Shown one piece after another: positions 1 through 64,000 of a stretch of 64,000 bases of DNA (position 1 is its first letter; each line of letters begins with the position of its first letter). The DNA comes from Cokeromyces recurvatus. Its lineage: Eukaryota > Mucoromycota > Mucoromycetes > Mucorales > Mucoraceae. The position numbers and the translations under genes are program-made. A model generated the notes under the pieces. The model had not been told where the DNA came from. It did not search any database and worked only from the letters and a program-made list of their open reading frames with translations. The stretch covers positions 1 through 64,000 of the forward strand of contig NW_026251388.1 of the NCBI RefSeq assembly GCF_025118155.1, written 5' to 3'.

Positions 1-421
1 TGAAAGAACCAAAAAAAATAAAAACGTCATTTTAACTCCAGCTGAATGTTTATTTTTTTATTTTTAGGACTTTTATTGGTCAATTAATTTTTTTTCTCCC
101 AATTTCTCTATGAAAATTAAATACTGCCAAAAGGCTGTAAAATTAAAATTGCTATAAAATAATCAATTTTTGCTATAAAGTTGTAGTTTTTTTTAGATAT
201 ATAAAAGCTTGTATATGATAAAAAAATTAATATTAATTTTATTTTCATGTTTACTAGTAATAAGTTGACGAAATAATCATTTTTTGAAAAAATCACTTAA
301 AACTCAGCAAAAAGACTTGTTTTACGTATGTTTTCAGTTGCGGAATATTTTCATTACTTGTAGTGCACAGAGAGTTGAATCGGGTTTATATTTACTATTT
401 AAATTGACAACATCAGCGAAT

Positions 422-495
422 GGTTTCTTGGTGTAGTTGGTTATCACGCCTGCTTAACACGCAGGCGGTCGCCAGTTCGAGTCTGGCAGAAATCA
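422..495 (+). tRNA. tRNA-Val (anticodon AAC), no intron
   Basis: The cloverleaf folds by eye. A 7-bp acceptor stem (GGTTTCT with AGAAATC, one G-U pair) encloses a D arm, a 5-bp anticodon stem CCTGC/GCAGG with loop TTAACAC giving anticodon AAC, and a T arm GCCAG-TTCGAGT-CTGGC. The discriminator base is A and CCA is not encoded, as is normal in eukaryotes. Anticodon AAC reads valine GUU/GUC codons. The internal A and B boxes of a pol III promoter are present. A T-rich stretch follows within 20 nt of the 3' end and could end pol III transcription. Confidence 0.93.
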
Positions 496-763
496 TTCTC
501 ATTTATTTTTATAACTGTAAATTTTTTCTCCGAATATATTATTACGTTTTTTGTTGTGGCCCTCTTACAATATGCTATCACTGTTGATATTGTATTTTTC
601 AGCAAAATTGAGAAAGCCTCTGGAATAAAATGATAAATTTAAGGCCAGGTTTGATAATATGTTTTCACTAAAATTAAGAAAAGGTTGGAGCTAAATTGAT
701 AACAGCCAAGAAAAAAAAATTGAGAAAGTCTTCCTTTTAAAATACTAAAAAATTACTATATCA

Positions 764-1209
764 ATGAACACTGATTTTGAAATGAATGAATTAAGCCTCC
801 AACTAGAGGAAGAGGAACAAATTACCGAGATTTATGCTAGCATGATGTCTATGATGCGATCTAAATGGGTAACCACTATGCCTTCCTCATACGCTATGGA
901 TCTCGATGAAGAAGTTAATGAAGAACTGGGAGTTCTTGACTCAGAAGAGAATAACTATAACGAAGATAATAGTGAAAATGAGAATGAAAGTAACGATGAA
1001 CTAGTAAAGCCCCCTGTCGAAGTATTTGCTAAGAAACTTGCCAGCAGCAATAAAGAAAAAGAGAAAACTTTGAAATACAGAAAGAGTACAACCAGGAACA
1101 AATCAAAGAGTTTATCTGCTTGATAACAGATATGGTTCCTGTAAAAGACGCAGCTTTACGAACTGGTATCCTTTTAAGTTCATGTTGTGATTTAGGTAAG
1201 TTTAAATAA
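764..1209 (+). pseudogene. Frameshifted N-terminal fragment of a transposase-like protein with a helix-turn-helix
   Basis: An ATG at 764 opens a 119-codon acidic, Glu/Asn-rich frame ending at 1123. From about 1054 the next frame carries a more convincing protein, QEQIKEFICLITDMVPVKDAALRTGI, read as QIKEFICLITD then VKDAALRTGI, ending in a TAA at 1207-1209. That second stretch looks like the homeodomain-like N-terminal DNA-binding helices of Tc1/mariner-type transposases common in Mucorales (from memory, not searched). The shift falls in an A-rich run at 1045-1068, which suggests a one-base indel. No catalytic DDE/D domain follows, so it is a relic. Alternatively it is an unrelated small acidic protein gene; the frame switch makes that less likely. 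Confidence 0.45.
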
Positions 1210-2046
1210 TTAAAATATAAAAAAAAAGAAGTAAAAGAGAAATAAAATAAAATGGACAGAAGAAGTACGTTGAGACTTGTCAATAAGTTTTTATTAAGAG
1301 TTGAATTAATTCCAGTATAAGTTATGTGTTATATTATAAGTTCTGTTATAATATGGGCTAATAATGTAAGAGTATTTATATATTTTGTGAATAAGGATGA
1401 TGAATAATAAGAAGATAAAAATATAACAAATAGTATTTGATAATATAATTATAGAATGATTATTAAGAGTTATAATTATAGATATAGATATCGATTCATG
1501 TCTTTTGTATGTATTTATTTTTATAACTAATACGTGTATTCTGAGTAGAATCAATTATTACGCGTATTTGTATTATTCTTAGTTTACCCCAGTTTAACTT
1601 GTATAAAGTTATTATTATAAATTTATATTCAGCAGAACAATAATAGAAGAAAGTATATTTTTAGATGTAGGACTTTTTACTAATTAATTATTTTTTTATA
1701 CAAGGGTAAATATACTAAATATGTTTATAGAGAGAATTATTGTACAAGTGCACTATATATTCTATTATGACTATTTATCTTATTGAATTAAGTTATAAAT
1801 CTTACAACCATGACAAATAGCATCTATAAATATCATCTAGAACTACCAAGAAAAGTATAAATAGCCAGATAGTTTTTACAAGAAGAATATTTAGTTTTTT
1901 TATTTTAATTTTTTTTTCTAATAAAAATTTATTCTTACTTGTGCCTGTGTCTCACGATTTATTTCTGTCTTCTTAACCCATACAACATTTCTCTTTTAAA
2001 TACATTTTGTTCTGTGTTATTTGCATCATTTGTTCGGTAGTTATAA
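1210..2046. other. A/T-rich spacer with no gene seen
   Basis: No open frame with coding character, no splice-bounded exons and no tRNA-like fold was seen on either strand. The minus-strand open frame here is low-complexity Ile/Tyr-rich sequence expected from A/T-rich DNA. Confidence 0.6.
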
Positions 2047-5000
2047 GTGTTATTGTTATTTTTGCTAAAAAGCCCTAACCATTTTTCCACTTACTGTAAC
2101 TTTACTGATGGCATCACTTCTCCTGGTTCTATCTCATCTATTACTTTTCAAAGAGGAATGTCTCAGTTCTGTATTGACTATATCTTTGTCACCTCTGATC
2201 TCTCCTCTTCTATTACTTACAATAAATTCTCAACGACCTACATTAATCCGGCCTGGCCAGATCATTTTCTTTTATCTAGTCATCTTCATCTTCAGGCTCC
2301 CATTTCTACCTCTTCGGCTTCTGCTATTGGTAAAGGCCTATGGAGGGCTCACCCGAAACTCGCTAAAAACTCTGCTTTTAAAAAAAGGTTACGGGTTGCT
2401 CTTGCTAAATGCGTTCAATCGCTTGATTCTACTCTTACCGCCGCTGAGAAATGGGAACGTCTTAAACAATGCACTGCTAATGTTTGTCGCTCATTTTATC
2501 GCCGTTAAGCTTTCAATTTTGTTAAAGCTGAAGACCTACTTCATAAAAAACGTTCGGGTTTATCCAAAAAATTACAAGCTGATCCTTCTTTGTTGCCTGT
2601 TGTATCTCCTCAATTACAAATTGTGGAACAACAATTGGCATTCATTCAAAAGTATCATGTGGAAACTCTTGCCTTACGGTTAGGCATTCGTTGGCGTGAA
2701 TTGGGTGAACTCTCCGGGTTATCTTAAGCGAACTGTTGCATCCCGCACTGCTCGTCAATTGACTCCTCCATTAATTCATCCCACCACTCAATCAACCTGT
2801 ACTACTAAAGAAGAAATGCTAGAAGCTGCTTCATCATTTTATCATGATTTGTACTCACCAGATAATATTAGTCAAGATGCGATTGACGAATTATCATCAT
2901 CACTTTCTGAATCGCTTTCGATTGTCTCGTGCTAATGCCAAATCTCTTGTTGACCCCATCACCTCTGATGATTTATTGTTGGCGTTCTCTCTCATTCCCA
3001 AAAAGTCTTCTCCGGGTATGGATGGATTACCGTATGCTATTGTCCGTTTAATAGTCACTCATCCTAATTGTCGTAAAATCGCTCTAGCTACTTTTAACAA
3101 TGCCCTCTCGTTTGCAAATATCCCCGATTTTTGGTTAAATTCAAGTGTGACTCTATTAGCAAAAAAAGGTCTTCCTAATTTTTTTCAAAACTGACGTCCG
3201 ATTTCTCTAATCAACACAGATGCTAAAGTTTTTACTCGTAGCCTCAGCTCACGTATCATTGGTTCTGCTAATGATCTCATTAATCCCTTTCAGACTGGTT
3301 TTGTTCGTGGGCGGTTTATCGCTAATAACGGTCTTTTGATGAAACTTATCATGGATCATTCACGTTTTTCAAAATCTTCAAGTATTGGATTATTCCTATA
3401 TCAAGAAAAGGCTTATGACAGGATCCATCCTGTGTATCTTCGTACTGTTCTTGTTCGTTTTGGATATCCTCTTCAACTTGTCGATTGTATTGATAAACTT
3501 TTTTTTGGTACTCGTCTTCATATCAACATCAATGGTTTTCTAACTGATATTATCTGTCAACGCCGCAGTCTCAAACAAGGCGACCTACTTAGCCCTACTT
3601 TATTTAATTTAGCTTTTGAACCACTTCTTCGTAGTATTCAAAATGATATTCTGATGGAAGGTTATGCACTGCCTAAATCGATTTCTGGTCCTCACTTGTC
3701 CGATTCTCTGACTGCTCCTGTTAAGCTAATGGCATACGCCGATGATGTTATTTGTCTTTTGAATTCCCCTGCTGAATTGAATCGACTTCAATTTCATTTA
3801 TCGCTATATTCCCTGGCTTCTAATGCTCGTATCAATTATAATAAGACCGAAGTTGTTTCTTTATCTGGTTCCTCTTCCATTTATGACACCTGCTGGCGGA
3901 CAGCTTTGCACTCTTATGGTATTTCGGCATGGCATGATTGTCGTTCTTCTCTACCAGTTGTATATCTTGGCTTCCCTCTTTGCTCCTCAACCAAACAACG
4001 TGATTCTTTTCTTGATAAGATTTTATCGAACATCAAAATTGCTTGTGACATTCATCGTCTACGTCTTTTATCTGTTCGAGGTAGATCTACTGTTCTGAAC
4101 CCTTTGATTCTTAGCAAACTTTGGCATGTTCTTCGTGCGTTGACCGTACCAGCTTCCTTTTTTTTTCAATCCGCTCAGTCTATCATTTCAAATTTTATTA
4201 ACTTTCGTATCTTTCCAAAAGTTAGAGTTAGTTTTAATACTGCTTGCTTACCGCGATCTTTGGGAGGTTTAGGTCTACTTAATCCGTCTCTTCTACAATC
4301 TGCTCTTCAACTACGTTGATTATACTCTATTCTTTCTACTTCTACTGATGACCTTGATTCTAATGACTCGGCTATCAGTGGTTCTATCGTTCTCTTACGA
4401 ATTATTTCTTTCTTGTATTCGCAAGTTGAATTGTATTCCAAAGGTCAAATTTTCTATACTCCTCCTGCTAAATTAGATCATCGTTTCTTCTTTTTGTTCC
4501 CTCTCCGTAGGCCTCCTTTCCTCCGTCAACTGACTAGTTTTCTGTCACTTTTATTCAACGCCATGGATATGATTCCAAAACCATTTTCAGATGTTGTTGT
4601 TGTCATTGCTGCTACTTGTCTAGAGATTCCATTTTCGTCACTGGTTATTTCCTCATCAGAGCCCCTGCGCCGATCTATGGCTTCCTTAACTAGTAATTAC
4701 GGATACATCTTCAATAGTGATGATGAAAATTGTCTTCGTCCTCTTCAAATTATGGAAATTCTTCACCATCCACAACTTGCCAAACAAATTTTAAAGCGGA
4801 TTACAAAAAACGAAATTGTTTTAGCTCCCTTTTTTATTCGTTGCTTTATTCCAACTAGATTCACAGGTTCTGGTCAATTCCCTTTCACTCAAGTTTCTGA
4901 CCATTAAGTTGTTGACATTTATCCTTTTCTGAAAAACCTTGGCTTCCTTCATTCCCCTGGTACACCTACAACCCCTTTTTACCACAAAGAAATTTCGTCG

Positions 5001-5121
5001 CATGTGCTTACAATCACATTTATCCTCTCCTCTACTCCCACCACCTTTTTCCCCAAAAATTTCTTTCCCTTGGTCTCAGTTTTGGTAACTGCCCCTTTCT
5101 CATTCTGGTAGAAACTGTTAT
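2047..5121 (+). mobile_element. Decayed non-LTR retrotransposon (LINE), endonuclease tail, reverse transcriptase and C-terminal region
   Basis: Three parts of one LINE ORF2-type polyprotein are readable in order. First, 2110-2505 holds the end of an apurinic-type endonuclease (IDYIFVTSDL, then a DH near WPDH) and a linker. Second, 2700-4320 is the reverse transcriptase. Third, 4320-5121 is the region after the polymerase, ending near PWSQFW. Damage is plain: TAA at 2506, frameshifts near 2705 and 2900-2935, TGA at 3192 just before RPISLI where Trp is usual, TGA at 4317, TAA at 4905, and a shift near 5055. The 5' endonuclease half and the 3' end are missing, with no poly-A tail or target-site duplication that I can define. 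Base composition is clearly less A/T-rich than the flanks, as expected for an inserted element. Confidence 0.9.
2844..4319 (+). pseudogene. Reverse transcriptase domain of the LINE, catalytically damaged
   Basis: The RT motifs are in the right order. They are SPGMDGLPY (motif 0-1 region), RPISLINTDAKV after the TGA, FQTGFVRGRFI, motif A read as LYQEKAYDRIHP, motif B SLKQGDLLSPTLFN and motif C AYADDV at about 3732-3749. In active LINEs motif A normally begins with the metal-binding Asp (LDQEKAYD); here the codon at 3399-3401 is TAT (Tyr). Motif B has lost the usual Gly and Pro (GLKQGDPLSP is the common form). Motif C YADD is intact. After the polymerase core come PRSLGGLGL and following residues typical of the LINE thumb region. 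It cannot encode an active enzyme as it stands. Confidence 0.88.
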
Positions 5122-6691
5122 AGAACAAGCTCTGGATATAATCATAAGTAATATTATAATAGATGAATTACATAATACAAGATAAAGTATAAGCCTGAAT
5201 ATGAAATAAAACTCTGTATATAACATCTTACAAATAATATAAAACTTATTGACATCCAATTGTTTAGATGTATCAATTATAAGACATCGTATTATTTCTA
5301 AAATATTTATTTTCATAACCTTGACAAAGGATTCAGGTCGTCTTTGGTCCAATAAAATAAAACATAAAAGATATCAGGAACATATACTCAGATTAAACAA
5401 TAAATTTTTGTATTTATCACTTAATCAAATCATTATGACACCCAATAGACAATCCATACAAATCAGTCTCTTGAGTCAACAAAATGTATATTTGAATACG
5501 AACAACGATTCATGGCTCATATTCTTTGACAGCTATTTTTATTTCTTTAATTCAGGATTCATTAGTATAAATACAAGCAGTTGTTTAGACACAAAATAAT
5601 CTTTAACCTTCAATAATTTTTTATTCTTTATTTTTAATTGAATAAAACAGTCTCAAACTATACTTCCTTTTGTTCCCTTTCTCTTTTTTTTTTATTTATT
5701 TATTACATAAAAAATTGGTACATATCAAATAATAATAATAATAATAAAATAATATAATAAAATAATAAAAGAGTATGCTATAAGCATTACATGTAAAATA
5801 TTACACTTACCTTGAATACATATTCTATTGATAACATGGTCATTGATTAAAGAATCCTTTGGGGAAAAGAAAAAAAGAAAAAGAACACAGAGATTGCAAG
5901 GATTATCATACAGAACAGAAACAAAAAGTAGTAGCAATTGAAGTGATCAACAGAAAAGTATTCCATTTACAAAAGAAGCATACACTATTAATAGAATAAA
6001 TAATTAATAAAAGCTAATATATGGTAAAGTATAGAAATATCATATTTACCAAAAAAAAAAAAAAAAAAATACAAAAGGCTAGACCTATGCTTGTGCTGCA
6101 GAGAAAAGAATATTAGTTAAATCTCGGGTATTATTATTTTTTTTCCCACACTGTACCTTTCAATGTTACATTAGAATGACGTACACTTGTACTTGACCTC
6201 CCTGTTATATAAAGAATTGTTAATACACATATTGAAATAGTTAAAGATAAAGGTGTTATTTTATATACCTTTTTTCAATAGATAAATAATACCAGTCTTT
6301 GTTGTAGATCTGAATCAAATATTGCTGCTGCATAATAAAGACCAACACATACCTATTTAATTGTTTCATTTTAGTTGTTTTTGATTTAAGAAAAGAGAAA
6401 AATTAAAAAAAAAAAGATACATATATTTTCAAAATAATGCAAATACTTAACAAAGACCTATAATTTAAATACATATATAAAAAAGAGTAATAACTATTAA
6501 TATTAAAATAAACATCTATTCCAAGAAAATAAAATTAGTAGTTTAACGAATGTGTTAAAAAATGAAAATTTTTTTTTTGGTCCGCTTTTAAATAGCAGCA
6601 AACCCTGTATATACGATGTAAAAAGTCTTAGCAATATATTTATATTATTTCTATATTTCTTCTCACGAACCTTTATTTTTTACCTATCTAA
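5122..6691. other. Spacer between the LINE and the next gene
   Basis: Very A/T-rich, with a small ATA/ATAA microsatellite at 5733-5770 and an A run near 6052-6069. On the minus strand at about 6100-6370 there are short stretches bounded by possible splice signals (for example a 36-codon open frame with many Gln and Tyr near 6270-6380). They could be remote exons of the decayed minus-strand gene at 7.9-8.5 kb, but reading phases do not join cleanly, so no gene is called. Confidence 0.4.
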
Positions 6692-7802
6692 ATGTCTACC
6701 TCCAATAACACTCACCAAATTCCTACTATCAGAACTACTTCTGGTACACAACATCTTAACAGAGGAAGAACTGTCACCAGTAACAGTAATGCTGCTTTGT
6801 TGACGGCAAGAATTCAACGTTTAGAAGGAACAGTCTTGCGTCTGCAAAAAAAAGCTGAAGCCAGTAGATCTTCAGTAAGATCCTCTGGCCAAAAAGTCCC
6901 CAAGGATCTATACAAGACCGTAAATGAAAAAAAAAAAAAAACTTTATAAAAAATATAGAAATTACTTACATTTTATAACCATTATTAATTATATAGGGAT
7001 TAGTCCAAAAAGCATATGATGCTTTCGTCCAACAGAAAGGATTTGCATTTAATTTCAGCATTTCTTTAGATAAAGATACTAATATGCTGATAAAAAATTT
7101 TATAATAGCAAAAATTACTGAGGACGAAAGAAGAATAACCAGTAATGATAACCTGGTTATTGATGCAAAGGACATTTCGGAGAGGATAAGAAGACACTTC
7201 GAAGATAATCGAAGTGTCCATCAACGAAAGGCGACGTTAACTGACCAGCAGCTTGCTGAACAAAGTCATTCCAAAAAAATCAAGGGAAGATTGGCCTGGG
7301 TAAGCATATAATTTTTTAATATATTTGTATCTAACAATCAAATGTACTTAACTTTTTTTTTTTTTTTTATAAATCTAGAAATGCAAGAGAAGAAAGCAGG
7401 TCCATGGAGAGAAGAAGAAAAGACTTGCTCTCCAGTTTGGAATGATTGAAAAAGACTGGAATCATCTTCTTCGAAAGGAATATATGTCAGAAGAAGATGA
7501 TGATCGAGTCGAGGAAGAGATTGTCTTTACCAGGAAGAGAAAGATTCCTTCTTGGAGAACCGAGCATGTAAATTATTAATTAAAATTATAAATATATTAT
7601 AGCTAGATAATTAATTTACCTAATTTTTTTTTCATTATAGTTGAACGAGTTCTATCATGAACTCGACAAATGTAAGGATTTCTCTAAGAAGGGAAAGAGG
7701 ACTCCTGTCTCCGACGTTGTCGTTGATATCCCAATGGATTTGAACGTCCTGGCATCTCTTCCTCGCTGGTCAGTTAAACCAGAAGCCTTTTCAAGAAGAT
7801 AA
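6692..7802 (+). CDS. Lineage-type hypothetical protein, four exons, 293 aa
   Basis: Exons are 6692-6919, 6997-7299, 7379-7567 and 7641-7802; all three introns are GT-AG, phase 0 and 73-79 nt, and the model closes with TAA. The N-terminus is Ser/Thr/Asn-rich with a short coiled-coil-like helix (ARIQRLEGTVLRLQKKAEA, residues ~31-50). The middle is a charged helical region around QKAYDAFVQQKGF. The C-terminus has two recurring blocks, KRKIPSWRTEH and LPRWSVKPEAF. I recall similar proteins with a PSWR motif in many copies in Mucorales genomes, possibly travelling with mobile elements; this was not checked. No enzymatic motif is visible. Clean splicing and lack of stops argue that it is expressed. 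It is convergent with the decayed coding stretch at 7855-8505. Confidence 0.72.
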
Positions 7803-7854
7803 TTTTGAAAAATAAAAATAAATAAAAAAAAATAAAATAAAAAATAAAACTTAC

Positions 7855-8505
7855 GTCTTTTTATTTCATTGCCCAATGCATTCCATCTTGTTACTTTCGC
7901 AATAATATCTAATAAAGATGAGTATCCACATATCATAATTGACAAATAATAACCCTTTTCTTGTAAATTATTCTCCATATTTTTTAATTCAGACATGATA
8001 ATTGAGCAAAGTGCTAATATTCCCAATGGTAAGAATAGCTGTTGTAATGAGTCAAATTGAACAAATTTAATAAGATGATAAGCAAAATAAAAAAGGGAAA
8101 AGAAACTGTAATTGTTAAAGGAGAGGAAGGTTTAGTTAATCAAGAGCTTACGAGGAAGATTGATAATAAGAAGCTTATTGCCATTGTCTATATAATTTAG
8201 CTTCACTGCAATTGGAGAATAAATTCTCATTACAGGAACGATCGACAGCTTTGATGCTTCTTCAAATTCACTACTCCAGGTTTCTATTCCGGCCATTTCA
8301 AATGTTCGAAGGGGCTGTTCAACTTGACGAAACCAACTAAAATTTAAAAGAAAAATTATTTCTGTATTATTTTATATTCTAAAAAAGAGAGAGAGAAGCT
8401 TTTACTCAAGATGTAAGAAAATGTAAACCGCTTCCAAAAAAGTACTACAGCTTATTATATTGGGAAATTCATTGGGTCTGCCATGAATGTTTAAATAAAC
8501 ATAAC
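7855..8505 (-). pseudogene. Remains of a minus-strand spliced gene, unknown membrane-like protein
   Basis: Three exon-like stretches are bounded by GT-AG signals. The first is about 8505-8406 (contains NIHGRPNEFPNIISCSTFL). The second is 8336-8152 (begins WFRQVEQPLRTFEMAGIE and joins the first in phase as HLDWFRQ). The third is 8105-7855 (hydrophobic, contains FFSLFYFAYHLIKFVQ, then GYSSLLDIIAKVTRW). The second and third do not join in the same phase, being off by one base. The last donor at 7854 leads straight into the 3' end of the convergent plus-strand gene, leaving no obvious terminal exon. No start codon is clear. I do not recognise the family. It may be a truncated gene, or a live gene whose remaining exons lie beyond the plus-strand gene. 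Confidence 0.35.
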
Positions 8506-8662
8506 AGGAAGAGAGTATTTATAATGTTAGACAGCTGTAGAACGCATTACTTCCACTCTGTAATCGATTTTATCAACAAACGATGCTACAGACATTTATT
8601 CATGTCATCTTATTCATTCTTTTTGAACCCCACCCCCCATGGAAGAATGTTGGCCAAAAATT

Positions 8663-8966
8663 AAAAAAAAAAAAAACTTATAAGGAATTCTCTTGATCAA
8701 GCTAATACGTTCACCCCATGTATCGCAGAAGCTTGTATTTAAGCTACTGTAGAAGATTTCAAGGGGTTGGAGTAAGATATATGCTGAAACATATTGAGGC
8801 AGATGTCTTTTCTTTTTCTTTCTTTTTTTTTTTTTTTTTTTTTTTTTTGGAATGATTCAAGAAAGTTTTTGATCAAGTCAATTTTTATTTTGATCGGCAG
8901 GCTAAGAATTTGAATACATTGAATACAATTTCTCAGGATCTTGATTTTTAAACGCAAAACATTGTA
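8663..8966. repeat. Dispersed repeat, copy 1
   Basis: This stretch matches 17321-17631 nearly base for base in the same orientation. Both begin with an A run followed by AGGAATTCTCT, share GCTAATACGTTCACCCCATG, and end at AAACGCAAAACATTGTA. Each contains an internal T run (26 T here, 8823-8848; 36 T in the other copy). Differences are a few substitutions. On the minus strand both can be read as a ~70-codon frame with LRNCIQCIQILSLPIKIKID before a Lys run. No terminal inverted repeats, tRNA-like promoter boxes or target duplications were recognised, so the repeat class is unknown. Confidence 0.85.
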
Positions 8967-9805
8967 CCCTTTTTTTTTTCTTTTAAAAGAAGAAGAAACC
9001 TAAATAGTATCAAACTGACTTGTTGAATATCTGGTATCCTTGTATGACATAAACATGCTACCCTTTTTTTTCTTTCTGAAACCCCGCTGTATTTATTGAG
9101 GGGGGATAATGTTCAGTTAAAAACAAAATTATAGTTGTCGCAGGTGTTGTATATTCATTTATAGCTATAGTCATTTATAATTTACATTTTAATGAAGCTT
9201 ATAATATAAATGCACTAACGCTGAGTCCATGTAAAGTCAATCATTTTTGCTTTGTTTTTTTTTTTTATATATGGGGAGGAAGGGTCTTTTTTCTATTTTT
9301 ATTTTTTTTATTTTTTGGTTGCATAATATTATAACCTAATTACTGAAGAGCTTAAAGCAATATTGACCAAGAAACATATATTCTCATTTATAATCATAGA
9401 TATTCCCTTCATTTCACTTGTCTATTTTTATTTTATAACATGTCATTTATCCAGGCTTCTTTTTATAACTGTTGTCATTTATCTAATAAAAGAGAAATAG
9501 TGCTTTTCTCCTTTGAATACTCTTTTCTATCTTTCAAATACATAACATTATTCCCTCAAGTCCTGTTATCTGATTTGTTGTTTTCATATAATTAGTTATT
9601 TTACTACTGCTGCGCAGAGTAATCAATATTATTACTTTTCTTGAAATTGATTGGATAAACAACAAGTCTTAATTATTATAAAATAAAATGGATGACTCAT
9701 CCAAGCCACCCTTTTTTTGTGAGCTGAACTTTAAATTTATCAAGTTGAATAAATATAATAATCAGCTAAAAAGATGTATTTTATTTGTCTATCTATTTAT
9801 TAAAA
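8967..9805. other. Upstream spacer of HIS7, no gene seen
   Basis: Only A/T-rich sequence with several short T runs (for example 8971-8980, 9063-9070, 9258-9266). A GAGTAATC at 9617-9624 has the TGACTC-like half-site look of an amino-acid-starvation (Gcn4-type) element only loosely, and is not called. Confidence 0.5.
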
Positions 9806-11570
9806 ATGACTGGTCTTTATATGCTCGATTATGGAGCAGGCAATGTTCGTAGTTTAGTTAATGCCATTCATCATTTGGGGCATGACATTAAATTTGTCAA
9901 AGAACCTTCTGATATTGCCCTTGCTGAGGTAAATACTTTAGAAAAAAATAAAAAAATAATATTAAAAATAAAAAAAAAAAACTTTTCTTTTTTTTTTTTT
10001 CCTCCTTTCTTGTTACTGAAGAATTCTTATGTAGAAACTCATTTTTCCAGGTGTTGGAGACTTTGGTTTTGCTATGCGTGCATTACATGCTAAAGGTTAT
10101 TCTGAACCTTTAAAGGCTTATATTAAATCAGGCAAACCTTTTATGGCTATTTGTGTTGGTATGCAAACACTTTTTGAAGGCTCTGCTGAAAGTGATGAAC
10201 CTGGTTTGGGTATTATTCCAGGAAAGGTACTCAAATTTGATAATAGCAACAAAGCCGTTCCTCATATGGGTTGGAATCATACAGATCTTCTCAAGTCACA
10301 ACCTGATAATACACCAGGACAAGCTGTTAATTATAATCTGGATGAAAATAAGGTGTATTATTTTGTTCATTCTTATGCTGCGCCTTATACAGAAGAAAAT
10401 AAAGATTGGGTTTTATCTACTACGCAATATGGTGATGAAATTTTCATTTCTGCTGTACAAAAGGAGAATGTATTCGCAACTCAATTCCATCCAGAAAAGA
10501 GTGGTTATGCTGGTCTTGCTCTTTTGAAATCCTTTATTACAGGAACGGGTGTAGTGGATGAAAGGACAGTGATATACAAGTCACCTATGAAAAAGGAAAA
10601 CGATGCCTTCACAAAACGTATTATTGCTTGTTTAGATGTAAGAGCTAATGATCAAGGAGATTTGGTGGTGACAAAGGGGGATCAATATGATGTACGTGAA
10701 TCAGAAGGAAATAAGGATGTTCGTAATTTGGGTAAACCTGTTGAATTAGCTAAACGCTATTTTGAAGAAGGTGCTGATGAAGTCACTTTCTTGAATATCA
10801 CTAGTTTCCGTAACTGTCCATTAGTGGATACCCCTATGCTTGAAGTTTTGAAACGTACATCTGAAACTGTCTTTGTTCCCTTAACGATTGGTGGTGGTAT
10901 TCGTGATGTTGTAGATCCAGATGGTACTGTTCATCCTGCTTTTGAAGTCGCTGGTGAATATTTCCGTTCAGGAGCTGATAAAGTGTCTATTGGTAGTGAT
11001 GCAGTTTATTGTGCTGAAAAGTGGATTGCTAGTGGTGGTGAAAAGACGGGTACAACAGCGATTGAAACAATTGCTAAAGCTTATGGTTCTCAAGCAGTCG
11101 TTATCTCCGTTGATCCTCGTCGAGTGTATGTAAAGGATCCTAAAGAGACAACTCATCATACCCTGAAGGTCTCTCAACCTGGACCTAATGGTGAGGAATA
11201 CTGTTGGTATCAATGTACTGTGAAGGGTGGACGTGAAGGTAGAGATTTAGATGTCATTCAACTAGTCACTGCTTGTGAACAATTGGGTGCTGGTGAAATT
11301 TTATTAAATTGTATGGATCGTGATGGTACTAACTCTGGATTTGAACTTGAATTGATTCATTCTGTTCGTCAATCTGTGTCTATTCCTGTTATTGCCTCTA
11401 GTGGTGCAGGCTGTGTTGACCATTTTACTGAAGTGTTTGAAAAGACGGGTGTTGAAGCTGCTTTAGCCGCAGGTATTTTCCATCGTCAAGAAGTCCCTAT
11501 TCAATCTGTTAAAGAATATGTGAAAAATGCTGGTATTCCTATTAGACCTATTGATACAACTACTTTGTAA
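9806..11570 (+). CDS. HIS7: Imidazole glycerol phosphate synthase (glutamine amidotransferase-cyclase), 552 aa
   Basis: This bifunctional histidine-pathway enzyme uses glutamine-derived ammonia to convert PRFAR into imidazole glycerol phosphate plus AICAR, linking histidine and purine synthesis. Exons are 9806-9928 and 10035-11570 with a phase-0 intron, giving 552 aa, the same length as yeast His7 as I recall it. The N-terminal class I amidotransferase (~1-210) shows LDYGAGNVRSL, PGVGDFG, the nucleophile Cys at ~81 in MAICVGMQ, and the His/Glu pair in QFHPEKSG. The C-terminal HisF barrel (~230-552) starts RIIACLDVRAND (catalytic Asp) and contains ITSFRN, GGGIRD, DRDGTNSGF (second catalytic Asp) and SSGAG phosphate-binding loops. 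The intron cuts just before KLIFPGVG. ATG 9806 is chosen over an upstream in-frame non-ATG start because MTGLYMLDYGAG is the usual start. Confidence 0.97.
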
Positions 11571-12275
11571 ATAAATATATACATCATTATAGAAAATTAA
11601 AAAAAAAAAAATTAAATAAAATAAAATAAAATAAAATAAAATAAACGTGGTAAACTTCTTTTTAATCTTATTCTCGTTTCATTGTTTATTTAAATATTTC
11701 ATTATCAATATTTGTTTATTTTTTTTAAACTTTGCCTAATAACGTATACATAGTACAGAAAGAAAAGAAAAGACTTTTCTTATTCTTGACATTAACTCAT
11801 CATTAGCTTTACTGTAACTTTTTTAGAATGTATAGCATCGAGCCTAATTTATATAAATATAGAATACTTCAAATAAAACTCGTGCAAAATAGTATTCAAC
11901 TGTCAGTCCGCGAAATTCCTGACCAATCAAGGAAAAGATATCATGTTAAATTCTCTAATTAAAGATTATTCTCGCCCCCGCAAAATTCTTCTCTGGAAAC
12001 TAACACTATTTGAAATAAGCTTTCCTCCCCTTTTTGCTTTTTTCTTTTTTTCTTTACTTCTACATCATATTCACGTATTATTTTTTAAGCTATACTTTTA
12101 TATTTATTATTATTAAAAAAAAAAAAAAAAACTTAAAGGAAAAGAAAAATAAAACTAAAATAAAAAACAATACTTGTTTTTTTCCCTTTTTTTATTAGTT
12201 ACTGTTTTCTCCTAACTAAATCCATTTTTGATCTCTTTTTATATTCATATAAATTTATATATTTCCCCTTCCTCA

Positions 12276-12306
<31 letters not shown>

Positions 12307-12326
12307 GTTATTAATTGTTAATTATA
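11571..12326. other. Spacer between HIS7 and the ApsA-like gene, with a long T tract before the start codon
   Basis: An (AAAAT)n run sits at 11618-11645 just after HIS7. A 28-nt T tract (12279-12306) lies 20 nt before the ATG at 12327, where it may act as a nucleosome-excluding promoter element. No gene seen. Confidence 0.55.
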
Positions 12327-12661
12327 ATGTCAAAATCAATACCAAGTTTTTCAGAAATTATTACACAATCAACGAATCCCATCTCATTTTCGGGATTAAA
12401 GGTCAATCAAATTAAAACAGAATTGACAAATCAGCTTACTGAAAAGAAAAGCTATTACAAAGACTTGGAACAAGTCCACTTAGTAGAAATGCATTGATTA
12501 ATCAAACAGATATGATTCGAAAAGAATTATTAAATTTGAACCAATATGAAGAACAAGAATTGCCTGATGAAATTCGATCTAAGCTTGAAGATTTAGCCAA
12601 TGAATTTCAGTACCTGAAAAATGTAAGTAAAAAAAAAAAAAATAAAATAAAAAATTAATAC

Positions 12662-12701
<40 letters not shown>

Positions 12702-15700
12702 TATTATTATTATTATTTTTATTTATTTTTTTATATTCAATTATAGGTAGCCAATTCACGTGATGCTTCCTTTCTACCAAATAATTATCTTTCCTCTACT
12801 CCTTTATTACCTCCTGCACCAACAAATAATTTATCACCTTCAAAGCAACGAACAAAGCTGATGAATGGAAATAGACGTAACCCCGATATCGAATTTGCAA
12901 CAGAGATTGGCCAAGGATTATTATTCGAGGTACGAAAACTTCAAAATATCTTGCAGGATAAAGATGAAATTATCAAACAATTAGAATTATCTCAAGCTGA
13001 TAGTGAAAGAGCGAGTGAAATTGTTCAAAGACAATTAAAACAAAAAGAAGAAAATGATGGTAATAATAATAATAATAATATTAAAAAGGTATACGTATAT
13101 GTAATACTCTATTTTTATTTATTTATTTAATAGAAAAATTAAAGGATGAAAATTGGAATCTTGAAGTAATGAATCAAGAACTTCAATCCAATTTATTAGA
13201 AGCCAACCAAACAATTTCAAGATATAATATAGAGCTTGGAAGATTAACAAAACAACTCAAGAATCAATCAGAACAATTGGATATAATGAAGGCGCAAGAA
13301 GAGAAATCAGCATCCATGATGGAAGCAATGAAAGCACGTCATGAACAGGAAACATATCAGTTACGGCGACATGCAGCAACTGCGCAGCGTGAACAAGCCC
13401 AATTGAAAAAGCAAGTGGAAACACTCAACACCGAATTAAAGATATGTAAAGCCAAATTAGCCATTAAATTAGCTACCTCTTATCGTAGTGATGATGGTGA
13501 TATCCATAGGATAGATCCTATACCTTCTCAAGATCAAGAATTACTATCTGAAGGTTCCGATTCCAATCAAATTGCATCTCTTTCTTCTGGTGCTGTAGTC
13601 TGCTCTGCACCTTCATCCGTGAATGGTTCTAGAAATCAAGCCATGGAGGTTGAAACACTCAAACAATCATTAGCTCATGCGCATCGTATCATCTCCAATC
13701 TCAGAAGCTCCTACCATAAAGAAAAGCTAGAAAAGTTTGAATTTAAAAAATTGTTATCAGAAAATCAAGAAACCATTGAGCAAATGCGTAAGGAACTAGC
13801 GAATCAAACGAGTTTACTGGGTCTTAACAATAGTCGTGCCTTAGTTAAATCAAATTTTAATAAACGGAAACCCATTTCACCAAAAAAGAAAAGAGGTGGT
13901 ATTGCTAGACAGCCTAGAGGCCTTTGTCATAATGAGTTATTTGATACAGAAAAGCAACAAAGACAGCAGCAAAAACAACAACGACAACAGCAGCAGCAGC
14001 AGCAGCAGCAACTGTTGGAGGACAGTTATACAGAAGAAGAAGAAGAAGATAATACAAGCACTGATGAAGATAATTTTTTGGATCCTGAATTTTCTAATCA
14101 TACATTAGGATTTGAAAATATGATGTCATTTTCTTCTATTACTATGAAGCCTCTATCATCTGAATTAGAAGCTAATAAAGTCCAAATGATTGATATTGGC
14201 ATTAATACAGAGCCTTTAGAATGGTTTGATTTAAATAATGTGATTCATATCAGTGAGAATCATTCAACTTCAAGTATGGGTGATGAAGAAGCACTCGATA
14301 TGGATACATCATCTACAAATAATACCTATTCTGAATCATATCTTATGGCACAAGAGAATATTCATGATAGTTCTCCTATCTCTAAAGAAGTAGTATCAAA
14401 CTTGTTAACAAGAGACGTTCATAGTCATCATCAGAATGGCTCACTTATAAAACTCCCTTTTGGTCATGCTGACTCGATTTCTATATCAAAGATGCCATCA
14501 ACGGTAGAAGAATATACTCGTATTATTCAGAAACATATTTCAAGAGCGTTAATCAAAGAGAGAGAATTAATGACAGAACGTGCAACCACACTTCTTTCTC
14601 CTGAACAAATGAGAATCTTATTCCCTTCAACATCAGAGGAGGATGCTTCTGATTTACAAGATTCATTCGCCTTAGGCTCCGATCATGATAACGATCTTGA
14701 AAAACTAATCCAGAAAGCTATCTTTGAAAAGGTAATGAAGATGATACCAAGAACTGGAATGGATGCATTAATAAGATCTGTTCGACAACAAATGAGAGGA
14801 GGAAATGAAGGAGAGGAATTAATAACAAGTGTTGTGAAAGATGTCCATTTAGACGTTCATGTTACACCTTCACAAGATATATTAACAACGGATTCACCAG
14901 TACCACCTGATCAGGTGATTAATGGATTTGAAATAACACAAAAGAATCAAATGAGGGATGAAAATGAATCTTTGAATCAACTTACTCTAGACAAGACAAG
15001 TGAGGTGTATAATTTATTAGAAAAGCAAAGGAGAGAATTTGAATCTGCTAAAAAGCAGGAAATAAAAGAGTTAGAAGCGACTCATCTAATGAATCTAGAG
15101 GAACAAAGAAAGGATATGGAGGACATAAAAAAGACTGAATTAAACAAGTTTATGCGAGAGATGGAAAGTTTGAAAGCATCTGCGTTAGAAAATGAGAAAA
15201 AGCAGTATGAAGCTAGTAAGCATGCTGAATTAGAAAAACAACGATTAGAGATGCAAGCTATCTTGACATTAGAATTAGAAAAGCAAAGAGATGAATTTGA
15301 GATAGCAAAATCCGTTGAATGTGAAAATCAGAAATCAGAGTTAGAGTTAACCAAGCAAATAGAGATAGAAGCTTTGTCTAAATTAATAGATATTCTGAAG
15401 AAAGAATTAGAAGATACAAATCAGCGTATGAAGACAATGTTAACAAAAGAAAGTGTAGATGTACTTATTAAGCGTGCTGTGGATGAAGCTCTATTGATTT
15501 CAGAAAGAAATCAGGCAAAGACATTAGCTGGTATGATATCTAGAGAATATGCAAACATAATGGTGAAAGATGAGGTTGAAAAGGCACTTGAAAAGGAAAG
15601 GAAGGAAGTAGCTAAACGAGAGGAATTGGAGGCGATAGATATGATATCCAAGGTAGAATCAGAAGCACTTGCTAAGGTTGCAGCAGCAGACGCTATTGTA

Positions 15701-17268
15701 AAAGAACGTCAGGCTACAGTTGCTCGTGAAAAGGACTTGATGACAAAGGAAGAAGTAGACTTTATGGTTCAGACTGCTTCTAGAGAGGCCGCTAAGAAAG
15801 AAAAGGTTAAATTATCCTTAATTTTGGATAAAGAAAGAAAGATGTTTCGTGAAAAAGAAGAAAAAATGATTCCTAAGGAAGAAGCTGAGAGGGCTATTCA
15901 AGATGCATTATTAAAATATCAGCAAAACAATATAACTATGAGCAGAAGAAACGAGTATGATCATCATCACCAGATACCCTATTTAGAAACATCCATACCT
16001 ATAGCAAATTATTCAACTACTCAACAAACCAGCAGATTGGAACCTACTACTACTATTAAAAGGTCTATCTCTACTTCTAGGTTAGCCTCTTCTTCTATTG
16101 ATCCAAGTCCTTCGCCATCTGTATCCTCCCCTGCTAATTCTAACCATCAACTAAAGTTATCAAGGTCTGTATCTTCATTCAAATTAATGTCTAGAAAAAA
16201 GGAAAACCATCATACACAAAAGGGCAAAACCATACAACAAAGCTTAGAAAGTGGGAATAATACCATCAATTCATTTGGTACTTTCTCTCTATTAGGTACT
16301 AGCAAATACAAACCATCTCATCGACTTCATTCAAGATCAACTATGAGCCTACGAGATATGACAAACAAGCAGAATTCATCCGTATCCATATCAACATTAT
16401 CCTCAAATGATGACCATTATTCAAATAATCAATATGAACGAATGCATATTAGTGAGTCCTTTCCAAGCTTCTCAAATACTGAAGGTGGCACGAATATGGA
16501 AATTATTTCAGCTGTTACTCAGACAATGATCGGTGAATGGATGCTTAAAAATACCCGTCGTTATGTTGGTGGTGGTATATCTGAGAATAAACACCAGCGA
16601 TTCTTTTGGGTACATCCGTATACTAAAATTTTATATTGGAGTTCTGCAAAACCTGGAGCAGAAGGAACTCAAGCACGAACAAAGAGTGGTATGAAAGCAA
16701 TAATATTAATAATAATAATAAAAAGAGCCTTCAAAGAATATACTAATTAAGAAAATGTATACATCTATAGTATTTATTGAATCTGTATCATCTGTTCCTA
16801 GTCATGATTATTCTGGTATATCTACAAAAAGTTTACTGATTAAAACACCCAAAAGAGAGTTAAAGATAACAGCTTCAACACTTGAAAGACACGAATTATG
16901 GTTAAAGGTAATAAAGAATATCCCATTACAAAAAAAAAAAAATAGTATATTAACTTACAAATTTAATTGTTGTTTGTATTTAGTCATTAACTTATTTATT
17001 GGGACGACCTAATATCGCTAATCAACAAATTGTAGAAGAACCAAGACAATCAACAGATAATTATAATACTGAAAATACTAGTCATCAACAAGCTACTACG
17101 ATATTAAGTGCACATAGTTCTGAAAAAAGTATACCACAAGTAGGAGATATTACCCAATATGACTCGGATGATTCAGAAGACATTGCCAACATTAGACAAT
17201 GCTGTAATGGAAAACATGACTTATCTACTTTAAGTCGAGAAAATTTTCATCATAATCATTCTCATTAA
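12327..17268 (+). CDS. ApsA/Num1-family cortical coiled-coil protein with C-terminal PH domain, ~1,528 aa, one frameshift
   Basis: Num1/ApsA/Mcp5 proteins sit at the cell cortex, bind phosphoinositide through a C-terminal PH domain and anchor dynein and mitochondria for nuclear migration. Exons are 12327-12622, 12747-13059, 13134-16688, 16771-16907 and 16984-17268. The N-terminus has the family-like block LGTSPLSRNALINQTD. The middle is a very long coiled coil with a Gln run at ~13985-14010 and acidic/Ser-rich linkers. The PH domain spans exons 3-5: HQRFFWVHPYTKILYWS, then KSVFIESVSS, KSLLIKTPKRELKITAST and HELWLKSLTYLL, all in phase across two introns. One defect exists: near 12440-12450 (GAAAAGAAAAGC) the frame must shift by one base to reach LLQRLGTSPLS, otherwise a TGA is met at 12495. 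This is either assembly error in an A-rich run or real inactivation; the rest of the 4.6 kb frame is intact, which favours the former. Confidence 0.88.
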
Positions 17269-17320
17269 TATATATCTATTGTATATTTAGTAAATAAAAT
17301 AATAATTCTATTTTTTTTTT

Positions 17321-17475
17321 AAAAAAAAAAAAAAACTCATTAGGAATTCTCTCGATCAAGCTAATACGTTCACCCCATGTATCGCAGAAGCTTGTATTCA
17401 AGTTACTGTAGAAGATTTCAGGGGGTTGGGGTAAGATATATGCTGAAACATATTGAGGCAGATGTCTTTTCTTTT

Positions 17476-17514
<39 letters not shown>

Positions 17515-17631
17515 GAATGATTCAAGAAAGTTTTTGATCAAGTCAATTTTTATTTTGATCGGCAGGCTAAGAATTTGAATACATTGAATACAATTTCTCA
17601 GAACCTTGATTTTTAAACGCAAAACATTGTA
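17321..17631. repeat. Dispersed repeat, copy 2
   Basis: Second copy of the element at 8663-8966, same orientation, with a longer internal T run (17478-17513, 36 T). It starts about 50 bp after the stop of the ApsA-like gene and ends about 50 bp before a LINE 3' fragment, so it could be part of, or a landing site for, that insertion. The first copy has no LINE next to it, which suggests the repeat moves on its own. Confidence 0.85.
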
Positions 17632-17684
17632 TAAAAAAAAAAAGATCCAAGTTTTTACCCCACATACGCCCTTTTTCAAGCCAC

Positions 17685-18260
17685 TCTCAATGGTATAAAC
17701 TTTCGAAAATACCTATCTGGTAACGGTATACTGCCTCTTTTGATGATGATACCTATGATCCTCGTGCTTTTGCTGGTATCTGTAAAGCATACCTGAAAGA
17801 TAATCTTGGTGATCGACGAAACAGTAACAATGCTGTTCTCTTGTCTCCCTGCCGCCCTACCCTGGGTATCGATCCTATCCTCTGGTTACCTATGTCAAAT
17901 ACAGAACGCAGCCGAATAGTCCGCTAGCGCCTAGGTTGGTTACCTGGTGGTGTCCCTAAACCGTGCATCTATCATCCTAATGCCATGTTCACACAATCTC
18001 ATGCTATATGGTCCCTACATATGCATCGACGATTACAAACGCCTTTGATCGAACCCGACCCTTTATCTTTCCTCTTGAATAAGCTGTCAAATAAACAAAA
18101 ACGCAGGCCACCAATCTCATCAGCTCTCAACTCATCTGTCTTTCTCGCCTGGACAATTCGTTGGCCTGTGATGTGCCTTCTACTTTTTGAACTTGACTAT
18201 CTTCATCATGGTAAACTTCCTCCAGAAACTCCCCCTCCCCTTGGTAAACTGGTTACGTAA
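17685..18260 (+). mobile_element. LINE 3'-end fragment (C-terminal part of ORF2)
   Basis: One frame runs from SHSQWYKLSKIP to PPLGKLVT with only two stops: TAA at about 17733 and TAG at about 17925 in SRIVR-stop-RLGWLPGG, where I expect Trp. The C-terminus carries the Cys/His block PCIYHPNAMF followed by SHAIWSLHMHRRL, a putative zinc-binding tail of Mucorales LINEs as I recall them, then ending ELDYLHHG. It is truncated at the 5' side, as is usual after abortive reverse transcription. It is not collinear with the LINE at 2-5 kb, which stops before this region. Confidence 0.82.
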
Positions 18261-18509
18261 CTCTGAATTTAATATTTATTGATATATCTTGCTTTTCCTC
18301 TTCCCTTCTCTTTCTTTTTTACCCTTTTGTCTATCAGAAGGTTTTTTAGTACGCTTTTATCCTCTCTCGAACTGACCCGGGCAATCCAATACGCCAGTAT
18401 TATGTGCTCACATGGGTTTTTAAAATTTTTGTTATAAAAAATTTTTTTTTATTATAAAAAGATAAATAAAAAAAATAAATAAAAAATAAATAAAAAAAAA
18501 AATAAAAAA

Positions 18510-18544
<35 letters not shown>

Positions 18545-18928
18545 AAAACAAAAAATCAATAAATAAAAAATCAATAAATATGAGATACAAGACAAAATGT
18601 GGAGTGAAGTTTATATTCAGTCCCTGGAGACCCCTTTCTCTCTTTTAAAAAGACTACGATTGTTACATGATTATTTTCATTGGTCACTAAATGATGCTAT
18701 CCCCTACACAAAGTGACTATTGTAACAAAAAGTATGGGTCACATGCTCTTTTGTATTAATTGGGTACAGGTCACTCTTAATAATAAACTATAATATGCAA
18801 ACGAAGAAGAAAAAAAAAATCGGAGTTAGGGTAGTAGATTTAAATAGTTCGAGATGTAATGTTTTTATTTCCATTTTACTTCTTCTTCTTCTTCTTCTCA
18901 TCTACTAGTTTCTTAACATTATACAGAA
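18261..18928. other. Spacer with AAAT microsatellite
   Basis: An irregular (AAAT)n block occupies about 18463-18550. A CTT repeat (18881-18898) precedes the PFK-2/FBPase-2 start by about 30 nt. No gene seen. Confidence 0.6.
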
Positions 18929-20891
<1,963 letters not shown>

Positions 20892-22201
20892 ACCATTATT
20901 CTTATTGTATTTAATCTAATCCTATTCCCCTCTTCTTCTTCCCTATGATCGTGTTTATTTTGTGATAAATGATTATCTATTTTAATCGTATTATTGATAT
21001 TAAATGTATGCTTTATAATTTTAGATAAATTAAAAAAGAAATAAATTCTATAATAAATCAACAATGTCTATTCCTTGCAGTATCTTTAAAACAAATGCAA
21101 TAAAAAGAAAAAGACAGTTATATATATAAAAGAACCATAAAAAGATAATAAACCAATACTATGTAACGAATGTTATAAAATAGAATTACATTTAAATATG
21201 CTGTAATGCCATGAGTAACTATGACAAAAAAAAAGTACCAAATATAGCCATTTTACTCGTTGTTAGTTGAAATGCATTTCTAAAAGAAAAGAGTATACTC
21301 TTTTATTATTATTACGTAATACCAATAGTAATGCAGAGTAATAGGATGTTTAGTTAGTGGTAGTATAACTCACTCGTTATATTATATTATGTGTTTCATT
21401 TATGGTAAGTTTAGACAGCAAAATTTATTGTATATATTAGGACTAGCGTATATATTTCCTTTTTTAGAGTAATAAAATATGATCAACAACACGTTAAAAA
21501 ACAATAATAGTAGATCGCTTTATTACTACTTGCATATGATATTTATTTGTTGCGTTCATCTGTATTCTAAATAAATGATGGTAAAGTAAAATTTATTCCA
21601 TATAACAACTGAATAGAATGATAAAAAGGAAGGAAGATGATACTAGCAGTAATTGAATAGTATATTTATTTATGTTATTTCCCGTAGTATACAATTTACT
21701 AAATCTAGAGTAGAAATCATGTTTATACCGTAGAAGCTTTTTAGTCTTACAAAAAAAAAAATAAAATAAAATAAAATAAAAAAATAAAAAAAAAAAAATA
21801 AAATAAAATGAAATAAAATAAAATAAAAAAAAATAAAAATAAAAAATAAAGGTACAGGGAAGGAAAGTAAATCATGTCTATGTAGGCTATATTTGGAGTG
21901 GTAGTAGCACATACTGCATAAAAAGTATAGAATTTAATTTGACACATTTCACCCTTATTTGGTATGCTTCTATCTTAAATTAGATAATGAACAATAATGC
22001 CAACGATAATACACTCTTCTTTAATAGTAATAAATTATATTATTTCATACAGGATAAAATGAATGACGTAATTAAGGGTCAATAAGTTGAACAGTAAATC
22101 CTTTTATTTATTTAATACGCGTATAACAACATATATGAATTTATTTTAGATTGATAAACATCTTCTTCTAAATAATCCAATCTCCGCAGTTGTTGTTGTT
22201 G

Positions 22202-22233
<32 letters not shown>

Positions 22234-22454
22234 TTTGTTTCCGTTATAAAAAGAGCAGATTTTTATTTTCTACTATTTTTCATTTTTCTTTTAATATTAT
22301 TCTTTTCATTAACGAACAAACAAGCTAAAGAAAAAAGGGGTCCTTTTTTTTTCTTTTTTTTTATATACATTCATTTTTTTTTCTCTTTGTGATTTTTTGT
22401 TGATCAAAAAATTATTCCCCCCTCTTTATACACATATTTTTTTTTTCTTGAAGA
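20892..22454. other. A/T-rich spacer upstream of the bHLH gene
   Basis: No coding evidence. It holds an A-rich low-complexity block (21750-21850), a GTT/TTA trinucleotide run (22191-22232) and T-rich sequence up to the bHLH start. The overlapping minus-strand open frames are Phe-rich translations of the A-rich block. Confidence 0.6.
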
Positions 22455-23864
22455 ATGTTTCCGGTTCAAAGAGGTTTATACGGTCATCGATCAACTATGA
22501 GTCAATTTGCAAAGCCAGGATATTCATTCATGGCATTCGATCCTTTCCCTTTTACAAATGCAAATTTAACAGACTTTTCAGTTCCAAATAAATCACCTTT
22601 AATGCAATATCCTTCAAGTACAGATGAACTTTATGATCAAGAAATATCAAAGGAGTCTTCTAACAATTCTTTACCTCCAAAAAAGTAAAGCTATCATAAA
22701 ATAATTCATTTAAAGAAAAAAAAATTCATTCAAACTAATTCTCTTTTTTTTTTTTTTTTTCTTCTGTGATAATTGAATCTAAATAGACCACTTACAAAAG
22801 CAGAGCGTCGTGCTGAGCATAACGCTATTGAACGCGCTCGTCGTGAAAACTTGAATTCGAAATTTCAATCTCTTGCTCAAGCTCTCCCTAATCTTATTAA
22901 TTATCGTAGACCTTCTAAAAGTCAAATTGTTGAAAAGGCCTTTGATTGGGTTAAGCAAAGTATTTCCCGGGAAGAACGTTATCGTTATCAAATTTTGCAA
23001 CTTCAAAGGGAAAATAAAAGACTGCTGGCTCAGTTAATGCATTATCAGCATCAACAACAACAACAACCAGAAGAAGGCGGACACGCTAAATATCCTATGG
23101 CTAACAACCCAATTCCAACTATTTGTACACCCCATGCCTCTACTACTACTACTACTATCATGAGTACTTCTCCTCCTGCTTCTATTCCTATGTATAGTAA
23201 TTTGAATCCACCTACACCACCTCCACAATCTCTTACTTTTACTGCTACTTCGACTACTACTCTCTCTACCTCTGCTTCCCCTACTTATGCTCCTGTCAAT
23301 TCCTCTATGAACGCCAATACGAATAACAATGGCTGGTCCACGAATCCTTACTTGATGAATCCTACTCTTCAAATGAACCACTACAATAATAGTACCGAAG
23401 ATATTACAAAGCAGGACTTTGCCAATTCTAAAAGCGATGATGATGATAATACGAGTAGTGGAAATGAAGATGATACTGATTATCAATCTTCTCCGAATGG
23501 TATTTTGAATAATAATAATATTAAGCAAGCAGGGACTAACTAACTAACTTTATTTATGTAGCTTCTTACTTGGAAAATAGATCCCCTCAAAAACAATATG
23601 AAAAAGTAAATCAGAAAAATCTTTTGGTTAATGAAATTTATCGTAAGTTTCTTTATTCTTTATTTTATTTTATTTTATTTATATGTTGTATAAATAGCTG
23701 TTGGAGGTGAAGGAAATTTTCAGTCAACAGATACCCCTTTTGATTCACCCATTTTATTGAATAATTGGAATCAGTCTGGAAGATATTCTTCTCATTTGAT
23801 CAATAGTGGTAATTTTGATCCTGGTTTAAATAATAGATCTACTCCAGCACAAATGTTATCTTAA
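22455..23864 (+). CDS. bHLH transcription factor, four exons, 396 aa
   Basis: Exons 22455-22684, 22787-23499, 23562-23642 and 23698-23864 sum to 397 codons and end with TAA. The bHLH domain is at residues ~82-140: basic region ERRAEHNAIERARRENL with His88, Glu92 and Arg96 at the three DNA-reading positions of CACGTG-binding class B proteins. The loop/helix 2 contains RRPSKSQIVEKAFDWVKQ, and a leucine-spaced coil follows (YQILQLQRENKRLLAQLM). The rest is low-complexity: Gln, Thr/Ser/Pro, Asn-rich and an acidic DDDD patch, typical of activation regions. It resembles fungal Esc1-like bHLH factors, but the exact orthologue is unsure. Stopping at the TAA at 23541 would drop the last two exons; the donor at 23500, a CTAAC branch-like site and the later open frames favour the longer form. 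Confidence 0.9.
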
Positions 23865-24994
23865 TCTTTCACCTTTCTTTCTAAGTTTTATATGCTTCTT
23901 TCTTAAACATTCCTTTGTATACATGACTTATATATACACATCTATATGTTTTTTTTTCCCCTTTTATTACATACAAACAAACAAACAAACAAAAAAAAAA
24001 CAAAAAAAAAAAAAGAGAGAGAGAGAAAAGTTTGATACTTTTGTCTTTTATAATAATAGAGTGAGTATATAAACTAGCATATGGTCTAGTTATACTATTT
24101 ATACATGTATACTCCATTTATGTAGAAAAAGCATATTGATTATGCTTTCTTCTTTTTTTTTTTTTTTATTTTACTTTTTACTAAAAATATACTTGAATTT
24201 TAACAATCCATTTGTATGGATACAAAACATATTACTTTTTTTGTCTTGTTGTTTTTGTTTATTGATCCGATAAGAGGTTTTAGTTTATAAATGTTTTTTT
24301 TTTATAAAAAAAGAAAAAAAAAAAAAAAAAAAGAAAAAAAAATTTATTTCCAACAAGCGACAAAACTTTAGTTTGAGATAAATACCCCATTTCCTTTTTT
24401 TTTTTTCCCGCAAGAACAGAAATGCGTTATTACTATGAAAATGACGCGTTTTAACATTAATGTATACACATATATTAATATGTCAAATTATGACTGTATT
24501 CTATATCCATATTTCTTATGTAAGCAAAACCAGTTATTCTGCTGTGACTGTAGTTGACTAAGGGAAAAAGTGAAAAGTTGACGTCGTCCAAAAAAGGCAA
24601 AAACTGTCTGAATTTAAAGTAACTCTACCACATAGCCGTCATAATGATGATTACGTAAAGTTCTAAATATTAATTCTATGCATTATCAAAAAAAAAGACA
24701 CTTTATTTAATATATATACATATATACATGTATATGTATATGTAAAGATAGATAACAAAAAAAAGCGTTTATATTTCATAAATTGTAAGAGAAAAGAAAA
24801 AAAAACAGTTACATGAAAAAAAGAGGAGAAGGAAGATGATGATAAAAAGGGAATGAGGATAGGAATGTTATTCTATGTACAATGAAACATGCAAGCGTAT
24901 ATGTAAATGTAAATAAGTGAATATGAATGATAAAAAAAAGAGTAGTTTTCATAAAGTGAATGACAGCCATACTTATGCCCCTATTACATAGAAT
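23865..24994. other. Convergent spacer between the bHLH gene and the minus-strand disordered-protein gene
   Basis: A/T-rich 3' flanking DNA with A runs (about 24305-24350), AC/AG-rich patches near 23980-24025 and a TA-rich microsatellite near 24708-24745. No gene seen. Confidence 0.6.
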
Positions 24995-26985
24995 CTATTC
25001 TTTCTTTTTAGGAACCTTTTTAGATAACCCAAACCTGGGTAATCTTCTTGAATCCGGCGGTATAAGGGATTTTGTCTTCTTTTCTTGTATTTTTTCTTGT
25101 TGCTCCAACTGATGAAATGAGGATCTTTGCCTTAAAAGCTCCTCTGGCTTCTTTATATCTTCATTACTACTTATAGCAAATGGAGGTGTTGCAGAGTCCT
25201 TACCAACTTCTTCTTCTAATAATAATAATAAAAAGATATATTATTTTCTAACTGAAAAATAATAATAATAACACTCTATTTGCTTTCTTACCTATTTCAA
25301 TCTCTTTCTTTATATAATTAGCAGAGGATAAGAAAAATTCATCAATTGTAGTAGGCTTCTTAACTATACTGCTTCGAACTTGTTTCTTATCAAGCCTTAT
25401 AAGTTGACTTTCTCTAAGAGTATGGCTTGCTAAAGGGGATGGCGATCGTCTTCTTTTAATAGTGTTGGATGATAGTGTTGGTTTAGGTAATAATAATTGT
25501 TCATGTACAGTTATACTTGTCGTCTGCTTCTCTAATTGAAGGATATCCTCTTCTGTCAAGTCATCATGAAGAAGATAATCATCTTCTTGTTGTTGTTGTT
25601 GTTGCTGTGTCTGCTTGGCTAAGCCAACAAAAGTAGCCAGAGTACTCGGCGTGCTCGTATCATTCTCTTTATTCATACTTTCTAAGAGTAAATCTTCATC
25701 ACTTAAATATAAGCTAGGTGGAGAGGTAACTAGTTCTTCATGATAAGATAGACGATCGTTAAATAATGTCGTGCTTTCTTGTTTACGTAGATCGTCACTA
25801 GAAAATAAGGGTTCCGGTAAATCATGAACATCATTTGGTATAGTATCATTGACTTCATAAGGTAAAGTATCTGGAGAACTATTGCTATAATCAATCCTAT
25901 CTGTAGGGTTATACGGTGCTGTATCAGGCAATGATGACTCGGAAGAATTAGAACGATCAAGCGTGTTATTCATACTGTCAATTTCAGGAAGATCTTTTAA
26001 AGGATCATCAAATATAGGAGAAGAATCTAAAGAAGGACTGTTATTATTATTATTATTATCAGGTAGAAGAAGATCATCTATTTGATTGGATGCTACATCA
26101 TGACAATCTGGAGTATCTACAAGATAAGGTGCAGTAGTTGCTGTTGTATCTGAATTTGTGCTACCAGAAGAATTATAATTATCTGGACTGTCAATATTAT
26201 AGGGGGCAGTGGTAGTGTCAGAACTTGTATCAGGGAAACTGATATCAGATCCTTGGTGATAAAAATCATTGTTGGGTAGTGATAATGAACGTGGTAATAA
26301 ATCATCCTCAATATCCTCTGATAAAATACGATGATCTTCAACAATTCCAGAATATCCATTTATGGTAAATGATAAATCAAGCTGTTGTTGGTCCTCTGTC
26401 TCTCGTTTTGACTGCTCCTTAAAAGCAATATCAGGCAATGAACAAAGTGAATTTTTATCATGATCATCTTCAGGTAATCGTAAAGAATCATTAGTTAATG
26501 AAGGAAGTTCTTCAGTTCGATGACTATCTTTTATATGGCTTGAAGTCTTGCTTAAACCCCAATGAGGATTTGAATCTTCAACATGCGATTCTGGTAGGGT
26601 AGTATTCGAAAACCAATTATCAATAAATGTTTGTTTGTAAGATTTGCCTTTTCCTTTTGAACCCATTGAATCTTCACGAGTTTGCTAATGATAACACGAA
26701 AAAAAATATTAGTAATTGCGTATTTTTTTTTTGTTTAAAAAAATATATTATTAATACACTTTATTACCAGTAGTGATGCGGAAGAAGTATTTGAAACTGC
26801 CTCTAATATACAAGTAAAGTTTTTTTTTTTAAGGATCAGTTTTCATTCTGAGTCAATTCTTTTTTTTTTTTTTTTTTACCTCCAGAGTAAGTTCTATTGT
26901 CTAGTTTCGTTAAAAATGATAACCCACTTGGTTGCCTTGTAGGTGGTATCTCACTAACTGTTATCAATTCATCAATATTATCCAT
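24995..26985 (-). CDS. Intrinsically disordered hypothetical protein with PIP-box-like motif, 584 aa
   Basis: Exons (5' to 3' on the minus strand) 26985-26880, 26802-26768, 26684-25292 and 25215-24995 total 585 codons. No catalytic domain is visible. Residues ~65-72 read QTFIDNWF after a basic stretch (KGKGKSYK). This fits the PCNA-interacting PIP-box pattern Q-x-x-hydrophobic-x-x-aromatic-aromatic. A weaker copy, TTIDEFF, lies near residue 446. The centre is acidic and Ser/Asp/Pro-rich with about five degenerate copies of a unit resembling PDTAPYNIDSPD, plus Asn and Gln homopolymers. The C-terminus is basic (RRLPRFGLSKKVPKKKE). A role in DNA replication or repair is inference from the motif alone; it could equally be a regulator with chance motif matches. 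Full-length open reading and clean splicing support that it is a real gene. Confidence 0.8.
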
Positions 26986-27014
26986 TGTTAATTAGATGAA
27001 TATATTTAGGTACC

Positions 27015-27045
<31 letters not shown>

Positions 27046-27678
27046 TTTTGTCATGAATTGAGAATGATACACTGGGGTGTATATAACTTTTTATTAATTT
27101 TTATTTTCTTAATTTTGTCCAAAATACATGATTTCTACGCAAAAGATTGTATTGAGATATAATTCTCGAATATGTTATCTTAGAAAGAATAAATATATAT
27201 GCATATATGTATGTATTCGACATAGTGATAGAATGATTATGTTTACTTACAAAGTATAGCAATTACATCTGATATAGGCATAATACATAAACTATAATAG
27301 TATTTGCTTGTGAATCTATATCTTGACTAGAACAATGATCGACTGTATTAAGAGGAATGCAATAAACTTAGATATGTGTATTATTATCATTTAATCTTCA
27401 ATCATAGTATTTAGCAGGGATAATCTACAAATAACAATAGTACATAATAATCACGACACGTATATTAAAAATATTCATTATTGCTATGCTATAAATATTT
27501 TCAGTTGTACTTGATCTTGAAGTATTCAAATATGTAAAGGTCTGTAATTCCTACTAATGTTTAATGATTATTAACAATTTTTGCTGGTATTTTTATTATA
27601 ATCTTTATTATTGATTCAAGTTTTAATTTTTTTTTCCTTCCTTTATGTCAAACAAGTATTCTACTCAGGATTTACAAT
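26986..27678. other. Spacer with A26 tract
   Basis: A 26-nt A tract (27015-27040) lies 30 nt upstream of the minus-strand start codon at 26985, where it reads as a T tract on the coding strand. Otherwise A/T-rich sequence with no gene seen. Confidence 0.55.
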
Positions 27679-28793
27679 TTATGATTTGTTATACAAAATA
27701 TCATAGTGACCTAGGATAATGTTAGAAACAAAAAAAAAATAGTATACATAATATGTATCCTTACCTGGCCTATATATTAATTTAATAGGCGTCTTAGTTT
27801 TATCGTCTTCATTTGGCCAAAATTCATGTATAGCTGCTCTGTCATCTATACCCCCATCTAAATATACAATCTGTATAGGTACATCTAATGCTTTACTGAG
27901 AGCAATGATTTGTAAATGATCTGATTCTCTACCAAAGGCTTCAACATGCATTGAACAAAATTCATCAATAGATATCATTTCATCAATTAGAAATGGCTCA
28001 TATTCAGCAGAATGAATACGAAGGTAAGCAGAAGCTATGAACCGAAAATGCATTACAATAGCATTACTTATTTCATCTGTTTGAAATCCAATCAAAAGCA
28101 TATCAGGATCGTTCTTATTTAAGGATTCATATTGTTGTAGTGTTACTTCATAAAAGTCTTCATAGGCTAACTTTTCAAATCCGCCTAGTTGTAATAAATT
28201 CTCTGTTTCTTTAAGTTTTTCAAGTCGTAAGTTGTATATACATTTATCTTTAATTGCGCTTTCAAACCATGCAAAAGCAAAAGCTTCAAAAAAAACCTGT
28301 TTAAAAGTCTAAATTGAATTAAATCTTTACATATTCTTCAAATACCTCGAAAGAAGCAGTTGCCTATATTATTTATCAATTAATGTTTATGATGGTGTTA
28401 TTTATTTGTCTTTATCCTACCATCCCCACGACATTTTCTTATACTATCATGATCGTTATTTAGATTCTACATTAACAAACATATTTAAATATATTAAGAT
28501 ACATCTATTCAGTTCTTTTTTTATATATATACATATATATACACTTACAGTAACCTTCTTAAAGAAAGGCATGTTGTCTTTATATTCTTCAATAAGCGTT
28601 GAAATAGATTCTTTTTGACAAACTAATGGTATCTATTTAAATTCAATCTTTAGACAACATGATTATAAATGACGGCTATGTTATTATTATTTTTTTTGTA
28701 GCAATGTACTTTTTGAGCTTCTTCATCTTTTATTTGTTGTTCAAACTGTAAGATTTGTTCATCAGAGAGTACTGATTCTTCTTGATTAGACAT
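27679..28793 (-). CDS. Otubain-type deubiquitinase, six exons, ~264 aa, possible one-base frameshift
   Basis: Otubains are OTU-fold cysteine proteases that cleave Lys48-linked ubiquitin. Minus-strand exons are 28793-28710, 28632-28549, 28466-28421, 28363-28346, 28296-27765 and 27710-27679. The catalytic Asp/Cys block reads CRGDGNCFFR across exons 3-4 (exon 4 is only 18 nt). The second half has AFAFAWFESAIKD, RESDHLQIIALSKAL, VPIQIVYLDGG, and the catalytic His in RPGHYDILYNKS, the typical otubain C-terminus. The exon lengths add to one base more than a multiple of three. The surplus sits at exon 5's start, where an eight-T run (GTTTTTTTTGAAGC) with seven T would restore phase. This is therefore either a homopolymer miscall, a misplaced splice edge, or true inactivation. 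Confidence 0.87.
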
Positions 28794-28905
28794 TTTTTCT
28801 ATTTAACACAGAAACCGAGAAAAAAAAAGAGTTAAATTCTATATGGGGTTGTTTTTATTTATTACGTGACTTATGTACATGTGTGTATCACTTTTTTTTT
28901 CTTTT

Positions 28906-28947
<42 letters not shown>

Positions 28948-28971
28948 CTTCTATTATCAAAACGCATAATA

Positions 28972-29408
28972 ATGACAACTAATATGGATGAACAGGGAAC
29001 ATCTGAAGACTTGGCTTCTTATGTAAATACACATAATACTAGCAATACATGTTTATATACTCACCTGAAAGAATAATGTTAAACCAATTAATAAAATTAG
29101 TTTATGGATGTAGCAAATAAACTTGTAAGCTTTTATTATTATTATTATTGTTATTTACCATTGTAGTATAGTATAAATAAGACATTCTAATAGCAAGCTA
29201 AATTGGATGATGCAAGCGATAAAATGACTAAAAAATGTAACTATTTAGATTAAAATATTTAACGTACTCAATATTTTTTTTTTTTTTTTATATAGTAGAT
29301 GAAATGTCTAAAAAAATAGACACCTTAGAACGTTCTTTTTTACAGCAAATGGAAGAAACATCAAGCAATAATGGTATTAATTTGCAAGGAGCAAACGACA
29401 AAAAATAA
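28972..29408 (+). CDS. Heat shock factor binding protein 1 homologue, 76 aa, four exons
   Basis: HSBP1 is a small trimeric coiled-coil protein that binds the trimerisation domain of HSF1 and is also linked to WASH complex assembly. Exons 28972-29022, 29101-29124, 29194-29236 and 29296-29408 give exactly 76 aa, the length I recall for human HSBP1. The core reads EDLASY, FMDVANKL, QAKLDDASDKMTKK, then LDEMSKKIDTLE. This aligns without gaps in heptad register with the family pattern in which DL is followed 27 residues later by (R/K)(I/L)D(D/E)M and then (I)DDLE. Exon 2 is only 24 nt. It is divergent with the otubain gene (minus strand, start 28793), sharing a 178-bp spacer holding a T35 tract (28908-28942). 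Too short for most gene finders, so easily missed. Confidence 0.85.
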
Positions 29409-29506
29409 ACATTGTCATAGATATTCAAATACATATACACACATACATACATATATACATATATACACATAATAAAGCTCATTTATGTATGCCTATATCT
29501 CTTTAT

Positions 29507-29679
29507 TTAATTATCAGCTTGAACCCAATCAACGTTGGCAGGTGTCCAATCAATAAGCTCACCAGCTTGACCAAACCATAAACCAATTTCCTTTTCTACA
29601 GACTCAAAGGAATCGGAACCATGAATAATATTACGACCAACAGAAATCTAAATATTTATAATATTAATATCCGTATATT

Positions 29680-29742
<63 letters not shown>

Positions 29743-30216
29743 CCTACCGCATATTGACCACGAATTGTACCAGGATCAGATCCAAGAGGGTTGGTAGCAC
29801 CTATCATTGCACGTCCTTGCTTAATAACATCCTTTCCTTCCCAAACCTATAAGAAAATATATAATTTTTAAGATAAATGGTTCACACTATACAAATAGTA
29901 TTCATTATCTTACCATGGCAATAACAGGTGTACCACTGGTCATGTAATTAACAAGTCCTGAGAAAAAAGGACGAGATTTAAGATCTGCATAATGCTTTTC
30001 TGCCAATTCCTTAGAAGGAGCAATAGCCTTTAATCCAACAAGTTTGTAACCACGTTCTTCGAAACGAGAAATAACCTTACCAACCAAGCCGCGTTGAACA
30101 CCATCAGGCTAAAATTAGTAGAAAAATTATATTTATTAGATTTATTGTTAGAAAAAAAAAAGTTTCCATAATTTAAAATACCTTAACAGCAATGAAGGTC
30201 CGTTCACTAAACGTTC

Positions 30217-30257
<41 letters not shown>

Positions 30258-30758
30258 AATTATATTTAAAGAGATAATTAGTATTCAGTCATTTTAGATC
30301 TGTGTTCATATTAACATATTTACTGAACACCTGCAATTGGCTTAGAGTCAGCAGCAATAGATTCTATAATTTTTAAAATTTGTAAATAAAAAGGACATCA
30401 TTCTTTGTAGCACTGCTTCCATCTATCAATATAATAAAATGAATACACGTACTTTGTAAATAGGCATAAGAGAATGCACTGGCAGTAGCAACACCAACAG
30501 CAGCCAAAGTCAAATGGAAGCTTGTTTTAGTGGTAGTATTACGTGCTTTAGTAGTGAAAGTACGAGCTGGATTTTTTGTTTTGTTTTTTTATCATTAATA
30601 TACAATACACTATGTTACATGACTTCATTACCTTTTACTGTAAAACTAACAGGTCTAACAGCTATTTTATAGTAGCTTGTATAAATATATAACATTTATG
30701 ACTTCTATATATAGGTATATTTATACATACCTGAACGAACAATGGTACGAGCAAACAT
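29507..30758 (-). CDS. Nucleoside diphosphate kinase with organelle-targeting N-terminus, eight exons, 223 aa
   Basis: NDK moves the gamma phosphate between nucleoside triphosphates through a phosphohistidine. Minus-strand exons: 30758-30731, 30661-30632, 30566-30453, 30363-30324, 30206-30182, 30108-29914, 29846-29748, 29647-29507; total 224 codons. The catalytic domain starts [19 protein letters not shown] and includes [22 protein letters not shown], read in pieces, [14 protein letters not shown] and the active-site His in NIIHGSDS, ending WVQADN. About 72 residues precede it: an Arg/Ser/Thr-rich, acid-free start ([20 protein letters not shown]) then a hydrophobic helix ([19 protein letters not shown]). 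That pattern suits a mitochondrial presequence plus inner-membrane anchor, so an intermembrane-space or Ndk4-like location is inferred. Introns contain A59 (29681-29739) and T34 (30220-30253) tracts. Confidence 0.93.
29681..29739. repeat. Uninterrupted A59 homopolymer inside an NDK intron
   Basis: Fifty-nine consecutive A on the plus strand, i.e. T59 in the transcribed sense of the NDK gene, filling most of the intron between exons 7 and 8. It starts 8 nt after the 5' splice site (GTAGGGAG then T run). Exact length is probably approximate because such runs are hard to sequence. Confidence 0.9.
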
Positions 30759-31065
30759 GTTGGTGAATATATAAATGGGAAAGAAGGTGAAAAGAAAAAA
30801 AAAAAAGACTTGCGTTACTTGTTATAGTTGTTTTATTTGGGGAAATTTTAAATCAATAAACCGGGGAGATAAAAATAACATAACATATGTCATTATAATG
30901 TATGCTGCTTATTCTTATAAAGCTGATTTTAAATTGTTGGGTTTTTTTTCAATTTTACACATCATGCTTTTTATTAGCTATATTGAAGTTGCTATCCTTT
31001 TTTTTTTAACAGAACAATGGATCAAATTTGATACTAACAGGCTTATTTGCATAGATAGAAAACCT

Positions 31066-32480
31066 TAAGGTGAAGTAAGATTCTGGGACCCAAATATCCC
31101 CTCCCCTTATGATACTATGGATCATAGTATTATTTGGAATATTCTTCAACCAATACTCCGGCCTATTTTACTTTATTATAACACATATTTGTTGATGTCT
31201 CCATTGAAGTTTTATTATCCAAAATTGCTTTATTTAGATTCATACCTACTTCTAACGCATTTCGGAGCACTATTCAGTCATCATTTCTAAATTCTTACTA
31301 TATTAACGGTCAGCCAGTCAGCTTTATTTAGGTCTATTTCTATATCAAATACAATAATATCTAGTGTTGACTGCTTATTTTATGTGGATAATATTGCACT
31401 GCTCGCTTCTAATCAAATCTTACAAAGACTTCTCGATCTATATCAGCAGCATAATTTACAACTTGGCTATTCGATAGAATCTAACCAAGCGTGCAATTCT
31501 CATTACATCGAATCATAATACAACTTACATTTTATATGCTCAACCTTTACCTCGTCAAGAGTTTCTTTTTCTATCTATTTTGGTATTTCTTTCCAAGATA
31601 CTGATGTTTTTAGTGTCAAGAATCTTATTCAGCATAATACAGAAAAGCCTCATATCTCTATGCAAGTTCTCAAACATACTAGCATCAATGCATTTGATTT
31701 CTCCAAATTATTATCGACACACGATTGTATAAGCAAATGATACAACCTTAAATGGAGTATGATTTGGTTATCTTTAGATTTACAGTTGCTCAGCAGAGAC
31801 AATTAGAATAAACTTAGGATACTTGCTTACGTACAATCTTCGGGGGGGATGTTTCACATACTACTCTTTAACAAAAGTAATACGAGATATGTATAAAATA
31901 TCTTCCACAGCGAGAACGATACCACACATACAATGCAAATCAAGTTTATTCAATGGTTCATTTTCACTTCCTGATGATGCACTCTTCTCAAATGCTTACT
32001 ACCATGATATTACTAACCTCATGTCAGGTCAATGGTATAAACTTACAAATACACTCTTTACCAAGACTTTTTTTTTCCCGTCTCATTAGACAGCAATACT
32101 ATTTCAGTATTTCATAAATATCAACAACGATTTTCTTAAAAGATAAAATATTCAACGGGCACTTCAACACACATACAGTAAGTTATTATCTGTGTGTCGC
32201 TCAACTCGATCCCTGGATCCAATCCTTTGATCGCCTATACATCCCATCCTATTCTATTAAACATAGTAGTTATATTCTATGATGGATACCCAAACTTTGC
32301 TCATGTCTACAATACAAGCTCACCTATATCATGCAATGCTTCCTCCATGTACACACCAGTCTAAAACATCCCTACAGCTATTGCTAACTCTATTTCGTAT
32401 ATCATCAATATGCTACCTAAACGACCTCTCAACTCATTTACTAAGCTAGCATAGTAGAAAACTTTTTGGGTCCTTCTCTA
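31066..32480 (+). mobile_element. Second decayed LINE relic (reverse transcriptase to C-terminus)
   Basis: A heavily mutated LINE reading is visible in pieces across frames. Pieces are FWDPNIPSPYDTMDHSIIW (motif A region, TMDHS), SISNTIISSVDCLFYVDNIALLAS (motif C, where YADD has become YVDN), LQRLLDLYQQHNLQLGYSIES, SMQVLKHTSINAFDFSKLLST and QWYKLTNTLFTKTFF, with many stops and shifts between. It is a different subfamily from the copy at 2-5 kb but its end resembles the fragment at 17.7-18.3 kb (QWYKL block). The ends are not sharp. It lies between the NDK and SSB genes, close to the SSB promoter. Confidence 0.75.
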
Positions 32481-33144
32481 GCAAATCTTATCACTTGTAA
32501 ATTTAATACAACATAGTATGCTAATCTTTACTGCTAATATTATTTATAGATTCCTATTTCATTCATTGTATTCAAAAACATTAGATGCAATATCTATACT
32601 CCCCCCTTTTTTTTCCCTTCCTTTTCTCTTTCTACATTTTTTTTTACTTGAACCCATAAAGATGGGGATTTTTTTTCTTATTCCCTGTATTTTGAACTAG
32701 TCCAAAGGAATTTTTGGTATATAAAATACTCGTGTTCATCTGAATCTTTGGAAAAAAAAAACTAATAGTATATTATTGCAATAAAAAAGCAGGAAATTTG
32801 AATATTGTATATTTTAGAGAATACAATCAAACTGTGTATTTTATATTTTTGTTTAATTCATTTTAGTTATAATGCATGTATTTTTCTTTTTCTAGAAATT
32901 TATTTTAATATATATTACCATGCTATTAAATTTCTTTTGCATGATAAAAATGCATAAAGCTTAATTATTAGAGATGCATAATATGAGGATTACTTTTTGT
33001 GGCTTTGTGACCTATAGGTGACTGTTTGCATATTTAGTCGGAACATTTAAAATTTTTTTTTTCACTGTATAACAATTTTAAGAAAACAAGACAGTTGTTC
33101 TTTCCTTCCCTTTTCTCCTTTGTGAGCTTAATATAATAGTTGAA
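32481..33144. other. Promoter-side spacer of the SSB gene
   Basis: A/T-rich, then a pyrimidine-rich stretch (33098-33120) just before the SSB start codon, a common feature of highly expressed fungal genes. No perfect heat-shock element array (repeated nGAAn) was seen, in keeping with Ssb being expressed with ribosomes rather than heat-induced. Confidence 0.5.
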
Positions 33145-35443
33145 ATGTCTGCTGAATACGAGGGTGCTATCGGTATTGATTTGGGTACTACGTAAGTGTT
33201 ATAAAATGTTATACATACACATATACATATACATATATACATACATACATACATATATATATATATACATGTGAATGCATATATTTCAACATTATTACAA
33301 TTTCACATAAACAGTTTACCATTTACGATAAATCTAAAACTATATTTTTTTTTCTGTTTTTCATCTTAAAATAGTTACTCCTGTGTTGGTGTTTGGGAAA
33401 GTGAACGTGTTGAAATTATTGCCAACGAACAAGGTAACCGTACTACTCCTTCTTATGTTGCTTTCTCCGATAACGAACGTCTTATTGGTGATGCTGCTAA
33501 GAATCAAGCTGCCATGAACCCCAAGAACACCGTTTTCGATGCCAAGCGTCTTATTGGTCGTCGTTTCGATGATCCTGAAGTCAAGGAAGATATGAAGAAC
33601 TGGCCTTTCACTGTTATCGATAAGAACGAAAGCCCTTTTGTTCAAGTTGAATTCGAGGGTGAAACCAAGACTTATTCTCCCCAAGGTAAAAAAAAACGAC
33701 CATGAATATAATAGAGGAAAAAAAATAGTAGCTTTGCATTGTAACGTTTTTTTAATATGATAAATTAATGTAGAAATTTCTTCTATGGTTCTTATCAAGA
33801 TGAAGGAAATTGCTGAAGCTAAGCTTGGTAAGAAGGTTTCAAAGGCCGTTGTTACTGTTCCTGCTTATTTCAATGACAGTAAGTATATATAAATATATAT
33901 CTGTGTATTATAAAATAGTGTGGATAATTAAATTATTTTGATTATTATAGGTCAACGTCAAGCTACTAAGGATGCCGGTACCATTGCTGGTCTTGATGTT
34001 CTCCGTATTATTAACGAACCTACTGCTGCCGGTAATATATATATTTATATATACATATATATTTTTAGAAAAAAAAGCAACGTTATAAGATTAAGGATAT
34101 GTGTAAACTGATAATTCAATATAAATATAGCTATTGCTTATGGTTTGGATGCTAACGATAAGACAGAACGTAATGTTCTTATTTTCGATTTGGGTGGTGG
34201 TACCTTTGATGTTTCTCTTTTGACCATCTCTGGTGGTGTCTTCGCTGTCAAGGCCACCGCTGGTAACACTCACTTGGGTGGTGAAGATTTCGATAACAAC
34301 CTTGTCAACCACTTTGTCCAAGAAATCAAGCGTAAGCACAAGAAGGATATCACTGGTGATGCTCGTGCTCTCCGTCGTCTTCGTTCTGCCTCTGAACGTG
34401 CTAAGCGTACTTTGTCTTCATTGACTCAAACCACCGTTGAAGTTGACTCTCTCTTCGATGGTGTTGACTTCCAATCTAACATCACTCGTGCCAAGTTTGA
34501 AGAAATCAACTCTGCTGCCTTCCAAGGTACTGTTGAACCCGTCGAACGTGTCCTCAAGGATGCCAAGATTGATAAGAAGAACGTGAACGAAATTGTTCTC
34601 GTTGGTGGTTCTACTCGTATCCCCAAGATTCAATCTCTTCTCCAAGACCTCTTTGATGGTAAGGAATTGAACAAGTCCATTAACCCTGATGAAGCTGTTG
34701 CCTATGGTGCTGCTGTTCAAGCTGCCGTCCTTACTAACCAAGCCGGTAACGAAAAGACTCAAGACCTCCTTCTTTTGGATGTTGTTCCTCTTTCTCTCGG
34801 TGTTGAAATGCAAGGTGGTATCATGGCTGTTGTTGTTCCTCGTAACACCCCCATTCCTTGTCAAAAGTCCAAGGTCTTCACCACTGCTGCTGATAACCAA
34901 ACTACTGTCACTTTCCCTGTCTATGAAGGTGAACGTTTGATGACCAAGGAAAACAACCTTCTCGGTGAATTCTCCCTCTCTGGTCTTATCCCTGCTCCTC
35001 GTGGTACTCCTGAACTTCTCTGTACCTTCGATTTGGATGCTAATGGTATCTTGAAGGTTACCGCTCAAGATAAGACCACTGGTCGTAAGGCTGATGTTAC
35101 CATCTCCAACTCTACTCGTCTCTCCGCTGCTGAAATTGATCGTATGGTTGAAGATGCTGCCAAGAATGCTGATGCTGATAAGGAACGTGAAGCTGTTGTT
35201 CAAGCTAAGCAAGACCTTGAAGCCTATGTCTATCAAGTTGAAAACAACATCTCTGATCCTAATGTCAACATGAAGCTCCGTCGTGGTGATCGTGAAGCTA
35301 TCGAAACCGCTCTTGCTGAAGCCATGGAACTTATGGAAATCTCTGCTGATGAAGCTAAGGCCGATAATCTCAAGGCTGCTCAAGCTAAGTTGAAGCGTGC
35401 TTCTACTCGTGCTTTCGCTCATGTTTACTCCCAACGTCGTTAA
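33145..35443 (+). CDS. SSB1: Ribosome-associated Hsp70 chaperone, Ssb type, five exons, 618 aa
   Basis: Ssb binds nascent chains at the ribosome tunnel with its partners Zuo1/Ssz1. Exons 33145-33191, 33375-33685, 33774-33878, 33951-34031 and 34131-35443 total 619 codons. The nucleotide-binding domain shows [17 protein letters not shown] (Hsp70 signature 1, split by intron 1), [14 protein letters not shown] (signature 2) and [13 protein letters not shown] (signature 3). Ssb rather than Ssa type is indicated by [25 protein letters not shown], by [22 protein letters not shown], and by the lack of an EEVD end (it stops at YSQRR). Codon use shifts to C- and T-ending preferred codons (AAC, AAG, TCC) compared with neighbours, the mark of very high expression. 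An apparent 338-codon frame opposite exon 5 is the familiar antisense shadow of Hsp70 genes. Confidence 0.97.
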
Positions 35444-35687
35444 TATTTCAACTTCATACTTATAAAAAGAAATATGTTTTTTTAAAAAAAATGTTTTTAT
35501 TTTGTTTAATTTTTTTTTGCACTTGTTTATAAATATATATGCACTTTACATAAAGAAAAATAATACCGTATGAATCTACATTAAAAGATTCTATCATAAA
35601 TGAAATCATTACAAAAAAAAAAAAATGGTTTGTCTGACAATTAATTCATTCGTAGTCGATTTTAATTAATAAATTATGCCGAATTAA

Positions 35688-35718
<31 letters not shown>

Positions 35719-35747
35719 TAGAATGTCATATTAAAAATATTAGTTCG

Positions 35748-35798
<51 letters not shown>

Positions 35799-35925
35799 AG
35801 ATAATTTGTTTAGTAACCTTGATGTCTTTTTTATTATTATTAATGCCCCTCATAGCTTTTCTAGTTAAATATGACACTTCTGCTTAATAAATAAATAAAT
35901 AAATACACATGTATAAAAGAAAATA

Positions 35926-35973
<48 letters not shown>

Positions 35974-36710
35974 TAGTGAACTCATTTAAAATGAACATCA
36001 TGTATCACACATTCAAATAGATCCCATAAATGGATATCATCTTTTATGTTAATCCTCATTAGACGCTTAGAAACTAGTTAACAGTAAAATGAAATTAATT
36101 TGAGAATATCCCTTGTTTGATAGGTAATCAATGCGTTTTATCCGAACACACACACACATACACATACACATATAATATATATATATATATCTGTATACCT
36201 ATAAATATATAAAACAATATCTCATTATAGCCTATAATATTTTAATTAATTTCGTTTAATCTTTATTCTATGTTATATTAAAATAAATAAAAAGTCCCTA
36301 TATTAAAAGAAATATACATACAATAATAGACATAGTGGTGGGGTGGCATGCGCCATTCTATACTTACAAAATGATACTCGGTCTATTTCTAGAAGATATA
36401 TATATATATCTTAATATATATACATGTATACATATACAACTAAGACTATACATTGTCTAACATATAAAAGCTGATATACATATATGCATATAACATAAAA
36501 AGCGCATATACATTTATAATCGAAAGAGGAGACTCTATATTATATTGTACGATTGAATATGTGTGAAGGAGATTATTCAGAGAGTTGTTGAGGAGAATAA
36601 ATATATAAAAAGAAGAGATATATATAATTTACTAGTGTTTTTTTTTTCCTCATAAATAATTTAAACGTTTATATTTATTTATATAATAAATCAAATACAC
36701 TATAATCCTC

Positions 36711-36756
<46 letters not shown>

Positions 36757-37449
36757 TTTAGACAATTTCATCAATTTATATTTTACACTATTATTTGAAT
36801 GTATATATTAATTACAGATAGAAGGGAGATTTATAACTTATTCAAGCAAGCAAGCAAGAAAAAAAAAACTCCTTCTCTACTGTAGTATGTGGCTATAATT
36901 CCTTTCTCCTATATGAGCTTTATATCTAAAAATACTATTTAATAACAAAATAAATATGAGTACTATATATACATATGTGTATGTATGTATGTATGTGTGC
37001 GTATGGTGGCAATGAAACTTATTTGTTAACATTCTTATTCCACTACACTCCTTATCTTTTTTTTTTTTTATGAATATATACATACACACACATATATATA
37101 TATATCTATCTATATATATATCTATATATACATACTCATATGCTTGCGAAAGGAGTATATATGTTTAGATTGAAATCTATAATGTCAATAGACAACAAAC
37201 ATTAGAAAGGATTCATTTAGTAATAAAGAGATAGATTTACAAAAAAGGAGAACTAATTTATAACAGTTCAACAAAAAAAAAAAAAAAAAAAAAGAATTAT
37301 TGAAAAAGGAGGAGTAAATAGAGGGGAACGAGAGTAATATAGAATTTAATATAAATATAGAAAACAAAAAACAAAAAAAAAAGAAGCTTTTTTCTTCGTT
37401 TTCTTTCTGCTGCTTATATTTATACAACAACAATAATAATAATAAAGTT
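35444..37449. other. 2 kb spacer rich in homopolymers and microsatellites
   Basis: Holds A50 (35748-35797), T41 (35929-35969), T41 (36713-36753), an AC/CATA microsatellite at 36151-36190 and repeated TATA/TATC tracts (36180-36192, 36398-36425, 37083-37135). No gene was seen on either strand. Confidence 0.6.
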
Positions 37450-38019
37450 ATGAAATCAACCTGTATTTTACCTTCACTTTCAGACATTTTGAATCCTTTG
37501 CCTCAGCAGGATTATAAATCATATCAACAAAGAAATTTATCTAATGCTAGACTTAAGGTTTCAAATTTATTGTTATCCAAAAATGATATAGTATATGAAG
37601 AAGAACCTGTTAAAGCAAAACGAAAAAGAGCTTCCAGTTCTCAATTGAATATCCTGAATCGTGTATTTGAACAAACATTTTTTCCTTCCACTGAGCTTAG
37701 AATAGAATTAGGAAGACAGCTTGGAATGAGTCCAAGAACAGTTCAGATCTGGTTTCAGAACAAGCGACAATCACTTAGAATGAAAGAAAGAGCAAGCTAT
37801 AACCATCTAATTCGTTCACCACCCATTTCGCCTTCATCTAATCATACATACTCATTTAATAATGCAAACCATCAAACAAAGTCGGTTTATAACACTCTAC
37901 CACCACTTAAATTATCACAGGCTTCAACTATCTTCCCTTTAACGCCTTCATCATCTGCTCAACCAAGTCCAACATCCTTCGATCATCCTATTATACATCA
38001 TGAATATTATAAATCATAA
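37450..38019 (+). CDS. Homeodomain transcription factor, intronless, 189 aa
   Basis: A single uninterrupted frame from ATG to TAA. The homeodomain is at residues ~56-115: a basic arm (KAKRKRASSSQL), helix 1 (LNILNRVFEQTFFPS), helix 2 (ELRIELGRQLGMS) and recognition helix 3 RTVQIWFQNKRQSLRM with the invariant Trp, Phe, Asn and Arg. The spacing is that of a typical 60-residue domain, not the TALE type. The C-terminal part is Ser/Pro/Asn-rich with SPPISP, LTPSSS and QPSPTS sites suited to proline-directed kinases. It resembles fungal Yox1/Pho2-like single homeodomain proteins, but the orthologue cannot be fixed from the sequence. Most genes here are interrupted, so lack of introns is mildly unusual. 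Confidence 0.92.
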   Translation: MKSTCILPSLSDILNPLPQQDYKSYQQRNLSNARLKVSNLLLSKNDIVYEEEPVKAKRKRASSSQLNILNRVFEQTFFPSTELRIELGRQLGMSPRTVQIWFQNKRQSLRMKERASYNHLIRSPPISPSSNHTYSFNNANHQTKSVYNTLPPLKLSQASTIFPLTPSSSAQPSPTSFDHPIIHHEYYKS

Positions 38020-40029
38020 AGTTAAGGAATGTCAAAAAAAAAAAGAAAAGACATCTTTATGTTCTTGCATACTTATGTGATTCCCCCCCCCTTTTTTTTA
38101 TTATCTTTTTTATAAATTGTTGTTGTTTACTTGCTTGCTAATTTTCGTGAGGAGAGTATTTTTTTTTTCTGTGTTTAATTGTTTTGTTAAAGAAATACAG
38201 AATAACATGATAGTAGTGATTTCTATAGCTACTGAAGTACATATTTATATGAAACTAATAAATTTTTGTATATGCAATGTTTTCAGATCAAGTTATCATA
38301 TTTGGCGATTTTGCTAAATTCATGAAATATGTTCAATGACTGCATTATATCTAATTTAACATATCTATTTTTAAGTAAATACAAAAAAAAAAAGTTAATA
38401 ATATGAAAAGATATGATGCTTTATTTTACTGAGCTTCGGTTTTTTAGTATCTTCGTTTATAGCTTGAAAGAATATTTATACGTATATAAAGATCATTCTA
38501 TTTTAAGGGTTCTATTTTTGGGAAACTATTAACTTTATAATACAAAATAGAATAAACGATGATTTACATTTATAATAAATAATATATACTTTACGCTAAG
38601 CCCTTTTTTTTTTCTTTTAATATCTATTAAATTAGAGACTTTATTTATGGAACCAAATGTTATTTATTCTTTTCCTTACTAATGATTATTCAACTTGATA
38701 AAAAAAAAAAAAAGGAAAATTTTTTGTATTTTAGCTTCAGTAATACCAGGCTTTCATTTCCCTCTTAATGATGTATATTAATCCAATCATCAAATAAAGT
38801 GGTTGGAAAATCAATTAAATGATATAATATGTATTAAGGAGTAAAAAATAATGACACACACACACACACGTTTTGCAGAGTATATAATATTGTTAGCAAA
38901 TAATCTTCAGTTTTATTTATAGTATACACATGTTAAATAGTAAATGAATGATAAATCAAATCAAGTGTAGAAGTAGAAAGAGTAAATTTAGTGATCATAA
39001 AAAAAATTCTTCTAAAAGAATTACACCAACAAGTTAATAAGAGTTGAAAAAAAAAAAACTACCTTTTAGATATTTGATCGAACCTAAAGTTTTCATAATT
39101 AATGGGTTATCTACATAATTATGATAATTTAGTAATTTATATTTGTAAAAAGTATATTAATCACTTGGTTGATTTAAGACGTATATAAGCTTAAATCCAT
39201 ACTATACTATACAGTCGATTATAAATATATAAATATATGTTTTGCTTTTAGTATAATCTTACAAAGAGAATCATCGTAATATTATGTATTTATTGCTTTG
39301 ACATGATAAATAAGCACAACATGTTATTAGTTACATAACACTGCTTATTCCCCTATTAGCTGTTTAATTTTATGTATAATCATTTCTTATCTAATGGGTA
39401 GTTAACACAGTTATCATACTGCAACTTTTTTTTTCCGGAAATAGACTGCAGCCACTACAGGGGAGAATATGATTTAGACAGGGCAAAAAAAAAAAATAAA
39501 TCATTTGCAACACAAATATAGAAAGAAAGAAAGAAAAAAGCAGCACATAAGCTACAGTTGATAGTGATCAATACTGATTTTTTTTTCTAGATGAACGACG
39601 CTGAGAACAGAATTATTGATAGTTACTCTAATAAAAAATTGATATGAGATGCTGAAAACTGTTTCTGTTCAACTAGAGATTACAAAAATTGTTTCAGTTT
39701 GTATTCTGACAGTTTGAATTTATTCTCCTTGCCCAATTTCATTCATTTGAGCCAATTTCTGCTGAACAAAGATTTTTTTTTTGACAGCGAATCATACTAT
39801 ATATAGAGTTCGAATGGAGGCAACAACTGCTAGAATACGATTAAAGAAGAATTTTATTTAAAAAATTAAAAAATGACCAATGAGCACATAGCATTTATAT
39901 ATGCTGTTTTGTCCTGGCCAGATCGCTATGAAAAAAAAAAGGAAAGAAAAACCCCTTTGGGATAAAAGGAAAAATGATAAAGTATATGTATAAGTGATGA
40001 TAATTAACTGCCAGAAAATCGTTATTGTA
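38020..40029. other. A/T-rich spacer downstream of the homeobox gene
   Basis: No gene seen. There is a short CA repeat at 38855-38868 and several A and T runs. Composition becomes slightly less A/T-rich after about 39,560, near the start of the decayed element that follows. Confidence 0.5.
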
Positions 40030-40265
40030 TTGAAAGAAGATGATGATCAGAGGGTTCAGGGATTTGGGAGTGAAGCAAGATAATCCATCTCCAAGCAGAA
40101 TTGCATATATAGAAGGCCAGCGTATAAGCCAGGCATCAATTGATTTTCTCACTTTCTTAGTAAGGAATGTTGATGGTAATAGGAGGTTCAAGAGATAAGA
40201 GAGTGAGTGGATCTTCAATAGATTTGGGGCATCTGAAGGCGGTTATGCATATACATCCAAAAATA
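40030..40265 (+). other. Coding-like remnant upstream of the Fanzor-like relic
   Basis: In the same reading frame and strand as the relic at 40409, codons from 40055 read RDLGVKQDNPSPSRIAYIEG, then RISQASIDFLTFLVRNVDGN, a stop, then SEWIFNRFGASEGGYAYTSK. The composition looks protein-like rather than random A/T translation. It may be upstream exons of the same mobile nuclease gene, or debris of another element. I do not recognise the domain. Confidence 0.3.
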
Positions 40266-40408
40266 CTATGTGACCGTGTGTGTTTGAATAGAAACTAGAA
40301 TTTTTCTCTCGTGTTTTTTAATTTTAGTAAATTGCACTTTAGAGAGTAAGTTTTGTTAAAAATATATATATATATATCTTTATAAAAAAAAAACAAACTA
40401 ATAGTAAA

Positions 40409-41456
40409 TTGTTGACAAACTATAGTATATCACAATTAATGCCAAACGGAGAGAATACAATCTTGTTCAACAATTATGTAAGGTCAGACGGGTTTGCAAT
40501 CGACTTTGTATTCAACAGACGACGCAAAGATAGTACCGTTAGATTACATGACTTGACACTCCAAGATTTTACTTATAGTGAAGTTGAGAGTACTTCTAGG
40601 CCTACCTTTATCAACCCTGGTAGGAAGTCTGTAATTATTGCGGCTGTTGGGTTGGGGGACTCCCAACAAATAAGAAGATGTAGTACGAAAGAATATTACA
40701 CTATGACTGGATCCAAAAACTATCAGAAAAAGATGGAAAGGCTAAAAAATGAGTGAGGTATCACGTCTATTGAATCAGAAATGCCTACGGCCAAGACAAA
40801 TCAATCTGAATTATACGACAAGTATGTAGAGTATATGCTACGCTACAGACAAGTTTTGTTCAATTTCTATGACTTTCAAAGAGCAAAAGATCGGGTTTAC
40901 GTATATCAACAAAGGCAAAAAGCGGCGCAGATCATGGTCAATATGATAATAAACAGTGGCAAGAAATATGACCGAAAGCAAAGGAAAAAAAAAGAGAAGA
41001 AGAAAGGAAAAAAATAGCTCATGTGTTCCCGAATTGATTGTGGCCAAGTAAGCCAACAGACTTTATTTTTTTTTTCACGTTAATTGACGTATTTCACAAT
41101 ATAGAGTAAAACGGAGGCCCGCAAAGTTTAGTCAAGATGCCACCAAGGTCCCGCTAATAGTTTTTGGAGCAGGAATGTTTGGAAAAGATGGCATAAATCT
41201 TAAAGGAAATAAATGCGGTGCTACTGGTGTTTTGTTGAGGGCGGTTAAGAGGAGGGAGAAAGAAGGTGATCTTTTGGCGATAACTATTGATGAGTTCAAG
41301 ACATCAAAAATATGCTACAAATGCTACGATGATTCGCTCAAAAAAGTAGAAAATATGAAAGGTTCCAGTGTTCTTGCTTGCAAAAACTGTCGAACACTGT
41401 GGCAAAGGGATTATAATGCTGCTAAGAATATGTCGCTCATATCGTCATATATCTAG
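40409..41456 (+). pseudogene. Fanzor/TnpB-like (OrfB-type) RuvC nuclease gene, inactivated
   Basis: Fanzors are eukaryotic relatives of TnpB, RNA-guided DNA nucleases carried by transposons. The first segment (to a TGA at 40754-40756) has GFAIDFVFNRRRKD and a RuvC-I-like block TFINPGRKSVIIAAVG, where the usual catalytic Asp (DPGR in relatives) is Asn, codon AAC at 40613-40615. In the same frame after the TGA comes a helical, basic segment ending in a Lys-rich run and TAG at 41015. A shift (possibly an intron 41048-41104) leads to KVPLIVFGAGMFG (about 41145 on), then AITIDEFKTSKICYKC with a Glu like the alternative catalytic Glu of Fanzors. The zinc ribbon CxxC...CKNC follows, then RuvC-III RDYNAAKNM with its Asp (41409-41411). 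N-terminal domains and element ends were not found. At least two stops and a lost Asp make it a relic. Confidence 0.8.
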
Positions 41457-42450
41457 AATGACTACGATCATCCTTCCATGTTCCTCCCCACTAGATCAAC
41501 TAGATCAATTTTTTAATTTTTTTATTTTTATTTTCATGAATCGCCGTAGTAAACACGGCTTCCCTTTTAGGGATTTAGATTTTTACAGGTAAACATCTGA
41601 AAAGCACTGTTTTTTTTCGTCTAAAACTAATTTCTTTTTTGTCTAAAAATCAATTTTAATTCATCCAAAAAAAAAAAAAAACTAACATCGCCTGTATTTG
41701 AAGTGTAAAAACTGTAGGTACAAATTACAATGTTATTTTCAAATTCTTCAGTATAGGTGCCATAATATTTCTAATTAAATATCAAAATATAAGCAGTAAC
41801 CTATATATCGAAAATCAAACATATACTACCTTATACCCGAGTGATAATGTTGTATATTAGCTCCTTTATCTTTGTTGTATCTCTTTTCGCAGTACATTTC
41901 ATTATCTTTTTTCTTCTTCTTCTTCTTCCTAATAGGGTCGTAGAGACTGAATAAGAAAATGTTTTTAGTTCCTGAGAAAGCCATACATAGATTTTTACTT
42001 ACATTCTCAGGGATATTTTATGAGTTTCTCAACATATCACCAATTAAAATACATTTTGCAATATTCTCTTCTATAAAACAAGCCAATTGACGAGGCTCGT
42101 CTTTATATATAAATATATTTTTTCCTCAAAATAAAACTATTAATAGCATTTAAAGTCAAGCTTTCTACCTTATTTACTTCTTAGTGAATGAAGAAGTTTT
42201 TTTTTTAATATTATGAGTCTGTGAAAGATTTTAAATTTTGTTATATTTTATAGTGGAATCTTTAACCCTTATTAAAGTTTAACTATGAACTGTAGTAGTG
42301 TTTGTGATATTGAATCTCCGCTACTTTCATATATACAAATATGTGAATGTGTGTATATATAATTTATTTTTTATTTTTTATATTACCAATAAGCCTTCAT
42401 ATTCCCTTTTTTTTTTTCTTTTTCCTTCCTTCCTTTGACAAAAGCTAATA
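41457..42450. other. Spacer upstream of the J-protein gene
   Basis: A/T-rich with a CTT microsatellite near 41917-41934. No gene seen, and no transposon terminal repeat flanking the Fanzor-like relic could be identified by eye. Confidence 0.5.
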
Positions 42451-43819
42451 ATGGAAATAAATAAAGATGAGGCACTTCGTTGTCTTTTAATTGCAAAAAA
42501 TCATTACGGAAACAAGAATTATGAAGCAGCGCTTCGTTTAACAAAGAAATCGCTTAAATTATATCCAACAGATGAGGCAAAAGAATTTTTAGCAAAAGCT
42601 GAAAAGGCTGCGAGTTCCACCTCTTCAACATCTTCCTCACCAAAGATGCCCTCGACTGAAGAAAAACCAAAGACAAAAGAAAGTTCATCGAGTAGTCAAC
42701 AAACAGCTGAAGTTCGAGAAATTTTGGCTTGTGGTACTGATTATTATAAAGTTTTGAAACTTGACCGTCAATGTACTGATGTCGAGATCAAAAAATCTTA
42801 TAGGAAGGTAATCTTACTCAGTTTAATGAACCAACTATAGTGTAAATCTTTTTCTTTTTTATTTATTTATTTATTTATTTATTTTTTATAGCTTGCTCTA
42901 AAATTCCATCCTGATAAGAATAAGACACCTGGTGCTGATGAAGCATTTAAACGTAATTAAATTGTTATATACATGTATATAAATATTTATAAACACAGTT
43001 CTTAATTCATTTCTTGTTATAGTCATCTCCAAGGCATTTACAGTTTTATCAGATCCTCAAAAGAGAGCCATTCATGATGCTGGAGGAGGAGATCCTGAGC
43101 AAAGAGGAGGAGGAGGAGGAGGAGGGGGATTTTCTGGATTTTCTGGATATCGAGCACAAAACTACGGAGCTTCACCATTTGGAGAAGAAATTTCGCCTGA
43201 AGACTTATTTAATATGTTCTTTGGGGGCGGTGGTATTAATATGGCAAACCTACATAGACAAGGAGGTGGAGGATTTTCGTTTGGTGGCCCAGCAGGATTT
43301 AGTAGTGCCACCTTTGTTGGACCTGGTTTTCGCGCTCGTACCTTTAATAGACAAAGACATTATCAACATCAGCAACAACACCAGCAGCAACAGCAACAAA
43401 GATCAGGATGGTCCATCTTTTTACAAATTTTACCACTTCTTCTTTTATTTGGTTATACTCTGTTTTCAGGTCTATTAACAGACGAAACACCCATCTTTTC
43501 CTTTCAATCGACTTCAGTTTATTCTCAACCACGTATGACATCAACACATAAAGTACCTTATTATGTAGAGCCTAATGCTTTTAGACCTTATCTTCAAAAT
43601 CATTATAAATTGTCTAAAGTTGAACAACAAGTTGAAATTGATTGGGTGCGCTCTTTGCAGCAATCTTGTTTATATGAACGTAAACAACAACAAATGAAAT
43701 TAAATAATGCTCGTGGTGCCTTTGGTTTTGTGGGTCGTGATGAGAAAAGATATCAAGAAGCTTTAAATATGAAATTAACAAGTTGTGAAGAATTAAAAAA
43801 GTTTGGAAATTATAAATAA
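42451..43819 (+). CDS. ER-membrane J-domain co-chaperone (DNAJB12/B14 type), three exons, 404 aa
   Basis: Exons 42451-42807, 42892-42952 and 43023-43819 total 405 codons. Architecture matches the DNAJB12/14 family. It has an N-terminal TPR-like helical pair (MEINKDEALRCLLIAKNHY, residues 1-50) and a Ser/Lys linker. The J domain is at ~109-170 (DYYKVLKLDRQCTDVEIKKSYRK, LALKFHPDKNK with the HPD that stimulates Hsp70 ATPase, then ISKAFTVLSDPQKR). Next come a Gly-rich and Gln-rich stretch, one membrane helix (WSIFLQILPLLLLFGYTLF) and the DUF1977-like end with PYYVEPNAF, EIDWVRSLQQSCLYER and CEELKKFG. The J domain faces the cytosol in this family and works with cytosolic Hsp70 in ER quality control. 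The intron between YRK and LALKFHPDK splits the J domain. Confidence 0.95.
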
Positions 43820-43872
43820 ACAAAGACATATAAATAAATAAATAAATAAATATATAATAAAAAAGGGGGTAT

Positions 43873-44801
43873 TTAAATTAGAGCTAATTCTAAAGTCCAT
43901 GTACGTCTTGCCCATAAGCGAATAGATTCTCCTTTGATTTTCACTGTATTTCCATCCCACCAATATTTTCTCTTTCATACAGAAAAATGATTAGTTTTTT
44001 TTAAAAAAAAAAAAAAAAAAAATATTATTATTATTCACTTACTGCAGGTTTCCTCCAAAATAAAAGTAGCTTTTGTGCTGTAGCAAGATGATGATGACTG
44101 GGCCCTGTTGTTTTTAATGTAACTAAACTCATGCTTATGATGCAAGTATGTTTAGGTTCGAGTTCTCTATAACCCCACGTGCTTTCCTTTGAAAATCCAG
44201 CATCACATAGCATGTCGATCAAATGGTGTTCAGCGGCACTATTGTCTCTTTCTATATTTTTTTCAAGTGCAGTAAACACTTGATCTTGTCTTTTTAAATA
44301 CTCTCCTGCAGATAATTTGATCTGATTAACTGTAAGAGTTGAATTAGTAGTGACAATGCAATAATATTCTAATTCTTCTCGAAGAACAATGATAGCTTGT
44401 TTATCTAGTAATGAAGGATAATAACGTGCTGCTGGAAGCGATGCAAATACTAATCTTTCATCTTCATCTTTTCTTCCCTCTGTTATCATCTGTGCTTCTT
44501 TATAACACTTTAATACGTATTGTAAACATGCTGCATCAAAATCAACTTCGGTACCCAAGACTGTTTCCTCCTCCTCCTCTTCAGATGGGCCTAATACTAA
44601 ACCATTAGGGAACATGGCAATCAATAAACTTTCTGGTAAATTAACAAGTGTTTCTCTATCCAATTCAATATGAACACCACGCAAGTTTAAATCAAGTATT
44701 TGTGGGATAGCATCTTGGATAGTAGTGTCATGGTCTGAATCAATATCCTCGTAGTATTCTTGAGCTGAATAAATGAAATCTTCCTGACTATTTGAAGTCA
44801 T
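43873..44801 (-). CDS. Whi2-like BTB/T1-fold stress regulator, two exons, 285 aa
   Basis: Minus-strand exons are 44801-44043 and 43971-43873, with a phase-0 junction giving WRKPA|RKYWWDG. The N-terminal half has the KTD/BTB-like block LNLRGVHIELDRETLVNLPE then LLIAMFPNGLVL, characteristic of fungal Whi2 relatives. The end KIKGESIRLWARRTWTLEL is also a family block. In yeast, Whi2 works with the phosphatases Psr1/Psr2 in the general stress response and in restraining TORC1 under amino-acid limitation; the role here is inferred from that. An acidic EEEEEE stretch interrupts the domain. Met at 44801 is chosen over an upstream start because the upstream reading crosses a T run and translates as a Phe homopolymer; a TTTACAG just before the ATG may be the acceptor of a 5'-UTR intron. 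Its 3' end lies only 53 bp from that of the convergent J-protein gene. Confidence 0.87.
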
Positions 44802-44969
44802 GTCTGTAAAGGTGTCCAAAAAAAAAAAAAAAAAAGAAAAAGAAAGATAATCATATTTAAATAAAGTTAAATATATGTATCCCTTAATACCTAATTTCCC
44901 CCTCAAACAATAACATAAAATAAATAAATAAAAAAAAAAAAAAAAGCTCCAATTTATTTATTTAACTGT

Positions 44970-46098
44970 TTAAGCAGAGGTGGCAGTCTTTTGCTTAGAA
45001 GCAGACTTTTGCATAGAAGAAGTACGACGACGTTCCAACTTTTCTTGCTTTTGTTCCTTAACACGCTTGGCAAGCAATTGCTTGTATTCAGCTTCAGCTT
45101 CGCGAGAGGCTTCAGCTCTTCTGCGCTTAAGAGCTTGTCTATGTCTCTTACGTTGAAGAGTAAGAGGAGTGACAAGACGTTGAATCTTGGGAGCCTTGGT
45201 GTAGGGCTTCTTACCCTCAGCCTTAGGTTGAACCTCACGACGAATGACATACTTACGAACATCATCAGCCTTAGACAAGTTCTATTATCATTTAAATATG
45301 CATAAGTAAAATATATATCTATATATGAATGTATGTCTTTATCTATAACTTACGAAGAACTTTCTAATCTTGGAGGCACGCTTAGGACCAAGACGCTTAG
45401 GGACAGTAGTATCGGTCAAACCAGGAATATCTTGTTCACCTTGCTTAACAACAACAAGAGACAAGACAGAGAGATCAGAACCGACAATACAACCACGGAC
45501 GGACTTTCTCTTACGTTCACCAGTACGACGAGGACGGTAACAAGAGTGACCCTTAGACATCAAGAGACGAACACGATGGGGCAAAAGAACACCTTGCTTC
45601 ATAGGGAAACCTTGCTTATCGTTACCACCAGTAATACGGAAAACGTAACCTTTGAATTCATCGCCGAGAGAATCACCAGAGACTTCTTGGGCCATACGCT
45701 TATCATAGAAACCTCGGCTAATGTCCATAAAATAATATAAAAAAAAGAAAAAAAAAGAAAAAGAAAAAGAAAAAGAAAATCAATACAAATTCCAATTAAA
45801 TCAAAATAAGCGTAATCAACAATTTATTCAAAAAAAAAATAATAATTCTTTTATAAACACTCACAGACGACGTTCGTCTTCGATTTCGATCAACTTTTGA
45901 CAGCCGGTGGCTGGATTAGCGATGTTCAACTAGAATAGAGAAAACAATCAGCCTCTTTTTTTTTTCATTCCACCGAAAAAAAAAAAATAATGTCATGAAT
46001 GTGATGAACAATTGTAATAATTTTCCTTTGTTCTAATTTTAATAGTTGGATTTGTAATGTCAAAATTGAAATTTAATCGTTCCTCTTCATTTATCGTA

Positions 46099-46135
<37 letters not shown>

Positions 46136-46258
46136 TACAAAAAATCCATGTTATCCATTATAACTGTTATACATCCATCCATTTATCTATTGTTCTGTCT
46201 TTTTTTTTCTTTTTATATAATTCATCACATCCATGACCTTTTGTGATTTTACCTTCAT
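44970..46258 (-). CDS. RPS6: Small-subunit ribosomal protein eS6, four exons, 248 aa
   Basis: Minus-strand exons are 46258-46253 (just ATGAAG), 45929-45865, 45717-45354 and 45281-44970; total 249 codons. The reading [20 protein letters not shown], then [51 protein letters not shown] and [18 protein letters not shown] is unmistakable eS6. The basic C-terminal tail contains [10 protein letters not shown], matching the family's RRxSS phosphorylation sites for S6-kinase-type AGC kinases. The six-nucleotide first exon matches the layout I recall for the yeast RPS6 genes. The first intron is 323 nt, longest among the spliced genes with compact introns here, and holds a T31 run (46104-46134). The RPS6 promoter is divergent from the pyrophosphatase gene. 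Confidence 0.98.
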
Positions 46259-46519
46259 GTTGGCGCTGGAAGAGAAGGGATAATTAAAGTTGAGGGCGGA
46301 ATATACACATATATTGTGTGTGTGTATGTCTGTGTGTGTGTGTGTGTGTGCGTGTGCGTGAGTGTTTGTCCCGCACTTTTTATTTTACCGACGATACAAT
46401 AGAAAGTCCGTCTTTATAATTTTAGTCCCTATTTTGTGATTTCACAAGCTTATAATGATTAAAAAAAAAAAAACTTGTGACAAGGGGAAATGTAGACGTA
46501 TTTATTTTATACCTTTCAA
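46259..46519. promoter_or_regulatory. Divergent promoter region between RPS6 and the pyrophosphatase gene
   Basis: The 261-bp spacer separates two start codons on opposite strands. It contains a TG/GT microsatellite (about 46315-46368) and a pyrimidine-rich patch beside each start (CTTCTCTTCCAGC reading towards RPS6). No specific factor site is assigned. Confidence 0.5.
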
Positions 46520-47781
46520 ATGTCTACTAAAGATGAATATGAAGTATCGACTATTGGAGAAGAATATACAAATGAGTATCGAATTTTCATAGAAAAAAAT
46601 GGTAAAGTTATTTCACCTTTCCATGATGTCCCTCTCTTTGTTGATAGTGAAAAAAAGATTGTGAACATGATTGTTGAAGTTCCACGTTGGTCAAATGCAA
46701 AATTTGAAGTACATGAAAAAAAAAAACCAAAAAAAATGAAGGGAGGAAAAACTAAATTAAATACATTTTATATAAAAGATAGCAACAAATGAGCCATTTA
46801 ATCCTATTAAACAAGATGTTAAAAAAGGTAAATTAAGATTTGTTCGAAATTGTTTCCCCTTTAAAGGTTATATTTGGAATTATGGAGCCCTACCACAGGT
46901 AAAAATACAGATATATACATCTAATGTTACAAGTAAAATAATGTATTATTTTTTTAAGACTTGGGAAAATCCTACAATAATATCGAATGATACAAATACA
47001 AGAGGAGATAATGATCCTATTGACGTCTGTGAAATTGGACAAGAAATTGGGTTTAAAGGACAAATAAAACAGGTAAAAATTCTGGGTATCTTGGCTTTAT
47101 TAGATGAAGATGAAACGGATTGGAAATTAATAGCGATTGACATTAAAGACCCCTTAAGTCATAAATTGAATGGTAAATAAGAACAAGAATAAATATAATA
47201 GTAAATAAGGCCCTTTAATGATTACATAATGTAATATAGATATTCATGATATTGAAATTTATTTCCCTGACTTAATGAAAGCCACACGACAATGGTTTAA
47301 AATATACAAAATACCTGATGGTAAGTTAGCTAATAAATTTGGTTTTAATGGTGAATTCAAGAACAAGGTAATAATATAAATAAGTAATACATAAGCCTAG
47401 TTTAATATATGAATATCAATAAGGATTACGCCTATAAAATCATTCAAGAAACACATGAATCATGGAAAGGGCTTATTGAAGGAAGAATACCTTATAAATC
47501 CGACACTCATCATATCAATGTGTAAATATATAAATATGTATATAATACAATATTTTAGTAATGATTATGTAGGATGAATGTAACCATCAAGAATTCGCCT
47601 TATAAATTGTTACATGATGATGATAAAAAGACAATCATGATAAAGGTAATGCATTTAATGATAGATATACAAATATCTCACTATGCATTACTACTAGCAT
47701 CTAAAGAAGCAATATAAAAGAAAATGCCATGTAAAAGAAAAAGATGATAAATGGTACTTTGTAGCCAAATCTCAACTTTAA
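46520..47781 (+). CDS. IPP1: Soluble inorganic pyrophosphatase, seven exons, 298 aa
   Basis: The enzyme hydrolyses pyrophosphate to phosphate, pulling biosynthetic reactions forward. Exons 46520-46708, 46779-46898, 46959-47172, 47240-47367, 47424-47521, 47573-47645 and 47707-47781 total 299 codons. Family blocks: [50 protein letters not shown], the signature [11 protein letters not shown] with its metal-binding Asp residues, [17 protein letters not shown] and [10 protein letters not shown]. The last ~60 residues diverge from yeast Ipp1 ([19 protein letters not shown] then [10 protein letters not shown]), keeping only a WYF near the end. Splicing here is dense, with introns of 50-70 nt. An in-frame TGA at 46790 in unspliced DNA lies beyond the first intron and is skipped in another frame. 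Confidence 0.93.
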
Positions 47782-47948
47782 TAAAAAGGAGGGAAAGAAA
47801 TAATAGCGTATTTTAGACTATGTAACTCTTTGAAGCCGCCAAAAGAAGAGATTTTTCATTCCCAATTAAAGGAGAAAAAAAAAAAAAAAATCTCACTTTC
47901 AACCTCAGAACAAAAAAAAAAAAAAAAAATTCATATTGATTAAATCCG

Positions 47949-47998
<50 letters not shown>

Positions 47999-48241
47999 CT
48001 TGGGCGTTTGTTTATATAAAATATAAATAATATTCTTTTTCTTTTTTACATAAAAAAAAAGATAAGAAGTAATTTATATTATTTATTCCTTCATTTTATC
48101 TCTGTCTCTCTCTTTCTTTTTTGTTTGAGTGATTTACATTCATTTTCCCATTTGAAAAAAAAGGAAAAGAATTCAACATTCAACAAGAAATATAACCCAT
48201 TCCTTTCCTTTCTTCTTTTATAACATTATTATTTTTTTATA
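47782..48241. other. Spacer with T47 tract
   Basis: Contains a 47-nt T tract (47952-47998) and further T/C-rich sequence up to the SH3 gene start. This is the putative promoter region of that gene. No coding sequence seen. Confidence 0.55.
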
Positions 48242-49069
48242 ATGAGTTTAAATACTGTAATTGCTTTTGCACTCTTATTAAAAAAGGTAATTGTCTTCTT
48301 CAGCTTATATCTATTTTTATATGAAATGAAATAAACTTTATTATAGATGACTCAAAAAGACTCAATGAAAAGAAAAACGACTCAGCAAAGATTACGAAAA
48401 ACAACAAATAATAAAAAGGATACTATTCCACTTAGTTCAGAAGACGATGATAAAAGAACTTCATTGATTGTCTCGACTTCTTCAATGAAGAATACTTTAT
48501 TAAAAGCCTCAGTTATAGTAGACGAAGAAGATGTTGTGATAATGGATACAGAAGAGAAGGAAGATTTTATTGATGAACTAAAGGTAACAACAATACTATT
48601 GTACTATTATGTTTTAAATACCAAGTCATCATTATAGCTTGAACAGATAACAATAAAAGCAAAAGAGAACAACAGTAAAAAAAAAAAAATATTATGTGTT
48701 ACTTAATATTTAACTGTTCTACTGTAGATATTATTATACGTGACTTCGCTTATCCAATCGATTCTCCCTTGCATTTCGGTCGAAATAGTGTGTTAAAAAA
48801 TAATCAATCTACTATTTCTTTGTCTTCCCCAGATTTTACAGGAAGAGATGCACGAGCCCTTTTCGATTTTAAACCAGAAACCGAATATGAAGTTGAGTTA
48901 AAAGCAGGTCAATCGATTTGGGTTCAATATCGTCAATGCCCGGTATTTATGTGTTACTCATAATAGCTAAAAGTAATATTAATTTCTAACCATATTTTAG
49001 GGCTGGTTAATTGCTGATGTTCAAGACGAAACTGGTTTAATTCCTGAATCTTATGTAGAATTTATTTAA
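48242..49069 (+). CDS. Nbp2/Skb5-like SH3 adaptor, five exons, 200 aa
   Basis: Exons 48242-48286, 48347-48583, 48638-48674, 48728-48942 and 49001-49069 total 201 codons. The block IIIRDFAYPIDSPLHFG followed by one SH3 domain (ARALFDFKPETEYEVELKAG, SIWVQYRQ, CPGWLIADVQDETGLIPESYVEFI read across the last intron) matches fungal Nbp2/Skb5. In yeast Nbp2 recruits the phosphatase Ptc1 to kinases of the HOG and cell-wall pathways; in fission yeast Skb5 binds the PAK kinase Shk1. The SH3 ligand-binding residues ALFDF, W and the PESYV end are intact. The N-terminus is basic then acidic and disordered. The first exon (MSLNTVIAFALLLKK) might instead be untranslated leader, with translation beginning at ATG 48347. 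Confidence 0.88.
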
Positions 49070-49676
49070 CAAAAAAAAAAAAACTTTTTTTTTCTTTGTT
49101 TTATAAATATACTTCTTTTTTCTTCATGTATTATGTAATGTATTTATTTACAATTTTTATATGATACATAGCTTTCATATACCTGAGTAGGAATTATTAT
49201 GTAATACATATCATACATTAATAAATTTGAGATGCCAAAGTAACTCAAGACTTGATTAATTATTATAGACATTTTCTTCATTTACTTCATTATTAATCTT
49301 GAAAATATAAATACACTGATTATGCAAACAACAAAACGGACATAAATTGCTATATAAAGGCAAAAAGAAAAAAAGAAAATGGCCACTTATATTAGTCCAG
49401 TGACTATTACTCTTCATGTAGATTTTTACAGCAAGAAAATTTTACACTTTTTTTTTTTTTCAACATTTAATTTACTTTTATTCATTACCATTTATTTTAA
49501 TTTATTCAACATGTGTTCCAAGAGAATATGATTGCTTGACAATAATATACAAGATTTATTGTGCAATACTAGATTATTTATTTACAATAGAAAGAAAAGC
49601 GATATATGATATATGAATATAAAAAAAAAAAAATTAAAAAGAAAAGGGAAAAAGGTTTTCTGCTGCTACAAATCTA
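49070..49676. other. Convergent spacer between the SH3 gene and fibrillarin
   Basis: A/T-rich 3' flanks for both genes, with A13 at 49621-49633. No gene seen. Confidence 0.6.
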
Positions 49677-50753
49677 TTATTGATGTCTCACATATTTTCC
49701 TACAACTACAGCATGATCTCTTTCATAGGGTTCAAGAGTAAGTTGTTCTTGTGGCTTAATTCTTTCTTCTTGAAGCTTCTTGACTTCACGAGCAAAGACA
49801 GTAGCTGCATCAACAGTTGAGTCAATACAAGAAGCCTTGATAGAAATAACAATATGTCCTTCATTCTTAAGGAAATGATGAGCATTTAAAGCAATAATAC
49901 GTGCTTGATCAGGTTGAGCAACATCAGCAAAAATAACATCTACCATGGGAACCAACATACGATATTTTTGAGGATGACGAGCATCTTCAATGATAGGGAC
50001 AACATTAGTACGCTTCTTGGCCATGTTAATCAAGTCACGACCAGGACGATGAGAGAATTCAACAGCATAGACAGCACCTTCAGGACCAACGACATCGGCT
50101 ACATGAGAAACTGAGGTACCAGAAGCAGCACCAAGATAAAGGACCTTTTTACCAGGTGCAATATGAATATGATCTACACCACCCAATACTGCAGCAGCCA
50201 ATTTAGATCTGAAAGGATTCCAAACACGATATTCAATCTTTGTTCCTTCAGGACCATCTACAGAAATACGTTTCTCACCATAGACAGCTTCACCAGGAAC
50301 TAAATTCTTAGTTACCAAAAGATCTTCCTTACCACGGGCAACAAAGATGCCTGCATGTCTATGAGGTTCAATGATAACCTTGGCACCTCCCTTGGCACCT
50401 CCACGGCCGCCTCTAGCGCCTCCTCTACCACCACGAGCACCACCTCTAGCACCACCACGGGCACCGCCTATTTTTTTTAAAAAAAAAAAAGAAAAGAAAA
50501 TAATTTGTTATTAGTAATCTCATTACTAGTAATTAAGATCGACTAGAAACAAAATTGAAACATTGACTTTCTTCAATTAATGAATCCATGTCGAACAAAC
50601 TAACTTACCACGAGCGCCACCTCTAGAACCTCCACGGCCACCTCTAAAGCCGCCACGGCCACCACGGCCACCACGATCACCACCAAATCCACCACGATTG
50701 CCTCCACGTCCACCACGAGCAGCTCCACGACCTCCACGAGATTCAAATGCCAT
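49677..50753 (-). CDS. NOP1: Fibrillarin, box C/D snoRNP 2'-O-methyltransferase, two exons, 311 aa
   Basis: Fibrillarin is the nucleolar enzyme that 2'-O-methylates rRNA at sites chosen by box C/D guide RNAs and also methylates a glutamine of histone H2A. Minus-strand exons 50753-50609 and 50467-49677 total 312 codons. Residues 1-~75 are a Gly/Arg-rich domain with many RGG and GGARGG repeats, interrupted by the single intron. The methyltransferase domain then begins [20 protein letters not shown]. It contains VYGEKRISV, the SAM-binding [45 protein letters not shown] and [13 protein letters not shown]. Catalytic Lys and Asp positions appear kept. Preferred-codon use resembles that of SSB and RPS6, as expected for a highly expressed ribosome-biogenesis gene. 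Confidence 0.97.
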
Positions 50754-52453
50754 TATATTTCTCTGTTTTATTTTTTAACAAAAAAAACTGTTATAAAAAA
50801 AATTAAAAAAAAAATAATTTTGATTTTCAAATAAGAAAAAAAAAAAAAAAAAAAGAGGAAAAGGTCACAAAACTACTGTCACAACTAATTGTGAATTACA
50901 GTCACGTCCTGCAATAATAATAATTCGAATGGCAAAATACTCTTCTGAAAAATCCTTCTTGATATGTTAAGAAACTATATAAATATATCCCAATTTTGTT
51001 TATATCAGCATGCATTTAGACATTTGAAAATAGAAGGTAAATTATGGAAGTGGTTATTTTTATATATTTTCTATTATTTAATAGTAGTATAAATTATGTA
51101 ATAGCAATGCTTAATACATAGAAATCTATTAGCATAATAATTCAACAAAAGATTATACAACCACTACAGATTGAAATGAAATAAACTAATGCATAAATTC
51201 TTCCAACTGGTTATAATAAAAGACTTGATACAAAGTGAAAGTTAAGTTTAAGTTTGTTTAATAATAAAGAGTTGGGGTTGGGTGAGTAATACAATGCATA
51301 AAAAAAAAGTTCATACAGCCATGGGTAAGAATTATAAAACCGTGTATAATCTATATGAATATAGAATCACTTTAAAAATGAATGAGTATCATTTATAAAT
51401 CTAACAGGCATAAAATTCCATTTGTAAATATCATTGTTAGGCTTCTTGCTTTCTATTTATTTATCTATAGTCAGGAGGAGTCACTTTCTAAGATTGTTTT
51501 TTTGTATTGTTGGAGGATAAATAGTAAAAAAAAAGGAGGGATAAAACTCATTTGCAGATGAGCTTATGTTATGACAGTGCTTCCAAGATTATGACTAGTG
51601 CCATTATCTAAAATAAATTTCTACTTTTCAAGAACTTTAACCTATTCTTACATTAAAGACATGTTGAAAGGGAAAAGATCCTAGAAAGACAAATGAATTT
51701 AACTAGAGTGGAAGTAACTAACGAAATTTTTTATAGCAATATGATATTGAAGCCATGCTTAATTAAACAATATTTTAATATCGTATTTCTTTGTTCTTAA
51801 AAAAAAAAAATATTATATAAGCTATGTTTGACGTATTACTCATATTCTGATTCAGTTCCCTTTTTTTTCCAGTATGCATAAATTGCTACAGGTCACATGG
51901 TAATATATTCTAGTGAGCAATAACACTATTATATTCATGTGTGTGTATTTGACGTTATATCTTGCCTAGTAATTTATATAGATAAAAATATATATCTGTA
52001 TACACATATATTTGTTTGGAGTTTGTTCATACAGTATGTTGCTATGTCAACCATGATAAGCCTGAAATTTTGTAAATAATACTAAATGGTTTTGGATATT
52101 TTTAGGCCGAGTAAATAATATAGAGATTATCAACTCTTGTTTCAACAGTGTTACATAATATTTTATACAAATTTCTTCAGCATTAAATAATGTCTTTTGT
52201 AATAAGATACTTTTTATTTTAACTTTATGAGTATTGCTGCTATTTCTTAATAAACAATATAATATATCGTTTATTTCTGATCCTTCCCCGCTTTTCTTTT
52301 TTTTTTTTTGTCTCAAATATGTATCTATCAAACATTCTGTTTCATGTTTCTGTTTTGCAGAGTTTGGTATTAATAAATTGTGTAGAAGATGGATTAAATA
52401 ATATATATTTTTCCTTTATAAATATAATAATGAATCAAATTAAAGCTACACTA

Positions 52454-52488
<35 letters not shown>

Positions 52489-53034
52489 ACTCTGATAAAC
52501 AAAACGTCTCCTCTTTCTAATAAGGGGAATGGGGGGGGGGAAAAAAGGAAGAACAAATGTATATCCATATTAATATAGAATGAGTCTAGAACAAAGTGTA
52601 TGTAGACTAACAGTATAAGCATACTGAATTCTAAATTTTCGATACGATAATTTTAATTTGCACCAACTATCATTCTATTACATATAATTAGCAACAGCAT
52701 GTATTTTTCTGACAAAAATAGCATAAATACTTTCAATTCGATACTAAGCTTATACACATACATACATATAAATATATATATATTAGCTGGATATGATTTA
52801 TTCTGTAAATAAAACAACTTAATGAGGTTAGCATTCATTTTAGTATACTTTTGTAATATTATTTAGTTTCTAATTTTACCTAATCAATAATGATTGGCGT
52901 ACCTTAAATACATGTAAATATATTCATATATAATATAGATCAAAAAAAAAAAAAAAAAAAAAAAAGAAAAGAAAAAAAAAAGCTTCACTTTTTTAAAATT
53001 TTATTATTATTATTATTATTTTTATTGATAATTC
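50754..53034. other. 2.3 kb A/T-rich spacer
   Basis: No gene or repeat family seen. It contains T29 (52458-52486), a G10 run (52531-52540, rare in this A/T-rich window) and an A-rich run near 52942-52978 close to the trehalase 3' end. Confidence 0.55.
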
Positions 53035-54921
53035 TTAAAAGTCATAAGTAATGACTTTAGTACAATTGGGTGCAATAAAATTTGGCCATTGATTAAAGAT
53101 CCATAAAGCAATACCATTTGTCCAACCAAAACCTGTTTGGGAAATATATTCACCTTGACTACCAGAGCGACCAATTGTATTTACATCAAACTTCTCAAAC
53201 ATGTGTCCCTCATCCATAATGGATGCATTTACCTTATCAAGGATACCAGGAACAGATCCACCGGTATTGACCCAACCACAATAAGCAGATGCAGCATAAC
53301 GTTCAGCTAATACTTGTGCTAGTTTTACAAAGGGTGTACCCAGTGAGGTTGTCCAAGTGTGATTCTTGCTGTCAGTAACCTGTGAATTATCATTATCGGT
53401 ATCATCATTATTTAAATAATTCTCAATTCGAAGCATACTTTGAATAGCAATATACGTAAGAGGAGGCCAGCCATTAGGCCAATCCCATTGCATTGTTGTA
53501 TTATAGTAAGATGTGGTTAAGATACCAGGGTACTTTAATAGAGCTCTCTCAGTTTCGTCAAATAGCTTGGCTAATGTTGTCTTGTTCCTTGCTATCCTCT
53601 CAGGTAATGCACCCACCCAGATGGGGAACAAAGTGGCAGGTGTAAATTGAATATTTTGTGCATGACTCGTCAAATTGAAATCATAAAAGCTTCCTTCCTC
53701 TTCATTCCACATAAGGCTCTCTATAGCAGCTAAACGGTTCTTGGCTTGCCGCTTATAATATTTTGACTTTCTCTTACCCGTCCTTGTACGGTTATTACCA
53801 AATTGCTTATACCATTCAGATAACTTATTTTCAGTATGCCATAAAAGTGAATTGAGATCGATAGGGACTATATTGGCTGTATTGATGGTTCGAAGCATTT
53901 CATAACTTGCTGTTTGATTTATCGAGGGTACCTTTTGCTTTGTCCAACGAGAAGAATAATCCCAGCCTGTTTCAGCACCTGCTGCAATATCAGCATACAT
54001 CTGTCGTTTTTCAGCATCTGTAAAGTGCGTACCCTTGTTGACTGTATTAAAGTCTTCAACATAGGACTCTGGGCGAGGTGATGTATTTGATGTTACATAA
54101 TGATTTAAGGTATATATCTTGAATGATTTCGGATCTTTGACTTGTACAGAAGCATTTTTAATCCAATGAGCATACTCTTGCTCCAAAATAGGTAAAGCTT
54201 CAATCATAAAATCTCTATCGCCAGTCTTTTCATAATAAGCTTGTACCATATGAGTCAAAAATGGTGGCTGTGATCGGTTAAGGTAATATATACGTGCTCC
54301 ATTAGCTATAAACAAAATGATTTAGTTTCAAAAAAAAAAAAAAAAAAAAAAAAAAGTGAGAGAAAGAAAGAAAAAACAATTTACTTACGAACAAACCCAT
54401 ATTTTTTTACAAAATCGAAAAAATTTTCAATCATATTTTTTGCCAATTCATCTTGATCACTGAGTAGGAGACCTTGAATGACGAAAAATGAATCCCTAAT
54501 AATACATATATATATATATATGTAAGTAAGTAATGAGGACATATAGTGTTATTATAAGATTAGAATTCATTATATACCAATAATAAAATTCACGGAAACG
54601 ACCGCCTGGTACAACAAATGGACGATTTACAGTCAAAGTAGATGTTAGACACTCTTCACACAAATTGGAATAATCAAACGTAAAAGATAGATTCCCCCAT
54701 GCCTGATTTAGGTGGCTAACCCAACCGTGATATTCTGGATTGCTAATTTTATCAATCCAAGAAAGCTCGGGGATACTTATATTTTTTAGCAGTTTAACTT
54801 CTGAACCGGCAGGTAGAAAATTTTCTGACAAAAACTGCATAACTTGTTCTCTGGTCGCATTTGTGCCACCAAATTTTTGGAAAGAGTGTAATATTTCAGA
54901 CTCTGATTTTGTGGTTGGCTA

Positions 54922-54969
<48 letters not shown>

Positions 54970-55252
54970 AAAAAAAAATGAAGGATAAATATCTACATTT
55001 CTACATTTATATACATTTGCTTATGTATTTGACATATTGAGTTATTTTATGTTTTACCATATCTACAAAAGTTTTTGAATCTTCAAAAATTCTTGCCAGT
55101 TGAACAGTTTGAAGTATTGGTCCATCACAATATATGGGTGAATCACACGAATATGAATCATGATTTTGAATAGCGAACACAGTAGAGAAAATCGAAATGT
55201 GAGTGAGAATAGCACCACAAATCAGACGAAAAGGATTGGTATGTATATACAT
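53035..55252 (-). CDS. Secreted GH37 trehalase, four exons, 637 aa
   Basis: Trehalase splits trehalose into two glucoses. Minus-strand exons 55252-55058, 54918-54578, 54495-54389 and 54305-53035 total 638 codons. An N-terminal signal peptide is likely (LICGAILTHISIFSTVFA, residues ~10-27). Family signature 1, PGGRFREFYYWDSF, is read across the second intron; signature 2 is QWDWPNGWPP near residue ~500. Catalytic Asp in GAETGWDYSSRW and Glu in the GSQGEYISQTGFGWTNG end are present. There are many N-x-S/T glycosylation sites and no N-terminal Ca-binding or kinase-site extension typical of cytosolic neutral trehalase. It therefore resembles animal/plant-type secreted trehalases more than yeast Nth1, and an extracellular, wall or vacuolar site is inferred. 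Intron 1 contains a T39 tract in plus-strand sense (54927-54965). Confidence 0.95.
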
Positions 55253-56579
55253 GAATTAATAAAAAAAAATCTATTTACTATATGCTGAATATATTATATT
55301 CAGTGTATCAGATAAGTAAAATATATATTTATATATATGTATATATGTATAAAATAATGGGAATCAAAATATAAAATAAAATATATGCAGAAGAAAGAAA
55401 AAATGTGGGGAAAAAGAAAGAAGTAGGATTAATCTACAGATATTTATATAAATGCTTTTTTATATATGTATATGCATGTTGAAAAAAAAAAGCTTGTATT
55501 GACCGATTCGGAGAAACCAGTAAAACCAAGCGATATATATAAAACAGTCAAAAAGAGGGGGTTGAGAGGGGATTGAGGAGACAAAAAAAAAAGGTTTTAT
55601 GAAAAATTTTAACTTGGAACATGTAGACGTTAATTAGATGTAATTGTGTAAAGTAAGACTAGTCTAAAATGTTCATATTTATCTTCATGACGAAAGCAAG
55701 TGTAACCTAGTTACTTGTTGAGATAGTATAAAGTAATATCATAACAATCATTTTGTTTTTACACATAGAAACAAATTAAACAATTATAATTATTAAATAG
55801 AAGACCGTATTGTTTGTTCGAGATTCACAGATAAATTGGGAACCCTTATAATCTATATTTGTATAGAATAGAAAAAAGGAAGGAAGTGATATATATATAT
55901 ATGTATATATTTATATATAAAATAACATTGCATTATGTACAAGATTTTCTCACTTGCACAATAAATTATGTCAAAGCATTTACCGATTACGTTAAAGAAA
56001 AAAAGACATCATTTTTCTTCATGTGCTACAGTAAAACATTAGAATTCAACATGCTATGTACAAGTATTTATAAAATAAATTCTCGATTCATATTCTTAAG
56101 TGTAGTCAGTAACATTAAATATGTACTCGATCGATAATAACTTGCTCATATGTTTCAAAGAAAGGTTTCTTCACAACTGTTAAGCTTAAAAGTATTACGG
56201 AGTTAATTACGGTACATGACAATTGACTATGATCATACATATTATGATTCTATAATACCAACAAACTTTTTTTTATTTTAATTATCAAAATACTTACATA
56301 TATGTATATGTATATGTACGTATAAGATAAAAGAAAGGAGAAAAGGATATAGGATTATATTGATGATATTAATAGATGAATTCACTTGTATATATAAATT
56401 GATTTATAAAAGTATACATTATATTCATAGTTGGTTATTTACTACGATTTCTACTTGATAACATATTATTTTATATTTATATCTAACTTGACGGTAAAAC
56501 AAAGATAGATTTGCAAGACTAATGTAAAGTACTCTGTAAATTTCCATTTTTGAACAGGCTATAAAGATAGGTGATGTTG

Positions 56580-56625
<46 letters not shown>

Positions 56626-57234
56626 ATCAGGTTTATTAAATCTGCACTCGTGATTTTTATTTTATTCTATTTTGCATATCGTCACCCTGTCTCTTCATTA
56701 AAAAAAAGAAAGCATATTAACATATAACCTATTATATATTTGAAAGCCTTTACTATAAACAGAGTTACCAAAATTCTTAATAATGAATGATTTTACAAAA
56801 AGTTGAACGGAAAATCCTTACTCTACATTCATATAAACATGGAATAGTCAATTTCTCTGTAAAGAATGTGTTAAATCTATTTTATACTACAACTATCGAA
56901 CATTATTTGCCAACAATATAAATATCGAAGAGCTTATTAAATTTTTCAGTGCAAAGAAAGTTTTCTTAAAAAAAATAAAAAATAAAAAGTAATAGCCCTT
57001 GAGGTAAATTGATAATTTAACCGATATTATTGCCATATCAGAGGAACTATTTATTTATAATAACAAGAATTATTAACTTGACAAAAGTAGTAAAAACTCC
57101 TGAAATACTTTGTCCATAATGATGCCATTATTGTAGTTTTGTAAGATATCTGTATACTAAATCCTAATTTTCCCAACTAGCCTATTAGTTTCTTATTCGC
57201 CCATGTAGGTTTGATATGCTGCTGTAATCTTATC

Positions 57235-57282
<48 letters not shown>

Positions 57283-59065
57283 AGTAATAAAAGGTAGACA
57301 ATTTTGTTCCATTAGACTAGAATTTATTATATATCATTGTAGGATCAAAGAAAATAATACTAGTAGAATTTGTGATTTATAAGAATAGCTTTATCTCTTT
57401 ACTATTTCCAATATGTCTTCATTGGTCCAAAAATATCAAATTCATAATTATTATTAATAACTTATATATTTAAACTTTATTGACGACTCTATGCGAATAA
57501 TGTATTAATTGAATCATAAAGCTAATTCATGTAGCATGTCTCAGATTTTGAATATTAACGTGCGTTAAATGATGAGATGGTATATTGAATATAAATCTAA
57601 ACCTCAAAGTATTTTTTATATCACTTCAAAATACAAAAGGCAATATAAGCTTAAAGAAAAAACTACAATGTAGCTTAGTAATAAGAAAAATGTTAGAAAA
57701 TAGCAAAGCAAATTCTGTTAATGATATCAATTATGTATTTGATTACAATTGGTTTGTATGAAGAAAGGAAGGATATTACTTCTTGAGAGTGAAAATTTAC
57801 GAATACAAAACATACTAAAAAAAGTCTCTTCTCTATTTTAAATGTAATACTTTCTTAGAATCTTCTAAAGATTAGACAAAAAAAAACTTATTGAGCTAAT
57901 GTAACAGTGTGTCGAAGAAAATAACTAAAAGAAAAATAATATTTTGGAAGAACATCAAAGTAATACCGTAAAATAGATATCATGCATTTATTTAGGGGTT
58001 GTTATATATACTCTATACCTGAATATTTTATAGCAGTATTATCACTTATAAAAGCACTGAAAACTCAGAGTTAAGTATTATGTGTTTGAAGATATATATA
58101 TATATATTAAATGTCAAAGTAAATTATCTACACCAATATATGTTACAGATGCTTTGAATGGGAAATATTCGTACTAGTAAACCGCATTAATAAATATTCA
58201 ATTAATTCTAGTTAATTAAAGAATATATATTATACTCGAATCAAAATTTTTACATTTCTACAGAACACTTTGTTAAACTTGTAAACAAAGTATTGAAAAA
58301 AGAATGAGCAGTAGGTTAATTATTTCGATCTATTAGAGTTATTTGCTCAATGACATATTAAGAAAAAAAAAATAATGGTATGCTATTAAACATTATAGAA
58401 AGCTTAAGAATATAGTATGAAGAATAACTTTTCTTAAATAAAAAAAAAAAAGATTTTACCATTCTACATTATAAATATCTGAAATTTTATTTTGTCGAAT
58501 GAACAAAAAGAATTAATCATGTATTTGTTTGTGAGCTAGATTTCCACCTGCCAACTATTTTATTATTTCTATACTTACTACAAGCCAAAATGGTTATGGT
58601 GGTGATAGTAATAAGCGAGGTTTTATACCTTTATCCTATATAATCATTTCCTCTACCAAGTATTTCTCATCAATTATTATATAAAATTATACTATTGTCA
58701 GTATTAATATATAATATTCAGCATTCTTATGAATTATGTGTGGCTTAATAACCTAGGCCAAGGAAACAACTTCTTTCAGTGACATTTTTATGAAACAATG
58801 AAATTATTGACGGGTATTAATTGGCTTTTATCAAGCTTAATGTATAGTATGCTTAGACAAGCACGAGGATTTTGGTTTTGATTGATTGAAAATTAAATAA
58901 TTTGATATATCATAAGTATTTTCCTCCTTTTTTTATACGTGTATTCATACACGCACCATTTGGTAGTGATACAAAATAGAATAAAAATAAATAATTAATA
59001 TATCCTTTTTCTTCTTCTTCTTCTTCTTGTATTTCCCTTTATTCTTCTTCTTTACAGATAGAAAA
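55253..59065. other. 3.8 kb A/T-rich spacer, the largest gene-free stretch
   Basis: Neither strand shows coding character. It has T42 (56582-56623), a perfect (TA)n microsatellite of about 40 bp (57239-57279), a shorter (TA)n near 58090-58106 and a CTT repeat just before the F-box gene (59010-59030). It contains the promoters of the trehalase (left) and F-box (right) genes. It may hold non-coding RNA genes or highly decayed elements, but none can be recognised. Confidence 0.55.
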
Positions 59066-60994
59066 ATGGATTTATATCTTCCAGCTGAGCTAGTCGAGTT
59101 AATAGCATTATGTCTATCTAATAACGAACAATTTCACTGCCTTACAATTTCTAAAAAATGGTATGAATCAATATTTCGAGCACTTTATAAAATAATTCGA
59201 ATCAACTATCGTCGACAACTTAAATTATTACTCAAGCTGTTCAGCTATCAACCAAAGTATGGTCTCTTAGTTCGCCAAATTTATTTTAATAAATCAAGCC
59301 ATAACATTGTTGGTATCACCACACAAGAATTAGATCAATTAATTACATATTGTCCATTTTTAGAAATTCTCGATTTCGATCAGAGTATTTGGAAATACAT
59401 TAAACATGCCTCCATTTTTAAATATCAACTAAAACAGTTACCCACTTTGAATCTGTATGCACCTTCTTTATTTTTATTAGAGAATCCTTTCTATCTTCTC
59501 ACATTAACTCAGTTAACTTTATGTGGTGAACTAGTGTCTCAACTGTTTGATCATTCTCCTAGACTGATTCAATTACTATCCAATACACCTGACTTAAGAA
59601 GACTCACTCTTGATAGTAAACAGCATAAATCACATGTTATTTATGTATCATATCACATTATAGAAGCTATTCATACTTCATTGACAAAACTTGAGGAATT
59701 GGAAATAACAGGGTCCTTCCAGTTTCATATACAAAATGGGGATGGATTATTAGGATTCATATATCCTACAAAAGTGCGTAGGCTAAAATTGAAAGCAAAT
59801 TTATTGCCGCCTCAATGGATTTATTATATAGCACAAAAGTACCCACAGTTAGAGGAACTTGATCTAGAAGTGATGAACACGGCAGATAACTTGACATCTT
59901 ATCATCAACGGGTCTTATCCAATAATATATCAGCTACTATAAAAGAAGATTCCAATTCACAATCATTATTCTCAGAGGAAGGCATTCAATACCTTTTCTC
60001 TCTATTATTAGATCATTGTTTGCGTCTTTGTAAAATTCAGTTAGACAGTAGAACAGCAACGATGTATTTAACACCATTCTTCTTTGAAAGGTCAACAAGC
60101 CATAAGTCTTTAAAAGAAATTAAAATAAAAAATATACCCTATAACCTTGTCTCTTGTGAACATGTATTTTTCGATACTTTGGTCAAATATGGTCAACAAC
60201 TTGTGACAGGATTAGGCACAGAGTTCATCGATACTAACCCACTTTCTCATTTTACTAATCTAACAGAACTCAGTTTATGCTGTGGTTATCCTTATGTTGA
60301 CTGTGGTTTAAATCTGCTTTTGATTCATTGCAAAAAGCTGAAGCATCTTACGATACGATCAGCTCATGTTATGATCGAACAACTAAATTATGTCTATTAT
60401 CGTGAACTTAAAGGTCATCCACTAATCTCACTTCATCTGAGTGCTGTCTCATTTTCATCCGATATCTTTGTTTATTTAGGGAATGCATGTCCTGCATTAA
60501 ATCAGCTTTCAATTTATGATTGCAGTCAAAGAGATAATTTTGCTAATTGTATTCATATCAATATGCCTAATAATAACTTTCATTCTATCATTATTAATGG
60601 TATTCGGCTTGATTCTGTACTACTTCATGCTCTTGTTTGGATGCCTAATGCACGTGTCTTATCCATCAAGACGGCAACTGGTAAAAAAAAAAGATGGTAT
60701 CATGTTTATAATAGAAACAAGTTATGCTACCCTGTAAATCCAAAAATCCAAAGATTAAACGCTCGTAAAGCAACTATCGCAGAGTGTTATTATCAACTTA
60801 ATCATCAAAGTTATTTAGACGAAATTATTAGTGAAATAAATCAATTATCAGATCCACAAAAGAAACATGACTTGTGTACAAGAAAAAATAGTAGAGAATG
60901 GGAAGATGATTTATTGTTTGGTCAAATTGAAATTCAATGTCGATCTATCAAGCACTGGGAATTCATTTGTCATACGACTTTTAACGAATTTTGA
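59066..60994 (+). CDS. F-box protein with leucine-rich repeats, 642 aa
   Basis: Single long exon. The F-box is at residues ~3-43 (LPAELVELIALCLSNNEQFH, then SKKWYESIFRALYKII), the surface that binds Skp1 in SCF ubiquitin ligases. Irregular leucine-rich repeats follow to ~520, for example LKQLPTLNLYAP, LRRLTLDSK, LEELEITGSF, LEELDLEVM, LTELSLCCGY, KLKHLTIRSA and LNQLSIYDCS. These are likely the substrate-binding arm. Substrate unknown. Mucorales carry many such F-box/LRR genes as I recall. Start at 59066 is preferred to an upstream in-frame non-ATG-supported extension because a TTTACAG lies just before it, possibly the acceptor of a 5'-UTR intron. Its stop overlaps the 3' coding end of the convergent ISC1 gene by 25 bp. 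Confidence 0.9.
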   Translation: MDLYLPAELVELIALCLSNNEQFHCLTISKKWYESIFRALYKIIRINYRRQLKLLLKLFSYQPKYGLLVRQIYFNKSSHNIVGITTQELDQLITYCPFLEILDFDQSIWKYIKHASIFKYQLKQLPTLNLYAPSLFLLENPFYLLTLTQLTLCGELVSQLFDHSPRLIQLLSNTPDLRRLTLDSKQHKSHVIYVSYHIIEAIHTSLTKLEELEITGSFQFHIQNGDGLLGFIYPTKVRRLKLKANLLPPQWIYYIAQKYPQLEELDLEVMNTADNLTSYHQRVLSNNISATIKEDSNSQSLFSEEGIQYLFSLLLDHCLRLCKIQLDSRTATMYLTPFFFERSTSHKSLKEIKIKNIPYNLVSCEHVFFDTLVKYGQQLVTGLGTEFIDTNPLSHFTNLTELSLCCGYPYVDCGLNLLLIHCKKLKHLTIRSAHVMIEQLNYVYYRELKGHPLISLHLSAVSFSSDIFVYLGNACPALNQLSIYDCSQRDNFANCIHINMPNNNFHSIIINGIRLDSVLLHALVWMPNARVLSIKTATGKKKRWYHVYNRNKLCYPVNPKIQRLNARKATIAECYYQLNHQSYLDEIISEINQLSDPQKKHDLCTRKNSREWEDDLLFGQIEIQCRSIKHWEFICHTTFNEF

Positions 60995-62551
60995 TGTGTT
61001 GTTTCAATAAAGTAATTATTATTTTGTCTATCTGCTTCTATATTTTTTTGAAATGTTTCAATTTCATTTATAAATTGTAAAAGAGCTCGTTCTTCAGTAT
61101 GTCCAAACACAAATCCAACGATTAAGCATATCAACACGCAAATTAACGTTAAATTCATCAAAAGACCCCCAAAAGCAGTAACTAAAGCAATGGGTAATCT
61201 TCCATAACTTTGAAGCGTGGTTGGTAACACAATCACAACGATGTATAGTAAAATATGAAGTATAGCACAAATGGCTAATGTATATAGTAATACGTTGGCA
61301 TCTTTTTTTGCTCTTTCTTGATTAGTTCGTAATGCATCTAGAATATCATGTATAATAGCAGGTTCTAAATGTGTATAATTTGGATAGCATAGTAAAAAGG
61401 AAGGTGGGGCCATCCCAGTTAATTGATTATTTTTATGTTGATGAGCATTGCTTATTTTAAATATAGATACAACACCAAAATGATCTGAATAACTCATTTG
61501 TGAATCTGGTATGGAATTAGTAAAGACTACTTTGGAATCAATACATTGTAACTCTGGTGTATGCCTATAAAAAATATAATCTAATCGCTTTCCAAATCCT
61601 TTTCTAGCATTCGTATCCTTTCCCTGATCATAATAGCGAGAGAAAGTATTAAAAGGTGAATTGCATGTATACCCAAAAAATTGAGTGTATAAATCTGCTG
61701 TTATATTATTCACATCAAAATACTTTGGATCAGGTTCGCCATGTATCTGTAGCCATGAATCTGTCATGAATCCATGATCACATATAAGACGATAATTAAA
61801 TGATGTTGGAATGCTATTAAAATCTCCTGACTAAAGGGGAAAGGGGGAGAGGATTTTCAATGAAATGATTTAAGTCACATGTGAAATGAAATAAGTATTG
61901 ACATTCATACCAAAATAATTTGTCTACCCATTGCTGCTGATGTTCTTAAAATTTGTGCTAACTGCCAACATTCTGTAGCACGGTGAGCCCTATATCGATC
62001 TTTTGGTCCATATCCACCATGAAGATGAGTATTGAAAACTTCAACAAGACCAATGGTTGGATGATTGATGAGTGCCGATCCAATACCTTTACCAACATAA
62101 TAATCTCCATGGAAGATCATTAATGGCTTTCCATTTAAAGTAAAACGATGATAAGCAGTTGAAATTATGGGAAATTTTGACAAGATGGCTAATCCACTTC
62201 CAAAGGCTCCACTGGAAGAAGGATAAAAAAAACATTTATTGTTTGTATAGAGCTTGTATTATTGTATACTCTTACCTATAAAAGTATTTAGAATAGGGTA
62301 AAACATGTTGAACAGATGCTTGAATCAGTTCAAAATCTTTGTATACCCAAATCTCTTGTAAAGTAATAATGTCATAATCTTCTTTACTTAGTGCCTCAGC
62401 TATAGCTTTTAAGCGATAGCCTCTATGTTTTGATACAAAAGCTAAGCCCCTGTAAAAAAAAAGTTTTAAGAATACCATTTAATACCTGCTCTGTTCCTTT
62501 ATCTTACCAACAATTAAAGGACAACACATTTAGTTGATTAGCACAAGACAT
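60970..62551 (-). CDS. ISC1: ISC1-type inositol phosphosphingolipid phospholipase C / neutral sphingomyelinase, four exons, 459 aa
   Basis: Isc1 cleaves complex sphingolipids to ceramide and links sphingolipid turnover to mitochondria and stress. Minus-strand exons 62551-62508, 62449-62276, 62211-61911 and 61830-60970 total 460 codons. The endonuclease/exonuclease/phosphatase fold begins LNVLSFNCWGLAFVSKHRG. It has the Mg-binding Glu in IITLQEIWV, SGLAILSKFPI, FNTHLHGGYG, the Asp/Asn pair in SGDFNS, GKRLDYIFYRH and the catalytic His in MSYSDHFGVVS. Two C-terminal membrane helices follow (VLLYTLAICAILHILLYIVV and ALVTAFGGLLMNLTLICVLI), as in Isc1/SMPD2, whose C-terminal half binds acidic phospholipid for activation. 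The last codons overlap those of the F-box gene on the other strand. Confidence 0.93.
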
Positions 62552-64000
62552 TTTTATATTTTTTTAAGAGAGAGAGAGAAAAAAGGAACATAATATAAAA
62601 TTTAATGCAGAGTTTTACAAATAATAAATTTTTAGAGCACTGATGTTATTGTGCACATCCTATTGTTTATCAAAGATTTGTTAACAATTAAGTTATAAAT
62701 CAAATCTTACAGATATCATATCTAAAAGTATAATAAATAAAAGGCATATAGTATTCTCAATTTACAGCATTCTAATTGGTTAAGAGACTGAGAATATCGC
62801 GAGTATATGTATGTTCTGATCCAACATCGTTGATATAAGCTCAATTTTCGAACTTAAAAGGCTCCTGCTGTAATAATATCTCTCCTTTTCCCCTTTAAAG
62901 AGATAATATAGTCATTGACGACATTACTTATGGTCTTAGAAAAACATAGAAAAAAAGTAAATTCAGTCGCCTCATCATTTACATCCGTTTTAAATTCAGC
63001 ATTTGAAGCTTCATCTGTTAACTATTAATAAACGATGGAAATAATCAATTCCTAGAAAATGTTGTGAAAAAAAGAAAAGAAAAGAAAGTTAATTGTCTGT
63101 TAAAGGTGTTGCATAATAATAATAAGAATGAAATTAGCAAGTTGATTTGAATATAATACAGACTCATTTTAAGTGAATTGAAATGCTTAGTATTCCTAGT
63201 TGATTTTTAATTTGGTGTTATTAGTATAATTCAAAAGTTCAATAGTTATAACCATATGTCATTATCTGATGATATCTGAAAGCTTACTTAAGAGATACAA
63301 TTCAGAGAAGCTATATCGAACTGAAGAAATGCTATAATTAGGTCGCTTCCAATACGTTTGAGTGTGAAGAAGAGAAAATGAACGTAAATACCCCCAAAAG
63401 CTTGTTTCATTCAAGTATAAGTGATCTTCCACTTATTACCAATTATATAATAAAGGCTAATGCTGATTATTCTTATCTCATTGAAAATACTTTCTTTGAT
63501 ATGGTAAAGTTTGCATTCAGGAGTATTAGAAGCTTACACTTTCATGATAGTAACTAAGTAAAGTTCTTGGCCTTTTAAGTGGAACTCAATATTTAACATT
63601 TTCTTTTTCTTTTTTTTTCCCTAGAATCAATAGGAACCAATTTAGAAATTATACTTAACACCTTGCACATTCATTATTCTTGAAAAATATCGACAAATTC
63701 AGCAATAGAAATGGAAGAGTTATTATTAGCAATGGAAGTAGTGAGCTATAGTTGTATATGAGCAACATTCAGAGTGTTATGAATGTAGTCGTCTTTACAA
63801 CTAAGTTGATAGAAATAAACCATCATTTATTTAAATAATAAAGAGGCTATTCAAATAAAACTAGTGTATTGTATTTCACAGCATAATATTCATTCTACAT
63901 TCAGTTTTAATAACAGTCGTTGTGAACTAAAGAAATAATTATATACATTGTATTATGTAATAATAAGAATTTAATAGGTTTATGACTGTTATATTCAATT
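62552..64000. other. A/T-rich end of window, no gene seen
   Basis: Upstream flank of the ISC1 gene and beyond. Only short open frames without coding character on either strand; a gene beginning past the window edge cannot be excluded. Confidence 0.5.

What the first reader, a model, noticed from the sequence alone, without database searches (positions are those of the whole stretch)
40409..41456. Relic of a Fanzor-type RNA-guided nuclease gene in a fungal genome
Seen: RuvC-I-like TFINPGRKSV, VPLIVFGAGMFG, DEFKTSKIC with a four-Cys zinc ribbon, and RuvC-III RDYNAAKNM in order. Known: this order and the DEF(x)TS Glu beside the zinc ribbon are features of Fanzor/TnpB nucleases. Inferred: a Fanzor-bearing transposon was once active in this lineage. 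RuvC-I Asp has become Asn (AAC, 40613-40615), with a TGA and a TAG in frame. If the genome holds intact siblings, they would be candidate eukaryotic RNA-guided nucleases with flanking guide RNA.
Basis: partly seen in the sequence, partly recalled or inferred. Interest (0 to 1): 0.85.

Follow-up and report, generated by a model that had tools for sequence, protein, structure and literature searches.

The report
Dead Fanzor1 gene beside guide-RNA core
This stretch is the broken back half of a transposon-borne Fanzor gene (a eukaryotic cousin of Cas12) in a fungal genome that holds many related copies, most of those checked followed by a conserved folded RNA that probably served as guide-RNA core.

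Summary
Confirmed: window 40285-41716 is the 3' half of a Fanzor1-bearing transposon. It keeps the RuvC and zinc-ribbon half of the protein in three pieces, the right terminal inverted repeat and a TA flank; the N-terminal half and left end are missing. It is dead: the RuvC-I Asp is Asn (among the close copies read, only here), plus a TGA, a frameshift that exposes the TAG, and an early last stop. A 57-nt intron (41048-41104) was overlooked.

The unnamed 28-Mb fungal genome has 70 zinc-ribbon hits (60 over the cut-off). Several siblings keep all catalytic residues in open exons; one pair is 99.4% identical at different sites, so movement was recent, but no complete intact gene was proven. Named relatives are Mucorales proteins.

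Just past the gene lies a two-hairpin RNA (41543-41573) with compensatory changes across subfamilies. Its first hairpin occurs 32 times genome-wide (0 in the control), 29 times just behind a Fanzor tail. I take it as the omega-RNA core; it has no Rfam match.

Fanzor1 in Mucorales transposons has been known since 2013: a new member of a known kind. Unexplained: a conserved splice-donor-like motif between RNA core and the distant right end.

The parts
40285..41716 (+). remnant of a Fanzor1-bearing transposon (right part, with TA flank)
   Evidence: blastn to L025 and L028/L029 from 40285, to L026/L027 from 40384; right end read
40427..40753 (+). Fanzor piece a: WED end with RSDG motif and RuvC-I (Asp replaced by Asn, AAC 40613-40615); ends at TGA 40754-40756
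   Evidence: 46% to sibling residues 431-543; 65% to P0001
40757..41014 (+). Fanzor piece b: RuvC stretch and Lys-rich tract; ends at TAG 41015-41017 reached through a frameshift
   Evidence: 48% to sibling residues 545-617; phase comparison
41048..41104 (+). intron, GTAAGC ... ATATAG, 57 nt
   Evidence: counterparts of 52-60 nt in L025, L026, L028, L030
41105..41453 (+). Fanzor piece c: RuvC-II DEF (Glu), four-Cys zinc ribbon, RuvC-III RDYNAAKN; stop 41454-41456 early against sister copies
   Evidence: PF07282 2.2e-9; 55% to sibling residues 650-761; 77% to P0001
41543..41559 (+). hairpin SL1 of the candidate omega-RNA core
41560..41573 (+). hairpin SL2 of the candidate omega-RNA core
41580..41592 (+). 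TTTTTACAG|GTAA motif (splice-donor-like; also resembles the start of a terminal-repeat module)
41635..41714 (+). right terminal inverted repeat, ending ACTG
41715..41716 (+). TA flanking the right end (expected target-site duplication; the left partner is lost)

Best explanation
A decayed, 5'-truncated copy of a transposon of the Tc1/mariner type (CAGT...ACTG ends next to TA) whose cargo was an intron-containing Fanzor1 nuclease, mobilised in trans. Shown: Fanzor1 homology, the lesions, right terminal repeat and TA flank, related copies at other sites, and a covarying two-hairpin RNA just behind the gene in this and other subfamilies. Inferred from the known family: in working relatives the RNA core runs on into the right end and the flanking DNA, which serves as guide; the Fanzor1-RNA complex cuts the empty donor site after a transposase has excised the element, so that repair restores the copy. 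This copy lost its 5' half and catalytic Asp and has drifted without constraint.
For: PF07282. Sibling exon to SpuFz1 8gkh, 4.1e-5. Foldseek: seven hits at E<=0.001, all Fanzors. Named homologues all Mucorales. Copies and derivatives; terminal-repeat pattern 99 sites, 0 control; pair L042/L043 99.35% identical over 3389 positions with unrelated flanks. No third-position excess among the relic's close copies. RNA core: 81.0% of cells paired against 68.7% shuffled and 31.0-45.5% slid; covariation score 0.377 against 0.194, 0 of 500; 32 SL1 sites, 0 control, 29 of 32 lie 58-170 nt behind a Fanzor C-terminal hit on the same strand.
Against: No transcript data. Two of the five covariation measures do not beat the shuffles (pairs 252/500, pair types 151/500). 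Single-sequence folding is near chance in two of nine cores (L039 z 0.06, L053 z -0.68), and for L053 and L056 the best fold is not SL1 plus SL2. The structure model is poor in the RuvC part (mean pLDDT 60.2) and its hits have TM-scores of only 0.29-0.37. The terminal repeats of transposase genes were not read, so the mobiliser is unknown.
Confidence: 0.93

Rival explanations
1. The RNA core is not an omega RNA but a conserved C-terminal peptide or another 3' element of the gene.
For: The segment overlaps the end of the Fanzor reading frame in some siblings (e.g. L036, L042).
Against: Core lengths differ by steps not divisible by three (62, 63, 64, 65, 67, 70, 71 nt), pairs change on both sides, and in the window the reading frame ends 86 nt before SL1.
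Confidence: 0.1
2. The gene is a Fanzor2 or a recent bacterial TnpB/Cas12 relative rather than Fanzor1.
For: The short C-terminal piece alone matches TnpB- and Cas12-like chains, weakly (best E 0.0073).
Against: Introns, Mucorales homologues, sequence and structure hits to Fanzor1, RSDG/RTDG like the TDG motif reported for Fanzor1 (passage). No Fanzor2 profile was run.
Confidence: 0.03
3. The omega RNA is spliced: the conserved CAG|GTAAG is a 5' splice site, the terminal repeat supplies a branch point and 3' splice site, and splicing joins the two-hairpin scaffold to a short end plus the guide.
For: TT-N-CA-N-GTA invariant in the 20 cores aligned; GTAAGT and GTACGT at the same place in two distant Fanzor families; right ends carry AG 11 nt before the end in 17 of 17 of one type, with CTAAC in 14 of 17, and AG 12 nt before it in L006 and L008; the gene's own introns use like signals.
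Against: GGTAAGC also begins a repeated module of the terminal repeat itself, so shared descent may explain it. L031, left out of the 20, breaks the motif. The terminal repeat is kept at both ends for transposition, so its splice-like letters need no splicing role. No RNA data.
Confidence: 0.12

Closest known systems
Fanzor1 elements of Rhizopus, Phycomyces and Mucor (Bao and Jurka 2013, PMC3627910; passages and section 12 read)
   Same: Fanzor1 in the same fungal group; Fanzor-only elements with TA target-site duplications and mariner-like ends are described there (for other hosts)
   Different: The Mucorales elements described in the parts I read are MuDr-like or unclassified; no RNA core was described there. 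Sequence identity to those elements was not tested
Spizellomyces punctatus Fanzor1 and its 'ghost' loci (Saito et al. 2023, PMC10432273; passages read)
   Same: RuvC and zinc-ribbon order, conserved RNA between stop codon and right repeat, many copies, RNA-only loci
   Different: SpuFz1 RNA is about 90 nt and ends just past the repeat; here the core lies 110-221 nt before the right end
Parasitella parasitica Fanzor PpFz1 (PMC11423790; passages and section 5 read)
   Same: Mucorales Fanzor1, two-stem RNA; structural match to 9cf1 at 8.8e-12

Membership tests
Fanzor1 | Cas12f1-like TNB zinc ribbon | tested here: met
   PF07282 2.2e-9 on the window piece
Fanzor1 | RuvC Asp-Glu-Asp, with DPG at RuvC-I and Glu in DE(F/Y)xTS | tested here: met
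   Met in siblings L033, L036, L037, L041, L042, L043. In the window itself the first Asp is Asn: not met there. By the weak alignment, D383, E541 and D606 of SpuFz1 (residues named in a passage) fall on these positions
Fanzor1 | (T/S)DG motif of the WED domain | tested here: met
   RSDG in the window, RTDG in L042/L043; the motif is named in a passage of PMC10711439
Fanzor1 | closest solved structures are Fanzor1 | tested here: met
   8gkh 4.1e-5 by sequence; seven Fanzor chains, 7.5e-12 to 3.5e-10, by fold of homologue P0004. Model of low confidence
Fanzor1 | carried by a eukaryotic transposon | tested here: met
   terminal repeats with TA on both sides in L042, L043 and L058
Fanzor1 | omega RNA downstream, extending beyond the right end | tested here: inconclusive
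   covarying core found; expression and 3' extent not testable
Fanzor1 | RNA-guided DNA cleavage | not testable with these tools
   needs biochemistry
Tc1/mariner-type transposon | inverted repeats flanked by TA | tested here: met
   not every right end keeps TA (11 of 23, by eye)
Tc1/mariner-type transposon | own DDE transposase | tested here: inconclusive
   ORFs of 60 aa or more in the L042 and L043 elements look like Fanzor exons or short unassigned frames, but no profile was run on them; DDE_3 hits exist elsewhere (184), their ends were not read

The most novel reading that the evidence does not exclude
Guide RNAs of Mucorales Fanzor1 elements are matured by the spliceosome: an intron that begins at the conserved CAG|GTAAG and ends inside the right terminal repeat removes the transposase-binding sequence, so that a short two-hairpin scaffold is joined to the guide. 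This would free the guide RNA from the constraint of long terminal repeats.
Probability: 0.12. Interest if true: 0.85.

Novelty: new member of a known kind. Interest (0 to 1): 0.42.

Why it matters
The relic itself is ordinary transposon decay. What it leads to is more useful: one compact fungal genome holds a large, divergent and recently moving set of Fanzor1 elements, with a conserved RNA core that would let guide RNAs be annotated by sequence in Mucorales (in the passages I read, only PpFz1 of that order has a described RNA). The gap between core and right end, and the conserved motif in it, raise a directly testable question about how these guide RNAs are made.

Tried and rejected
Rejected: the 3' core as coding sequence. 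TTACAG as a 3' or recursive splice site: its last G is T in L038 (minus-strand element) and L039 and A in L054, while the GT after it is kept. A catalytic loss shared by the relic subfamily: Asn is private to the window. The TAG as a simple nonsense change. L042 and L043 as intact genes. Pairing between the U-rich motif and the right end was looked at by eye only and is not claimed. Rfam: no match at E<=1 in 39500-42500.

Rows dropped: 21 cores were located, 20 were aligned and counted; L031, whose motif reads ACAGATAA, was left out. Four rows of another subfamily (L053, L055, L056, L059) that fit the two hairpins less well were kept in the count. Alignment A2 without them was not counted. One search found a right end for 20 of 21 given (not L040); L003, L041, L053 and L057 were not given to it. 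Right ends were found by a pattern with up to 5 mismatches, so more diverged ends are missed. The genome searches score a capped list of candidates, so their counts are lower bounds.

Full report
Observation. The window is contig C12, bases 1-64000, of a 28.05-Mb, 64-contig genome that is not named. Piece c, 41088-41453, matches Pfam PF07282 at 2.2e-9, over the curated cut-off. The three pieces align to residues 431-543, 545-617 and 650-761 of a sibling gene of about 788 residues at 46%, 48% and 55% identity. Pieces a and c are 65% and 77% identical to database protein P0001. Nineteen homologues at E<=0.001 were found: 16 carry a species name (Parasitella, Mucor, Rhizopus, Gilbertella, Helicostylum), 3 (P0001, P0018, P0019) do not. 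Three of the genera were looked up and are Mucorales; Mucor and Rhizopus I take as Mucorales from memory.

Lesions. The copy lacks everything before residue 431 and the left end. Asn stands for the RuvC-I Asp only here; L025, L026/L027 and L028/L029 have VDPGRKS and L030 VDSGRKS. Piece a ends at a TGA. The TAG at 41015 is reached because the window enters the intron at 41048-41104 in phase 0, while L025 enters it in phase 2; L026 and L028 also stand at phase 0 and L030 at phase 1, so this tract has shifted in several copies. The last stop replaces a sense codon of sister copies. Differences between L025 and the window at codon positions 1, 2 and 3 are 19, 9, 8 (of 160 each) and 7, 4, 5 (of 105 each); the four other comparisons within this subfamily likewise show no clear third-position excess. 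That is decay without constraint. In the L043 group a weak third-position excess remains (e.g. 6, 2, 9 and 4, 4, 8).

Element. One search lists 11 DNA matches to 40400-41500: the window itself, five over the whole length (C9, and the contig pairs C21/C43 and C27/C18, which are duplicated stretches), one over most of it (C54), two over about 460 nt (C7, C17) and two over 81-93 nt. L031 and L032 (C7, C17) are internally deleted derivatives, alike over 1.1 kb. A pattern for the terminal repeat occurs 99 times at up to 3 mismatches against 0 for the reversed control. L042 and L058 end in ACTG next to TA on both sides; L043 has ACTG-TA on the right and ACTC-TA on the left. L042 and L043 are elements of about 3.4 kb, 99.35% identical over 3389 aligned positions, with unrelated flanks: recent movement. 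L042 has an in-frame stop at residue 348, L043 a 55-nt deletion. Other siblings (L033, L036, L037, L041) have RuvC and zinc-ribbon exons with Asp, Glu, four Cys and Asp, but their whole genes were not modelled. The genome has 70 PF07282 hits, 60 over the cut-off.

Family. The sibling RuvC exon matches Spizellomyces Fanzor1 (8gkh) at 4.1e-5; the whole 788-residue read-through at 8.3e-4. A model of Mucor flavus homologue P0004 (mean pLDDT 60.2, RuvC part mostly under 50) gives seven Foldseek hits at E<=0.001, all solved Fanzors from Guillardia, Spizellomyces and Parasitella, with TM-scores of 0.29-0.37. Because the model is poor, only the ranking is used. Bao and Jurka 2013 (PMC3627910; passages and section 12) list Fanzor1 families in Rhizopus, Phycomyces and Mucor and describe Fanzor-only elements with mariner-like ends and TA duplications. 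So this is a new member of a known kind.

RNA core. Between the gene's end and the right terminal repeat lies a segment conserved beyond the relic's subfamily. In 20 aligned cores (of 21 located) two hairpins pair in 81.0% of cells (shuffled 68.7%, 0 of 500; slid 31.0-45.5%), 25 cells change on both sides (shuffled 11.8, 0 of 500) and the covariation score is 0.377 against 0.194 (0 of 500). The number of pairs with double changes (6 against 5.5, 252 of 500) and of further pair types (15 against 13.7, 151 of 500) do not exceed the shuffles. Of nine cores folded alone, the window has z -2.90 and L044 -2.62, five lie between -1.17 and -1.96, and L053 (-0.68) and L039 (0.06) are near chance; L053 and L056 prefer another fold. 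A pattern for the first hairpin, up to one mismatch, occurs 32 times genome-wide, 0 in the reversed control; 29 of the 32 lie 58-170 nt downstream of a Fanzor C-terminal hit or 7 on the same strand (pairs chosen by eye, distances). The other three are C56:568218, C5:534317 and C20:315960. Rfam has no match at E<=1. I read this as the omega-RNA core; two stems agree with the SpuFz1 and PpFz1 RNAs as described (PMC11423790, section 5).

Open point. After the hairpins comes TT-N-CA-N-GTA, invariant in the 20 aligned cores (L031, left out, breaks it), usually TTACAG|GTAAG. More distant Fanzor families have a like motif: L006, L008 and L044 with TTTACAG|GTAAGT, L001 and L005 with TTAACAG|GTACGT. 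The pattern GATTNTTACAGGTAA is not specific by itself (89 sites, 34 in the control). The right end of the element follows 110-221 nt after the motif in 20 of 21 elements given. One reading is a long, unspliced omega RNA that takes in the terminal repeat, as Yoon et al. report for other Fanzor1 elements (PMC10711439, passages). The bolder reading is splicing: right ends of the main type carry AG 11 nt before the end (17 of 17) and CTAAC upstream (14 of 17), L006 and L008 have AG 12 nt before it, L001 at the very end. Against it, GGTAAGC also opens a repeated module of the terminal repeat, and the repeat is needed at both ends anyway. Two searches of the held library listed no paper on spliced Fanzor guide RNA as far as titles and abstract starts show; the library lacks most subscription journals.

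Mechanism. For better-preserved siblings the likely role is the one proposed for TnpB and Fanzor: a guide copied from the flank lets the nuclease cut the empty donor site after excision, favouring retention. This rests on the family (recalled), not on a test here. The transposase probably comes in trans: one search lists 184 DDE_3 hits, several with equal score and ORF length, but their ends were not read.

Noticed in passing
window 39834-40280: A dispersed repeat of about 445 bp (39 further matches, 81-94% identity) that stops a few bases before the truncated 5' end of the relic; its kind (SINE, MITE, other) was not determined.
   Followed up: partly
contigs C18/C27 (L029/L028) and C21/C43 (L026/L027): Nearly identical stretches on two contigs (100% over 9.49 kb; 99.5% over 6.99 kb): duplicated or allelic contigs in the assembly, so copy counts are inflated.
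   Followed up: no
right ends of held elements: By eye, 6 of 23 right ends are followed by CA instead of TA, 0 of 12 left ends; possibly chance.
   Followed up: no
G000 C56:568218, C5:534317, C20:315960: RNA-core matches without a Fanzor C-terminal hit close by, reminiscent of the RNA-only 'ghost' loci of Spizellomyces (passage).
   Followed up: no
G000, many contigs: At least 184 DDE_3 hits, several with equal score and 461-462-aa frames, so a recently active Tc1/mariner-type family is likely.
   Followed up: no
window 37318-38019 and 42439-43819: Flanking ORFs look like a homeodomain protein and a DnaJ-type protein (labels from memory on the ORFs); the relic lies between them.
   Followed up: no
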